A stretch of 64,000 nucleotides of DNA from Flavobacteriaceae bacterium (GTDB lineage: Bacteria; Bacteroidota; Bacteroidia; Flavobacteriales; Flavobacteriaceae), in assembly GCA_017852395.1 (NCBI GenBank), contig JAFMLE010000001.1:84475-148474 (forward strand), in the 5' to 3' direction. Under the pieces are notes generated by a model. It saw only the letters and a list, made by a program, of their open reading frames with translations. It was not told the DNA's origin and searched no databases. Numbering within the stretch: position 1 is the first letter of the stretch; every line of letters starts with the position of its first letter. Shown in pieces: positions 1 through 64,000 of this stretch. The translations under genes and the position numbers were made by a program.

Positions 1-987
1 ATATCTTGCCAAAAGCATGGCGCCTACAATAAGCAATCCATACCAATAAGCACTTGGATCGCTAAGATTGCTTAAGCTGATCGAAAAACCAAAAAACAGA
101 AAGAAAAATGTGCGAACCAAAAAGGTCGATTCTGCGGTGAGTAGATGAAACGATTTGAGCTGTTCTTCGAGTTTTTCGGGCTTGACTCCTCTTAAAAAAT
201 AGGCAGGCAAAAAATAGGTGCTGTTACTCAAAATCAAACCAAAAATAAAAATGGTAACCAATGCGGGCAAATGGAGGTACTTGCCAATGGCATATACCAA
301 AACCAATAAGGCCAAGAGTAAGAAAAATTTTACGGGATGCACAATGCTTTTCATCAATTGAAAAAGCAAAAAGGTAATGCAAACTGAAATGACGATAATG
401 CCCAAAAGTTGTAAGCCCAAGTTGGTCAATGACGCAACGCCAATTAGGGGTGCTTGAGTTTCAAACTGTCGAATGGCATAACTGAATATTAGGATCCCAA
501 TGATGTCTGAAAATGTCGACTCATAAACCACAAATTCTTTTGTGTGTTTATCGAAGCCCGAGGCTGAGGGTATGGCAACTGCACTACTGATAATCGAAAG
601 TGGTATGGCGTGCAAGATTGCCGCTTCATAGGTGATTTCGAAAAACACATCCAGTAATTGTGAAATGATAACAATATTGGCCAATAGCAAAACAGCAGCT
701 GCTAAAAACCCCCGGATCATGATTCCCATTTTTTCTTTCGAAATTTCAAGCTCTAAAGCCCCTTCCAAAACAATCAGAATCAGTCCAACAGTTCCTAAAA
801 CTTTGATCAGGTCATCCAAAATCCCCCAAGGGGTAAAATTATAAAACTCCAAAACGGCACGAGTAATCATGCCGGTGAGCATCAAAAGTATCACAGAAGG
901 GAATTTGGTTTTTCGTGCAAAGGAATCAAAGAGGTATGAAAACACGACCAAGAGCGAAAAAATGATCAAGATTAGGGTGGCGTCCAT
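1..987 (-). CDS. Cation:proton antiporter (CPA family), partial, C-terminus beyond window
   Basis: Open frame on - strand from ATG at 987 to window edge (MDATLILIIFSLLVVFSYLFDSFARKTKFPSVILLMLTGM...); many hydrophobic helices, antiporter-like; missing from ORF track because no stop is in the window. Confidence 0.8.
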   Translation of the reverse strand, partial: MDATLILIIFSLLVVFSYLFDSFARKTKFPSVILLMLTGMITRAVLEFYNFTPWGILDDLIKVLGTVGLILIVLEGALELEISKEKMGIMIRGFLAAAVLLLANIVIISQLLDVFFEITYEAAILHAIPLSIISSAVAIPSASGFDKHTKEFVVYESTFSDIIGILIFSYAIRQFETQAPLIGVASLTNLGLQLLGIIVISVCITFLLFQLMKSIVHPVKFFLLLALLVLVYAIGKYLHLPALVTIFIFGLILSNSTYFLPAYFLRGVKPEKLEEQLKSFHLLTAESTFLVRTFFFLFFGFSISLSNLSDPSAYWYGLLIVGAMLLARY

Positions 988-1026
988 CGGGTATTAATTT
1001 TAATGAAGGTACTTATTTATCTAGAA

Positions 1027-1929
1027 CTATATCCAGTTGCGGGGATTTTTTAATACGTCAATCAAGCGTGCTTCCTGGGAGTTCAAACGAGGTTGGTGAT
1101 CGTATGCCCATTGCACTTTTGGGGGCAGGCTCATCAAAATACTTTCGATACGACCATTGGTTTTAAGCCCAAAAAGGGTGCCTTTGTCATGGATGAGATT
1201 AAACTCTACATAGCGGCCTCTCCGAATTTCTTGCCAATCTCTATGCGACGCATTGTACTCCAAGTTTTTTCGTCGCTCTACGATCGGGAGATAGGCGTCC
1301 AAAAACACATCGCCAATACCTGTGGTAAAATCATACCATTGTTGGGCTGTTTTTTCTGTATTGGGGCGCAAATAGTCAAAGAACAACCCACCTATTCCTC
1401 GTGCTTCGCCTCGGTGGCTGTTCCAAAAATAGGTGTCACAACGTTCTTTGTAAGTTGTGTAAAACGAGGGGTCATGCTGGTCGCAAGCGGTTTTGCACAC
1501 CTGATGAAAGTGTTGCGCGTCTTCGTCAAAAAGATAATATGGGGTTAGGTCTAACCCTCCTCCGAACCATTGATCTTGTATGTTGCCTTGCGCATCATAA
1601 AGCTCAAAATACCTAAAATTGGCATGGGTTGTCGGGACCATAGGGTTTTTGGGGTGCAATACCAAACTGAGACCACAGGCATAAAATTGAGCTTCTCCCA
1701 CGCCAAAATAGTCTTGCATGCTTTTAGGTAGTGGTCCGTGAACCCCTGATATATTGACACCTCCTTTTTCAAACACGGTACCGTTTTGGATCACTCGTGT
1801 TTTTCCACCACCCCCTTCTGGTCGACTCCATTGATCTTCAATAAATTTTACTGACCCATCGAGGTTCTCCAGCGCAGTGGTGATTTGGTCTTGTAGGGTG
1901 TTGATGTATTTAAAAAAGGAAGCTTTCAA
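1027..1929 (-). CDS. hemF: Oxygen-dependent coproporphyrinogen III oxidase
   Basis: ORF 300 aa; HemF motifs (EDQWSRPEGGGGKTRVIQNGTVFEKGGVNISGVHG, WFGGGLDLTPYYLFDEDAQHFHQ). Confidence 0.96.
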   Translation of the reverse strand: MKASFFKYINTLQDQITTALENLDGSVKFIEDQWSRPEGGGGKTRVIQNGTVFEKGGVNISGVHGPLPKSMQDYFGVGEAQFYACGLSLVLHPKNPMVPTTHANFRYFELYDAQGNIQDQWFGGGLDLTPYYLFDEDAQHFHQVCKTACDQHDPSFYTTYKERCDTYFWNSHRGEARGIGGLFFDYLRPNTEKTAQQWYDFTTGIGDVFLDAYLPIVERRKNLEYNASHRDWQEIRRGRYVEFNLIHDKGTLFGLKTNGRIESILMSLPPKVQWAYDHQPRLNSQEARLIDVLKNPRNWI

Positions 1930-1942
1930 TTGGGTTTGGGAT

Positions 1943-2965
1943 TTAATAATATTCTTTTACGGCATCGACAAAGGCTTGTGCATGGGCTACCGGTATATTA
2001 GGTAAGATGCCATGCCCGAGATTAACAATATATCGGTCCTTGCCAAAGGCATTGATCATTTGATGAACATCGGTACGTATTTGAGAAGTGGGGGATAACA
2101 ATTTTGCGGGGTCATAGTTGCCTTGAAGAGTGATTGCACCACCACTGAGATAACGTGCATTTTGAGCGGAGCATGTCCAGTCAATTCCGAGCGCTGCAGC
2201 ACCTGATTGACTCATTTCACGAAGTGCGAACCAACAGCCTTTGCCAAAAACAATTACGGGAATTTCCGTTCTTAGGGCTGTTACAATTTGTTGGAGGTAT
2301 TGCCAAGAAAACGTTTGATAGTCGTCTGGACCCAGAAGACCTCCCCAGGAGTCAAAAAGCTGAACGGCATCTACTCCGGTTGCCACTTTGGCCTTGAGGT
2401 AGGCGATGGTAGTGTCTGTAATTTTTTGAAGTAAGCGGTGGGCCAACTCGGGTTGAGAAAAACAAAAAGCTTTGGCCTTATCAAAGGTTTTTGATCCACT
2501 ACCTTGGACGGCATAGCACAACAGTGTCCATGGCGATCCCGCAAAGCCAATCAGCGGCACCCGGTTGTCCAACAGTCCTTTGCTTTGGATGATGGCTTGT
2601 AGCACATAATTGAGTCGGTCTTCTACATCGGGTACCAAAACGCGATCTACATCTTTTGCTGTTGCTATGGGGTTGGGAATCCATGGCCCAACATCAGATT
2701 TCATCTCTACAGGAATGTCCATGGCTTGGAGGACCACCAATATATCGCTAAATAGTATGGCGGCATCGGTGCCAATTTGATCAATTGGCATAACGGTGAT
2801 TTCTGCAGCAAGCTCGGGTGTTTGACAGCGTGTAAAGAAATCATACTGGGCTTTTAGCCGCATGAAATCTGGAAGGTATCGTCCGGCCTGTCGCATCATC
2901 CAAACAGGTGGACGGGTTACCGTTTGTCCTTTTAGGGCTTTTAAGAATAGGTCATTTTTGATCAT
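1943..2965 (-). CDS. hemE: Uroporphyrinogen decarboxylase
   Basis: 340 aa; [25 protein letters not shown] motifs. Confidence 0.97.
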
Positions 2966-3617
2966 TCAAATAGTTTTTTAATTCGATTAATAGGTAGGCT
3001 GCTTCGGGCCTTTTTGCAATTCTGATTTGATCGGTATGTTTTCTTGCTTCAGCAGCTGTGGTATCTCCCAAACAAAAAGCAGTTTTGTTCTCAAAATCAT
3101 TATTTTGAACAAAACTTTTTACGGCCGATGGGCTGTAAAAAACGACACCTTCAAAAGGGTTTGTAAATGTTTTGGGTTGTAGTTCGGTGTCGTATAGAAT
3201 GTGCAGATCTAATTTAATATTGTGTTGTTTTAGATGGGTTTCAATTTCGGGCCTTCTAAGCGTTCCACAAAAAAACGAAAAAGCCTCATTTTTGTGGTTT
3301 TTTACTATAAAATTGGCCAAATCGGCCGCATTTTGAGCAATTTTGACCACTTTTTGATTGTTTTTTGAAAAAACTGCTGCGGTTTTTTTTCCGACACAAA
3401 ACAATTTTTTATTTCTTAAAGTGGCTAAGCCGTCGGGTAATTTTGCGGCTAATTTTGCGGCAAATGAACTGGTAAATATCCAATTTGGGGAGGTGTTTTG
3501 TAGTGTGTAGCCCAGCGCTTTTTTTCGAATAAAGGGGTATTCGACAACCGCACATCCTAGATTGAGCAATCGCGACCTAAAATCAGGGTCAATATTTTTG
3601 GTTACGAGTAATTGCAT
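2952..3617 (-). CDS. hemD: Uroporphyrinogen-III synthase
   Basis: 221 aa, HemD-like, between hemC and hemE, overlaps hemE start. Confidence 0.88.
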
Positions 3618-4535
3618 TTAATTTTTAATGGTTTTTAGTATCGCTTTCCCTCCTTGTGATAAAATGGTTTTGGCTAGCGTTTTGCCAAGTGTGTCTGCTG
3701 CGGTGATGCTGCCGGTGATTTCGGCTTCTACTGCTGTGCTCCCGTCGATTGCATAAACGCCCCCTTTTAGGTTGATGGATTGCTTGTCGATGGTGGCTAG
3801 TGCACCAACGGGTGCAGAGCACCCCCCTTGTAGGGCGCGCATCAAGCTGCGTTCTGCTGTGATACAGGCTTGAGTTTTAGAACAATTTATAGCCGCTAAT
3901 GCATCAATAATTTCATGGTCATTATTACGAAGACAAATTCCGATGGCCCCTTGTGCAGGTGCTGGAAGCATCCAATCTAGAATTTGATAGGGCTGGTTTT
4001 TGAGTAAATCGAGACGATCGAGACCAGCATGTGCAAATAGGGCGCCTTCCCAATTTGAGGCTTGTAGTTTTTGCAACCGTGTTTGTACGTTGCCACGCAA
4101 ATTGGCGCAGGTATATTTTGGATAACGGCGAAGCCATTGTGCTTGCCTTCTAAGGCTGCTGGTGGCAATGCTGCCCTTTTGGGGCAGTTGTTTTTGATCG
4201 TTTTTTAGGACAATAATATCTCTAGGGTCTCCGCGCTCTAGGGTTGCGCCCAAAAGGATTCCTTCTGGGAGTTGGGTTGGTACATCTTTGAGGCTGTGTA
4301 CCGCAAGATCTATGTGATGATTGAGCAGGGCAGTGTCGAGCGCTTTTGTAAAGATTCCTTGAACCCCCATTTCGTATAGTGGCTGCACGAGGTCTTGATC
4401 TCCTGCACTGTCAATGGGTACAATAATTGATTGGTGGCCTTGTTTGGCAAGGAGGCTTTGAGCGCTATGGGCTTGCCAGAGTGCCAATTTGCTCTTTCGG
4501 GTTCCGATTCGAAGGGTTTTAGAGCGCATCTGCAC
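3618..4535 (-). CDS. hemC: Hydroxymethylbilane synthase (porphobilinogen deaminase)
   Basis: 305 aa; LRIGTRKSKLALWQA, HSLKDVPTQLP, LQGGCSAPVGA motifs; start may be the downstream Met at 4529. Confidence 0.97.
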   Translation of the reverse strand: MQMRSKTLRIGTRKSKLALWQAHSAQSLLAKQGHQSIIVPIDSAGDQDLVQPLYEMGVQGIFTKALDTALLNHHIDLAVHSLKDVPTQLPEGILLGATLERGDPRDIIVLKNDQKQLPQKGSIATSSLRRQAQWLRRYPKYTCANLRGNVQTRLQKLQASNWEGALFAHAGLDRLDLLKNQPYQILDWMLPAPAQGAIGICLRNNDHEIIDALAAINCSKTQACITAERSLMRALQGGCSAPVGALATIDKQSINLKGGVYAIDGSTAVEAEITGSITAADTLGKTLAKTILSQGGKAILKTIKN

Positions 4536-5739
4536 GTATTTCTAATTCAAAAATATGTGTTAGCAATTTGGTTGCAGTGGCTGCTTCTTCGGGATTTTCT
4601 TTTAAGAAGGTGGCAATCTGCCCGGTGATTTTATTGATGTCGGTGGTGTTATTGGTGGGCCCATTGTTATTGGCAGAAGTGTTCCATTTTTCTTTAATGG
4701 CTTTAAGCAAGGGGGCGTGTTTGCGATGGGCTAACCAATCTTTAAAATCCGTTTCAATTTCTTCTATTATTTGAAGTGCATAGGGGATATGCTGTTTTCT
4801 TTTTTGAAGTGTAGCGTCTGTGATTTTGGACAGTTCGTCAAGATGGACCAGTGTCACTTGATTGTGTTCGGCCACCTGTTGTTCTACGTTTTTAGGAACC
4901 GAAAGGTCTAAAATCCATTGGGGTTTGTGATTGAAAATCATCGATTTACTTATTGTTGGCGTCGGAGCTCCTGTTGCTACAATTACAACATCTGCTTTTT
5001 GCAATTCTAAAGTAAGGTCCCCATAGGGTTTTACATCTAATTGAAATTTACCTGCGATTTGTTCTGCCTTGGCACTGGTTCGATTGATTAGTGTGATGAA
5101 TTTGTTTGTGGTGTGTTTTACCAAATTTTCACAGGTATTTCTTCCGATTTTTCCGGTACCAAAAAGTAAAATTCTCTTGCGGTCAATGTCTGGTATGTTA
5201 TTGAGGATATATTGAACGGATGCAAACGAGACTGAGGTTGCTCCTGTGGAGATTTCGGTTTCTGTTTTGATGCGCTTACTTGCTTGTATGATTGCATTGA
5301 CCAGTCGTTCACTATACCCATTGGTCATTGCTCGTTTTTTGGAGGTATAAAAGCTTTTTTTAAGTTGACTAATGACTTCAAAATCACCCAAAATTTGACT
5401 GTCAAGACCTGTACCCACTCTAAAAACATGTCGAAAAGCTTCTGCATCTTCATAACAGTATCCCAATTGATCTAGAAGCAGTTCTAGTTTGGGGATTTGT
5501 CGGCACAATAATTTTTTGAAAAAAACAGGGGTTTCTCCCCAGCCATACAATTCGGTTCTGTTGCAGGTGTTGATAACAAGCAAATCCTTTACCCCTTTTT
5601 GTTTGGCTTCTTCTAGAAGTTCTTCAATTTGATGATTATCCAAGGCAAAAAATCCTCGGGTTTGTGCATCAGCTGTTTTGTAGCTAATTCCTACGGAAAT
5701 AAATTTTTTTGGAGCAACAATCACATTCATCGGCGTCAA
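4519..5739 (-). CDS. hemA: Glutamyl-tRNA reductase
   Basis: 406 aa; NTCNRTELYGW, GTGLDSQILGDFEV motifs; start TTG 5739 or ATG 5730. Confidence 0.96.
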   Translation of the reverse strand: MTPMNVIVAPKKFISVGISYKTADAQTRGFFALDNHQIEELLEEAKQKGVKDLLVINTCNRTELYGWGETPVFFKKLLCRQIPKLELLLDQLGYCYEDAEAFRHVFRVGTGLDSQILGDFEVISQLKKSFYTSKKRAMTNGYSERLVNAIIQASKRIKTETEISTGATSVSFASVQYILNNIPDIDRKRILLFGTGKIGRNTCENLVKHTTNKFITLINRTSAKAEQIAGKFQLDVKPYGDLTLELQKADVVIVATGAPTPTISKSMIFNHKPQWILDLSVPKNVEQQVAEHNQVTLVHLDELSKITDATLQKRKQHIPYALQIIEEIETDFKDWLAHRKHAPLLKAIKEKWNTSANNNGPTNNTTDINKITGQIATFLKENPEEAATATKLLTHIFELEIRADAL

Positions 5740-5886
5740 AAACAGCTCAAAAGTAGGAGGAGATGCTGATAAAAAATAACGCCAAAGGGACTTTTAATAT
5801 CAAAATATGGATTTATGCAAAGGATGGGATACATTTTTGACAAATGTAGTATTTTTGCACCTTAGAAAGCTTTTGAAAGGACATCA

Positions 5887-5905
5887 ATTTAGATTTATTC
5901 TAAAT
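5887..5905. promoter_or_regulatory. Inverted repeat ATTTAGA-TTTAT-TCTAAAT upstream of AraC-hemH, candidate metalloregulator operator
   Basis: Perfect 7-bp arms, 5-bp spacer, 19 nt upstream of AraC ATG. Confidence 0.55.
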
Positions 5906-5924
5906 AACAAAATTGATTTAGTTT

Positions 5925-6803
5925 ATGGAAAATAACGCTAAAAGAACTTTTTGGGAACACAAAATTGAGCCCGGTTTTGAAGTGCTTTTAATGCAGCACG
6001 ATGGAAGCGAAGTTGCAACAGTACAACGATCAGTAAATCAAGAAGTTATCCAGTTTCATTTTTGTCTAAAAGGGCGTGGAGATTTGCAATACAATTCGGG
6101 GTCGTATACTTTTTCTGTCAATGAAAACCATGTGGTATTGCTCTACAATCCTCAAAAATTGTTGCCAATTCATCTAAATTTATCTCCGGACACTTGGATG
6201 GTAAGTGTGATTGTACCGATCAAAAAGTTTCATAGTTTGTTTTCCAATGACGCTGCTCATATTAGTTTTTTGAGTCCAGAAAACAACACGCAAAAGTTTT
6301 ATGACGACCGTTTTTTTAATCCAGCAACAGCGGTTGTTTTGAGCCAGTTGCTTCAGTCAAAAGTCAATGATAGTGTCCGTGCACTATATCTTAAAGCTAA
6401 AATCTATGAGTTATTTAGTCTGTATTTTGACACCAATACGGCAGATTTAGAACAATGTCCATTTCTCGAAAATGAAGACCAAGTGCGGCGCATTCGTAGG
6501 GCCAAAAGTTTGCTTTTGGAACAAATGGTAGAACCTCCGACGCTACAAGAACTGGCCAACTATGTTGGCATCAATATCAAGAAGCTCAAAGAAGGATTTA
6601 AGCAACTCTATGGTCAAACGGTTTATGGTTTTTTGTTGGAACACAAAATGAATGAAGCCCAACGCTTGTTGGCTTCTCAACAATACAATGTCAATGAAGT
6701 GGGCTTGTATTTGGGGTATAGTACCTCCAGTCATTTTATTGCCGCTTTTAAAAAGAAATTTGGAACTACCCCCAAAAAATATTTAATGTCATTATCTTCG
6801 TAA
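5925..6803 (+). CDS. AraC family transcriptional regulator (PchR-like N-terminal region)
   Basis: 292 aa; C-terminal AraC helix-turn-helix (LQELANYVGINIKKLKEGFKQLYGQTVYGFLLEHKMNEAQRLL...VGLYLGYSTSSHFIAAFKKKFGTTPKKY). Confidence 0.93.
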   Translation: MENNAKRTFWEHKIEPGFEVLLMQHDGSEVATVQRSVNQEVIQFHFCLKGRGDLQYNSGSYTFSVNENHVVLLYNPQKLLPIHLNLSPDTWMVSVIVPIKKFHSLFSNDAAHISFLSPENNTQKFYDDRFFNPATAVVLSQLLQSKVNDSVRALYLKAKIYELFSLYFDTNTADLEQCPFLENEDQVRRIRRAKSLLLEQMVEPPTLQELANYVGINIKKLKEGFKQLYGQTVYGFLLEHKMNEAQRLLASQQYNVNEVGLYLGYSTSSHFIAAFKKKFGTTPKKYLMSLSS

Positions 6804-6812
6804 AAAAAGACT

Positions 6813-7850
6813 ATGAAAGGGGTTTTACTTGTAAACCTAGGCTCACCAGACAGTCCCGAGCCTAAGGATGTAAAAGTATATTTAGAAGAATTTTTGATGG
6901 ACGAGCGGGTGATTGATTTTCCCAAATGGGCACGTACCCTTTTGGTAAAAGGGATTATTCTTAATACCCGACCAAAGAAATCCGCCAAGGCGTACAGCAA
7001 AATTTGGTGGAAAGAAGGCTCTCCGCTTATCGTACTCACTGAAAAGTTGCGCACAGAAGTTCAGAAAAAAGTATCCGTGCCCGTAGCCATAGCCATGCGT
7101 TATGGCAATCCATCGCTCTATACTGGGCTAAAGAATTTGGCCGACCAAGGTGTAGATGAAGTACTTTTGGTGCCGTTGTATCCCCAATTTGCAATGGCCA
7201 CTACAGAAACAATTATTGTGTTGGCAGAAGAACTTCGAAATGCCCATTTTCCAGAGATGGATTTTACCATTTTGCCTCCTTTTTATAACCACAACGATTA
7301 TATTCGGGTGTTGAGCAATTCGATTCAAGACAGTCTAAAAGGGGTGGAGTGGGAGCATCTTATTTTTTCCTACCATGGAGTGCCCGAACGGCATATCAGA
7401 AAATCAGATATAACAAAGTCTCATTGCAAAATCAATGGGACGTGCTGTCAAACAGATTCGCCAGCACATCAATTTTGCTATCGCCATCAATGTTATAATA
7501 CCACAGCGGCCGTTGCAAAATATTTAGAATTGAAGCCCGAACAATTTACAACAACCTTCCAATCGCGTCTTGGCCTAGACCCTTGGTTGCAGCCCTATAC
7601 CGATAAAACGATTGCCCAAAAAGCCAAGCAAGGGGTTAAAAAAATGGCCATTGTTACACCTGCTTTTGTCTCTGATTGTTTAGAAACCCTAGAAGAGATA
7701 GGCATGGAAGCGGTAGAAGATTTTGAAGAAAACGGGGGTGAACACCTTCATGTAATTCCGTGTATCAACGACCGAGAAGACTGGGTATTGGTTATGAGCC
7801 GATGGATTGACCAGTGGGCATTGGCCCAAAAAGAAACGGTGGATGCCTAA
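6813..7850 (+). CDS. hemH: Ferrochelatase
   Basis: 345 aa; LLVNLGSPDSPEPKDVKVYL, FSYHGVPERH, TPAFVSDCLETLEEI motifs. Confidence 0.97.
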   Translation: MKGVLLVNLGSPDSPEPKDVKVYLEEFLMDERVIDFPKWARTLLVKGIILNTRPKKSAKAYSKIWWKEGSPLIVLTEKLRTEVQKKVSVPVAIAMRYGNPSLYTGLKNLADQGVDEVLLVPLYPQFAMATTETIIVLAEELRNAHFPEMDFTILPPFYNHNDYIRVLSNSIQDSLKGVEWEHLIFSYHGVPERHIRKSDITKSHCKINGTCCQTDSPAHQFCYRHQCYNTTAAVAKYLELKPEQFTTTFQSRLGLDPWLQPYTDKTIAQKAKQGVKKMAIVTPAFVSDCLETLEEIGMEAVEDFEENGGEHLHVIPCINDREDWVLVMSRWIDQWALAQKETVDA

Positions 7851-9195
7851 AGACCGAGCCGCAAAATTGGGGCAAATGCCCATCCCAAAGTTATTGATAC
7901 AACAGGCTGTGCCAGCTGCTATTGGGATTTTGGTAATGTCCCTCAACATTCTTATCGACACCGTATTTGTCGGACAGTGGATAGGCGCCAATGCCATTGC
8001 AGCCATCAACGTTGTATTGCCGGTTTCTTTTTTTATTGGAGCTCTAGGTATGGCCATTGGAATTGGAGGTAGTTCTGTGATTTCTCGCGCCCTAGGAAAC
8101 AAAAATCTCGATAAGGCGTTACTTACCTTTGGCAATCAATTGACTCTTACCCTTATTTTCACGGTTTCTTTTGTCATTTTGGGGTTGTATTTTATCGAAA
8201 CACTAATTCCACTTTTTGGAGGTAAAGGTGCCTTGTACGAGCCTGCAAAGATTTACTATACGATTGTATTGTACGGTGTACCCGTGCTGGGGTTTTGTAT
8301 GATGGGCAACAACGTGGTCCGTGCCGAAGGGAAGCCCCGATATGCGATGTATGCCATGATGTTACCCTCGATAAGCAACCTCAGTTTGGACATCCTTTTT
8401 ATATATATTTTTAATTGGGGAATGGCTGGCGCTGCCTGGGCAACTACAATTTCTTATGGCGTTTGTGCCCTGTATTTGGTTTATTTTTTTCGATCAAAAA
8501 ACTCCGAACTCCAGATCAGCTTTAAGCATTTTATCTTGGATCTCGGTATTGTTCGTCAAATTGGTGCCCTTGGGTCTGTGACCCTTGCCCGACAAGCAGT
8601 GGTTAGTGTCGTGGTGCTTTTGGTAAATACCATTCTCTACGATTTTGGCGGAGAGACCACAGTTGCAGTCTATGCAATTATAAGTAGAACACTCATGTTT
8701 GCGTTGTTTCCCGTATTGGGAATTACACAAGGATTTTTACCAATTGCAGGCTACAATTATGGTGCTCAAGACTATCAACGTGTTCGTGAAGTGATCAAAA
8801 CGGCATTGCTATACGCCACGACAATGGCTTGTATTATAAGCATGTTGATTTTTATTTTTACAGAATCTTTTGTCTCCATCTTTACCGATGATGCAGCCGT
8901 ACTAAATCAAACCCCCAATGCCCTGAGATGGGTGTTCGCCGCAACGCCAATAATAGGGATTCAACTGATCGGAGCCGCCTATTTTCAAGCCATCGGAAAA
9001 GCCCTGCCTGCCCTTTTGTTAACTCTTACACGACAAGGGTTTTTTCTCATTCCACTCATTTTTATCTTGCCGCCCTATTTTGGGGTCTTTGGCGTATGGA
9101 TTGCCTTCCCTATAGGAGAGTTTATTGCCACGTTGATTACGGGTTTTTATTTACTTAAAGAAATAAAAACCCAATTGGACACATCTTCGCACTAA
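7843..9195 (+). CDS. MATE family efflux transporter
   Basis: ORF track 7807..9195; ATG at 7843 (MPKDRAAKLGQMPIPKLLIQQAVPAAIG) is the likely start, overlapping the hemH stop; MATE-type 12-TM sequence. Confidence 0.92.
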   Translation: MPKDRAAKLGQMPIPKLLIQQAVPAAIGILVMSLNILIDTVFVGQWIGANAIAAINVVLPVSFFIGALGMAIGIGGSSVISRALGNKNLDKALLTFGNQLTLTLIFTVSFVILGLYFIETLIPLFGGKGALYEPAKIYYTIVLYGVPVLGFCMMGNNVVRAEGKPRYAMYAMMLPSISNLSLDILFIYIFNWGMAGAAWATTISYGVCALYLVYFFRSKNSELQISFKHFILDLGIVRQIGALGSVTLARQAVVSVVVLLVNTILYDFGGETTVAVYAIISRTLMFALFPVLGITQGFLPIAGYNYGAQDYQRVREVIKTALLYATTMACIISMLIFIFTESFVSIFTDDAAVLNQTPNALRWVFAATPIIGIQLIGAAYFQAIGKALPALLLTLTRQGFFLIPLIFILPPYFGVFGVWIAFPIGEFIATLITGFYLLKEIKTQLDTSSH

Positions 9196-9254
9196 GAGGT
9201 TTTTCTTTCCCAAGTTTTTACGTACATTTTACCTTGATTTAAATAGACTTAAAC

Positions 9255-12200
9255 ATGAAAAGCATAAATTATTTCTTGATTATTTTATCATTGGCACTTA
9301 CGATCCCCCAAGGGCTTAATGCACAGCGAAAAAAGAAACAAATCAATCCACCCCAAATCAACGCAGCGCTTCACAGCTCACTAACGTATAGACAAATAGG
9401 CCCCTTCCGCGGGGGACGTTCGGCAGCAGTAACTGGCGTACCAGGCAAGCCCAATCTTTTTTATTTTGGTGCCACAGGAGGTGGTGTTTGGAAAACCGAA
9501 GACGGAGGTAAAACCTATCAAAACATTTCGGACGGCTATTTTGGCGGATCTATAGGCGCAGTAGAAGTCTCTGATAGTGATCCCAACGTAATTTATGTAG
9601 GCGGTGGTGAAGTGACGGTCAGAGGCAACGTCTCTTCGGGATATGGAGTCTGGAAATCAGTTGACGCTGGCAAAACATGGACCCAAGCTGGATTGCCAAA
9701 TTCGAGGCACATTCCTAGAATCGTTGTACACCCTCAAGACCCCGATATTGTATATGCAGCTGTACTTGGAAATATTTATAAACCCTCTAATGATCGTGGC
9801 GTTTATAAAAGCATAGATGGCGGAAAAACGTGGAACAAAGTACTCTTTGCACATCCACAAGCCGGAGCCGTTGAACTTCAAATGGACCCTTCTAACCCAA
9901 GACATTTATACGCAGCAACTTGGAACGTAAAAAGAACGCCCTACAGTCTAAGTAGTGGTGGAGAAGGATCAGCACTTTGGAAAAGTACCGACAGCGGTGC
10001 TACTTGGAAAAAAATAAGTGATAACGATGGGTTTGCCAAAGGCACCTTAGGCATCATTGGTGTCACGGTATCACCGGTCAATTCACAAAAAGTTTGGGCC
10101 ATAGTAGAAAACAAAGACCAAGGAGGCGTCTATTTTTCAGACAATGCTGGTGAAAGTTGGAAACAAATCAACGACAACAGATCATTACGTCAACGTGCAT
10201 GGTATTATTCAAAAATCTATGCAGACTCACAAAACGAAGACATCGTCTACGTAATGAATGTGCGGTATCACAAATCTACCGATGGCGGTAAAACCTTCAA
10301 AAGTGCCAATGCCCCACATGGAGACCACCATGACCTTTGGATTGCTCCCGAAGATAATCAAAGAATGATTATTGCAGATGACGGTGGGGCACAAGTTAGT
10401 TATGATGGGGGATCCACTTGGAGTACCTATTACAACCAACCCACGGCACAATTTTATCGGGTAACAACCGATAACGCTTTTCCTTACAGGATATATGCTG
10501 CCCAGCAAGACAACTCTACCATTCGAATTCGACACCGCTCTGACGGAAGATTTATTGGAGAAGATGATTGGGAGCCAACCGCAGGAGGAGAGTCTGCTCA
10601 TATCGCAGTAGATCCCAACAATAACGATATTGTTTATGGAGGGAGCTATGGTGGCTTTTTAACACGTGTAAACCACAGCAATAACTCTGTTCGAGGCATC
10701 AATGTTTGGCCAGATAACCCGATGGGATATGGAGCTGAAGGAATGCGCTATCGTTTCCAGTGGAATTTTCCGATTGTCTTTAGCAAACACAACCCCAAAA
10801 AACTCTACACATTTTCTAATCATGTGCATGTTTCTGAAAACGAAGGGCAAAGCTGGGAGATTATCAGCCCTGATCTCACAAGAAATGACCCAGACAAATT
10901 AAAATCATCTGGTGGGCCCATTACACAGGACAATACAGGGGTTGAGTATTATTGCACCCTGTTTGCAGCAAATGAATCTCCCCTTCAAGAAGGCTTGATG
11001 TGGGTAGGAAGTGATGATGGACTTATTCACATAACCCGAGATGGTGGTAAAAATTGGACCAACATCACCCCCAAAAATATGCCCGAGTGGATGATGATCA
11101 ACAGCATCGATCCATCACCTTTTGATCCAGCTACCTGTTATGTGGCTGGTACCCGTTATAAAATGGGCGACTTTAAGCCGTATTTATACAAAACCAATGA
11201 CTACGGACAAACATGGCAAGAAATTACAAATGGCATAGACCGTGAACACTTTACACGTGTTCTTAGAGTGGATCCCAGTCGAAAAGGGCTGCTTTATGCA
11301 GGTACAGAAACCGGAATGTATATTTCTTTCAATGATGGACAAACCTGGACACCTTTTCAAAAAAATCTACCAATTGTTCCAATCACAGACCTGACCATCA
11401 AAGACAAAAGCCTTATTGTTGCCACCCAAGGTAGAAGCCTATGGATGATTGATGATCTTACAGTCTTACATCAATTAGACCCAACACAAAACAAAGCGCC
11501 TCTTAAACTATTTACACCAAAGCCCAGTTACCGAATCAACGCCGGCGGAGGTAGTGATAGCCTAACAGAAGGGACCAACCTCCCCGGAGGCGTAATGCTC
11601 CATTATTATTTAGAAAATTATGATGCGGAAAAAGACAGCCTGTCTCTCCAAATTGCAGATGCCTCAGGAGCGGTTATAAAAACCTTTAGCAATCAAGATA
11701 AAAAGAATCCCTTGAAAGCACAGCCCAAAGGAAATACCTTCTCTTGGAACCTTAGATACGAAGGTGCTGAACGCCTCGATGGAATGATCCTATGGGGAGC
11801 TTCTTTGGCCGGTGCACGAGCAGTACCTGGAACCTACCACGCTACCTTGAAACACAACGGGCAAGTGGCCAAAACCACTTTTACCCTTCTTCCTGATCCA
11901 AGATCTGAAGTTACTGTGGCTCAAATGCAGGAGCAATTTGACTTTGTTAATGGCATCAATGCCACCATTGATCGCTCGCACAAGGCGATTAAAAACATCA
12001 GAAAAGTCAACAAAAAGTTGGATGAGTTCATCAAAAATGACAACAAAGATGAGGCCAAAAAACTCGTTGAAGACGCGAAGAGTTTGAAAAAGCAACTCTC
12101 AGACATCGAAAAAGAACTTTATCAAACCCAAAACCGAAGTAATCAAGATCCACTCAATTTCCCAATCAAATTGACCAACAAATTGGGCCATGTTAACAAC

Positions 12201-12377
12201 CTGGTGATGATGAGTGATTTTCCACCAACAGCTCAAGATCGAAAAGTAAGCGAAGAGCTGACCCTTTTGATCGACGAACAACTGAAGCAATACGAAAGTT
12301 TGATGGAAAATAATGTAAAGGCATTTAATACGGCTTTTGCCGCTCTAGAACTTGATTATTTGTCAACCACTAATTAA
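9255..12377 (+). CDS. Exported sortilin/VPS10-like BNR-repeat (beta-propeller) protein
   Basis: 1040 aa with signal peptide; repeated Asp-box-like DGGKTWxx motifs. Confidence 0.88.
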   Translation: MKSINYFLIILSLALTIPQGLNAQRKKKQINPPQINAALHSSLTYRQIGPFRGGRSAAVTGVPGKPNLFYFGATGGGVWKTEDGGKTYQNISDGYFGGSIGAVEVSDSDPNVIYVGGGEVTVRGNVSSGYGVWKSVDAGKTWTQAGLPNSRHIPRIVVHPQDPDIVYAAVLGNIYKPSNDRGVYKSIDGGKTWNKVLFAHPQAGAVELQMDPSNPRHLYAATWNVKRTPYSLSSGGEGSALWKSTDSGATWKKISDNDGFAKGTLGIIGVTVSPVNSQKVWAIVENKDQGGVYFSDNAGESWKQINDNRSLRQRAWYYSKIYADSQNEDIVYVMNVRYHKSTDGGKTFKSANAPHGDHHDLWIAPEDNQRMIIADDGGAQVSYDGGSTWSTYYNQPTAQFYRVTTDNAFPYRIYAAQQDNSTIRIRHRSDGRFIGEDDWEPTAGGESAHIAVDPNNNDIVYGGSYGGFLTRVNHSNNSVRGINVWPDNPMGYGAEGMRYRFQWNFPIVFSKHNPKKLYTFSNHVHVSENEGQSWEIISPDLTRNDPDKLKSSGGPITQDNTGVEYYCTLFAANESPLQEGLMWVGSDDGLIHITRDGGKNWTNITPKNMPEWMMINSIDPSPFDPATCYVAGTRYKMGDFKPYLYKTNDYGQTWQEITNGIDREHFTRVLRVDPSRKGLLYAGTETGMYISFNDGQTWTPFQKNLPIVPITDLTIKDKSLIVATQGRSLWMIDDLTVLHQLDPTQNKAPLKLFTPKPSYRINAGGGSDSLTEGTNLPGGVMLHYYLENYDAEKDSLSLQIADASGAVIKTFSNQDKKNPLKAQPKGNTFSWNLRYEGAERLDGMILWGASLAGARAVPGTYHATLKHNGQVAKTTFTLLPDPRSEVTVAQMQEQFDFVNGINATIDRSHKAIKNIRKVNKKLDEFIKNDNKDEAKKLVEDAKSLKKQLSDIEKELYQTQNRSNQDPLNFPIKLTNKLGHVNNLVMMSDFPPTAQDRKVSEELTLLIDEQLKQYESLMENNVKAFNTAFAALELDYLSTTN

Positions 12378-12919
12378 TGCAAGAGTATTACAATTATATA
12401 AAAGCATTGCATCTGATTTTCGTGATCACCTGGTTTGCTGGTTTATTTTATATGCCTCGGTTGTTTATCTATCTTATCGAGGCTCAAGACAAACCCGTCT
12501 TAGAAAAAGAAATCTTAAGCAAACAACTCAAAATTATGGCGCGCCGCCTATGGTACATTATTACATGGCCATCGGCGGCATTGGCGCTGTTTTTTGCTTT
12601 GATATTATTGTATATCATGCCCAGTTGGTTGGCACAGTCTTGGATGTTAATTAAACTGGTTTTTGTGGTTTTTTTGGTTGCATATCACCTAAAAACACAC
12701 CAAATGTACCGGCAAATAATGGCCAATATATTCAAACACAGTACCAATTATATGCGCATCTGGAACGAAGGGGCTACATTGCTTTTGTTTGCCATCGTAT
12801 TTTTAGCCATCCTCAAAAGCAGTTTTCATTGGATTTTTGGATTGGTTGGGCTGGTTGGACTAGGCATCCTATTGATGTTAGGGATCAAATTGTATAAAAG
12901 ATATCGCGGTAAAAACTAA
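12377..12919 (+). CDS. hemJ: HemJ-type protoporphyrinogen IX oxidase (CopD-like membrane protein)
   Basis: 180 aa; KALHLIFVITWFAGLFYMPRLFIY N-terminus typical of HemJ; overlaps upstream stop (TAATG). Confidence 0.88.
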   Translation: MQEYYNYIKALHLIFVITWFAGLFYMPRLFIYLIEAQDKPVLEKEILSKQLKIMARRLWYIITWPSAALALFFALILLYIMPSWLAQSWMLIKLVFVVFLVAYHLKTHQMYRQIMANIFKHSTNYMRIWNEGATLLLFAIVFLAILKSSFHWIFGLVGLVGLGILLMLGIKLYKRYRGKN

Positions 12920-12930
12920 GACAAATAAAC

Positions 12931-14397
12931 ATGCGTTTGTTTAGCACCACTTTTTCGTTACGGACACGACTGTTTCTAGCAATGATCTTGCTGGTATTAT
13001 TGGCCTGTTTGATGATTTTGGGCGCCACCTATTTCCAATATCAAAATGAAGCAGAAGATTATAATCTCTTTCGACTTGACCGAAAGGAAAATCAAGTGCG
13101 ACGACATGTCAACTATTTAGTCCAAAAAAATGGGTTGTTAAACGCCAATGATTCGATATGGGCGCTACACCAAGAAGAATTAAAAGCGATTACCGAAATC
13201 CATAAGGTAGAATTCTCCCTCTTTACATTAGAAGGTGATCCACTTTTCGTATCCTTTTTACCCTTAAAAATAATTGCCAATAATTATCATTTGGACGAAC
13301 GGATTCTTAGAGATATTGGCAACCAAACTGGCGATCGTTTTCTGGAAAAAAATGAAGATGAAATTGGCAAATTTCAATCTTCATACAGCTATTTGAGAAC
13401 CCCGGGCGGAACCCCCTATGGAATATTGTTTTTTCCCTATTTTGAAGACGTTTCTTTTTCAGAAAATGAACTAAATATTTTTTTGCAACGCCTTTATCAG
13501 ATCTACCTGATCATGATGGTTGTGTCTATTTTGGCTGCTTTTTTCTTGGCCCGTTTTGTTACACGATCACTAGAGAGAATCCGACGCCAAATGGACCAAA
13601 CGGGTCTCCTAAAACGAAATGAAAAAATCAACCTCAAAAATGCTACCCGAGAAATTCAAAGTTTGGTAAACTCCTACAACAAAATGATCGATGATCTAGA
13701 AGACAGTGCCGAGCAATTGGCCAAATCATCAAAAGACCAAGCTTGGCAAGAAATGGCACGTCAGGTTGCTCATGAAATTAAAAATCCGCTGACCCCCATG
13801 CGACTTACTGTTCAGAGTTTTCAACGCAATTATGATCCGACCAAATCCAATCATAGAGCGTATATCCAAGAATTTGCTCAAATTCTAATCGAGCAGATCG
13901 ACACCATGAGTCAGGTGGCCAATGCGTTTTCTGATTATGCCACTTTACCCAAAGCGCAACTCAAAATGTGCGATGCTGTAGAGGTTACCAAAAGAGCCAC
14001 CGAAATATTTGAACAAGAAGAAGTTGTTTTTTCTACTAACGTAGAAAAATTTGAAATTCCCATTGACCGCACCCAATGGATCCGAGTATTGACCAATTTG
14101 ATACAGAATGGTCTGCAATCGATTCCTGCAAACAAAAAACCTGAAATCAAAGTGCAGCTTAATGTTACTCCCAAGTTTCTGAAAGTTAGCGTTAGCGACA
14201 ACGGAATGGGAATCCCCAAAGACCTAAAGGATAAAATCTTTGAACCCAAATTTACAACCAAATCCAAAGGAATGGGACTTGGTCTAGGAATTGTTAAAAA
14301 CATCGTTGAGGCCCACCACGGATCGATTAAGTACACCTCTGAGCCCAACCAAAATACCACTTTTACCATCAAAATAAAACGAACCGAAAATGAGTAA
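12931..14397 (+). CDS. Sensor histidine kinase (NtrY-like, HAMP + HisKA + HATPase)
   Basis: 488 aa; AHEIKNPLTPMRLTVQSF H-box; DNGMGIPKDLKDKIFEPKFTTKSKGMGLGLGIVKNIVEAH. Confidence 0.93.
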   Translation: MRLFSTTFSLRTRLFLAMILLVLLACLMILGATYFQYQNEAEDYNLFRLDRKENQVRRHVNYLVQKNGLLNANDSIWALHQEELKAITEIHKVEFSLFTLEGDPLFVSFLPLKIIANNYHLDERILRDIGNQTGDRFLEKNEDEIGKFQSSYSYLRTPGGTPYGILFFPYFEDVSFSENELNIFLQRLYQIYLIMMVVSILAAFFLARFVTRSLERIRRQMDQTGLLKRNEKINLKNATREIQSLVNSYNKMIDDLEDSAEQLAKSSKDQAWQEMARQVAHEIKNPLTPMRLTVQSFQRNYDPTKSNHRAYIQEFAQILIEQIDTMSQVANAFSDYATLPKAQLKMCDAVEVTKRATEIFEQEEVVFSTNVEKFEIPIDRTQWIRVLTNLIQNGLQSIPANKKPEIKVQLNVTPKFLKVSVSDNGMGIPKDLKDKIFEPKFTTKSKGMGLGLGIVKNIVEAHHGSIKYTSEPNQNTTFTIKIKRTENE

Positions 14398-15160
14398 TAC
14401 AGTACTAATCACCCTTTCAGATCGGGTTGCTTGGGTCCGAATCAACCGTCCAGAGAAATTAAATGCTCTTAATAGCGAGGTGTTGCTGGCCTTGCATACG
14501 GAGCTCGATCAACTTCAAAACAATGAAGCTGTCCGTGTAGTGGTTCTGATGGGTTCTGGCGACAAAGCATTTGTTGCGGGCGCAGACATCAGCGAATTTG
14601 CCCATTTTAGCCCCGATCAAGCTCGAGAATTGGTTCATGAGGGACAAGAAAAAGTATTTGATTTCATCCAAAACTTTAAAAAGCCCGTCATCGCCGCCAT
14701 AAATGGCTTTGCCTTGGGCGGAGGTTTGGAGTTGGCCATGGCCTGTCATATTCGAATTGCTTCTGATCAGGCAAAAATGGCTTTGCCAGAGGTGTCACTG
14801 GGAGTTATACCGGGATATGGCGGAACACAGCGATTGCCCCAGCTTGTGGGCAAGGGGCGTGCTTTAGAAATGATATTGACAGGCGCAATGATCGACGCTC
14901 AAAAAGCTTTAGAAATTGGATTGGTCAATCAGGTTGTCGCTCCAGAAGCGCTTTTGACAGAAGTGGCAAAAATGGCCAGCAAATTACTCAAAAATGCACC
15001 TGCTGCTCAAGCAGCAGCAATACAGGCTGTTGAAGCTGCTTTTGACAATTCTCAGTCTGGTTATGATGTAGAGAAGGACCTATTTTCGGCGTGTTTTGAT
15101 ACTGAAGATTTTGTAGAAGGCACCCAAGCCTTTCTCAATAAAAGAAAAGCAAATTTCTAA
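14390..15160 (+). CDS. Enoyl-CoA hydratase/isomerase
   Basis: 256 aa; crotonase motifs (AFVAGADISEF, AINGFALGGGLELAMACHIRIAS, GVIPGYGGTQRLPQLVG). Confidence 0.95.
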   Translation: MSNTVLITLSDRVAWVRINRPEKLNALNSEVLLALHTELDQLQNNEAVRVVVLMGSGDKAFVAGADISEFAHFSPDQARELVHEGQEKVFDFIQNFKKPVIAAINGFALGGGLELAMACHIRIASDQAKMALPEVSLGVIPGYGGTQRLPQLVGKGRALEMILTGAMIDAQKALEIGLVNQVVAPEALLTEVAKMASKLLKNAPAAQAAAIQAVEAAFDNSQSGYDVEKDLFSACFDTEDFVEGTQAFLNKRKANF

Positions 15161-15894
15161 ACGTCCAAAATTCCACTTTTGATGGTTGCTTCAAGCTGGT
15201 CTAAAAGATCGTCTTCAGAAAAATGACTGGGTTCTATCGGGTCGTGAATTTTAAATGTTAATCGGATCCCCAAAGGCATTGGGAAATAGTTGTCTTTTCC
15301 AAGTTTCCAAGAATTATTGACACTTATTGGTACGATAAGCGCTCGAGGCATGTGTTCTAAAAGTGTTTTGAGACCATTGCGTTGAAAACGGCGGGGAACG
15401 CCAGTTTTGGATCGTGTGCCTTCAGGAAAAATTACGGCTGCCCAGTTGTTTTTTTCTACCCGTTGGGCAAATGCCGTAATGGCCACGAGAGCGGCTTTAG
15501 AATCTTTGCGATCAATTAGCACCGAACCACCATGTCTTAGATTATAGGATACACTAGGAATCCCTTTTCCCAATTCTTTTTTACTGATAAACTTGGGGTG
15601 GTGTGCTCTAAAATACCAAATGATTGGCGGGATGTCGTAGGTGCTCTGATGGTTAGATACGATGAGCAACGGTCGGTTTTTTGGAAGTTCAGGAAGTTTT
15701 TGAAAATCAATTCGTGCACCTAATATATTGAGGCAGCGTAGTAGCATAAAATTGAGGTAATCCACCGACTTTTTGTGTATGGCATAGCCAAAAAGTCGGT
15801 ACCCCAACACTTGTAGAACATGAAAAAAAACCAAACAGCCCAAGAAAAATAGGTAGTATATAACTGATACGCTATAGACTACAATTTTTTTCAT
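15157..15894 (-). CDS. plsC: 1-acyl-sn-glycerol-3-phosphate acyltransferase
   Basis: 245 aa; NHQSTYDI and FPEGTRSKTG motifs. Confidence 0.92.
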   Translation of the reverse strand: MKKIVVYSVSVIYYLFFLGCLVFFHVLQVLGYRLFGYAIHKKSVDYLNFMLLRCLNILGARIDFQKLPELPKNRPLLIVSNHQSTYDIPPIIWYFRAHHPKFISKKELGKGIPSVSYNLRHGGSVLIDRKDSKAALVAITAFAQRVEKNNWAAVIFPEGTRSKTGVPRRFQRNGLKTLLEHMPRALIVPISVNNSWKLGKDNYFPMPLGIRLTFKIHDPIEPSHFSEDDLLDQLEATIKSGILDV

Positions 15895-15912
15895 AAGGCG
15901 CTAAGTTGGACT

Positions 15913-16323
15913 CTAGCAATGTTCGCTATAGGCTTGTTTTAGATTTTCTGCAATAAGATTAGCAGGGCGCCCTTCGATGTGGTGGCGCTCAATCATATGC
16001 ACCAATTCACCATCTTTGAACAAGGCAATGCTTGGCGATGATGGCGGAAAAGGAATCATACGTGCGCGTGCCTGATCGGTAGCTTCACGATCGACACCTG
16101 CAAACACGGTATATAACTGATCGGGCGATTTGTCATGATCGAGTGAAATTCGAACACCTGGTCGTGCATTGGCTGCAGCACATCCACAAATCGAGTTTAC
16201 AACAACCAAGGCTGTTCCTGTGTTGGCCAGTGCTTGGTCTACATCTTCTGCAGTAGCTAATTCTTTAAAGCCAACTTGAGTTAGCTCTTCACGCATTGGT
16301 CTTACGATTTCTTCTGGATACAT
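15913..16323 (-). CDS. Bacilliredoxin (BrxA/BrxB, YphP family)
   Basis: 136 aa; SICGCAAANARPG CGC motif, full-length family match by eye. Confidence 0.92.
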   Translation of the reverse strand: MYPEEIVRPMREELTQVGFKELATAEDVDQALANTGTALVVVNSICGCAAANARPGVRISLDHDKSPDQLYTVFAGVDREATDQARARMIPFPPSSPSIALFKDGELVHMIERHHIEGRPANLIAENLKQAYSEHC

Positions 16324-16410
16324 ATTATTTTTTTTTCAAAGATAAAAAAACTTAAGTTTGATGGTTAAAATTCTGAACCGCTAATCCCAAATAAATACCA
16401 CTTTTAACTT

Positions 16411-17127
16411 ATGATAAAATGGTTTGCTTCTCTCATTGGCTATATGTTTTTCCGTTTTCCGGGGGCACTATTAGGGTTTTTTATAGGAAGTTTTATCGAT
16501 CAATTTTATAATACGACTAACAGTCGAGTTCAAATGACGGGATTTTCGAACCAACTGTTCGAAATGAATCTTTTGGCACTTGCCGCCCTGGTAATCAAAG
16601 CCGACGGCTCTATAAGCCCCAAAGAGCTCTCGTTTGTTCGCAATTATTTTATTTCCCAATACGGTGAAGTACGCGCCCAATCTATTTTTCAACGATTCAA
16701 TACCGAAATCAAAAAAAACGTTCAGAGCATTCCTGATCTTACGGCTTTTTTCGTTACTCATATGCGTTATGAAACGCGCCTTCAAATTCTTCATTTTTTG
16801 TTTGCAATTGCTCAGGCCGATGGTCAAATTTCAAATAGTGAACTTGATAAAATTGCTCAAATTGCCCGGGGTTTACAATTGCGGCCTTTAGATTTTGAAA
16901 GCATCAAAGCAATGTTTGTCAAAGACGCCGACCAAGCATACAAAATTTTAGAAATCGACCCCAAAGCTTCTGTGGCTGAAATCAAACAAGCCTATCGAAC
17001 CATGGTAAAAAAATACCATCCAGATCGTTTGCAAACGAAAGATCCGGCTATGGTCAAAGGGGCGCAAGAAAAATTTAGAGTGGTACAAGAAGCTTATGAA
17101 ACACTAAAAAATGAACGCCAATTTTAA
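16411..17127 (+). CDS. DjlA-like protein: N-terminal membrane segment, TerB-like domain, C-terminal J-domain
   Basis: 238 aa; YRTMVKKYHPDRLQ HPD motif at C-terminus; TerB-like helical middle. Confidence 0.88.
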   Translation: MIKWFASLIGYMFFRFPGALLGFFIGSFIDQFYNTTNSRVQMTGFSNQLFEMNLLALAALVIKADGSISPKELSFVRNYFISQYGEVRAQSIFQRFNTEIKKNVQSIPDLTAFFVTHMRYETRLQILHFLFAIAQADGQISNSELDKIAQIARGLQLRPLDFESIKAMFVKDADQAYKILEIDPKASVAEIKQAYRTMVKKYHPDRLQTKDPAMVKGAQEKFRVVQEAYETLKNERQF

Positions 17128-17130
17128 CCT

Positions 17131-17715
17131 ATGAACACCCTATTATTTTATTTTGAATTAGGACTAAACCACGTCTTGGATCCCAAAGGTTTGGACCACT
17201 TTTATTTTTTATTAGTACTCACAATTCCTTTTGCGTTTTATCAATGGCGGTCCTTGTTGATCTTGGTAAGCTTGTTTACTTTGGGTCATACCCTATCGTT
17301 ATGGGTGGCTTATGAACAGTGGGTGCAGTTGCCCGATGCGTGGGTAGAGTTTTTGATCCCCCTTACGATACTTGCAACTTGTGTTCCGATATTGATTGCC
17401 AAAAACCCACAACAAACGACCATGAAAAGCCCCCAATGGACGGGTAGTTTAACGTTTATTTTTGGGCTTATCCACGGCTTGGGATTTGCACGATACTTTA
17501 AACAAATTGTCCTAGAAGAAGACGCTTATACCGGCCTATTTAGTTTTGCCATCGGAGTAGAAACCGCCCAACTTATCATTGTTGTCTTGGTGATGGTGGT
17601 GTCCTTTATGTTTACCAACTTGATAAAAGTAAGCGTCAAAAAATGGTTGTTAATCGTCAGTGCAATGGTTGCCGCCTTAGCCCTTCAGATGAGTTTGACA
17701 AATTGGCCCTATTAG
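17131..17715 (+). CDS. HupE/UreJ-like membrane protein
   Basis: 194 aa; GLNHVLDPKGLDHFYFLL, LFTLGHTLSL, GLIHGLGFA motifs. Confidence 0.85.
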   Translation: MNTLLFYFELGLNHVLDPKGLDHFYFLLVLTIPFAFYQWRSLLILVSLFTLGHTLSLWVAYEQWVQLPDAWVEFLIPLTILATCVPILIAKNPQQTTMKSPQWTGSLTFIFGLIHGLGFARYFKQIVLEEDAYTGLFSFAIGVETAQLIIVVLVMVVSFMFTNLIKVSVKKWLLIVSAMVAALALQMSLTNWPY

Positions 17716-17758
17716 CCCACAATTTTTGACTACAAACAAAATAGTATCTTCGTGAAAT

Positions 17759-18184
17759 ATGAAAGATCAAAAACAACTCAAATACGACCGAGCCTATTTA
17801 AAAATGGCCGCTGAGTGGGGAACCCTTTCTTATTGCAAACGCAAACAAGTTGGTGCGTTGATTGTAAAAGATCGAATGATCATTTCGGACGGATATAATG
17901 GCACTCCATCGGGGTTTGAAAATGTATGCGAAGATGATGATTATCAAACCAAATGGTATGTTTTACATGCAGAAGCCAATGCCATACTCAAAGTCGCTGC
18001 CTCTACACAATCGTGTAAAGGTGCGACGCTATATATTACCTTGTCGCCCTGTAAAGAATGCAGTAAATTGATTCATCAATCGGGTATCGTCCGTGTGGTT
18101 TATGCAAAAGAATACAAAGACAAAACCGGTTTAGAATTTCTTAAAAAAGCAGGAGTAACGCTCACCCTTTTACTCATAGATTGA
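17759..18184 (+). CDS. dCMP/deoxycytidylate deaminase family
   Basis: 141 aa; HAEANAILK and TLSPCKECSKLIHQSGI zinc motifs. Confidence 0.93.
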   Translation: MKDQKQLKYDRAYLKMAAEWGTLSYCKRKQVGALIVKDRMIISDGYNGTPSGFENVCEDDDYQTKWYVLHAEANAILKVAASTQSCKGATLYITLSPCKECSKLIHQSGIVRVVYAKEYKDKTGLEFLKKAGVTLTLLLID

Positions 18185-18188
18185 CGTT

Positions 18189-19781
18189 ATGCGATTGAAA
18201 AACAATATTTTTTTATTACTCATCGTCTTGCTATCAATTAGTTTGGGATTATTGATCGGTTCGCAGGCAGAACAATTGCAACTTCCTGGATTGACTCCCA
18301 AAAATAAGTTATCCAAAATCCACAGGTTGATGGGGTATCTCTCCGAGAGTTATGTGGATAAAATCAATACTGACAGTATCGTCGATGTGGTAATTGAGGA
18401 CATTCTCAATCAACTAGACCCACATTCGGTCTACATTCCACAAGAAGCCAGTCAAGAACTTGCAGAAAGTATGCAAGGCAATTTTGTAGGGATTGGAGTT
18501 AGTTTTTTTATGGTTGGAGACACCGTTTCTGTGGTTCGTGTTCTTGATGGTGGGCCCAGCAAAGCAGTGGGTATTGCACCTGGGGATCGCATCATGTTGG
18601 CCGACGGCGATTCGCTTTTTAATCAGAATCTTAGCAGTACGGATATTGTTTCAAAACTGAAAGGACGCCCCGACACCCCGCTAGAACTCGCCATCTATCG
18701 CAAACAAAACGATAGTGTATTTTGGGTCAATCTCAAAAGAGGAGCGGTGCCACTCAAAAGTATTGAAGCGTCCTACATGGTAAACAAAGATGTAGGCTAC
18801 ATAAAAATCAATCGGTTTTCGCAAACCACCTTTGTAGAATTTGAAAAAGCATTGCAGGTACTTAAGCTTCAAGGGCTTCAAACCCTAGTAATTGATTTAC
18901 GCGACAATCCGGGGGGCTATATGATTCCTGCCAACCAAATTGCAGACGAATTTTTAAAAGAAAACACCCCCATTGTAATTACCGAAAGTAATAACGGCAA
19001 GCGTCAAGAAACCCTAGCAACCCAAAAGGGCCGTTTTGAAACCGGTGGGTTATACCTACTGGTCAATGAACAATCGGCCTCTGCCAGTGAAATTTTGGCA
19101 GGCGCCATACAAGACAACGATCGCGGATGGGTTGTAGGTCGAAGAACATTTGGAAAAGGCTTGGTGCAACAGCAAATGCCTCTAGGAGATGGTGATGCTG
19201 TGCGTCTGACTATTGCCAGATACTACACCCCGACAGGGAGGTCCATTCAACGTCCCTATAACGAGGACCACGAAGCGTACTATGCTGAGGTCAGAGACCG
19301 TTTTGATACTGGAGAATTGAGCGATGCCACGAAAGTGCCCCACAACGATTCACTTGCTTTTACGACCCCTAACGGCAGAACAGTCTATGGTGGCGGTGGA
19401 ATTGTCCCCGACCTATATGTGCCAAACAATAACACGCAAGAAGAAGAATGGAACAGCTTTGTTTTGCGCTCCAATGTCATCAACCACTTTGTATTTACCA
19501 CGCTCGATGCCCATCGCAACAGCTATACCTTTGGCCGCGTAGATCAATTTTTAGAACAACCATTGATCCAGCCCCAACAATGGCTTTCAAAATTTGAGGA
19601 ATATTGTAAGCAAAATGGAATTCCTTTTGGATTTAAGGACCAGGAAAAAATTCTCACAGCCATCAAAGCCTATATTGGACTTCAGATCTTTGGCGAAGGG
19701 GTGTTCAATCAAGTGCTCAATACCGATGATCCTTTTCTTAAAAAAGTGTTGAATCATCTGCGTGAAAACACCGAAAGTTGA
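18189..19781 (+). CDS. S41 family C-terminal processing peptidase
   Basis: 530 aa; PDZ domain, DLRDNPGGYMIPA, SASASEILAGA, GRRTFGKGLVQ motifs. Confidence 0.95.
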   Translation: MRLKNNIFLLLIVLLSISLGLLIGSQAEQLQLPGLTPKNKLSKIHRLMGYLSESYVDKINTDSIVDVVIEDILNQLDPHSVYIPQEASQELAESMQGNFVGIGVSFFMVGDTVSVVRVLDGGPSKAVGIAPGDRIMLADGDSLFNQNLSSTDIVSKLKGRPDTPLELAIYRKQNDSVFWVNLKRGAVPLKSIEASYMVNKDVGYIKINRFSQTTFVEFEKALQVLKLQGLQTLVIDLRDNPGGYMIPANQIADEFLKENTPIVITESNNGKRQETLATQKGRFETGGLYLLVNEQSASASEILAGAIQDNDRGWVVGRRTFGKGLVQQQMPLGDGDAVRLTIARYYTPTGRSIQRPYNEDHEAYYAEVRDRFDTGELSDATKVPHNDSLAFTTPNGRTVYGGGGIVPDLYVPNNNTQEEEWNSFVLRSNVINHFVFTTLDAHRNSYTFGRVDQFLEQPLIQPQQWLSKFEEYCKQNGIPFGFKDQEKILTAIKAYIGLQIFGEGVFNQVLNTDDPFLKKVLNHLRENTES

Positions 19782-19982
19782 TCACCGACCCGACTGTTTT
19801 TCGGCAATTTTTTTGGAAAGAAACAAAAGCAGCAACAACAAAAAAGCACAAGCCGCAGCCATAATCCCAATTACGGCTACCGAACTTTTTCCTTCTAGCG
19901 GGGAGGCCCAATCTACTTGTGTCAAATTAAAAATCAACATGCCTACAGCAACGACCATCAAAGCAATTAATGTTTTTTTCAT
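19782..19982 (-). CDS. Small membrane protein, unknown function
   Basis: 66 aa, two predicted TM segments (MKKTLIALMVVAVGMLIF...IGIMAAACAFLLLLLLFL). Confidence 0.65.
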   Translation of the reverse strand: MKKTLIALMVVAVGMLIFNLTQVDWASPLEGKSSVAVIGIMAAACAFLLLLLLFLSKKIAEKQSGR

Positions 19983-19994
19983 AAGAAATGGCGG

Positions 19995-20564
19995 TTATAT
20001 AAGTTGACCGATATTGGTCGTAAAAAGTTTTACAGCGATCGCCAATAAGACAATTCCAAAAACCTTTCTGATGATGTTGATCCCAGATTTTCCAAGTACT
20101 TTTTGAATGCCCTTGGACGATTTTAAAATAGCATACACGATAACAACATTGATCACAATGGCGACAATGATATTGACAACATCATACTCGGCACGCAACG
20201 ACAACAATGAAGTCATCGTACCTGCACCTGCGATCATCGGAAAAGCCAATGGTACTATCGAGGCGGTCTCTGGCACATCGTCTCGATATAGCGAGACACC
20301 CAAGATCATTTCTAAAGCCATAAATAATAAAACAAAAGACCCTGCTACAGCAAAAGAATTGATGTCAATACCAATCAGGTTGAGAATTTCTTCTCCAATA
20401 AATAGAAAAGCGATCATGATACAAGCAGAAACAATTGAGGCTTTGCCAGACTGGATATGTCCAACTTTTTCACGAAGGGTAATGACCAATGGGATATTGC
20501 CAATGATATCAATGACAGCAAAAAGCACCATCCCAGCGCTTAAAATTTCTCGTGGATCAAACAT
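19995..20564 (-). CDS. MarC family membrane protein
   Basis: 189 aa; MarC-like (LFAVIDIIGNIPLVITLR, PLAFPMIAGAGTMTSLLSLRA). Confidence 0.9.
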   Translation of the reverse strand: MFDPREILSAGMVLFAVIDIIGNIPLVITLREKVGHIQSGKASIVSACIMIAFLFIGEEILNLIGIDINSFAVAGSFVLLFMALEMILGVSLYRDDVPETASIVPLAFPMIAGAGTMTSLLSLRAEYDVVNIIVAIVINVVIVYAILKSSKGIQKVLGKSGINIIRKVFGIVLLAIAVKLFTTNIGQLI

Positions 20565-20645
20565 GATAATTTTTTTTTCAAAGGTAATTACTTATGGGAA
20601 AGTGCGGTCTTTATTGTTTACTTTTAACCTAAAGTTTTTAATTCA

Positions 20646-21215
20646 ATGTTTCAGATAAAGGACACCTTAGTTTCTGAGGCGCTTCTCGAAGAAGCCTTTC
20701 ATTGTGATTTGCAAAAATGCAAAGGCGCCTGTTGCGTAGAAGGAGAGGCAGGAGCTCCGTTAGAAAAGGAAGAAGCCGAGCTGTTAGAAAAACACCTGGA
20801 CGAAATTTTGCCTTTTTTGGAAGAAAAAGGCAAAGCCGCCATTGCACAACAAGGCACGGCAATCCAAACCCCTTTAGACGAACTAGAAACACCATTGGTC
20901 GATGGCAAAGAATGTGTCTACACGACCTTTGATGCCTCAGGTCAGGCCCATTGTGGTATTGAACAGGCCCATCGTGCAGGAGCAACAACCGTTCAAAAAC
21001 CCATCTCTTGTCATCTCTATCCAGTACGTGTCCAAAAGTATTCTGAATTTACAGCAGTCAACTACCATCAATGGGCGATTTGTAGTCCTGCTTGTGCTTT
21101 GGGAAAGGCCCTTAAAACACCCGTTTATCAATTTTCTAAAAATGCATTAATTCGAAAATTCGGAGAGGTGTGGTTTGAAGAATTGGACCTTATTGCTAAA
21201 AATTATAGGAAGTAG
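20646..21215 (+). CDS. DUF3109 family protein
   Basis: 189 aa; conserved cysteines (CDLQKCKGACCVEGEAGAPL, PISCHLYPVRV). Confidence 0.9.
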   Translation: MFQIKDTLVSEALLEEAFHCDLQKCKGACCVEGEAGAPLEKEEAELLEKHLDEILPFLEEKGKAAIAQQGTAIQTPLDELETPLVDGKECVYTTFDASGQAHCGIEQAHRAGATTVQKPISCHLYPVRVQKYSEFTAVNYHQWAICSPACALGKALKTPVYQFSKNALIRKFGEVWFEELDLIAKNYRK

Positions 21216-21345
21216 CGTTTTCAGTATTTATAGGGCTTAACAAAGATTTTTAAGCCTAAAAATCTGATTTACAACTCTTTGCAATTTCATTAAAAATGAG
21301 GCCTCGGTTGATTTTTAGGGTTTTTTGTTAAAAAGTATCCTCGTT

Positions 21346-21354
21346 TGTGGATAA
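21346..21354 (-). promoter_or_regulatory. Perfect DnaA box (TTATCCACA on - strand) upstream of nrdBA
   Basis: TGTGGATAA at 21346-21354, about 80 bp before nrdB ATG. Confidence 0.55.
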
Positions 21355-21362
21355 GTATCACT

Positions 21363-21386
21363 TTCAATTTTGAGTTCAATTTTGAA
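21363..21386 (+). repeat. Tandem 12-bp-period repeat (TTCAATTTTGAg TTCAATTTTGAa)
   Basis: 11-bp exact direct repeat; second unit is itself palindromic TTCAA-TT-TTGAA. Confidence 0.7.
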
Positions 21387-21435
21387 TCTTTGTTAATCAA
21401 ATCAGATAATACTAATTCTTAACGAAAATTAAAAA

Positions 21436-22413
21436 ATGGCAGCTGTAGAACCGATCCTCCAAGAAAATGAAGACAGATTCGTAATTTTCCCAATACAACA
21501 CCACGATATTTGGGAATGGTACAAGAAAATGGAGGCGTGTTTTTGGACCGCAGAAGAGATCGATTTGCACCAAGATCTTGACGATTGGAACAACAAACTC
21601 AACGACGACGAGCGCTATTTTATCAAGCACATACTCGCATTTTTCGCTGCCTCTGATGGGATCGTCAACGAAAATTTAGCCGAAAACTTTGTCAACGAAG
21701 TACAGTACTCCGAAGCCAAGTTTTTCTATGGTTTCCAAATCATGATGGAAAACATCCACTCAGAGACCTACTCCTTGCTGATTGACACCTATGTCAAAAA
21801 CGACGCCGAAAAAACCAAACTTTTTAAGGCCATCGAAATATTTCCAGCGATCAAGAAAAAAGCACAGTGGGCATTGCGTTGGATCGATTCCGATTCGTTT
21901 GCAGAACGACTCATTGCCTTTGCAGCAGTCGAAGGCATTTTCTTTTCGGGTGCCTTTTGTTCCATCTTCTGGCTTAAAAAACGCGGATTGATGCCCGGAC
22001 TGACTTTCTCTAACGAGTTGATTTCCAGAGACGAAGGCATGCATTGTGACTTTGCCGTACATCTACACAACCAACACTTGGTCAATAAAGTACCCAAAGA
22101 ACGTATTTTAGAAATTATTTTGGATGCCCTAAAAATTGAGCGTGAATTTATCACCGAGTCCCTACCCGTGAGTCTCATCGGTATGAATGCTAAATTGATG
22201 ACGCAATACCTCGAATTTGTAACCGATCGCCTCTTGGTAGAACTCGGTATCGAGAAACAGTTTAACGTGACCAATCCATTTGATTTTATGGACATGATTT
22301 CACTACAAGGAAAAACGAATTTCTTCGAAAAACGAGTTTCTGAGTACCAGAAAGCAGGGGTCATGAACAAACAAGAACCCGAAACCAAAATCAGCTTTGA
22401 CGCCGATTTCTAG
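21436..22413 (+). CDS. nrdB: Class Ia ribonucleotide reductase, beta subunit
   Basis: 325 aa; [23 protein letters not shown] metal-ligand motifs. Confidence 0.97.
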
Positions 22414-22485
22414 TAGATTGCCCTAGATCTTCATAAACCAAATTTCGAAGCCTCGGCTTCACCGAACCGATTAATAGTTAAGCGT

Positions 22486-24915
22486 ATGTACGTAGTCAAA
22501 AGAGATGGCCACAAGGAGCCTGTGATGTTTGATAAGATCACAGCCCGAATCAGAAAATTATGTTATGGATTAAACCCCCTAGTCGACCCTACAAGGGTTG
22601 CCATGCGAGTAATTGAAGGGTTGTATGACGGTGTAACAACTTCAGAACTCGACAATCTTGCGGCCGAAATTGCCGCAACCATGACGACTACACACCCTGA
22701 TTATGCACAATTGGCCGCTCGAATATCGGTATCCAACCTACACAAAAACACCAAAAAGTCTTTTTCAGAGACCATGAAAGATCTGTACGAATATGTCAAT
22801 CCTCGTACCGGCAAAAAAGCACCGCTACTTTCTGATGAGGTGTATAAAATCATTTCAAAAAATGCTGAAAAACTCGATTCGAGCATCATCTACAATCGGG
22901 ATTTTGGGTATGATTACTTTGGCTTCAAAACTTTAGAAAGATCCTATTTACTTAAGCTAAATGGCAAAATTGTAGAACGCCCACAACACATGCTCATGCG
23001 TGTCTCGATTGGGATTCACCTCGATGATCTCGAAGCCGCCTTAGAAACCTACGAATTGATGTCTAAGCGCTTTTTTACCCACGCCACCCCAACGTTGTTT
23101 AACTCCGGTACTCCCAAGCCACAAATGTCTTCCTGTTTCTTATTGACCATGAAAGACGACAGCATCGACGGCATCTATGACACCCTCAAACAAACCGCAA
23201 AAATATCCCAATCGGCAGGGGGCATTGGGCTTTCTATTCACAACATCCGTGCGACAGGATCCTACATAGCAGGCACCAACGGTACCTCTAACGGAATCGT
23301 ACCTATGCTTCGTGTTTTCAACGATACAGCACGATACGTCGATCAAGGTGGTGGTAAACGAAAAGGCTCCTTTGCGATCTATGTAGAACCCTGGCATGCC
23401 GACATTTTTGATTTTCTCGAATTAAAGAAGAATCATGGAAAAGAAGAGATGCGTGCACGTGATCTTTTCTATGCCATGTGGATTCCCGATCTGTTTATGA
23501 AACGGGTCGAAGAAAATGGCGACTGGACGCTTATGTGTCCCAACGAATGCCCCGGACTGTTTGATTCTCATGGAGAAGAATTTGAGAAAAAATACCTTGG
23601 ATACGAAAAAGCCAAAAAAGGGCGAAAAACGATCAAAGCCCGTGAACTTTGGGAAAAAATATTAGAATCTCAGATTGAAACGGGAACCCCATACATGCTC
23701 TACAAAGACGCAGCAAACCGCAAGTCCAATCAAAAAAATTTGGGAACCATACGATCCTCAAACTTATGCACCGAAATTTTAGAATACACTTCAGAAGATG
23801 AAGTAGCGGTATGTAACTTGGCGTCAATTGCACTTCCTATGTTTGTTGTTGATGGTGAGTTTGATCACAAAAAACTTTTTAAAGTCACCAAACAAGTAAC
23901 CAAAAACCTCAACCGAGTCATTGATCGAAACTATTATCCGGTCAAAGAAGCAGAAAACTCCAACTTTAGACACCGTCCAGTAGGTCTTGGTGTTCAAGGA
24001 CTTGCCGATACGTTTATAAAACTTCGTATGCCCTTCACCAGCGAGGATGCCAAAAAACTCAACCAAGAGATTTTTGAAACCATATACTTTGCAGCGGTGA
24101 CCGCCTCTGAAGAAGAAGCCAAAAAAGACGGGCCCTATCAATCTTTTGAGGGATCACCCATGTCCCAAGGCGAATTCCAATTTAATATGTGGGGAATCAA
24201 AGACGAAGAACTCAGCGGTCGCTGGGATTGGGGAGCCCTCCGTAAAAAAGTCATGAAAAACGGTGTTCGTAACTCCCTATTGGTTGCTCCGATGCCAACG
24301 GCATCCACCTCGCAGATTTTAGGAAACAACGAATGCTTCGAACCCTATACTTCAAACATCTATACCCGTCGAGTATTGTCGGGCGAATTTATCGTGGTTA
24401 ACAAACACCTGCTCGAGGATTTGGTCGAACTCGGCCTTTGGAATGAGGACATGAAACAAGAATTGATGCGTGCCAATGGATCTATTCAGCACATTGACAT
24501 AATTCCTGAAGACATCAAAGAACTCTACCGTACCGTATGGGAAATGAGCATGAAAGACATTATTGATATGTCGCGTCATCGTGGTTACTTCATCGATCAA
24601 TCACAATCACTCAATCTCTTTATGGAAGGCGCAACGATGTCAAAACTTACTTCGATGCACTTCTATGCCTGGAAATCGGGACTCAAAACAGGAATGTATT
24701 ATCTGAGAACCAAATCGGCAGTTGATGCGATCAAATTTACCGTAGACAACACCGCCAAAAAAGTAGCTACGGTGGCTACGGCAGAAGCGACCAAGGCTGT
24801 GGCAGCGCCCGGACAGCAAATTGAGGTAGCACCACTAAGTCCCGAAGAGCTTAAAGAGATGATTTCAAAATCACAAGCCAGTCCAGACGATGACTGTCTG
24901 ATGTGTGGTTCTTAG
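22486..24915 (+). CDS. nrdA: Class Ia ribonucleotide reductase, alpha subunit with N-terminal ATP-cone
   Basis: 809 aa; ATP-cone N-terminus, [29 protein letters not shown]-terminal CLMCGS. Confidence 0.98.
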
Positions 24916-24936
24916 TAAACAGCAGGATACTATAAT

Positions 24937-24968
24937 GAAAAAAAATCTCCCAATAGGGAGATTTTTTT
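24937..24968 (+). terminator. Rho-independent terminator after nrdA
   Basis: ATCTCCC-AATA-GGGAGAT followed by TTTTTT. Confidence 0.85.
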
Positions 24969-25025
24969 GTTTTAAGAGTTCTTAATCAAAGCGTATTCAG
25001 TAGGTCTTTTTTAGACCACTTGCGA

Positions 25026-27266
25026 CTAAAATTTTGCCGAGACATAATATTCTTTACTAAGATTACCCACAGATTTCACAAGATCTTTAGTTTCTAGTAG
25101 TAAGTTAAAATAAAGCGTTGTGTTTCTCGGTGAAGATTCATCCTTTCGTGTTCTTGAGATTTGTTCGTCGATTTTAGAAGAAATCAACTCGAGGCCCTCT
25201 TTACGTTCTTGAATGATTTTTTTCAATTTTTTAAAGTCTTTTTCCGAGAACACCTCTTCTATATTTGCCAGCAATTTGGTGATAAAGGCCTGAATTTCTT
25301 GGAGGTCTTTTACTTGAATATATTTTAGTGGCTTGTGGTTGTTGTCCACATGTTTGTAGCTCTTTCTTGCAATGTATTGTAAAGATTGTGCTACGTCTGT
25401 CAAATAGGCAAGTACGGTGATGTAAAAACTACTACCTCGGTAACTTTTTTCGTCTAGGTTTTTGATGAAATAGAAGAGGTGATTTCTGAGTTCATCAATT
25501 TCTGATTCAAGTTTTGTAATTTTCTTTTTACTTTTTTTAAGTTTTGGAGCGTCTTGTTTGGCAAGGCCATCGATGATATTTTCATAGATTTTAGAAGCTC
25601 TTTTCATTACATCTGCAATATTATCAGAAGATTCATTGATGATTTCCTGTACGGTTTTACTTTCGGATTTTTTCAATCCTACAGGGAGTTGCTTTTCATC
25701 CAACTTCTTTTTGTATGCCAGATAGTTTCGGACTAATAAAGCGGCAGCAACCAATAAAAGAACAGCAACGGCCGCCCCCTTACCGATATACATCAAATAG
25801 GTAATGACCCCGGCAAAAATAAACGCTGAAATTGCGGTAAAAAACCATCCTCCGATGACATTGACCACCCCAGCAACACGATAGACTGCAGATTCTCTAC
25901 CCCATGCTTTGTCAGCAAGTGAGGTACCCATAGCAACCATAAAGGTCACATAGGTGGTAGAGAGCGGCAACTTCATTGAAGTCGCAATCGAAATCAAAAT
26001 CCCAGCAACGGTCAAGTTGATCGAAGCCCGAATCAAGTCAAAGGCAGGAAGATCTTTGGCTTTTGTGGCCGAAATCGAAAGGATTGGTTGCTTAAAGCTT
26101 GATTCAATTTTGTTATGGATGGCAACAGGCAGAAACGCACTCATCAGATCAGAAAGTTTGATACTTCCTTTGACCAACAGTCGTGACAACATATTGGGTT
26201 CAAATTTTTCACTTCCTTCGCCTTGTCTAGAGAGGCCTATTTCGGTTTCAGTAACGTTTTTGGCTTTTTTAGAAAACCACAAAGTCAAAACCATTATTCC
26301 TCCTGCAATGACCAATAACAAGGGTTCTGCAGGCACTTTTTTGGCCAAAACTTCCATAGAAAATTCGGCAGCAGGAATCCCTGATGCAGCCCATGCTTCA
26401 TAAGAATGGTATGCAGCCATAGGAACTCCAATAAAGTTTACTAAGTCGTTTCCTGAAAAGGCCAAGGCCAACCCAAAGGTACCTACAGCGATTACGAGGG
26501 TCAAAACATTTTGCTTTAAAACCTTATCGATAATTAGGGAGATCAACGTCCAAAATGCAAACATTATCAGGATCACAAGTAATCCTTGTTTGTCTAAAAC
26601 GTTCTTGATATCATCATAAAATGGGGTGCCTTTCAACCCCTTAAAGAAGATAAAATATCCAATCCCTGTCAAACAAACTCCAGCGAAGATCGCGCCAAAG
26701 TGTTTGATTTTATTTTCGTATTGAAAAGAAAAAATCAATCGCGAGAGCCACTGAACTAAAGCACCAATGGTGAATGAGATGACTACGGATAATAGAATAC
26801 CAGAAATAATCTGAATGGCTTTTTCTGTATTGATATAAGTTGTTAAGTCCGCAAGGGTTTGCGAGTCATCCATGCCAATTTTGATAAGCGACATCGCAAC
26901 TGCAGCGCCCAATAAATTGAATACTATGGATACGGTTGTTGAGGTGGGCATTCCTAAGGTGTTGAAAAAATCCAACAGCAGAATATCTCCAATCATCACC
27001 GCCATAAAGATGAATATGATCTCATCAAAATAGAAGGCTCCTGGCATGAAAATTCCTTTTCGTGCAACCTCCATCATACCACTCGAAAAAACAGCCCCTA
27101 TAAAAACTCCTAAGCTGGCAATTATCAAAATCTTTTTAAAAGAAATGGCCTTGGAGCCTATTGCAGAGTTTAGGAAGTTAACAGCATCATTACTCACCCC
27201 TACGATAAGGTCAATTACGGCGAGCACGGCTAGTGCGATTACCATTAATAAATATATGTTGTCCAT
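25026..27266 (-). CDS. Inorganic phosphate transporter (PiT family) with C-terminal PhoU-like helical extension
   Basis: 746 aa; GVSNDAVNFLNSAIGSKA and GNDLVNFIGVPMAA PiT signatures; ~200-residue charged helical C-terminus. Confidence 0.92.
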   Translation of the reverse strand: MDNIYLLMVIALAVLAVIDLIVGVSNDAVNFLNSAIGSKAISFKKILIIASLGVFIGAVFSSGMMEVARKGIFMPGAFYFDEIIFIFMAVMIGDILLLDFFNTLGMPTSTTVSIVFNLLGAAVAMSLIKIGMDDSQTLADLTTYINTEKAIQIISGILLSVVISFTIGALVQWLSRLIFSFQYENKIKHFGAIFAGVCLTGIGYFIFFKGLKGTPFYDDIKNVLDKQGLLVILIMFAFWTLISLIIDKVLKQNVLTLVIAVGTFGLALAFSGNDLVNFIGVPMAAYHSYEAWAASGIPAAEFSMEVLAKKVPAEPLLLVIAGGIMVLTLWFSKKAKNVTETEIGLSRQGEGSEKFEPNMLSRLLVKGSIKLSDLMSAFLPVAIHNKIESSFKQPILSISATKAKDLPAFDLIRASINLTVAGILISIATSMKLPLSTTYVTFMVAMGTSLADKAWGRESAVYRVAGVVNVIGGWFFTAISAFIFAGVITYLMYIGKGAAVAVLLLVAAALLVRNYLAYKKKLDEKQLPVGLKKSESKTVQEIINESSDNIADVMKRASKIYENIIDGLAKQDAPKLKKSKKKITKLESEIDELRNHLFYFIKNLDEKSYRGSSFYITVLAYLTDVAQSLQYIARKSYKHVDNNHKPLKYIQVKDLQEIQAFITKLLANIEEVFSEKDFKKLKKIIQERKEGLELISSKIDEQISRTRKDESSPRNTTLYFNLLLETKDLVKSVGNLSKEYYVSAKF

Positions 27267-27331
27267 ACTTTTTGTCTAATTATTGTTTTTTTATCCTTTT
27301 TATTCCCTTTAAGTGTTCAAAAATTATAGCA

Positions 27332-28573
27332 TTAAAAATGCAGTTCAAGTCCGGATCTAAATTGTACATTGTCGGTTGTGCCTCCAACCAAGGTTTTGAC
27401 CACATCGGCTTGAACTTTTAGTTTATGGCCCAAAATATACTTAGAAATCCCCAATGTATATTGCTTTAGATCTTCTTGTTTTGTGATGGCTGCATAGTCT
27501 ACATTAGTATAACGACCTACCAGTTCTACATTGTTTTTAAAGAGGTAACCGATTTGTGCATTAAAAGCCGTTCCGTCTAACACAATATCCCCTGATTCTG
27601 AACCGTCCGGATTGACAGCAACTGCTTGGTCAGAGGCCCGTTTTGCATATTCGATCATGGAAGAGATACCATTGTATTTAAACATCAAATCTACAAAGGT
27701 GGTCGCGATATCCGTTTGGTACAACAATCCATTATCCAATACCATATATGATCCCATTCCGGAGCGTGTTTTTACGGCATCATTGTTGAGATTGTAGGTG
27801 TAGGACAACATGACTTTTGGCGTTGCCTCACGTACTAAATCTGCATTGGAGTAATCTCCTTTTTTTTCAAATGTGCCAAAGGGGAGGACCTCAAACCGAG
27901 CGGTGTATTGCAGGCCTCCTTGGTTTCCAACAGTTACATTTCGTCCTTCGCCTTGAGAAAGGGCAAATTTTTCTCGAGTTACAAATTTGTCCGTCCATTT
28001 GGAGGTGTGCCGTAATTGGATTCCCAAATCGCGATCGATGTTAAATCTAGAATTCAAAAGTGAGCGGTCAATGAGTTGCAGGTTGGCAGAAGAAACTACA
28101 CGCTCCACGTTGCCAGGAAGTTTGGTTTGACCCGCCCAAAATTCCCAATTTTCTGCGAAAGACCACATAATGACAGCATCTAAAATTTGGTTGGGGGCAT
28201 TTTTTGTAAATGCATTGACGCCCGACAAATCATTGTTTGACAACCCCAGTTCGATTTTGTATCGCAATTTTGGAGAATACGCATATCCGTCAAATTTGAG
28301 ACGTGCTCTTCGAACCAAAAATCCATACTGTGCATCGTCGTATCCAGAATCATTCGCATCCCAAGAAGCGTATTGACGCAGTTGAAAGCGGGGTGCAAAT
28401 TTTACACTAAAAGATTGATCACTTGCCGTGTAGTTTAATAGACCTTTACCAAAAGAGATTTCATCGACTCCTTGTTGCGCTTTGACACCAAATGTGAATG
28501 CAAACATGACCAATGAAAATAAGAAACTGTTTTTCATTATTTTTGAACTTAATTTTATCGCTACAAAAATCAA
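27332..28573 (-). CDS. Phosphate-selective porin O/P family outer-membrane protein
   Basis: 413 aa; likely start at ATG 28537 (MKNSFLFSLVMFAFTFGVKAQ signal peptide); porin O/P-type sequence ending LELHF. Confidence 0.85.
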   Translation of the reverse strand: MIFVAIKLSSKIMKNSFLFSLVMFAFTFGVKAQQGVDEISFGKGLLNYTASDQSFSVKFAPRFQLRQYASWDANDSGYDDAQYGFLVRRARLKFDGYAYSPKLRYKIELGLSNNDLSGVNAFTKNAPNQILDAVIMWSFAENWEFWAGQTKLPGNVERVVSSANLQLIDRSLLNSRFNIDRDLGIQLRHTSKWTDKFVTREKFALSQGEGRNVTVGNQGGLQYTARFEVLPFGTFEKKGDYSNADLVREATPKVMLSYTYNLNNDAVKTRSGMGSYMVLDNGLLYQTDIATTFVDLMFKYNGISSMIEYAKRASDQAVAVNPDGSESGDIVLDGTAFNAQIGYLFKNNVELVGRYTNVDYAAITKQEDLKQYTLGISKYILGHKLKVQADVVKTLVGGTTDNVQFRSGLELHF

Positions 28574-28580
28574 AAAAACA

Positions 28581-28610
28581 ATATTAACTTAAGGTTAAGC
28601 TTAGGTTATT
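28581..28610 (-). promoter_or_regulatory. Pho-box-like direct-repeat array upstream of porin/pit
   Basis: On - strand: AATAACCT-AAG-CTTAACCT-TAA-GTTAATAT, three 8-bp repeats with 3-bp spacers (11-bp period). Confidence 0.55.
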
Positions 28611-28714
28611 AATAGATGAAAAATCTCTCGAATTAGAACGATTTTTTTGACATGATAAAAAATCACAATGGACGTCTTTTGATTTATAAACAGCGCGTTT
28701 AAAAACGGATTAAT

Positions 28715-30031
28715 TTGAATTGGGAAACGCTTTTATCACTCAAACGGTATGGAGATCACTCCAAACGACTTCGTAGTGAACAGGACCACCTTAGACTTGG
28801 ATTTGAAGTGGATTATGATCGGATCATCTTTTCGACGGCATTTCGCAGTCTTCAAGACAAAACACAGGTTATACCATTTTCTAAAACGGACTTTGTACAC
28901 ACCCGATTGACGCACAGTCTAGAGGTTTCGGTTGTGGGTCGTAGCTTGGGTCGTTTGGTTGGGCAAGCACTTTTGGAACGCCACCCCCATCTCAAAGAAA
29001 GTCTAGGCTATCAAGCAACCGATTTTGGCAGTATTGTAGCTACGGCATGTTTGGCCCACGATATTGGCAACCCACCTTTTGGTCATAGTGGCGAAAAGGC
29101 CATTGGTGCTTTTTTTGCGAAAGGCGCTGGTCAGCATTTCAAAGCCCTTTTTAGCCCCGAACAATATGCCGATTTATGTTCTTTTGAAGGCAATGCCAAT
29201 GGGTTAAAGACGCTCTGTCAATCACTTCCTGGAAGCCCAGGAGGATTGCGTCTAAGCTATGCAACTTTGGGGACCTTTATCAAATATCCCAAAGCGAGTT
29301 TGCCCCATCGTCCTACAGCTCATGTGGCGGACAAAAAATTTGGCTTTTTTCAAACAGAAGCTGCTTTTTTCAAAGAACTTACCACCACTTTGGGAATGGT
29401 AAGTCAAGGTCGTGTAAACCGTCATCCGCTCGCCTATTTGGTTGAAGCAGCAGATGATATTTGTTATACCATCATCGATTTTGAAGATGGGATCAATCTC
29501 GGATGGATTTCAGAATCCTATGCGTTGGAGTACTTAATAAACCTTGTCAGAGACCGCCTAGACACTCAAAAATACGCCCAATTGACGGATCGTCCACAAC
29601 GACTTGGGTATTTAAGAGCTTTGGCCATCAATAGTTTGATACAAGATGCTGCACAACAGTTTTTGGATCAAGAAGCCGCATTGCTTCGAGGAGAGTGTCC
29701 ACATGCGTTATTGGACAAAAGTGTTTATCGCGCACAAATCAAAGACATCATTGATCTTAGTGTAGAGAAGGTCTATCGTTCTAAAGAAGTGATACAAAAA
29801 GAAATTATCGGCTATCGGGTGATCTCCACGCTTCTGGAGGCCTTTGTTTTGGCAGCACAGCATCGCTTCGAAAATCAAGAAACTACTTTCGATACTTTGG
29901 TCTTGAGTCTTCTACCGCAGGGGACTCCCTTAATAGGGGATTCGCTTTATGAAACGGTACTACACGCCACCTGTTTTGTAGCAAGTTTATCAGATGGCAA
30001 AGCGATGGAATTGGCAGCGCATCTAAAATAA
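28715..30031 (+). CDS. dgt: dGTPase (deoxyguanosinetriphosphate triphosphohydrolase)
   Basis: 438 aa, TTG start; RSLQDKTQVIPF, RLTHSLEVS, CLAHDIGNPPFGHSGEKAI HD motifs. Confidence 0.95.
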   Translation: MNWETLLSLKRYGDHSKRLRSEQDHLRLGFEVDYDRIIFSTAFRSLQDKTQVIPFSKTDFVHTRLTHSLEVSVVGRSLGRLVGQALLERHPHLKESLGYQATDFGSIVATACLAHDIGNPPFGHSGEKAIGAFFAKGAGQHFKALFSPEQYADLCSFEGNANGLKTLCQSLPGSPGGLRLSYATLGTFIKYPKASLPHRPTAHVADKKFGFFQTEAAFFKELTTTLGMVSQGRVNRHPLAYLVEAADDICYTIIDFEDGINLGWISESYALEYLINLVRDRLDTQKYAQLTDRPQRLGYLRALAINSLIQDAAQQFLDQEAALLRGECPHALLDKSVYRAQIKDIIDLSVEKVYRSKEVIQKEIIGYRVISTLLEAFVLAAQHRFENQETTFDTLVLSLLPQGTPLIGDSLYETVLHATCFVASLSDGKAMELAAHLK

Positions 30032-30071
30032 CGGCCTTAGTAGCTATAAAATTATACCTTTGCCAAAAAAA

Positions 30072-31301
30072 ATGCTGCGCTGGACGTTATTCATTTTGTT
30101 CTTTGCCTTATTTGAGTGGTATGCCTTTCAGGCCATCAAAACCGTTACTCAAAATCGCTGGATCTGGTTGTTTTATTCGATTATTGTCATATCCATATTT
30201 GGTAGCCTCATTTGGGGGGGGTATAATCGTTCTGAGGGAATGACCGTTTCCTTCAACTATGCTATTGGATCATTTTTGATGCTGATTGCTTTTCAAATCT
30301 TGCTCATTGCCTTTTTATTTATCGAAGATTTGGCTCGGATTTTTCAGGCGATTTATGGCTATTTGACCGGAAATAAAGTCTCGGATGCTGGTTTTTTGCC
30401 AAGTAGAAGAAAATTTGTTTCTCAAATCGCACTGGGACTGGCATCAATACCTTTGACATCTTTATTGTATGGGATGTACAAAGGGCGTTATAACTACAAA
30501 GTACTTCAATATGAGTTGACCTACGATGATCTTCCCGAAGCCTTTGATGGATTTACCATTACACAGATTTCTGATGTACATTCCGGAAGTTTTGACAATG
30601 CCAAAAAGGTACAATACGGCATTGACCTGATCAATCGTCAACAATCTGATGTAATACTATTTACGGGGGACTTTGTCAACAACCAGACTTCAGAGTTGGA
30701 CCCTTGGATTGACATCTTTGCCCAACTCAAAGCCCCTTTTGGCAAATACTCTGTTATGGGCAATCACGACTATGGCGATTATATGCAGTGGCCATCAGAA
30801 GCTGCTAAGGTGGAGAATTTTGAAGCGTTTAAAAAAGCACACCAATCTATGGGCTTTGATTTGCTGCTCAACGAAAGTCGTTTTTTAGAAAAAGACGGAC
30901 AGCGACTTGCATTGATTGGAGTCGAAAATTGGGGTGCAGGGAGGTTTAAAAAAGCTGGTGATCTCAATAAAGCCGTCAGTGGACTACAAGCAACCGATTT
31001 TAAAGTACTTATGACACATGATCCCTCCCATTGGGAAGCCGAGGTGTTGCCCCACCCATTTCCGTTTCATCTCACCTTGAGCGGTCATACCCATGGCATG
31101 CAATTTGGCATCGAAATTCCTGGCTGGATCAAATGGAGCCCTGCCCAATGGCGCTACAAACAATGGGCTGGTATTTATGAACGCGACCAACAACGCATCA
31201 ATGTAAATAGAGGATTTGGATTCTTGGCCTACCCAGGACGTGTAGGAATGTGGCCAGAGGTAAGTGTCATTACTCTGAGACGTACATCATCGCTAACTTA
31301 G
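30072..31301 (+). CDS. Membrane-anchored metallophosphoesterase
   Basis: ORF track starts at TTG 30060, but that TTG lies inside a TACCTTTG box; ATG 30072 (MLRWTLFILFFALFEWYAF) preferred; ISDVHSG, GDFVNN, GNHDYG, LSGHTHG motifs. Confidence 0.92.
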   Translation: MLRWTLFILFFALFEWYAFQAIKTVTQNRWIWLFYSIIVISIFGSLIWGGYNRSEGMTVSFNYAIGSFLMLIAFQILLIAFLFIEDLARIFQAIYGYLTGNKVSDAGFLPSRRKFVSQIALGLASIPLTSLLYGMYKGRYNYKVLQYELTYDDLPEAFDGFTITQISDVHSGSFDNAKKVQYGIDLINRQQSDVILFTGDFVNNQTSELDPWIDIFAQLKAPFGKYSVMGNHDYGDYMQWPSEAAKVENFEAFKKAHQSMGFDLLLNESRFLEKDGQRLALIGVENWGAGRFKKAGDLNKAVSGLQATDFKVLMTHDPSHWEAEVLPHPFPFHLTLSGHTHGMQFGIEIPGWIKWSPAQWRYKQWAGIYERDQQRINVNRGFGFLAYPGRVGMWPEVSVITLRRTSSLT

Positions 31302-31350
31302 AAAAAAATCCTACCTTTATACCCAGCGAATAGACCAAAAATGATACACC

Positions 31351-31650
31351 ATGTCAAAGTTTGGAGCTCTTATCAATGACCACCAACCACTGCTGTTGGT
31401 ATTTTTTAATCCCGATGACACCGTTTCTACCCTCATGCATCCCGTTCTCAAAGATGTGGCTGCCGCTATGGGCGATCATGGAAAAGTGATTAAAATAGAC
31501 GTGGAAAAAAACGAGGTGCTTTCTCAAGCACTACGCGTCAAAGTTTTGCCTACACTCATGATTTATAAGGCAGGTGAAATGTTGTGGCGGCAAAGTGGAG
31601 AACAAGATGCCAACACACTGATCAGTCTGATGAAAGACCACGTGGACTAG
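31351..31650 (+). CDS. Thioredoxin-family protein lacking the CxxC
   Basis: 99 aa; Trx-fold-like sequence (VIKIDVEKNEVLSQALRVKVLPTLMIYKAGEMLWRQSGEQ); no CGPC-type motif (FFNPDDTVS). Confidence 0.8.
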   Translation: MSKFGALINDHQPLLLVFFNPDDTVSTLMHPVLKDVAAAMGDHGKVIKIDVEKNEVLSQALRVKVLPTLMIYKAGEMLWRQSGEQDANTLISLMKDHVD

Positions 31651-31653
31651 AAT

Positions 31654-34600
31654 CTATTCCTCTAAATTTTCTTCCCCTAACAACCCCTCTAAGGCCTGAT
31701 TGTATTTTTGGGTTATTTGATTTCTAAAATCGGTACTATCTTGTTGTCCAACCACCATGACCAAATTTTGGAAATCCATTATTTCTGATTTAATACGGTC
31801 TACTACCAACATTTGGTTTTCTGCAGAAAAACTTCCATAGAGGTTCATGCGCTCGTTAAAAGTTTCGAGAATTTGCTCAGCCAAAGATTGGGCTTTGATG
31901 CTGTTATTGGCCAAATAATAGCCTTCTACAACATCGATCAACTCGGTATAAAAGTCATAGGGGCCATACAAAAACACAAACGGTTTGGAAGCCGCAACAA
32001 ATCGATCGAGCTCTTCTTCCATAATCGTACGGTCAGCATGTACCAAAAGCGCCTCCGTCAGTGTCCGATAGCGTTCGATTTCGGTAATAACTTCTTCGCC
32101 CAATTGGTATTGGTCATTGATGTTTAGCGAAGCAAAATACTGAAGACGATCTGCGTATTTAGCGGCAATTTGTTGAAGTAGTTCTGCTCCCTTTTCAGAA
32201 GCGCCCAGACGATAATACCCGTCAACAAAAGGCACCAATAGGCTATAATAGCCAAAGAAGTCAACAGGCATTTTTTCAAGGGCCAAGTCGATGATTTCTA
32301 ATGCTTTTTGTTCGTTACCTTCGTTGATTAATTCTTCGGCCAGACGCGCCATATTGCTACGGAAAGAAATGCTGTTTTTTCGTGTTTCTGGGTCGTGATA
32401 AATGTCAGAACGCTCGGAGTTACCCCAACTCCAACGCATAACAATATCATACATCAAATCACTGTCAATACGTCCCATTAGATAGGGGTTGTATTGGCTC
32501 AAAGGGGTTTGTATTGGCACCAATTTGTAAACGAGACCATCGAGCTGAAGGTATTCTTTCATCCAGATATATTCGGCATCATCATAGCTTCCTCCTGTAA
32601 AGTAGATTGGACGCTCCCAGTCGTTGTTGGCCAAAATATCGAGCATCATAAACTGATTTTTTGAAATTCCTGTTTTGGGAAGATCAATATCAACGTAGGG
32701 GACAATAAGATCAGCATCTTCGGGTTTTACAACGCCGCTTTTTAAGACGTTTTCTTTGTTGACAGGAACCCGCAATTTGTTGGTAGGATAAAACACCATT
32801 TCTTGCGTGCCTTTAGGGTAGTTATTTGGATCGACGCCCGATTGCACCAGAAGGCTTTTGTATTTGGTGTTTGGGTTATCGCTGGTTACCCAGTTGACAA
32901 AATCTTTAATATCCCATCTTACCGAGTCCAACAGGGCTTCATGTTTGATATAATCTCTTGTGCCATATGCGTATTGTGCATGTTTGGTTTGAGAGGGTAT
33001 GGGCGCGCTTTTATAAGTTTGACGTTTCATTTGGTCGATGTACCAATCGGTTGCCAAAAGGCTGGTGTTGATTGTTCGTACATCGGTTCTAAATTCTTCA
33101 ATTTCTTGAGCATACCATAGTGCAAAAGTATCGTTGTCTCCAATCGAAAAAATCATGGCACCTTTGTCTTCCTGAATGGATTGCAAATAAGCCTTGGCAA
33201 TGGATTGGGCAGTATATCGGTTGGATCGATCGTGGTCGTCCCAGTTTTGGGAAGCCATAAGCAGCGGCACGGCTAACATTGTGAGTGCCACGGCCAAGGG
33301 CGGTAGCCATTTTGATGAATATGATTTTAGTTTTTGTGCGATCGCAAAAGCGCCCAAGCCAATCCAGACAGCAAATACATAAAAAGACCCCACGAGGGCA
33401 TAATCGCGTTCGCGAGGTTCAAAAGGGCGTTCGTTGAGATACACTTTGAGGGCCAGTCCCGTAAAAAGGAAAAACAGCAACAATACCCAAAATCGTTTTG
33501 GATCTTGCTGGTAGACAAAAAAGAGTCCCATAAGCCCTACCAGAAGCGGTAAAAAATAATAGGTGTTACGGGCCTTGTTGTTGAGGGCATCTTTGTCAAG
33601 CTGGGATTGATTGCCCAGGTGTAACTGATCGATAAATGGGATGCCGCTGAGCCAATTTCCTTTAAGAATGGTATACTCGCCCTGCAAATCGTTTTGGCGC
33701 CCAACATAATTCCACATAAAATAGCGCCAATACATATAATTCATTTGATATTGAAACAAAAACTGAAGATTGCTCCAAAGACTGGGTTTTTCAATATCGA
33801 GGTACGGCCCAAAATTTCTAAAAAATTCGTGGTAATCTTTTCCTTGCAACAGCCCATCTTGAGCTTCTTTTTTGAATGCTGCAACACGCGCTTGAAGTTG
33901 CTCGTTGGAACGGTAGGGGCGTGCGATTTCAAAATTTAAAGGTGCCGTGAAGTCCATATAATTTGCGGCATGTTCGGTGCTCCACAATCGGGGTAATAAG
34001 CCGCGTTGGTCGCTGTTGGAATTGATTCGAGCATTTTCCCAATGATTAACAATGTCGTAGCGCCCTGTTTTGAGGTTGCGCTCATATTTGGGTTTATCAT
34101 CTATATAGGGTTCATCCTCGTCCTGCCCCACATACATATCGGAGAAAAAAGGCCCGTAAAACAATTTGGTTTCGGGATATTGTTCGAGGTTATAATAGGC
34201 CAAAAGTTGGCGGGCATCTGATGGGTCATTTTCGTTAATCACCGTATTGGCATTGGCCCGGATAGGGATCATGATCCAAGAAGAAAAGCCCAAGAACACA
34301 AACAGTATGGCCAATATCCCAGTGTTGAGATTGACCCAATTTTTTTGATAGGTCCATCTCAAGGTATAATAAAAGAATAGGACCATCACTAGACCAGCGA
34401 TGAGGGTGCCACTGTTGAAGGGCAGCCCGATGCTGTTGACAAAATAGACTTCGGCACGGCCAAAAAGGGCTAGGGTTAGCGGCAATAGCAGCTTAAAAAT
34501 AAACAGTAGTACCGCCACAGAAATCATGTTGGCAATCACAAAACCCTTTAAGGTTGTTTTTTTATAATTTTTAAAATAATAAATCATACCAATCGCCGGG

Positions 34601-35196
34601 ATGGTCAAAAGCCCCATAAAATGAACGCCAAAAGACAATCCAATAATAAAAGCAATCAGCAAAAGCCATCGATCGCCACGAGGGGTATTCATATCTTGTT
34701 CCCAACGCAATCCCAACCAGAAAAGCAACGACAAAATAAAGGTAGCCATGGCATAGACTTCGGCTTCAACGGCATTGAACCAAAAACTGTCCGAAAAACA
34801 AAAAGCAAGTGCTCCTACTGCGGCAGACCCAAAAAAGGTAACTCGCTCTTGTAGGGTATCAAGCGAACTAAAGGCAGGCAATTTTTTTAACAAAAGCGTG
34901 AGGGTCCAAAACAAAAACAAAATCGTAAAGGCGCTTGAAAAAACGGACATATAATTGACCATCAGCGCAATTTTTTCAGGGCCCGAAGCAAATAAGGCAA
35001 AAAAGGCACCCATCATTTGAAACAAGGGTGCACCCGGCGGATGCCCAATTTGTAATTTGGCTGCTGTGGAAATATACTCGCCCGCATCCCAAAAACTGGC
35101 CGTTGGCTCAACCGTAATCCCAAAAGTAGCAAGGGCTATAAAAAATACAATCCAACCGATGAGGCGGTTCCAAAGTTTATAATCGTAATCCGTCAT
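31654..35196 (-). CDS. DUF2723 membrane protein (glycosyltransferase-like) with TPR-like C-terminus
   Basis: 1180 aa; ASFWDAGEYISTAAKLQIGHPPGAPLFQ signature, many TM helices. Confidence 0.93.
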   Translation of the reverse strand: MTDYDYKLWNRLIGWIVFFIALATFGITVEPTASFWDAGEYISTAAKLQIGHPPGAPLFQMMGAFFALFASGPEKIALMVNYMSVFSSAFTILFLFWTLTLLLKKLPAFSSLDTLQERVTFFGSAAVGALAFCFSDSFWFNAVEAEVYAMATFILSLLFWLGLRWEQDMNTPRGDRWLLLIAFIIGLSFGVHFMGLLTIPAIGMIYYFKNYKKTTLKGFVIANMISVAVLLFIFKLLLPLTLALFGRAEVYFVNSIGLPFNSGTLIAGLVMVLFFYYTLRWTYQKNWVNLNTGILAILFVFLGFSSWIMIPIRANANTVINENDPSDARQLLAYYNLEQYPETKLFYGPFFSDMYVGQDEDEPYIDDKPKYERNLKTGRYDIVNHWENARINSNSDQRGLLPRLWSTEHAANYMDFTAPLNFEIARPYRSNEQLQARVAAFKKEAQDGLLQGKDYHEFFRNFGPYLDIEKPSLWSNLQFLFQYQMNYMYWRYFMWNYVGRQNDLQGEYTILKGNWLSGIPFIDQLHLGNQSQLDKDALNNKARNTYYFLPLLVGLMGLFFVYQQDPKRFWVLLLFFLFTGLALKVYLNERPFEPRERDYALVGSFYVFAVWIGLGAFAIAQKLKSYSSKWLPPLAVALTMLAVPLLMASQNWDDHDRSNRYTAQSIAKAYLQSIQEDKGAMIFSIGDNDTFALWYAQEIEEFRTDVRTINTSLLATDWYIDQMKRQTYKSAPIPSQTKHAQYAYGTRDYIKHEALLDSVRWDIKDFVNWVTSDNPNTKYKSLLVQSGVDPNNYPKGTQEMVFYPTNKLRVPVNKENVLKSGVVKPEDADLIVPYVDIDLPKTGISKNQFMMLDILANNDWERPIYFTGGSYDDAEYIWMKEYLQLDGLVYKLVPIQTPLSQYNPYLMGRIDSDLMYDIVMRWSWGNSERSDIYHDPETRKNSISFRSNMARLAEELINEGNEQKALEIIDLALEKMPVDFFGYYSLLVPFVDGYYRLGASEKGAELLQQIAAKYADRLQYFASLNINDQYQLGEEVITEIERYRTLTEALLVHADRTIMEEELDRFVAASKPFVFLYGPYDFYTELIDVVEGYYLANNSIKAQSLAEQILETFNERMNLYGSFSAENQMLVVDRIKSEIMDFQNLVMVVGQQDSTDFRNQITQKYNQALEGLLGEENLEE

Positions 35197-35295
35197 GATG
35201 TTGTTTTCGACAAAGCGAAAATACTAATTAATCAGGGGAACTCAAGTTCATTAAATAAAGATTAACGTATCCAATGGATTTATTAAGAACAAAAA

Positions 35296-35326
35296 TTTGT
35301 GATAAAAAAACTTTACTGTAAATTTG
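35296..35326 (+). promoter_or_regulatory. Bacteroidota-type promoter for tRNA-Gln
   Basis: TTTG (35296-35299) N19 TAAATTTG (35319-35326), 9 nt before the tRNA 5' end. Confidence 0.8.
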
Positions 35327-35335
35327 CCACGCATT

Positions 35336-35408
35336 TGGCCCATGGTGTAACTGGCAACACGTCTGATTTTGGTTCAGAAGAGTCTAGGTTCGAGCCCTAG
35401 TGGGCCAA
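35336..35408 (+). tRNA. tRNA-Gln (anticodon TTG)
   Basis: 7-bp acceptor stem TGGCCCA/TGGGCCA, anticodon arm TCTGA-TTTTGGT-TCAGA, T arm CTAGG-TTCGAGC-CCTAG, discriminator A. Confidence 0.96.
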
Positions 35409-35410
35409 CA

Positions 35411-35438
35411 AAAAAGGATCGCAATAGCGATCCTTTTT
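35411..35438 (+). terminator. Rho-independent terminator after tRNA-Gln
   Basis: GGATCGC-AATA-GCGATCC followed by TTTTT. Confidence 0.88.
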
Positions 35439-35505
35439 CTATTTATAATTATCAAGTTTAGTTTTATATCTTTATTTATTAATTTAAACTGATAGCCAAT
35501 TATTC

Positions 35506-37413
35506 ATGTCCATTCATTCACTTGTTTACGATACCCCTGGAAAATTTCAAGAAACACGTTTCGAAAAAATCCACAACCTCACCTTTAGTTCTTCATCAGA
35601 AGCTTCCAAAATGGTGGCTGCAGAAATTGCTTCGGGGATTCGAAATTGTATCGACCGCCCCTATGTATTGGGATTAGCAACCGGATCATCTCCGATAGGC
35701 GTCTACCAAGAATTGGTACGACTTCATCGCGAGGAGGGATTGAGTTTTAAAAACGTGGTGACATTTAACCTAGACGAATATTATCCGATCGACGCCAAAG
35801 ACATCCGGAGCTACCACCATTTTATGCACATCCACTTGTTTGATCATATCGATATCCCTGCCGAGCAGATTCACATACCAAAGGGCAACATACCGATGGA
35901 AAAAGTTCGGGCCTTTTGTACGGAGTACGAAGAAACAATTAACGCCTATGGCGGATTGGATTTTCAATTGCTTGGTATTGGCAGGACAGCTCATATTGGG
36001 TTCAACGAACCCGGATCACATCAAAATTCGGTCACCCGTCTCATTACTTTAGATGCCATTACCCGATCCGATGCAGCAAATGATTTTAATGGGTTAGAAA
36101 ATGTTCCCAAAAAAGCCATAACCATGGGGGTGTCCAGTATCATGAAAGCCAAGCGTATTGTATTATTAGCTTGGGGACATAAAAAAGCACAAACGGTGGC
36201 ACGTACTATTGAAGGTGAAGTTTCTAGCAAAGCGCCGGCCACATTTTTACAGCACCATAAAAATACTACCATCATACTCGATGAAGAAGCCAGTAGTGAG
36301 TTAAAACGGTTTAGAACACCTTGGTTGGTTCGCGATTGCGAGTGGACAGATGATCTACGCAAACAAGCCATTGTTTGGCTGTGTAAAAAAGTGAATAAGT
36401 CCATATTGATGCTTACCCAAAGAGATTATAACGAGTACGGCTTGTCGGATTTATTAGCCACCATGGGGTCCGCTTATGAACTCAACATCTGGATGTTCAA
36501 TCAAATCCAAAAAACCATCACAGGTTGGCCTGGAGGCAAACCCCATCACTCGGATGAAAACCGCCCCGAGCGCTCCACACCTGCGGTCAAAAGGAGTATT
36601 ATTTTTAGCCCCCATCCCGATGATGATGTTATTTCAATGGGAGGTACTTTTGCCCGGCTAATTGATCAGGGTCATGAAGTGCATGTCGCTTATCAGACCT
36701 CTGGAAATATTGCTGTTTCGGACGAAGATGCGTTGCGCTATGTCGAAGTTGCATTGCGCATGGAACCCGATTCTAAAAAGTTTCAGGCACTCAAATCAGA
36801 ATTATTAGACACCAACAAAGCACCCATAGATAGCGAACAATTGCGATTGGTCAAAGGGACCATCCGCCGCAGCGAGTGTTTGGGAGCAGGACGTTTTTTA
36901 AAATTGCCCGTAGAACAGCTTCATTTTTTGGACCTCCCGTTCTATGAAACGGGTACGGTAAGAAAAAATCCACCCTCTCAAAAAGATGTTGACATTACCC
37001 TAGCACTTTTTGAAAAAATTAAACCCCATCAAATCTTTGCTGCTGGTGATTTGGCCGATCCTCATGGTACACACCGTACTTGCTTGGATGTATTGTTTGA
37101 AGCGCTAAAGCAAGCCAAAGATGAGTCCTACATGAAAGATTGCTGGGTATGGCTCTACCGAGGGGCTTGGCAAGAATGGGGCATCCATGAAATTCACATG
37201 GCCGTACCGATGAGCCCAGACCAGGTATTGCAAAAGCGAAATGCAATTTTGTTTCACCAATCTCAAAAAGACAAAGTGATGTTTCAAGGAGAAGATCAGC
37301 GTGAGTTTTGGGTCCGTGCCGAAGAGCGCAACCGAGATACCGCAAAAATCTACAATGCCCTTGGAATGGCCGAATATCAAGCTATAGAGGCGTTTAGACG
37401 TTATTTTTATTAA
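35506..37413 (+). CDS. nagB: Glucosamine-6-phosphate deaminase fused to a PIG-L/LmbE deacetylase-like domain
   Basis: 635 aa; NagB half (GLATGSSPIGVYQELVR, NLDEYYPID, HIGFNEPGS) plus LmbE half (FSPHPDDDVISMGGT, DPHGTHRTC). Confidence 0.92.
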   Translation: MSIHSLVYDTPGKFQETRFEKIHNLTFSSSSEASKMVAAEIASGIRNCIDRPYVLGLATGSSPIGVYQELVRLHREEGLSFKNVVTFNLDEYYPIDAKDIRSYHHFMHIHLFDHIDIPAEQIHIPKGNIPMEKVRAFCTEYEETINAYGGLDFQLLGIGRTAHIGFNEPGSHQNSVTRLITLDAITRSDAANDFNGLENVPKKAITMGVSSIMKAKRIVLLAWGHKKAQTVARTIEGEVSSKAPATFLQHHKNTTIILDEEASSELKRFRTPWLVRDCEWTDDLRKQAIVWLCKKVNKSILMLTQRDYNEYGLSDLLATMGSAYELNIWMFNQIQKTITGWPGGKPHHSDENRPERSTPAVKRSIIFSPHPDDDVISMGGTFARLIDQGHEVHVAYQTSGNIAVSDEDALRYVEVALRMEPDSKKFQALKSELLDTNKAPIDSEQLRLVKGTIRRSECLGAGRFLKLPVEQLHFLDLPFYETGTVRKNPPSQKDVDITLALFEKIKPHQIFAAGDLADPHGTHRTCLDVLFEALKQAKDESYMKDCWVWLYRGAWQEWGIHEIHMAVPMSPDQVLQKRNAILFHQSQKDKVMFQGEDQREFWVRAEERNRDTAKIYNALGMAEYQAIEAFRRYFY

Positions 37414-37479
37414 TTAAAATTCTTTTTGATAAGGATTTTATACGAATGCTTGTCGTTGTAAAAGTCATATAAAGTTGCT

Positions 37480-38418
37480 ATGAGGATTTTGGTATTATTT
37501 TCTCTCATATTCTTCTGTTTCAACTGTTCTACCGAACCCAAAAGCAGCACCGTTGAACCTAAGGAGATCAGCACATTGGCACAATGGTTAGCAATTGATT
37601 TTAAGGACAGGCCCCCTCTGGAGGAAACCCCATTTGCAGATACACCACTATCAAAAGCCGAGGCAAACCGTGCCATGGAAGAACTCATAGACGATTATCA
37701 AAAGACATTTGATGCGTCCTATGGCAACCAATGGACAAGGCGGGTTTTGGAACTGGGCAATTTGCAAATGCCCTTTTATTATAAACGATTTGGCACTCCG
37801 CCATCAGATGGAAGCGCATTGTATATTTCGTTACATGGAGGAGGAGGTACTACTGCAGATGTAAATGATCAACAATACAACAATCAGAAAAATTTATACG
37901 ATCAGACCATGCTTGGTCTAGAAGGGATTATTGAGCAATTTGAACCTCAAAATATGGTTACCTATTTTGAAAACCAATTGATTATTGCCGAGGTCCATGC
38001 ACGTGCTGGAAATACAACCCAAGCCTTGACGGCCTTGAATCAGGTGCGTACATGGCTCAATAATGGGGGGCAACTTAATGCTAATTTTTCTGGAGAAACC
38101 TACCTGTATGCTCCTTTTATAGCAGCTGATTTTGAAAACGGAGGCATCGAAAACCAAGACAATATTTCGGCTCAAAAAGCCCTTTTAAGAGAAATCATAG
38201 AAGAGCGCTACGTATCGGGTTTTGGTATGCACATTTCGTTTAATGATGCGCGCAGACTACGCAAAGCCGACTCGGATATTTCGGTGCCTTTTGTAATGAA
38301 AAACAATTCGAGTACACAACGTGCCGAACGTTTGCCCTATGCTTATGATGAGTTGAATTCAAATGAAAATGCTCCCGAGGATCCAGGTATTTTTCAAAAA
38401 ACACCGGTCAATCAATAA
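37480..38418 (+). CDS. Apparent chimeric lipoprotein: esterase-like N-terminus joined to SusD/RagB-like C-terminus
   Basis: 312 aa, signal peptide with FNC lipobox; residues ~85-140 resemble alpha/beta-hydrolase (ALYISLHGGGGTTADVNDQQYNNQKNLY), residues ~148-312 resemble SusD C-terminus (MVTYFENQLIIAEVHARAGNTTQALTALNQVR...KALLREIIEERYVSGFGMHISFNDARRLRK...AYDELNSNENAP). Confidence 0.75.
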   Translation: MRILVLFSLIFFCFNCSTEPKSSTVEPKEISTLAQWLAIDFKDRPPLEETPFADTPLSKAEANRAMEELIDDYQKTFDASYGNQWTRRVLELGNLQMPFYYKRFGTPPSDGSALYISLHGGGGTTADVNDQQYNNQKNLYDQTMLGLEGIIEQFEPQNMVTYFENQLIIAEVHARAGNTTQALTALNQVRTWLNNGGQLNANFSGETYLYAPFIAADFENGGIENQDNISAQKALLREIIEERYVSGFGMHISFNDARRLRKADSDISVPFVMKNNSSTQRAERLPYAYDELNSNENAPEDPGIFQKTPVNQ

Positions 38419-38437
38419 GGTATTTAGTTTGCTACTC

Positions 38438-38462
38438 AAAAGGGGGCGCTGCCCCCTTTTTT
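38438..38462 (+). terminator. Rho-independent terminator after the chimeric ORF
   Basis: AGGGGGC-GCT-GCCCCCT followed by a T-run. Confidence 0.88.
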
Positions 38463-38533
38463 ATCTAAAGAACCAAAAGGTTATTTGGAAGCTCTTCGAA
38501 GATTCATTAGCTTCGGTGTACTATTTGTATTTG

Positions 38534-38803
38534 ATGGATTTTAAAAAACTACAGTTGCCCCTTTTGTTTTGCTTGACCTTAGGTTTGGCACCCTACACCC
38601 CCGAGCCACATATATTAGGAAAGGTTCGTTGGTTGCTCGGAGGCGCCAACGGTATGCAAGCTCTTGACTGGTTTGATCTTCTCATGCACGGCTTCCCTTG
38701 GCTCTATCTTTTATACGTTATTACTAAGGGTGTAAAACCCAATAAAACACTGACTTTTTTGTGCTTTTTTCTTTTTGGTTGCTGCCTTTGGGTCAATTTA
38801 TGA
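38534..38803 (+). CDS. Small conserved membrane protein, unknown function
   Basis: In frame within ORF 38363..38803; ATG 38534 gives MDFKKLQLPLLFCLTLGLAPYTPEPHILGKVRWLLGGANGMQALDWFDLLMHGFPWLYLL... Confidence 0.7.
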   Translation: MDFKKLQLPLLFCLTLGLAPYTPEPHILGKVRWLLGGANGMQALDWFDLLMHGFPWLYLLYVITKGVKPNKTLTFLCFFLFGCCLWVNL

Positions 38804-38850
38804 TCTAATAATACCATAAAAACGTATCTTAGAGAGATAAACTACGAATT

Positions 38851-38934
38851 ATGGGAGTCGGAATTCTCTTTTTTGCATCACTTTTTTTGTGCTTAGGCAT
38901 AGGTCTGTTCATAGAAATTATCGAACGTCTCTAG
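38851..38934 (+). CDS. Putative 27-aa transmembrane microprotein
   Basis: ATG...TAG encoding MGVGILFFASLFLCLGIGLFIEIIERL; below ORF-track cutoff; single TM helix with charged C-terminal tail. Confidence 0.35.
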   Translation: MGVGILFFASLFLCLGIGLFIEIIERL

Positions 38935-38936
38935 AC

Positions 38937-40400
38937 TTATAATTTATTGATAAAACTGCCCAGGGAATCTTTGAATTGGAATCCCGCCTCGGTTCGGTAT
39001 TTGTTGAGTTTTTGATGTGATTCGAGCCCCCAAAGGAGAAATTCTTTGAAAAACCACCGATCCTCGGTGTTCAGTTGCGGTTGAAATTTGGTCACAAGGT
39101 CCTCCAATGGCACAATCGCATCAAGTTGTTTTTGATAGGCAGCATCCGTTTGACGATCTTCTAAAAACAATTCATTGTCACTAAAAAACCACTGCAGCAA
39201 TTCATCATAAGGGCTTTTGCTATTGGGTTTTTCCAATTTTTCGATTTTTGGGAAATAGTCTGCAAACAGACTTTTGACCGCTTGATTGATGAGGTGCATA
39301 CCAATTTGATCTGCACCTTCTTGCTCTCCTTCATAGACCAGTTCAATTTTCCCATTGATGGCAGGAATCACCCCAAAAAAATCGGCCATTCTAACCGAGG
39401 TATTGTCCGAGCCGTTGGCCAGCATTCGATGTTGTGCAGTACTGATAAGGTTTTCAAAAGCCGTAATGCTCATTCGGGCGCTGACTCCACTTTTGGCATC
39501 TACAAATTCGCTTTTTCGGGCCTCAAAGCCTATTTGTTCAATAATTTCTTTGGCCAATTCGGGAACGTGTATCTGTTTTTTTTGGGCATCGGTAAGTTGT
39601 ACCTCTTGGGAGGTGATCGCCTTAGAAATCTGTCGATTGTTGGGGTAGTGGGTCAAAATCTGAGAACCAATTCGGTCTTTGAGAGGGGTTACGATACTGC
39701 CCCGGTTGGTATAATCTTCTGGGTTGGCAGTAAATATAAATTGTAATTCAAGGGGCATGCGAAGTTTGAACCCTCTTATTTGAATTTCTTTTTCTTGCAA
39801 AATCGAAAAAAGTGCCACCTGAATTCGGGCTTGCAAATCCGGCAATTCGTTGAGTACAAAAATACAGCGATGGGCCCTGGGGATCATTCCAAAATGAATC
39901 ACACGCTCATCGGCATATGACAACTTGAGACTGGCCGCTTTGATGGGGTCAATATCCCCGATAAGATCGGCTACAGTAACGTCGGGCGTTGCCAATTTTT
40001 CAAAAAAACGATCGTTGCGGTGCAGCCAATCGATTGGGGTGTCATCGCCTTTTTCTTCTATAATATTTTTGGCATAAAGCGAAATGGGCAGCATGGGGTC
40101 ATCATTGATTTCTGAACCTGCAACTACGGGTGTCCACTCATCGAGTAGTGCTACCATAAGGCGGGCAATTCGGGTTTTTGCTTGACCACGTAGACCCAAT
40201 AAATTGATGTTATGCCCCGATAAAATTGCACGTTCTACTGCTGGGATAACGGTGTTTTCATAACCAATAATCCCATCAAAGTTTTTTTTGCCAGCGCGGA
40301 GGTTGGTCATGAGATTGTTGGCCAATTCGTGCTGAACCGTTGTGCTTCTGTATCCCGAAGCTTTGAGCTCTTGTAGGGTTTTTATAGTGGGTTTTTTCAT
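38937..40400 (-). CDS. Magnesium-chelatase-like AAA+ ATPase (ChlI/MoxR-like)
   Basis: 487 aa; GLRGQAKTRIARLM P-loop region, CIFVLNELPDLQARIQVALFSILQEKEIQIRG, ANPEDYTNRGSIVTPLKDRIGSQI. Confidence 0.9.
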   Translation of the reverse strand: MKKPTIKTLQELKASGYRSTTVQHELANNLMTNLRAGKKNFDGIIGYENTVIPAVERAILSGHNINLLGLRGQAKTRIARLMVALLDEWTPVVAGSEINDDPMLPISLYAKNIIEEKGDDTPIDWLHRNDRFFEKLATPDVTVADLIGDIDPIKAASLKLSYADERVIHFGMIPRAHRCIFVLNELPDLQARIQVALFSILQEKEIQIRGFKLRMPLELQFIFTANPEDYTNRGSIVTPLKDRIGSQILTHYPNNRQISKAITSQEVQLTDAQKKQIHVPELAKEIIEQIGFEARKSEFVDAKSGVSARMSITAFENLISTAQHRMLANGSDNTSVRMADFFGVIPAINGKIELVYEGEQEGADQIGMHLINQAVKSLFADYFPKIEKLEKPNSKSPYDELLQWFFSDNELFLEDRQTDAAYQKQLDAIVPLEDLVTKFQPQLNTEDRWFFKEFLLWGLESHQKLNKYRTEAGFQFKDSLGSFINKL

Positions 40401-40405
40401 AACAA

Positions 40406-41551
40406 TTAGTTCATTTTTTTTCTTCTATTGCTTTCATAGTCTTCAAAAATCATATCTCCAAGGCCATTGAGTCCTGTGTAGAAAGCTTTTCCCTTGTTGT
40501 GGGCTGTAAATTCTTGTACAAAATGTTTGAGATAGGGGTCACTGGCAATCATAAAGGTGGTTATTGGGATCTGAAGTTTTCTTGCTTGGCGGGCCATCAG
40601 ATAACATTTGTTGACAATTTTTGGGTCTAAGCCCACACTGTTTTTGTAGTAGGAGCCATCGGGCATTTGCAAACAACTAGGCTTGCCATCGGTGATCATA
40701 AAAATTTGTTTGTTGGTGTTTTTTTTTCGTCGTAGCAAGTCCATGGCCAAATTGAGGCCGGCCACGGTATTGGTGTGGTATGGCCCCACTTGGAGATAAG
40801 GCAGTTCTTTGATGGATATCGGTCGGGCATCATTTCCAAAAACCAAAATGTCTAGGGTGTCTTTGGGATACCGAGTGGTGATCATTTCTGCCAACGCCAT
40901 GGCTACTTTTTTAGCAGGGGTGATACGATCCTCGCCGTACAAAATCATACTGTGGCTTATGTCAATCATCAAAACGGTACTCATTTGGGCTTTGTAGTGT
41001 GTCTCTGACACCACTAAATCGTCTTGACGAAGCTGAAATTCATCAATACCCCCGTGTATTTGAGCATTTTTTATGCTTTCGGTCAGCACTATTTTTTCGA
41101 GTCCGTCGCCAAACTGAAAGGGACGCTGGTCTCCCGACGCTTCTTGGCTAGATCCGCTATATTTGGTTCGGTGATTGCCTGTTTTTGATTTTCTGAGTTT
41201 TCCAAAAATCTGTTTTAGTGCATGTTCGCGTAAAAATTTTTCAGTCTTTGGCGTGATCGTAAAACTAGGATCATTGCCGTCCGGCCGAATTTCTTGACGC
41301 ACATAACTCTTTTTTAATAGATCGTCAATAAAATCATCTATTGTATAGTCGGCATCGGTCAGTTCATATTCTTTGTCAAGCGCTCGAAGCCAATCAATAG
41401 CTTCATCAAAATCTCCAGAGGTGTGAATAATCAGTTCTTTGAAAATCTCGAATAAGCGCTCAAAAGGCGAAAGCACTTTGGGATCGTGTTTGGTAAATCG
41501 CCAACCGACACGCAATTTGGTACCCTCAAATTCGGAAGATTTGTTTTTCAT
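40406..41551 (-). CDS. VWA-domain protein (ChlD-like) paired with the AAA+ ATPase
   Basis: 381 aa; MIDAS motif DISHSM; immediately upstream of the AAA+ gene, same strand. Confidence 0.88.
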   Translation of the reverse strand: MKNKSSEFEGTKLRVGWRFTKHDPKVLSPFERLFEIFKELIIHTSGDFDEAIDWLRALDKEYELTDADYTIDDFIDDLLKKSYVRQEIRPDGNDPSFTITPKTEKFLREHALKQIFGKLRKSKTGNHRTKYSGSSQEASGDQRPFQFGDGLEKIVLTESIKNAQIHGGIDEFQLRQDDLVVSETHYKAQMSTVLMIDISHSMILYGEDRITPAKKVAMALAEMITTRYPKDTLDILVFGNDARPISIKELPYLQVGPYHTNTVAGLNLAMDLLRRKKNTNKQIFMITDGKPSCLQMPDGSYYKNSVGLDPKIVNKCYLMARQARKLQIPITTFMIASDPYLKHFVQEFTAHNKGKAFYTGLNGLGDMIFEDYESNRRKKMN

Positions 41552-41725
41552 AGCCTTGTCTCAAATATAAACAAAAAGTGCATCGCAAGAAAGTCTTAGA
41601 AGGCAACCAGGCTTTCCGAAGAGATGTTTGTAACTATTAGGTGATTTCATAAATAATTTTTACTTTTGCCCTGTTTTCTGATAAAAAAGTTTAGAGGCGA
41701 CTAACAGGTCCCTCTTTTTTTTACT

Positions 41726-42193
41726 ATGAATTTAAAGTCAAAGGTCGAACAATTGTTAAACGCAGCTCTGGAGGCTCATCCGGCACTCTTTCTTATTGAT
41801 TTTAGGGTAGGTGCCGATAATGCCATCAAAGTTGTGTTGGATGGAGATCAAGGCGTGACCCTCAAAGATTGTGTATCTGTAAGCCGTATGATCGAGCACA
41901 ACTTGGATCGTGAAGCCGAAGACTTTTCTTTGGAGGTTACCTCCGTTGGTGTTAGCGCCCCTTTGGCGTTGCCCCGACAATATGTAAAAAATATTGGAAG
42001 AACACTTGAGGTAACGACTGCTGCTGGAGAATTGTTAACCGGTTCTTTAGTAGAAGCAAATGATCAGACCTTTGAATTGACATGGAAAACCCGTGAACCC
42101 AAGCCTGTTGGTAAGGGTAAAACAACCGTAATCAAAAATAAAACCCTGCCGTATGACGAAGTGCAATCGGCAAAAGTAATTGTACAATTTTAA
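41726..42193 (+). CDS. rimP: Ribosome maturation factor RimP
   Basis: 155 aa; RimP-like, followed by nusA-infB. Confidence 0.93.
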   Translation: MNLKSKVEQLLNAALEAHPALFLIDFRVGADNAIKVVLDGDQGVTLKDCVSVSRMIEHNLDREAEDFSLEVTSVGVSAPLALPRQYVKNIGRTLEVTTAAGELLTGSLVEANDQTFELTWKTREPKPVGKGKTTVIKNKTLPYDEVQSAKVIVQF

Positions 42194-42202
42194 TCCTTTA
42201 GC

Positions 42203-43441
42203 ATGGAGAATTTAGCATTAATTGAGTCCTTTTCAGAGTTTAAAGATGAAAAACTAATCGACCGCGTCACCCTTATGGTGATTTTAGAAGAGGTCTTTAG
42301 AAACACCTTAAAACGCAAGTTTGGCTCCGATGAAAACTTTGACATCATTATCAATCCCGACAAAGGAGATTTAGAAATTTGGCGCAACCGTATCGTCGTA
42401 GAAAACGGCGCGGTCGAAGACCCTAACCAAGAGATTGAGTTGGATGAAGCCAAAAAAATCGAACCTGATTTTGAAGTGGGAGAAGATGTTTCGGAGGAAG
42501 TAAAAATTGCAGCACTCGGGCGTCGCGCAATTATGAGCCTTCGGCAAAATTTGGTTGCAAAAATATTTGAACACGACAGCACCAATATCTTCAACCAATT
42601 TAAAGATCGCGTTGGTGAAATATACACAGCCGAGGTACATCATGTTAGAAATCGCGAAGTCATCTTGCTCGATGATGAAGGTAACGAAATTATATTGCCC
42701 AAAGACCGCCAAATACCTAATGATTTCTTTAGAAAAGGAGACAATGTACGTGGGGTAATCGATGCGGTAGAAATGCGTGGCAACAAACCGAGAATTATAC
42801 TTTCTAGAACCTCTCCTGTTTTCTTAGAAAAACTATTCGAACAAGAGATCCCCGAAGTTTTTGATGGGCTAATTACGATCAAAAAAGCCGTTCGTATTCC
42901 TGGAGAAAAAGCCAAAGTAGCCGTAGATTCTTATGATGATCGTATCGATCCAGTAGGCGCTTGTGTAGGGATGAAAGGATCTCGAATTCATGGTATCGTC
43001 CGAGAACTTGGCAACGAAAACATCGATGTAATAAACTACACCAACAACTTGCAGTTATTCATATCAAGAGCCCTAAGCCCTGCAAAAGTCAACTCCCTCA
43101 AAATCGATGAAGAAGAAAAGCGCGTTCAAGTATTTTTGAACCCCGAAGAAGTCTCCAAAGCGATTGGAAGAGGAGGGCACAACATCCGACTGGCAGGCAA
43201 GCTAACCGGTTTTGAAATTGATGTATATAGAGAAGGTATGGAAGAGGATGTAGAATTATCAGAATTCTCGGACGAAATCGATGCATGGGTGATTGAAGAG
43301 TTCCAAAAAGTAGGACTCGATACCGCCAAAAGTATTTTAGAGCTCGATGCAACAGACCTTATAAAAAGAACCGACCTCGAAGAAGAAACCATCAAAGATG
43401 TAATCAAAATCCTCAGAGAGGAGTTTGATGATGAAGCTTAA
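42203..43441 (+). CDS. nusA: Transcription termination/antitermination protein NusA
   Basis: 412 aa; S1/KH domains (DPVGACVGMKGSRIHGIVRELGNENIDVI, IGRGGHNIRLAGKLTGFEIDV). Confidence 0.97.
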   Translation: MENLALIESFSEFKDEKLIDRVTLMVILEEVFRNTLKRKFGSDENFDIIINPDKGDLEIWRNRIVVENGAVEDPNQEIELDEAKKIEPDFEVGEDVSEEVKIAALGRRAIMSLRQNLVAKIFEHDSTNIFNQFKDRVGEIYTAEVHHVRNREVILLDDEGNEIILPKDRQIPNDFFRKGDNVRGVIDAVEMRGNKPRIILSRTSPVFLEKLFEQEIPEVFDGLITIKKAVRIPGEKAKVAVDSYDDRIDPVGACVGMKGSRIHGIVRELGNENIDVINYTNNLQLFISRALSPAKVNSLKIDEEEKRVQVFLNPEEVSKAIGRGGHNIRLAGKLTGFEIDVYREGMEEDVELSEFSDEIDAWVIEEFQKVGLDTAKSILELDATDLIKRTDLEEETIKDVIKILREEFDDEA

Positions 43442-43456
43442 TATTTGCTAAATTTG
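43424..43456 (+). promoter_or_regulatory. Candidate internal promoter for infB
   Basis: TTTG (43424-43427) N21 TAAATTTG (43449-43456), 20 nt before infB ATG. Confidence 0.45.
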
Positions 43457-43475
43457 AACCAACACCAACCCGTAT

Positions 43476-46091
43476 ATGGCTGACCAACCTAGTATCCGTT
43501 TGAATAAAGTTCTCCGCGAATTTAACATCTCGTTAGACCGCGTTGTGGACTATTTGGCCCAACAAGGCGTCGAAATCGAAGCACGCCCAACAACCAAAAT
43601 TTCAAACGAGTTATATCAACTCTTGCTGGACGAATTCGAAACCGATAAATCCAAAAAAGATGCTTCTTTTGAAATCAGTGAAGAAAAACGAAAAGAAAAA
43701 GAAAAGCTTCGTAAAATCCAAGAAGAGAAAGAGTTAGAACGTCAGCAAGCCCTAGAGCAAAAAGAACAGGTAGTCCGTGCAAAAGTCGATATTGAAAAAC
43801 CCAAAATGCTTGGAAAGATCGATCTAAACCCGGTTAAGAAACCCGTTGCAAAACAAGAAAAGCCAGCAGCAGCTCCCCAAGCCGAAGTCGAAAAAGATTC
43901 CGAGGTAGAATCTCCTTCTAAACCAACCGTAGCTCCTGCCCCACCAGTAGCCGAAAAGAACGAAGCAGAAGAAAAAATAACTACTCAATACAAAAAACTA
44001 ACCGGTCCCAAAAAAACCGGTCAGACGATTAACCTAGATGCAGTAAACTCCAAGGAGAAAACTGTCGAAGAAGCCCGAAAACGCAAGCGAAAAAGAATCA
44101 GTAAAGACACCAAACCTGATCCTAAAAAAGCGCCAGCACAACGCTCTAAAGGAGGCAATCGTCAACCTCAGATTAACAAAGTAGAGCCCACGGAAGAAGA
44201 AGTACAAAAGCAAATTAGAGAAACCCTTGAAAAACTTCAGGGCAAATCCTCTAAATCTAAAGGGGCCAAATACCGAAGAGACAAAAGGGATCAGCATCGT
44301 CAAAAGTCCGAAGACGAAATGGCTCAAATGGAAGCCGAAAGCAAAATAATTCGGGTTACAGAATTCATCACAGTAGGCGAAATTGCAACGATGATGGATA
44401 TCAGCTCAACAGAAATTATTTCTGCCTGTATGTCATTGGGAATTATGGTCACCATGAACCAACGCTTGGATGCTGAAACCCTGAGCATTGTTGCCGAAGA
44501 GTTTGGCTATCAGGTTGAATTTGTCAAAACAGAACTCGAAGAAAATATAGAAGATGAGGCCGACAAAGAAGAAGACCTTCTAACCCGCGCACCTATCGTT
44601 ACAGTAATGGGTCACGTTGACCATGGAAAAACATCTTTGCTCGACTTTATACGTGAAGAAAATGTAATCGCCGGTGAGTCAGGAGGGATTACCCAGCACA
44701 TCGGAGCCTATTCGGTGAGTTTAAAGGACGGCCAACGTATTACCTTCTTAGACACCCCAGGCCACGAAGCCTTTACCGCAATGCGTGCACGAGGAACTCA
44801 GGTTACCGATATTGCTATTATTGTAGTCGCTGCAGATGATGATATCATGCCGCAAACCAAAGAAGCTATTAGTCACGCTCAAGCAGCAAGCGTACCCATA
44901 ATTTTTGCCATCAATAAAATTGATAAACCCACAGCCAATCCGGATAAGATCAAGGAAGCTTTGGCAGGGATGAACCTTTTGGTCGAAGACTGGGGAGGGA
45001 AAATCCAATCACACGACATCTCAGCCCTCAAAGGAACAGGTGTCAACGAATTGCTAGAAAAAGTGCTTTTAGAAGCAGAAATTTTAGAACTTAAAGCCAA
45101 TCCAAATCGCAAGGCCAAAGGAACAGTTGTTGAAGCCTACCTCGATAAAGGCCGCGGATATGTATCGACCATTTTGGTGCAAAATGGAACACTCAAGATA
45201 GGAGACTACCTCTTGGCAGGTAAACACAGTGGTAAGGTAAAAGCCATGTTCGACGAACGCGGAAAAAACCTAACCGAAGTGCCCCCATCAACACCTGTAT
45301 CTGTACTAGGGCTGGACGGAGCACCTCAAGCGGGCGATTCTTTTAATGTATTGGAAGACGAAAAAGAAGCCAAACAAATTGCAGCCAAAAGAACCCAACT
45401 CTTAAGAGAGCAAAATGTGCGCACTCAAAAGCACATTACCCTCGATGAAATTGGAAGACGTATCGCCCTTGGAGACTTCAAAGAGTTGAACATTATCCTA
45501 AAGGGAGATGTTGACGGTTCTGTAGAGGCACTGACCGATTCCCTTCAAAAATTATCAACCGAAGAAATTCAAGTAAACATCATTCACAAAGGTGTTGGAG
45601 CAATCACAGAATCTGATGTGCTCTTGGCAACTGCTTCAGATGCTATTGTTATTGGGTTCAATGTCAGACCTACAGGAAACAGCCGCGAATTGGCCGAAAA
45701 AGAAGCTATTGATATCCGTTCTTACTCCATCATCTATGACGCAATCAACGATGTTAAAGATGCTATGGAAGGGATGTTGTCACCAGACCTCAAAGAAGAA
45801 ATCACAGGAATGGCCGAAATCCGCGAAACCTATAAAATCTCAAAAGTGGGTACCATTGCAGGATGTATGGTGCTAAGTGGTAAAATTTTCCGTAATTCAG
45901 GAGTACGACTTATACGCGATGGTGTTGTGATCTACACAGGTGTATTGGATTCACTCAAACGCTTTAAGGACGATGTCAAAGAGGTTGCCAAAGGTTATGA
46001 TTGTGGACTTCAAATCAAAAACTACAACGAAATTAAAGAAGGAGATCAAATCGAGTGCTTTAAAGAAGTAGCAGTTAAAAAGACGTTATAA
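43476..46091 (+). CDS. infB: Translation initiation factor IF-2
   Basis: 871 aa; [35 protein letters not shown]. Confidence 0.98.
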
Positions 46092-46478
46092 ACCCGTTTT
46101 GGGTTCTAACAAAAAGGCTTCTCTAAATGTCTTTTTTAAAATATTGAGCTGCTCGAGTGCATCAAGGTATTTTTTGAAAGGCCCAACTTGCACCTTATAA
46201 TTGGGTGTTTCAAAGCTCATTTTTACTTCCAATTCAGGGTCAAGTTCTTGAACTTCTTCCATGATTTCAGTAGCCTGATCATAGGTGCCATAATACAGTT
46301 GAATCATATAGAATTCATTCGCAAATTGTTCACGATTGGCCTCAATTTTCAACATTAATGCTTTTGAGATCAAGCTATCTTGTTTAACCTCCACAAGGGC
46401 CTCTTGGCCCCAAATAACATCCGATGTGGTGACGCTAATTAGAACAAATAGAAGCCATTTTGTCGCTTTTCTTTTCAT
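46086..46478 (-). CDS. SPOR-domain exported protein
   Basis: 130 aa; signal peptide and SPOR-like C-terminus ([22 protein letters not shown]...[26 protein letters not shown]). Confidence 0.85.
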
Positions 46479-46658
46479 AATACAAAGGAATACATTTTAT
46501 CACATTTTACCCATAATTTAAACAGAACAAAAACCTTATTTAGAACAAATATAAATTAGGCATATTGTGAGTGCTATTATTTTTACAATAACAATGCTAT
46601 ACTTACTTTTGTGTGATTTTAGAAAGGAACTTTGTTAGATATCACTTATATATTCAAC

Positions 46659-47945
46659 ATGAAACAGGGGTTAAGCCAACGCATAACCAGAGGTTTCCAC
46701 TCATTTCTACTTGTAACGCTACTTCTAGGAGCTACTACTCAATCTTTTGCTCAAGAGCCAGACGTTGAAGCCGGAAAAAAACTCTTCAACGCCAACTGTG
46801 CTGCTTGCCATAAACTCAACAAAAAAGCGGTAGGACCAGCACTTAGAGGTGTATCACAAAAGTATGATAAAGAGTGGTTATACAGCTGGATCAAAAACAG
46901 TGCCGCAATGATCAAAGCTGGAGATGCACAAGCCATTGCTATTTGGGAAGAATATAACAAAACAGCCATGACTGCTTTTCCACAACTTTCCAATGCAGAT
47001 ATTGACAACATCATTGCCTATACTGATTATACACCACCCGCAGCTGCAGCAGCAGCACCAACTGCCGGAGGAGCTGTTAGTGCAAACACATCTGGGATCA
47101 GCAACGACCTTGTATTGGCTGCCTTGACACTGGTTTTCTTGTTGTTGGTTGTGATGCTTTTCTTAGTGCAAAAAACACTCATTAAGATTGCCAAAGCAAG
47201 TGGTGTAGCACTCGAAATCAAAGAAAAACCCGAACGCACCCCAATCTGGAAAGCGTTTGTTCAAAATCAATTTTTGGTTTTTGTTTCTGTAATTTTCTTA
47301 TTATTGAGCAGTGCCTATTTTGCATATGGTTATTTGATGCAGGTTGGTGTGGACCAAGGCTACATGCCCGTTCAGCCCATTCATTATTCACACAAAATAC
47401 ACGCTGGGGATAACCAGATCGAATGTAAATATTGCCACTCTTCTGCTCGCGTATCCAAGCACTCCGGCATTCCTTCTCTCAATGTATGTATGAACTGTCA
47501 CAAGAACATTGCAGAATACAATGGTGAAGAAGATTTAGAAAATGGCTACACCAAAGATTTTTATACCAAAGAAATCAAAAAACTATATGCAGCCGTAGGA
47601 TGGGATGAAGAAAACCAACGATATACGGGCGAAAGCAAACCTGTTAAGTGGGTTCGTATTCATAACCTACCTGATTTTGTTTACTTCAATCACGCCCAAC
47701 ACGTTGAGGTTGGACAGATTGAATGTCAAACATGTCATGGCCCAGTAGAAGAAATGGAAATTATGTACCAATATGCTCCGCTAACCATGGGTTGGTGTAT
47801 CAACTGTCATCGTGAAACAAACGTGAAAGTAGAGAGCAATGAGTACTATGCAAAAATACACGAAGAACTCTCCAAAAAGTACGGTGTTGAAAAACTGACC
47901 GTTGCTCAAATGGGTGGTTTGGAATGTGGTAAATGTCATTATTAA
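46659..47945 (+). CDS. actA: Alternative complex III cytochrome c subunit ActA
   Basis: ORF track starts at TTG 46632; ATG 46659 (MKQGLSQRITRGFHSF) preferred; one N-terminal CAACH and multiple CxxCH in the C-terminal part. Confidence 0.92.
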   Translation: MKQGLSQRITRGFHSFLLVTLLLGATTQSFAQEPDVEAGKKLFNANCAACHKLNKKAVGPALRGVSQKYDKEWLYSWIKNSAAMIKAGDAQAIAIWEEYNKTAMTAFPQLSNADIDNIIAYTDYTPPAAAAAAPTAGGAVSANTSGISNDLVLAALTLVFLLLVVMLFLVQKTLIKIAKASGVALEIKEKPERTPIWKAFVQNQFLVFVSVIFLLLSSAYFAYGYLMQVGVDQGYMPVQPIHYSHKIHAGDNQIECKYCHSSARVSKHSGIPSLNVCMNCHKNIAEYNGEEDLENGYTKDFYTKEIKKLYAAVGWDEENQRYTGESKPVKWVRIHNLPDFVYFNHAQHVEVGQIECQTCHGPVEEMEIMYQYAPLTMGWCINCHRETNVKVESNEYYAKIHEELSKKYGVEKLTVAQMGGLECGKCHY

Positions 47946-47964
47946 ACGCGCAAGAAGAACGTAT

Positions 47965-50900
47965 ATGTCACAAAATAAGACCTATTGGAAAAGCGTTGAT
48001 CAACTGGATCCTCAAAACGAGATGGTTCAAAAGTTGGAACAAAACGAATTTACCGAACATTTGCCTGTTAATGAGTTTTTGACCGACCAAAAGCAACTGG
48101 AAGACAGTGCTACCAGTCGTAGAGATTTTCTCAAATACGTAGGCTTTAGTACCGCTGCGGCCACCTTGGCTGCTTGTGAAGGCCCTGTCATCAAATCAGT
48201 TCCTTATGTGGTACAGCCCGAACAAATTATTCCGGGTATTGCCAATTATTATGCTACTACCATAGCAGATGGATTTGATTTTGCCAGTATTCTTGTCAAA
48301 ACGAGAGAAGGCCGCCCCATCAAAATAGAAAACAACTCCGATGCACCATCTTTCGGAACTGCCAATGCCCGTGTGCATGCTTCTGTGTTGTCACTTTATG
48401 ACACCAAGCGTCTTCAAGGTCCGAAATCAAATGGCGCGGAGATTAGCTGGGATGATTTTAAATTGCAGGTAGGTGCAAAACTCAAAGCCCTAGCCGCAAC
48501 GAACAAGCCCGTCGTATTGCTAACACAGACCTTGGCAAGTCCGACTACCCATAAAATTATTAACGATTTCATCGGGGCATATCCCAATGTTAAACATATT
48601 ATTTACGATACAGTGTCTTCTTCGGAAGCCCTCGATGCCTTCGAAAATGTTTATGGAACGCGAGCACTCGCGTCTTATGACTTTTCAGAAGCTGAAACAA
48701 TCGTGTCAATTGGAGCAGATCTAATTGGTGACTGGCAAGGCGGTGGCTTTGAAAGTAGCTATGCCAAAAGCCGCGTGCCGAAGGGACATCATGGTACAGC
48801 TAAGATGTCACACCATATACAGTTCGAATCCAATATGTCACTTTCTGGAGCAAACGCCGATGTCCGCGTACCAGTAACTCCTGCAATGCAGAAGAACGTA
48901 TTGGCTCACCTGTATGCCGAGCTTACCAATACAGCCATTAGTGGTTCACTACCTGCAGATTTGGCACGAGCCGTTTCTAAAGCAGTAGCTCGTCTCCGTG
49001 CTTCAAAGGACAAAGCTGTTGTCACTTGTGGTATAGAAGATGTTGCCGCACAAGAACTCGCCATTGCCATCAATCAGTATTTAGGCAGTGTGTGTTTCCA
49101 ACCCAACAAACCCTTATTTCACCGTCAGGGAAATGCGACACATGTTGGGCAGTTGATTGATGACCTTCTAGCAGGAAACTTAGGCGGTTTGATTACCGTT
49201 GGTGTAAATCCTGTACTCACTGCACCCAATGGGTCAAAATTGGAAGACGCCATCAAAAAATTAGATCTTTCAGTAGCGTTTTCAATTAAAGAAAACGAAA
49301 CGGCGGTTGCTTCTCAATATACGGGAGCCACCCCACATTATTTAGAATCTTGGGGTGATTATCAAATGGCAGCAGGGCACTACGCACTTGCTCAGCCAAC
49401 CATCCGTCCATTGTTTGATACGTTACAGTTTCAAGATGTGTTACTGAGCCTAACAGGTTCGTCAACGTCTTATTATGAAGCGATCAAAAGCCACTGGCAA
49501 GAAAGTATACTTGCGGATCAGTCTTGGAGTCAAGCACTTCACGATGGATTTGTAATCACAAATACGGTTTCAAATTATAGCGCCACTCCAATTGCGACGG
49601 CTGCTCACGTAAGAAGCCTAAACGCTGCAGAAGAAAGTGGTATGTCACTTGTGCTTTATACCAAAACAGGTATGGGTGATGGTCAACAGTCAAACAACCC
49701 TTGGCTGCAAGAGTTTCCTGATCCGATCACTCGAATTAGTTGGGACAATTATTTGACCATTTCGCAAGAAGACGCAAAGCGTTTGGGGCTCAAAAATGTC
49801 AATGTTGCCAACGGTGCACTTAACGGAAGTTATGCCAATGTATCCGACGGACAGACTACACTAACGGTACCTGTTCTTGTTCAGCCAGGGCAAGCACCCG
49901 GATCTGTTGGGCTTGCTGTCGGTTATGGACCCAAGCTTGGATCGCAAGAAGAAATGCAAGTTGGTGTAAATGCCTATCCGTTTTATAAAAACTTTAAATC
50001 TGTACAACGTGTAGAAATCACACCTGCAGATGGCTATCATGAGTTTGCTTGTGTTCAATTACACAACACACTTATGGGGCGTGGAGACATTGTAAAAGAG
50101 ACCACCTTAGAAATCTTTAATACTAAGGACAAACACTACTGGAATGCCATTCCTGAAGTTTCCAAAAATCATATCGAAATGCCCGTTACTTCGCCAGAAG
50201 TAGATATGTGGCAAGAATTTGATCGTTCTATCGGACATCATTTCAATCTTTCTATTGACCTTAATGCTTGTACTGGTTGTGGTGCTTGCGTTATTGCTTG
50301 TCATTCTGAAAACAATGTTCCGGTAGTAGGAAAACGTGAAATGCGCAAATCTAGAGATATGCACTGGTTACGTATAGATCGCTATTATTCTTCGGAGACG
50401 ACCTTTGAAGGGGACAATACAACCAAAGAAAATATCTCAGGATTGGGAGACTCCCTAACCACCTTTGGTGAGATGGAACAAGCTGCTGCCAATCCGCAAG
50501 TGGCCTTCCAACCCGTAATGTGTCAACACTGTAACCATGCGCCTTGTGAAACTGTATGCCCAGTAGCGGCAACTTCACACGGGCGTCAGGGGCAAAATCA
50601 CATGGCCTATAACCGTTGTGTCGGAACACGTTATTGTGCCAACAACTGCCCGTATAAAGTACGTCGTTTCAATTGGTTCTTATACAACAAAAATGACGAG
50701 TTTGACTATCATATGAACAACGATCTTGGTCGTATGGTCCTCAATCCCGATGTAGTGGTTCGCTCTCGAGGAGTCATGGAAAAATGCTCTATGTGTATCC
50801 AAATGACACAAAAAACAATTTTGGATGCCAAACTCGAAGGGCGTGAGATAAAAGATGGAGAATTCCAAACAGCATGCTCTAAGGCTTGTGGCACCGGAGC

Positions 50901-51042
50901 AATGGTCTTTGGAGACATCAATGACAAACAAAGCAAAGTGGCTGCGTTAAAAGAAAGTGATCGAATGTATCATTTGTTAGAGCACGTAGGAACAAAACCT
51001 AACGTGATGTATCAAGTGAAAGTACGTAACACAGAGGCATAA
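47965..51042 (+). CDS. actB: Alternative complex III ActB (molybdopterin oxidoreductase-like + Fe-S)
   Basis: ORF track 47902; ATG 47965 (MSQNKTYWKSVDQLD) preferred; SRRDFLKYVGFSTAAATLAAC Tat-like motif, CTGCGACVIACHSENNVPVVGK, CQHCNHAPCETVCPVAA. Confidence 0.95.
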   Translation: MSQNKTYWKSVDQLDPQNEMVQKLEQNEFTEHLPVNEFLTDQKQLEDSATSRRDFLKYVGFSTAAATLAACEGPVIKSVPYVVQPEQIIPGIANYYATTIADGFDFASILVKTREGRPIKIENNSDAPSFGTANARVHASVLSLYDTKRLQGPKSNGAEISWDDFKLQVGAKLKALAATNKPVVLLTQTLASPTTHKIINDFIGAYPNVKHIIYDTVSSSEALDAFENVYGTRALASYDFSEAETIVSIGADLIGDWQGGGFESSYAKSRVPKGHHGTAKMSHHIQFESNMSLSGANADVRVPVTPAMQKNVLAHLYAELTNTAISGSLPADLARAVSKAVARLRASKDKAVVTCGIEDVAAQELAIAINQYLGSVCFQPNKPLFHRQGNATHVGQLIDDLLAGNLGGLITVGVNPVLTAPNGSKLEDAIKKLDLSVAFSIKENETAVASQYTGATPHYLESWGDYQMAAGHYALAQPTIRPLFDTLQFQDVLLSLTGSSTSYYEAIKSHWQESILADQSWSQALHDGFVITNTVSNYSATPIATAAHVRSLNAAEESGMSLVLYTKTGMGDGQQSNNPWLQEFPDPITRISWDNYLTISQEDAKRLGLKNVNVANGALNGSYANVSDGQTTLTVPVLVQPGQAPGSVGLAVGYGPKLGSQEEMQVGVNAYPFYKNFKSVQRVEITPADGYHEFACVQLHNTLMGRGDIVKETTLEIFNTKDKHYWNAIPEVSKNHIEMPVTSPEVDMWQEFDRSIGHHFNLSIDLNACTGCGACVIACHSENNVPVVGKREMRKSRDMHWLRIDRYYSSETTFEGDNTTKENISGLGDSLTTFGEMEQAAANPQVAFQPVMCQHCNHAPCETVCPVAATSHGRQGQNHMAYNRCVGTRYCANNCPYKVRRFNWFLYNKNDEFDYHMNNDLGRMVLNPDVVVRSRGVMEKCSMCIQMTQKTILDAKLEGREIKDGEFQTACSKACGTGAMVFGDINDKQSKVAALKESDRMYHLLEHVGTKPNVMYQVKVRNTEA

Positions 51043-51067
51043 TTTAATTGTAAGAAAAATTAGTCGT

Positions 51068-52456
51068 ATGGCATCGCATTACGAAGCACCAATAAGAAAA
51101 CCATTAGTAACCGGAGACAAGTCCTACCATGACGTCACGGTTGATGTTGCGGCTCCTGTAGAAGGGCAAGCCAACCGCCAATGGTGGATTGTTTTTGGAA
51201 TAGCTCTAACCGCATTTTTATGGGGTTTGGGTTGCATCATTTATACCATTTCTACAGGAATTGGCACATGGGGTCTCAACAAAACGGTAGGTTGGGCTTG
51301 GGACATCACCAACTTTGTATGGTGGGTAGGTATTGGACACGCAGGGACACTGATCTCTGCGGTACTTTTACTTTTTAGGCAAAAGTGGCGAATGGCAATT
51401 AACCGCTCTGCAGAAGCCATGACTATTTTCTCCGTAATCCAAGCAGGTTTATTTCCCATCATTCACATGGGGCGCCCATGGTTGGCCTACTGGGTACTTC
51501 CGATTCCTAACGGGTTTGGATCGTTATGGGTCAACTTCAACTCGCCATTGTTGTGGGACGTATTTGCCATTTCTACCTATCTCTCCGTAAGTTTGGTATT
51601 CTGGTGGACAGGGCTCTTACCAGATTTTGCAATGATTAGAGATCGTGCAGTACGCCCGTTCCAAAAGAAAATTTACAGCCTATTGAGTTTTGGCTGGACT
51701 GGTCGCGCCAAAGATTGGCAACGTTTTGAAGAAGTCTCTTTGGTCCTGGCAGGACTTGCTACCCCTTTGGTACTTTCGGTACATACGATTGTATCTTTTG
51801 ACTTTGCAACTTCGGTCATCCCCGGATGGCACACAACGATATTCCCTCCCTATTTTGTGGCGGGGGCGATCTTCTCCGGATTTGCCATGGTCAATACCTT
51901 ATTGATCATCATGCGGAAGGTTTCTAATTTAGAAAATTATATTACCGTGCAACACATCGAATTGATGAACATCGTTATCATGATTACGGGTTCTATCGTT
52001 GGTGTAGCATATATAACAGAGCTTTTCATCGCTTGGTATTCTGGCGTAGAATACGAACAATACGCCTTTTTGAATCGCGCTACCGGACCTTACTGGTGGG
52101 CATACTGGGCCATGATGACCTGCAACGTGTTTTCACCACAATTTATGTGGTTTAAGAAATTGAGAACAAGTATCATGTTCTCCTTTATTATCTCAATTGT
52201 TGTTAATATCGGTATGTGGTTCGAACGATTTGTAATTATCGTGACTTCTTTGCACCGTGATTATCTTCCCTCTTCATGGACGATGTTTTCACCAACCTTT
52301 GTAGATATCGGAATCTTTATTGGAACCATCGGATTCTTCTTTGTTCTTTTCTTGTTGTACGCAAGAACCTTCCCAGTGATCGCTCAGGCAGAAGTGAAGA
52401 CCATTTTGAAATCCTCCGGAGAAAAATATAAAAAATTAAGAGACGGAAATGAGTAA
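51068..52456 (+). CDS. actC: Alternative complex III ActC (NrfD/PsrC-like)
   Basis: 462 aa polytopic, WVGIGHAGTLISAVLLLFRQKWR. Confidence 0.95.
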   Translation: MASHYEAPIRKPLVTGDKSYHDVTVDVAAPVEGQANRQWWIVFGIALTAFLWGLGCIIYTISTGIGTWGLNKTVGWAWDITNFVWWVGIGHAGTLISAVLLLFRQKWRMAINRSAEAMTIFSVIQAGLFPIIHMGRPWLAYWVLPIPNGFGSLWVNFNSPLLWDVFAISTYLSVSLVFWWTGLLPDFAMIRDRAVRPFQKKIYSLLSFGWTGRAKDWQRFEEVSLVLAGLATPLVLSVHTIVSFDFATSVIPGWHTTIFPPYFVAGAIFSGFAMVNTLLIIMRKVSNLENYITVQHIELMNIVIMITGSIVGVAYITELFIAWYSGVEYEQYAFLNRATGPYWWAYWAMMTCNVFSPQFMWFKKLRTSIMFSFIISIVVNIGMWFERFVIIVTSLHRDYLPSSWTMFSPTFVDIGIFIGTIGFFFVLFLLYARTFPVIAQAEVKTILKSSGEKYKKLRDGNE

Positions 52457-52976
52457 TCAAGTAATACACGCTTTATACGACGATGACGATGTGCTGTTGA
52501 GCGCTGTCAAAGCTGTTGTCAAAGACAAGCATCATATTGAGGAAGTTTACACCCCGTTTCCAGTCCACGGATTGGACAAGGCAATGGGTCTCGAAGAAAC
52601 ACGTATTTCGATAATGGCCTTTATCTATGGGTGCATAGGACTCAGCGTTGCCGTCCTAATGATGAACTTCATCATGATACAAGATTGGCCACAAAACATT
52701 GGTGGTAAACCCAGTTTTTCGTATCTCGAAAACATGCCCGCTTTTGTACCGGTAATGTTTGAGATGACCGTTTTTTTTGCAGCACACCTTATGGTCATAA
52801 CCTTCTACTTGAGAAGCCGTTTATGGCCCTTCAAAAAGGCAGAAAACCCCAACCCATTGACCACAGATGACAAATTCTTGATGGAAATCGCTGTGGACAA
52901 TAACGAAAGTGACCTCAAAGCCCTTTTGAAGAAAACAGGAGCAATCGATATACAAGTAATTGATAAAGCGCACTAG
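52449..52976 (+). CDS. actD: Alternative complex III ActD (DUF3341)
   Basis: 175 aa; YTPFPVHGLDKAMGL, two TM helices. Confidence 0.94.
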   Translation: MSNQVIHALYDDDDVLLSAVKAVVKDKHHIEEVYTPFPVHGLDKAMGLEETRISIMAFIYGCIGLSVAVLMMNFIMIQDWPQNIGGKPSFSYLENMPAFVPVMFEMTVFFAAHLMVITFYLRSRLWPFKKAENPNPLTTDDKFLMEIAVDNNESDLKALLKKTGAIDIQVIDKAH

Positions 52977-52977
52977 A

Positions 52978-53529
52978 ATGAAAATAAAAGGTTTAGCAAT
53001 TTTATCGGTATTGAGTATGTTGGCCCTGCAGTCATGTTTTGACCCAGCCAAGCCCAACTACCAATATTTTCCCAATATGTATGAGCCTGTAGGTTATGAA
53101 ACCTATGCAGACTCGGATGCCTTTGCCAATGGTGTTGAAGCGCAATTGCCTGTAGCGGGTACGGTTGCACGTGGATGGGAACCTTATGACTATCCGGACA
53201 CCAACGAAGGGTATGAAGCGGCCAAAGCCAGCCTAAATTCTCCATTACTAGATACTGAAGCAAACCGTGCCGAAGGAGAAGCACTTTACAATATCTATTG
53301 TGCAGTATGCCACGGTAAAAAAGGGGACGGTCAGGGCATACTTATGACACGAGAAAAGTTTTTAGGAGTACCCAGTTATGCAGATCGCGAAATCACCCCG
53401 GGTAGTATATACCATGTGCTCATGTATGGCAAAAACGCAATGGGTTCTCATGCAGGTCAAGTTAACGCCGAAGAGCGTTGGCAGATCGCACAACATGTAA
53501 TGGCACTACGTGCCAAATTAGTTAAATAA
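52978..53529 (+). CDS. actE: Alternative complex III ActE (monoheme cytochrome c lipoprotein)
   Basis: ORF track 52960; ATG 52978 preferred (MKIKGLAILSVLSMLALQSC lipobox); CAVCH heme motif. Confidence 0.93.
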   Translation: MKIKGLAILSVLSMLALQSCFDPAKPNYQYFPNMYEPVGYETYADSDAFANGVEAQLPVAGTVARGWEPYDYPDTNEGYEAAKASLNSPLLDTEANRAEGEALYNIYCAVCHGKKGDGQGILMTREKFLGVPSYADREITPGSIYHVLMYGKNAMGSHAGQVNAEERWQIAQHVMALRAKLVK

Positions 53530-53546
53530 GAAAAGCTTAGAAACGT

Positions 53547-54902
53547 ATGTATACTTTTCCTAGTACATTGAAAATCACAGCGCTTAGCCTAATAGTCGTA
53601 GGACTTTTGGGCATCGCTTACGGATTCTTATCAGCACCTTCTACCGTCGCAGAAGCACAAGCCATGGTAGCCGATGCCCATCATGGTGAAAGTCATGCAC
53701 CAGCAGCCGAACATGCTTCTGACGCATCCACACATCAGGCAATGGGTCATGAAGCTGGAGCCGTAGCTCATGAAGAGCAAGCTGCTCACGAAGCAGACGA
53801 CCATGGCGAGCATCTTTTGCATCAATTGCAGAACAAACCATGGGCGGCAGTGTATGTAGCAGCATTCTTTTTTATGATGCTTGCACTTGGGACCTTAGCA
53901 TTTTATGCCATCCAAAGGGCTGCTCAAGCCGGTTGGTCCCCAGTTTTATTTAGAGTAATGGAAGGAATTACAGGTTATCTCTTGCCAGGCACGTTGATTG
54001 TTTTTGTGTTGTTAGTATTATCAGGAATGCATTGGAACCACTTGTTTATTTGGATGGACCCCGAGGTGGTTGCTCATGACAAATTGATCCAGGGAAAAAC
54101 AGGCTTTCTAAACGTACCTTTTTTCTTAGCTCGTGCACTATTCTATATTCTAGGATGGAACGTGTATCGCTATTTTTCAAGAAAATTCTCAATCGCACAA
54201 GATACCGCCAACGATATCAGTTACCACAAAAAAAACTTCAGAATATCTGCTGGTTTTCTAGTGTTTTTTATCGTAACCGAGTCGATGATGTCTTGGGATT
54301 GGATCATGTCCATAGACCCACACTGGTTTAGTACCTTATTTGGGTGGTATGTATTTGCCAGCATGTTTGTAAGCGGAATCACCGTTATTGCATTGATCAC
54401 CATCTATCTAAAATCAAAAGGCTATTTGGAGAAAGTCAATGACAGTCACATACATGACTTAGGAAAATTCATGTTCGGAATCAGCATCTTTTGGACCTAT
54501 CTTTGGTTTTCGCAGTTTATGTTGATTTGGTACTCCAATATTCCAGAAGAAGTTACTTATTTTATTACCCGAATCGAAGATTATAACTTGCCCTTCTTTG
54601 GAATGCTAGTTATGAACTTCATTTTCCCCCTGTTGATTTTGATGAATAGCGCATACAAGCGTTTAAATCTTTTCATCATTATGGCGGGAATTGTGATCCT
54701 CCTTGGACACTATATGGACATCTACAACATGATTATGCCCTCTGCTGTAGGAGACCAATGGTTTATAGGAATCCCAGAAATTGGAGCGTTCCTTTTCTTT
54801 TTAGGATTGTTTATTTATATCGTGTTTAACGAATTGACCAAAGCATCATTAGAAGCAAAAGGAGATCCTTATATGGGAGAAAGTGAACATTTTACATATT
54901 AA
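53547..54902 (+). CDS. actF: Alternative complex III ActF (quinol-interacting membrane subunit)
   Basis: 451 aa polytopic, in ActA-F order. Confidence 0.92.
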   Translation: MYTFPSTLKITALSLIVVGLLGIAYGFLSAPSTVAEAQAMVADAHHGESHAPAAEHASDASTHQAMGHEAGAVAHEEQAAHEADDHGEHLLHQLQNKPWAAVYVAAFFFMMLALGTLAFYAIQRAAQAGWSPVLFRVMEGITGYLLPGTLIVFVLLVLSGMHWNHLFIWMDPEVVAHDKLIQGKTGFLNVPFFLARALFYILGWNVYRYFSRKFSIAQDTANDISYHKKNFRISAGFLVFFIVTESMMSWDWIMSIDPHWFSTLFGWYVFASMFVSGITVIALITIYLKSKGYLEKVNDSHIHDLGKFMFGISIFWTYLWFSQFMLIWYSNIPEEVTYFITRIEDYNLPFFGMLVMNFIFPLLILMNSAYKRLNLFIIMAGIVILLGHYMDIYNMIMPSAVGDQWFIGIPEIGAFLFFLGLFIYIVFNELTKASLEAKGDPYMGESEHFTY

Positions 54903-54920
54903 AAAAATAGGAAGAGATCG

Positions 54921-55985
54921 ATGACCCTTGTACTCACACTTACCGTTTTAATTCTAGTTGCCATTTCAATTTGGCAAATCACTAAAATATTCGAATTGTC
55001 CCAAGGCAATAAAGAAAATACACAAGTTGCTACAGATTCTGATAACAATTACAATGGTAAATTGATGTTTGCCTTTTTGTTGTTTATCTATGGACTAACC
55101 CTGTTTTCATTTTGGGCGTGGGGGGATGTCTTGCTTCCCGAAGCCGCATCCGAGCATGGTACCGATTATGACAATTTGATGTGGATTTCGTTTGCCATCA
55201 TCTTTTTTGTGCAAACCATAACGCAAGCCTTACTTCACTATTTTGCCTATAAATATCGAGGAGAAAAAGGCAAAAAAGCACTTTTTTATGCGGACAATGA
55301 TCGTTTAGAAGCCATATGGACGATCATCCCTGTGATTACCTTATCAGGATTGATCCTTTATGGTTTATATACATGGACCGACATCATGTCTCCATCAGAA
55401 AATGAAGAAGCACTCGTTGTTGAACTTTATGCACAGCAATTTAACTGGAAAGCACGATATGCGGGAACGGATGGCGTGTTGGGAGATGCTAACGTACGCT
55501 TTTTACAAGATTTTGATGGAAAAAACCTCGTAGGGATAGATGCTACAGACCCCAACGGATTGGACGATGTCGTCGTACAAGAATTGCACCTGCCTGTTGG
55601 ACGTGAAGTGGTATTTAAGATGCGCTCTCAAGACGTTTTACATTCGGCATATATGCCCTTTTTTAGAGCACAAATGAACTGTGTACCGGGTATGATTACC
55701 GAATTTGCCTTTACGCCAGTCACCACAACTGCCGAAATGCGACTTTCACCCGAAATACAAACCAAAGTTCGCAAAATCAATAAAATCCGTAATGAAAAGA
55801 GCCAAGAGCTTATTGCCAACGGTGATGAAGCTTTAGAGCCCTATGAATTTGATTATTTATTACTTTGTAACAAAATATGTGGTGCTTCTCACTACAACAT
55901 GCAAATGAAAATTGTAGTAGAAACCCCCGAAGAATTTGAGAAATGGATGGCGCAACAGCAAACCTTTGCACAATCCATCCAATAA
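54921..55985 (+). CDS. coxB: Cytochrome c oxidase subunit II
   Basis: 354 aa; CuA motif region (CNKICGASHYNMQMKIVV), LEAIWTIIPVITL. Confidence 0.96.
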   Translation: MTLVLTLTVLILVAISIWQITKIFELSQGNKENTQVATDSDNNYNGKLMFAFLLFIYGLTLFSFWAWGDVLLPEAASEHGTDYDNLMWISFAIIFFVQTITQALLHYFAYKYRGEKGKKALFYADNDRLEAIWTIIPVITLSGLILYGLYTWTDIMSPSENEEALVVELYAQQFNWKARYAGTDGVLGDANVRFLQDFDGKNLVGIDATDPNGLDDVVVQELHLPVGREVVFKMRSQDVLHSAYMPFFRAQMNCVPGMITEFAFTPVTTTAEMRLSPEIQTKVRKINKIRNEKSQELIANGDEALEPYEFDYLLLCNKICGASHYNMQMKIVVETPEEFEKWMAQQQTFAQSIQ

Positions 55986-56003
55986 CCTATAAAAACAAAA
56001 GAT

Positions 56004-57794
56004 ATGTCAACAGCAGCAGCACACGCACACGAAGAGGATCACGGGCATCATCACAAAGAGACCTTTATGACTAAATATGTTTTTAGTCAGGATCATAAAA
56101 TGATTTCTAAGCAGTACTTGATTACGGGACTTTTTATGGGGATTATTGGGATTGCGATGTCTCTTTTATTCCGTTTACAACTGGCTTGGCCTGAGCAACC
56201 TTTTGGTGTTTTTGAAGTACTATTGGGCAAATGGGCTCCCGATGGGGTAATGGATCCCAATGTATATCTTGCACTGGTGACCATCCATGGAACCATCATG
56301 GTCTTTTTTGTGCTAACAGCGGGTCTTTCGGGGACGTTTAGTAACCTGTTGATTCCTCTTCAGATTGGTGCACGGGACATGGCTTCTGGATTGCTTAACA
56401 TGATTTCTTTCTGGCTGTTTTTCTTGTCAAGTGTCATCATGGTAATTTCCCTGTTTGTAGAAGCTGGACCTGCAGCCGCAGGTTGGACGGTATATCCGCC
56501 ATTGAGTGCATTGCCACAAGCACAACCAGGATCCGGTCTTGGTATGACCCTCTGGTTGGTGTCGATGGCCATCTTTATTGCGTCCTCTTTATTGGGATCA
56601 CTCAACTACATAGTAACCGTACTTAATCTAAGAACCAAAGGAATGACCATGACGCGACTTCCTTTGACGATATGGGCATTTTTTGTTACTGCCATTATTG
56701 GTGTTGTTTCGTTCCCTGTGTTATTATCAGCAGCTTTGTTGTTGATTATGGACCGTAGTTTCGGAACCTCATTCTTTTTGTCAGACATTTTTATACAAGG
56801 AGAAGTGCTTCACTATCAAGGAGGTTCTCCTGTTTTATACGAGCACTTATTCTGGTTTTTGGGACACCCCGAAGTGTATATAGTCCTTTTACCAGCACTT
56901 GGTATTACCTCTGAGATTATTGCTACCCATGCGCGCAAACCAATTTTTGGTTACCGTGCAATGATCGCTTCAATCTTGGCAATTGCATTTTTATCGACAA
57001 TTGTTTGGGGACACCACATGTTTATTTCTGGAATGAATCCTTTCTTAGGATCAGTATTTACATTTACGACCCTATTGATCGCGATTCCGTCTGCGGTAAA
57101 AGCATTCAACTACATCACGACCTTGTGGAAAGGAAATTTGCAACTTAACCCTGCAATGTTATTTTCTATAGGGCTGGTCTCCACCTTCATTTCTGGGGGA
57201 CTTACCGGAATCATCTTAGGGGACAGCACCCTAGACATCAACGTCCATGACACCTATTTTGTTGTAGCACACTTCCATTTGGTTATGGGGATTTCTGCAC
57301 TCTATGGATTGTTTGCAGGAGTGTATCACTGGTTCCCAAAAATGTTTGGCCGTATGATGAATAAAAACCTGGGTTACATTCACTTCTGGGTAACTGCTGT
57401 TGCTGCTTATGGTGTGTTTTTCCCCATGCACTTTATCGGAATGGCAGGGCTACCACGCCGTTACTATACCAATACTGCTTTTCCTTATTTTGATGATTTG
57501 GCAGACATCAATGTGGTCATCACTGTATTTGCGCTTATAGCAGGTGCCGCACAACTGGTGTTTTTATACAATTTTATCCATAGCATGTTTTACGGTAAAC
57601 CAACCAAGCAAAACCCTTGGCGTTCCAACACTTTAGAGTGGACCGCCCCCATAGAACACATGCATGGTAACTGGCCTGGGGCAATCCCACATGTTCACCG
57701 TTGGGCCTATGATTACTCCAAACCAGGTCATGACGAAGATTTTGTGCCCCAGCACATCCCTCTTAAAAAAGGAGAAGAAGAACTTCAGCATTAA
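56004..57794 (+). CDS. coxA: Cytochrome c oxidase subunit I
   Basis: 596 aa; WFLGHPEVYIVLLPALGI, WGHHMFISGMNP, HDTYFVVAHFHLVMG. Confidence 0.98.
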   Translation: MSTAAAHAHEEDHGHHHKETFMTKYVFSQDHKMISKQYLITGLFMGIIGIAMSLLFRLQLAWPEQPFGVFEVLLGKWAPDGVMDPNVYLALVTIHGTIMVFFVLTAGLSGTFSNLLIPLQIGARDMASGLLNMISFWLFFLSSVIMVISLFVEAGPAAAGWTVYPPLSALPQAQPGSGLGMTLWLVSMAIFIASSLLGSLNYIVTVLNLRTKGMTMTRLPLTIWAFFVTAIIGVVSFPVLLSAALLLIMDRSFGTSFFLSDIFIQGEVLHYQGGSPVLYEHLFWFLGHPEVYIVLLPALGITSEIIATHARKPIFGYRAMIASILAIAFLSTIVWGHHMFISGMNPFLGSVFTFTTLLIAIPSAVKAFNYITTLWKGNLQLNPAMLFSIGLVSTFISGGLTGIILGDSTLDINVHDTYFVVAHFHLVMGISALYGLFAGVYHWFPKMFGRMMNKNLGYIHFWVTAVAAYGVFFPMHFIGMAGLPRRYYTNTAFPYFDDLADINVVITVFALIAGAAQLVFLYNFIHSMFYGKPTKQNPWRSNTLEWTAPIEHMHGNWPGAIPHVHRWAYDYSKPGHDEDFVPQHIPLKKGEEELQH

Positions 57795-57818
57795 AATATT
57801 ACGAAGACAGTAAAATAT

Positions 57819-57850
57819 AAAAGCGCTACCCGACCGGTAGTGCTTTTTTG
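57819..57850 (+). terminator. Terminator at end of act-cox operon
   Basis: AAGCgCTACC-CGACC-GGTAGtGCTT followed by TTTT. Confidence 0.75.
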
Positions 57851-57900
57851 TTTTTATTACTTTTATAGCAATTGAGCAGGTATTTATAGTGCTATTAGCG

Positions 57901-57930
57901 TTGTCGATGCTTCGAATAATAATATATTTG
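57901..57930 (+). promoter_or_regulatory. Bacteroidota-type promoter for ruvB
   Basis: TTG (57901-57903) N19 TATATTTG (57923-57930), just before ATG 57935. Confidence 0.7.
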
Positions 57931-57934
57931 ATCA

Positions 57935-58954
57935 ATGAATGAGCATTTGGATCCAGAGGGGCTACACTTTTCAAAAGAAGAAAACGATATCGATCGTGCC
58001 TTACGGCCGCTCAGTTTTGACGACTTTGCGGGTCAGGATGCCTTATTAGAAAATCTCAAAATTTTTGTTGCCGCGGCCAATCAGCGCGAAGAGGCGCTTG
58101 ACCACACCCTGTTTCATGGGCCTCCTGGATTGGGCAAAACCACACTTGCGCATATTTTGGCGCATGAACTCGGAGTAGGCATCAAATTGACCTCGGGCCC
58201 AGTCTTGGACAAGCCGGGAGATTTAGCCGGTTTGTTGACCAATCTTCAGCCTAGAGACATTTTGTTTATTGACGAAATTCATCGTCTTAGCCCCATAGTA
58301 GAAGAATACCTCTATTCTGCAATGGAGGATTATAAAATTGACATAATGATCGAAACCGGTCCCAATGCGCGCTCGGTACAGATTACGCTTAACCCGTTTA
58401 CCTTGGTTGGGGCGACAACCCGTTCTGGACTTTTGACGGCGCCCATGCGTGCCCGTTTTGGAATCACAAATCGTTTAGAATATTATTCTACCGAATTGCT
58501 CAGCACCATCGTCGAACGGAGTGCATCCATCCTCAATGTGCCTATTGCCGCCAATGCCGCTATCGAAATTGCTGGCCGCAGTAGGGGAACACCACGTATC
58601 GCTAATGGCCTGTTGCGTCGGGTACGTGATTTTGCACAAATAAAAAATAACGGTACGATAGATATTGACATTACGCAATATGCCCTAAAGGCACTTAATG
58701 TAGATACGCACGGGTTAGATGACATGGATAATAAAATATTGACAACCCTTATCGACAAATTTAAAGGGGGACCAGTAGGGATTACGACCTTAGCCACTGC
58801 AGTTTCAGAAAATGGAGAAACCATAGAAGAGGTTTATGAACCCTTTCTGATTCAGCAGGGATTTATTGTTCGGACTCCGAGGGGCCGAGAAGTGACAGAA
58901 CGTGCCTATCAACATTTGGGGAGGGTCAAAAACAGCCAAGGCGGTTTATTTTAG
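57935..58954 (+). CDS. ruvB: Holliday junction DNA helicase RuvB
   Basis: 339 aa; [38 protein letters not shown]. Confidence 0.98.
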
Positions 58955-58963
58955 TTGCACACC

Positions 58964-59884
58964 ATGGATCAATCTGCCTCGCAATGGATCAAGAAGCAAG
59001 CCCAAGAATTGGGGTTTCTTTCTTGTGGAATTTCCCAAGCCGCATTTCTAGAAACCGAGGCACCGCGTTTGGAGCAATGGCTCAAAAATGGACATCACGG
59101 CGCCATGGGCTATATGGAGCGTCATTTTGACAAGCGATTGGATCCCAGAAAATTAGTGCCTGGTGCACAAAGTGTTATCTCCTTGTTGTTCAATTATTAT
59201 ACCTCAAAAACACAAAAGGATGCCGAGGCTCCGAAAATTTCTAAATATGCCTACGGCACCGATTACCATTTTGTTTTAAAGCAAAAGCTAAAAACTTTTT
59301 TTCAGCTCATGCAAAAACAATTTGGCGCAATTGAGGGGCGTGTTTTTGTCGATTCGGCACCCGTGATGGACAAAGCGTGGGCCGTCAAAAGTGGCTTAGG
59401 GTGGTTGGGCAAAAATACCAATGTGATCGCTCCAAGAGAAGGGTCATTTTTTTTTATTTGTGAGATAATAACCGATTTAGAATTGGACTATGATGCTCCA
59501 ATGACTGATCATTGTGGCACCTGCACAGCCTGTATCGATGCCTGTCCAACGGAGGCACTAACACCCTATCAGATCGATGGGAGCAAGTGCATATCTTATT
59601 TTACAATTGAGCTTAAAGAGGCCCTGCCGGACTCCATAAAAGGGAAAATGGACAATTGGATGTTTGGATGTGATGTCTGCCAAACCGTCTGCCCTTGGAA
59701 CCGTTTTTCAAAGTCCCATAATGAGCCCCAATTTGAGCCGCACCCCGACTTATTAGAAATGCGTGCTCAAGATTGGGAAGAGTTGACACAAGAAACCTTT
59801 AAAACGGTTTTTAAATCAAGTGCTGTAAAGCGAACCAAATTTGAAGGATTAAAAAGAAACATTTCTTTTTTAAAACACGTTTAA
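58964..59884 (+). CDS. queG: Epoxyqueuosine reductase
   Basis: ORF track 58955; ATG 58964 preferred; [16 protein letters not shown] Fe-S motif, [27 protein letters not shown]. Confidence 0.96.
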
Positions 59885-60894
59885 GAACTCTCTCGCTTTA
59901 TCAATGATGTCTTAATAACCTTCGTGTTATAGTTGATGTTTTCCTTTGCTTTCAACGCTTTTAGGTCTTTTAAAAATTGTGTAAAAATAGCTTTCCCCAT
60001 TTTTTTTCCAGGCTGGTTGATCGTCGTTAGTGAGGGGCTGGTTAAAGCAGTAAGATGCCAATTGCTAAATCCCACAACGCCAACTTGATCAGGGATTCTA
60101 ATTTTTTGTTCCTTGAGAAATTTTATCGCACCAAGGGCTGTCATATCGGTATGTGCAAAAATGCCATCGATATCTGGATGTCGTGCCCATAATTTTTTTG
60201 CAGCTTCATATCCTTGATTTTCATTTCCCTTTTCACAGATTTCCACATAATCGGATTGATATTCGATGCCATTTTTCTCAAGGGTTTTCCGATAGCCAAT
60301 AAAGCGGTCTATGGCCACTTGTGGTAAAAGCCCACCACGGAGATGCGCAATTTTCTTTTTTCCGCTATCGATTAGATGTTGAACGGCTTGGGAGGCTGCC
60401 CCTCGATCATTGATCACAATTTTGGACGATTTTGCAATTTTTGATACCCGGTCATATTGGATCAAAACGGTGCCGCTTTTCCAAATTTCTTCCAAATGCG
60501 AAACATCATGGCTGTCTTGAGCCAAGGACAGAAAAATACCGTCAACTTTTTGTTTTAACAGGCGTCGGATATGAATTTTTTCCAATTCATAACTGTTGGA
60601 TTTTAGGACGATGACCAAATAGTTGTGTTCTTCGGCTTTTTCGATAATGCCCTGAAGCAACATGCTGAAGAAATAGTGCGCCAGTTTGGGAATAATAATG
60701 CCGACGATTTTCGATTCTTGTTTTCTTAAAGAAGTAGCAAAAGTATTTGGGGTAAAGTCAATCGATTGGGCATAATCTAAGACCTTTTTTCGGGTAGCCG
60801 CACTGATGTCCGGATAATTGTTTAAGGCCTTAGACACCGTTGTTATCGAAATATTTAGTGCCTCGGCGAGGTCCTTAAGGGTTTTTGTTTTCAT
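59881..60894 (-). CDS. LacI family transcriptional regulator
   Basis: 337 aa; [30 protein letters not shown], periplasmic-binding-like domain. Confidence 0.95.
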
Positions 60895-60936
60895 AATTCT
60901 TTATTCATAGCCCTTTAAAATTATGAAAAAATCATT

Positions 60937-60952
60937 TCGAAAACGTTTTCGA
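60937..60952. promoter_or_regulatory. Perfect 16-bp palindrome TCGAAAACGTTTTCGA, candidate LacI-family operator
   Basis: Exact self-reverse-complement in the divergent lacI/susC intergenic region. Confidence 0.75.
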
Positions 60953-61057
60953 CATCAAATAAATTATTTAATCCACCATGTGAAATTTATGTTAAAGAAT
61001 ATTTTGTAAAATTGTAATTAAGGATTAGAAAATCACAATTAACTTAAACAATCTAGA

Positions 61058-64000
61058 ATGAAAAAAAATCTATTATCATCATTCTTTGCTATGGCATTTA
61101 TGTTCATTGCACAAGGGATGTATGCACAAACAGTCAATGGTACTGTTTCGAGTGAAGATGGACCTCTTCCTGGAGCTTCAATAGTAGTGAAGGGATCAGG
61201 AGTAGGAACGACTACAGATTTTGACGGAAATTTTGCCATTGAGGCAGCCTCAGGAGATGTTCTTGTAGTTTCATTCGTCGGTTTTTCTTCTCAAGAAGTT
61301 ACCGTTTCTGGTCAAGACCAGATTACTGTATTTCTTGAGCCCGATAATGAACTAGAGGAAGTAGTTGTAACTGGATATGGTTCACAGCGAGAGAAGGAAA
61401 TTACAGCGTCTGTTGTAAAGGTAGAAGCAGAAGACTTTAACCAAGGAGCAATCAGTGACGCCTCTCAATTATTACAAGGTAAAGTAGCGGGACTTCAGAT
61501 TTATAATCGAGGAGGAAACCCCAATGCTGCTGCTACTATTCGATTAAGAGGTATTTCTACAGTGGGTGCAAACACCCAGCCTCTTATTGTTATTGACGGT
61601 GTAATTGGTGCATCTCTTGCTAACGTAGATCCATCTGATATTGAGACCATCAACGTTTTGAAAGACGGTTCTGCTGCTGCAGTATATGGATCTCGTGGAT
61701 CTTCTGGGGTAATCTTAGTAACTACAAAATCGGGTAGAGAAGGTAGAATTTCACTTACCTACAACGGACAAGTTGGTGTTACTGAAGCCTTAAACACAGT
61801 AGACATTATGACTGCAGATGAGTTTAGAGCACAGCCTGGAGCCACCGACCTTGGTGCCTCTACAGATTGGGTTGGTGCGGTTACTCGTCAGGCCGTTACA
61901 CGTATCCATAACATAGCTGCTGCTGGTGGTTCTGGAGATACATCATACCGTATTTCTGCCAACTTCCGCGATGTAGAAGGAGTACTTATCAGTTCTGACT
62001 TTTCTCAGTTCAACACCCGTATGAACTTTTCTACAAAAGCACTTAACGACAAATTGACGATCAATGTAAACACAGCATTTACTCGTAGAGAGCAAAACAA
62101 CGGTTCTATGGAATCTTTGAAGTATGCTGTATTGTATAACCCAACTGCTCCGATTTATGCTGCTGACTACACGCTTGGCGCATTCAATGGTGATCAGTTT
62201 GGAGGTTATTTTGAAACCTTAGGTTTGTTTGACAGCTACAACCCTGTTTCTATTGCGAAGCAGCAATTGAATCAAGGAAATAAGTCTGAGCTTAACTATA
62301 GCGTTAATGCTGAATATAGCGTAACAGAAAACCTTTCAGTTAACCTTAACGCTGCGAGCCAAGTAAGCAAGTATTCAAACAAATTGTATAACCCAACAAC
62401 CTTGTACCGTGGAGGTAACGCTACCTCACCTATTCGCAAAGGTTTGGCAGAGTTCTATGATCAGACATTTAGCTTTAAGCTGTCTGAAATCTATGGACGT
62501 TACACTACCGAATTTGGTAACACAAGCATGGTATTGACTGCAGGATACTCGTATCAGCAACAAAATTTTGAAGACCACTTTCTATCTTTAGGTGATTTCC
62601 CAAATGAAGCTGCCGCAGGAATCGACTTCATAAATGCGATTGAGTATTCTCAAGACTTATTAAACGCTGGATTTATTGGAGCAAACTCCAATGCGACTCC
62701 AGACGAAAAAATCATCGCATTCTTTGGAAGAGCTAACGTAACCATCGACGACGGAATTTTCATCAACGCTTCTTTACGTAGAGAAGGTTCTACAAAGCTT
62801 GGTGCCGAAAACCAGTGGGGGGTATTCCCAGCCGTTGGTTTGGGGGTTGACCTCAATAAATATTTAAGTTTAGGGATTGATAAATTTAAAGTGCGCTTAG
62901 GATACGGTGTAACAGGGGCACTTCCTGGTCCAAACGGTCTATCTCAGCAAATCCGAGGATTTACCTATGACGGTGGTCAAGGTGGTGGATCATCCTCACC
63001 TTCTCGTGATGCGAACCCAGATTTGAAATGGGAAGAAAAAGCCGAGACCAACTTAGGTTTCGAATTTAGAAAAGGTAAGTTAGACGCTACACTTGATTTA
63101 TATTCTCGTGATATTTCTGACTTCATCTTACAGCGAAGTGTGGACGTAGCCGTATATCCAACAGGTACACGTTTTGAAAATGCTGGTAAATTAAATACCA
63201 AAGGAGTTGAATTGGCGTTAAACTATCAAGTTAATGATGCTTACAACACCGGCTTAGTACTATCTACTTACAAAACGACCCTAGAAGAGTACGTTCTTGA
63301 AGGTGGTGAAATGCGTGCTAACCTAGGAGCTCCTGGTCAAAACGCGACTGCGGTTATCAAAGTAGCTCAAGGTCAAGAAATTGGTCAGATTTGGGGCCCT
63401 GTTTTCGAAGGTGTAAATGCTGACGGAACAGCAATCTTGTCCGACATCAATGGCGATGGTCAATTGGTAGTAGGTCAAGACAAAGCCTTGGACGAAAATG
63501 TTGACTTTACAGAACTTGGTAATGGTATTCCTGATCTCGAATTGGGTTGGACCAACCAAATCACTTTTGGTGACTGGTCAATCAATGCTTTCTTTAGAGG
63601 TGCATTTGGACACAGTTTGGTAAATACTTTCCGTGCGTTCTACGAGCCTAGAATTTCTACTCAAGGTTCTTATAACTACGTAAACACTGAACTTGCTCCT
63701 GCAGGCCTTACTCAAGCACGCTTTAGCTCATTGTATGTAGAAAAAGCAGACTTCTTTAAGTTAGACAACCTAACAGTAACTCGAAACATTGATGCAAGCA
63801 GCATCAGTGGCATTGATGCAATTCAAGTTTCATTGAATGCGCAAAACCCTATTGTGATTACTAATTATACTGGACTTGATCCAGAGCCATCATTGGTGGA
63901 TATAGGTGAGGAAGGTAACGGTGCTGATGTACTTTCTCCTGGTATGGACAGAAGACAAAGTTATTTTGCCTCACGTTCTTTTACATTAGGTCTTAATATC
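61058..64000 (+). CDS. SusC/RagA family TonB-linked outer-membrane receptor, partial (C-terminus beyond window)
   Basis: Open frame from ATG 61058: MKKNLLSSFFAMAFMFIAQGMYAQTVNGTVSSEDGPLPGASIVVKGSGVGTTTDFDGNFAI...EEVVVTGYG...; absent from ORF track because no stop in window. Confidence 0.96.
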   Translation, partial: MKKNLLSSFFAMAFMFIAQGMYAQTVNGTVSSEDGPLPGASIVVKGSGVGTTTDFDGNFAIEAASGDVLVVSFVGFSSQEVTVSGQDQITVFLEPDNELEEVVVTGYGSQREKEITASVVKVEAEDFNQGAISDASQLLQGKVAGLQIYNRGGNPNAAATIRLRGISTVGANTQPLIVIDGVIGASLANVDPSDIETINVLKDGSAAAVYGSRGSSGVILVTTKSGREGRISLTYNGQVGVTEALNTVDIMTADEFRAQPGATDLGASTDWVGAVTRQAVTRIHNIAAAGGSGDTSYRISANFRDVEGVLISSDFSQFNTRMNFSTKALNDKLTINVNTAFTRREQNNGSMESLKYAVLYNPTAPIYAADYTLGAFNGDQFGGYFETLGLFDSYNPVSIAKQQLNQGNKSELNYSVNAEYSVTENLSVNLNAASQVSKYSNKLYNPTTLYRGGNATSPIRKGLAEFYDQTFSFKLSEIYGRYTTEFGNTSMVLTAGYSYQQQNFEDHFLSLGDFPNEAAAGIDFINAIEYSQDLLNAGFIGANSNATPDEKIIAFFGRANVTIDDGIFINASLRREGSTKLGAENQWGVFPAVGLGVDLNKYLSLGIDKFKVRLGYGVTGALPGPNGLSQQIRGFTYDGGQGGGSSSPSRDANPDLKWEEKAETNLGFEFRKGKLDATLDLYSRDISDFILQRSVDVAVYPTGTRFENAGKLNTKGVELALNYQVNDAYNTGLVLSTYKTTLEEYVLEGGEMRANLGAPGQNATAVIKVAQGQEIGQIWGPVFEGVNADGTAILSDINGDGQLVVGQDKALDENVDFTELGNGIPDLELGWTNQITFGDWSINAFFRGAFGHSLVNTFRAFYEPRISTQGSYNYVNTELAPAGLTQARFSSLYVEKADFFKLDNLTVTRNIDASSISGIDAIQVSLNAQNPIVITNYTGLDPEPSLVDIGEEGNGADVLSPGMDRRQSYFASRSFTLGLNI

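Follow-up and report, generated by a model that had tools for sequence, protein, structure and literature searches.

A hydrolase–SusD in-frame fusion in a reduced flavobacterial genome, probably left behind by the loss of uptake genes

The open reading frame at 37480-38418 on the forward strand is, as homology indicates, made up of parts of two protein families. It is probably a genuine chromosomal in-frame deletion fusion, and most likely a recent, non-functional leftover of uptake-gene loss. In the 64-kb window (the whole stretch of 64,000 nucleotides that was analysed), the locus forms a single open frame with an ATG start, a TAA stop and a product of 312 aa (P0001), which includes the residue stretch YDQTMLGLEGIIEQFEPQNM; no stops were found across the 312 codons. 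The N-terminus is lipobox-like by sequence reading (MRILVLFSLIFFCFNC|S); the original prediction had described a single uninterrupted lipoprotein ORF. The chimeric nature proposed there was also observed, as residues 1-148 matched hydrolases only and residues 150-312 matched SusD proteins only.

The N-terminal half (37480..37923, forward strand) carries a putative lipoprotein signal and, as far as E148, the N-terminal part of an α/β-hydrolase (esterase). Over residues 1-148, which take in the HGGGG stretch, identity to the N-terminus of six intact hydrolases (L046-L049, L103, L104) was 39-53%. These relatives are α/β-hydrolase lipoproteins of ∼410-436 aa (family ∼422 aa), for example that of Maribacter antarcticus (L047), and the hydrolase is present in few genomes of the family. 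The half retained 37 of the 40 columns that are invariant among the six hydrolases, comparably to the hydrolases themselves. The nearest named models of the relatives were the PHB-depolymerase-like esterases TIGR01840 and NF050058, both below cut-off, and the hydrolase parent may be described as a PHB-depolymerase-like esterase below the curated cut-offs. A hydrolase signature over the first ∼140 residues had been claimed; it was borne out and its extent was set at residues 1-148, with the type given by these sub-cut-off models. Unlike the intact proteins, the fusion stops ahead of the nucleophile elbow. The GYSAGGDG motif of the relatives lies 3' of the homologous part, past the join, so that the G-x-S-x-G elbow and the later catalytic residues are missing from the fusion protein. 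At one of the hydrolase loci (L046:10850-12449), a GH20-like hexosaminidase downstream of the intact hydrolase is apparently split into two overlapping frames.

The C-terminal half (37927..38418, forward strand) comprises the C-terminal third of a SusD-family protein and the stop codon. Residues 150-312 were 61-66% identical to the C-terminal ∼165 residues of full-length SusD outer-membrane lipoproteins of ∼476-485 aa from marine Flavobacteriaceae. The half begins at about residue 311-321 of these relatives; their first ∼310 residues, and with them the N-terminal two thirds of the SusD fold, are absent. The loss of both functional cores, as earlier proposed, is therefore seen in the missing GYSAGGDG motif and the missing first two thirds of SusD. 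The domain search was run on the separate halves, as the original prediction had recommended, and neither half nor the whole fusion matched Pfam or NCBIfam above the curated cut-offs. PF07980 scored 14.4 bits on the whole fusion and 16.7 bits on the C-terminal half, below its cut-off of 23.1, and one full-length SusD homologue that was tested matched PF12771 (SusD-like_2) and PF12741 (SusD-like) in its N-terminal part. The predicted SusD/RagB C-terminus is thus a SusD C-terminal third, with the type narrowed to SusD-like_2/SusD-like by the full-length homologue. A PDB sequence search with the fusion protein returned no match.

In the SusD relatives, susC comes immediately before susD and a γ-glutamyltranspeptidase gene often comes after it, whereas the fusion lacks a SusC partner and the gene directly upstream of it is nagB-like. 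The absence of an adjacent susC had been noted before, and the window contains a single SusC, which starts at 61058. This SusC-like receptor, which reaches the window end, stands beside a LacI-type regulator (59881-63886), and an intact SusD_RagB protein is encoded just past the window end (G000:C3:149403). In marine Flavobacteriaceae, the SusCD family represented by L020:6517-8163 is often trailed by γ-glutamyltranspeptidase, and its substrate may on this basis be a peptide or a glutathione-type compound instead of a glycan.

In the joint alignment, the per-residue support flipped at Gly149: up to E148 only hydrolases supported the sequence, and from I150 onwards only SusD proteins did. The codon of Gly149 (GGG, 37924..37926, forward strand) is the sole position conserved in both parent families, and two unrelated parents thus switch within one codon. 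The join had been placed at 37895-37925; the region held, and it was refined to codon 149 at the very end of that range. When the DNA of the parent homologues (six hydrolases against 17 susD genes, in the register of the alignment) was compared at the join, the longest exact match was 7 bases and the mean about 3. Such limited sharing would be typical of illegitimate, microhomology-scale joining.

The distribution of the matches supported the same division. In the GTDB genome scan, four loci matched the query only up to residue 150 and the remaining loci only from about residue 146-159 on, with no locus matching both parts. Of the 399 family genomes, 36 matched the fusion protein. Neither the GTDB scan nor the 399 genomes contained the fusion in another genome, including the close relatives in which the original prediction had proposed to look for it, or a relative spanning residues 1-312, a kind of match that a single family covering both segments end to end would give. 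The SusD-side frames of the family measured 440-504 aa and were short only in the genome of the chimera (G000) and in a sister species (G002), aside from the frame cut by a contig end in G112. The literature searches returned no paper on a SusD-hydrolase fusion.

Sequence constraint and composition were then considered for the two halves. Of the 73 columns that do not vary in 26 relatives, the C-terminal half kept 68, and its relative-rate counts against four outgroups were not raised. A reading of the five broken columns as relaxed selection was rejected, given that the half branches outside the other SusD proteins and its rates are not raised. The loss of conserved positions in either half is no more than its branch explains. 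Codon adaptation was 0.685 for the N-terminal half and 0.774 for the C-terminal half, compared with a mean of 0.753 (sd 0.022) for 480-bp pieces of window genes; this gap fits two halves with separate histories. The AlphaFold2 model of the chimera reached a mean pLDDT of 49.8, and an intact SusD control with a shallow, 4-row alignment was equally poor (44.1); the model is therefore uninformative and no structural conclusion was drawn.

The own genome, G000, is a draft assembly of 1.75 Mb in 33 contigs with a completeness of 86%. Within this assembly, no second copy of either half, no remaining part of the hydrolase with its catalytic residues and no close SusC were found; the intact parental genes that the original prediction had advised looking for elsewhere in the genome were thus not recovered from the 86%-complete assembly. 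The best SusC of G000 was 33% identical to the L020 SusC, compared with 73% for a SusC relic in G002. Directly upstream of the chimera, on the same strand, lies the nagB/PIG-L-type gene (35506..37413, by Pfam/NCBIfam), which is glucosamine-6-phosphate deaminase-like (NF002557). Downstream of the ORF, a GC-rich hairpin with a T tail (38438..38463, forward strand; region fold -19.8 kcal/mol, z -2.9) is the probable terminator of the nagB-chimera unit. The hairpin was missing from the list of the mechanical scan, probably as a result of its A/T run pairing into the stem. A gene for a small membrane protein lies further on, near 38533-38803. As this strong hairpin still closes the unit, a nagB-chimera transcript may be made.

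The contig is syntenic with two sister species on both sides of the join. In G002, the flanks of the chimera site are conserved (77-79% DNA identity), and a gap of ∼140 bp, devoid of the chimera, separates the nagB-like gene from the conserved block that follows. At the corresponding place, G001 has neither the nagB-like gene nor the chimera; in that species the nagB/PIG-L fusion gene sits elsewhere, with a LacI regulator as its neighbour and another susCD pair at a distance of a few kb.

G002 also carries a short relic of a susCD pair on contig 158 (L065:10836-11069). It is a 77-aa frame in which a segment of the SusC plug is in frame with the last ∼31 residues of SusD, flanked by genes for a D-Ala-D-Ala dipeptidase and an SLC13-type transporter. 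At its join, the susC and susD genes of relatives have a short run in common, which in L023 is exact over 8 bp (GAGCGTAT). Both G000 and G001 are empty at this site, and the tail of the relic is 94% identical to L020 and 78% to the chimera. Because of its different SusD sublineage and other site, the relic represents a separate event, an analogy to the chimera and not the same event. Two further candidate relics were rejected: an N-terminally truncated SusC in L023 was caused by a 100-N scaffold gap, and a SusC-like match on C11 of G001 proved to be a short protein with the plug domain.

In the preferred reading, the reduced genome would have lost the stretch separating a hydrolase lipoprotein gene from a susD gene, with the break joining hydrolase codon 148 to susD through the common glycine codon. 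The hydrolase side would supply the lipoprotein signal, and the product may be exported. With no catalytic part, no SusC partner and only the smaller part of the SusD fold, the product is most likely non-functional, at most an inert lipoprotein. Hydrolase and susCD genes were not seen side by side in the flanks of the six hydrolase loci and of the susD loci that were inspected, nor was the ancestral order of the parents found in a relative within the fetched flanks. Of the earlier claim that a deletion had fused two genes, the in-frame chimera is observed; given that the pre-deletion gene order was not found, we infer the simple deletion, as we do the recency and the lack of function. A rearrangement beyond one deletion, such as illegitimate recombination that placed a susD 3' fragment next to a truncated hydrolase gene or inside it, would suit the absence of relatives with both genes together, the nearly empty intergenic place in G002, the different placing of nagB in G001, and the G002 relic at a site that is empty in the other two species. 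It would require more events than a single deletion, and inspection by eye of the ORFs surrounding the segment revealed no transposase, integrase or repeat; we hold it to be unlikely.

An assembly or consensus artefact, in which metagenome assembly would have merged two genuine genes, of a single organism or of two, had been named as the alternative. The genome is a fragmented draft, and the missing parts could sit in its absent 14%. Typical assembler k-mers are far longer than 7 bases, however, and the few exact bases shared at the join make a graph mis-join unlikely; the synteny on both sides and the in-frame join (a 1 in 3 chance) argue in the same direction, and an artefact is thus quite unlikely. 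The original prediction had left a choice between an exported novel protein and a translated remnant, and the remnant is graded as the likelier. A new selected surface lipoprotein would use the hydrolase N-terminus as export signal and scaffold, and the helical C-terminus of SusD as a binding or interaction module. The intact 312-codon frame is also what selection would give, and together with the lipobox-like start, the unaccelerated evolution of both halves and the genome-typical codon usage of the C-terminal half it speaks for such a protein. Both functional cores and the SusC are gone, however, and the fusion was found in one species only. A recent join would look undecayed too, and the undecayed halves fit a recent join or a retained function alike, which one species cannot separate. 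A selected lipoprotein is accordingly improbable, and still less probable is a newborn gene, created by the deletion and expressed in the nagB transcription unit, for a selected outer-surface lipoprotein with a hydrolase-derived part and a SusD-derived helical module.

The preferred reading, a deletion fusion left by uptake-gene loss, has a setting in the reduction of marine genomes. The closest known counterparts are gene fusions that arose by deletion and truncated pseudogenes of shrinking genomes. According to one report, polysaccharide loci are narrowed in streamlined marine Bacteroidetes, with PULs down to a single locus, for example in Ca. Winogradskyella atlantica (PMC9723794). The loss of uptake genes in the reduced genome of the chimera is in line with that report, as nutrient-uptake genes are lost from a small genome in both cases; the report describes PUL reduction, whereas the chimera is a readable in-frame junction. 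The chimera does not reveal a new mechanism; it offers a junction that can be read cleanly, probably left where a flavobacterium with a reduced genome lost genes for nutrient uptake. Together with the G002 relic, it suggests that short-homology deletions can remove uptake loci and leave behind ORFs that stay in frame, are possibly exported and may be miscalled as SusD or esterase by annotation.
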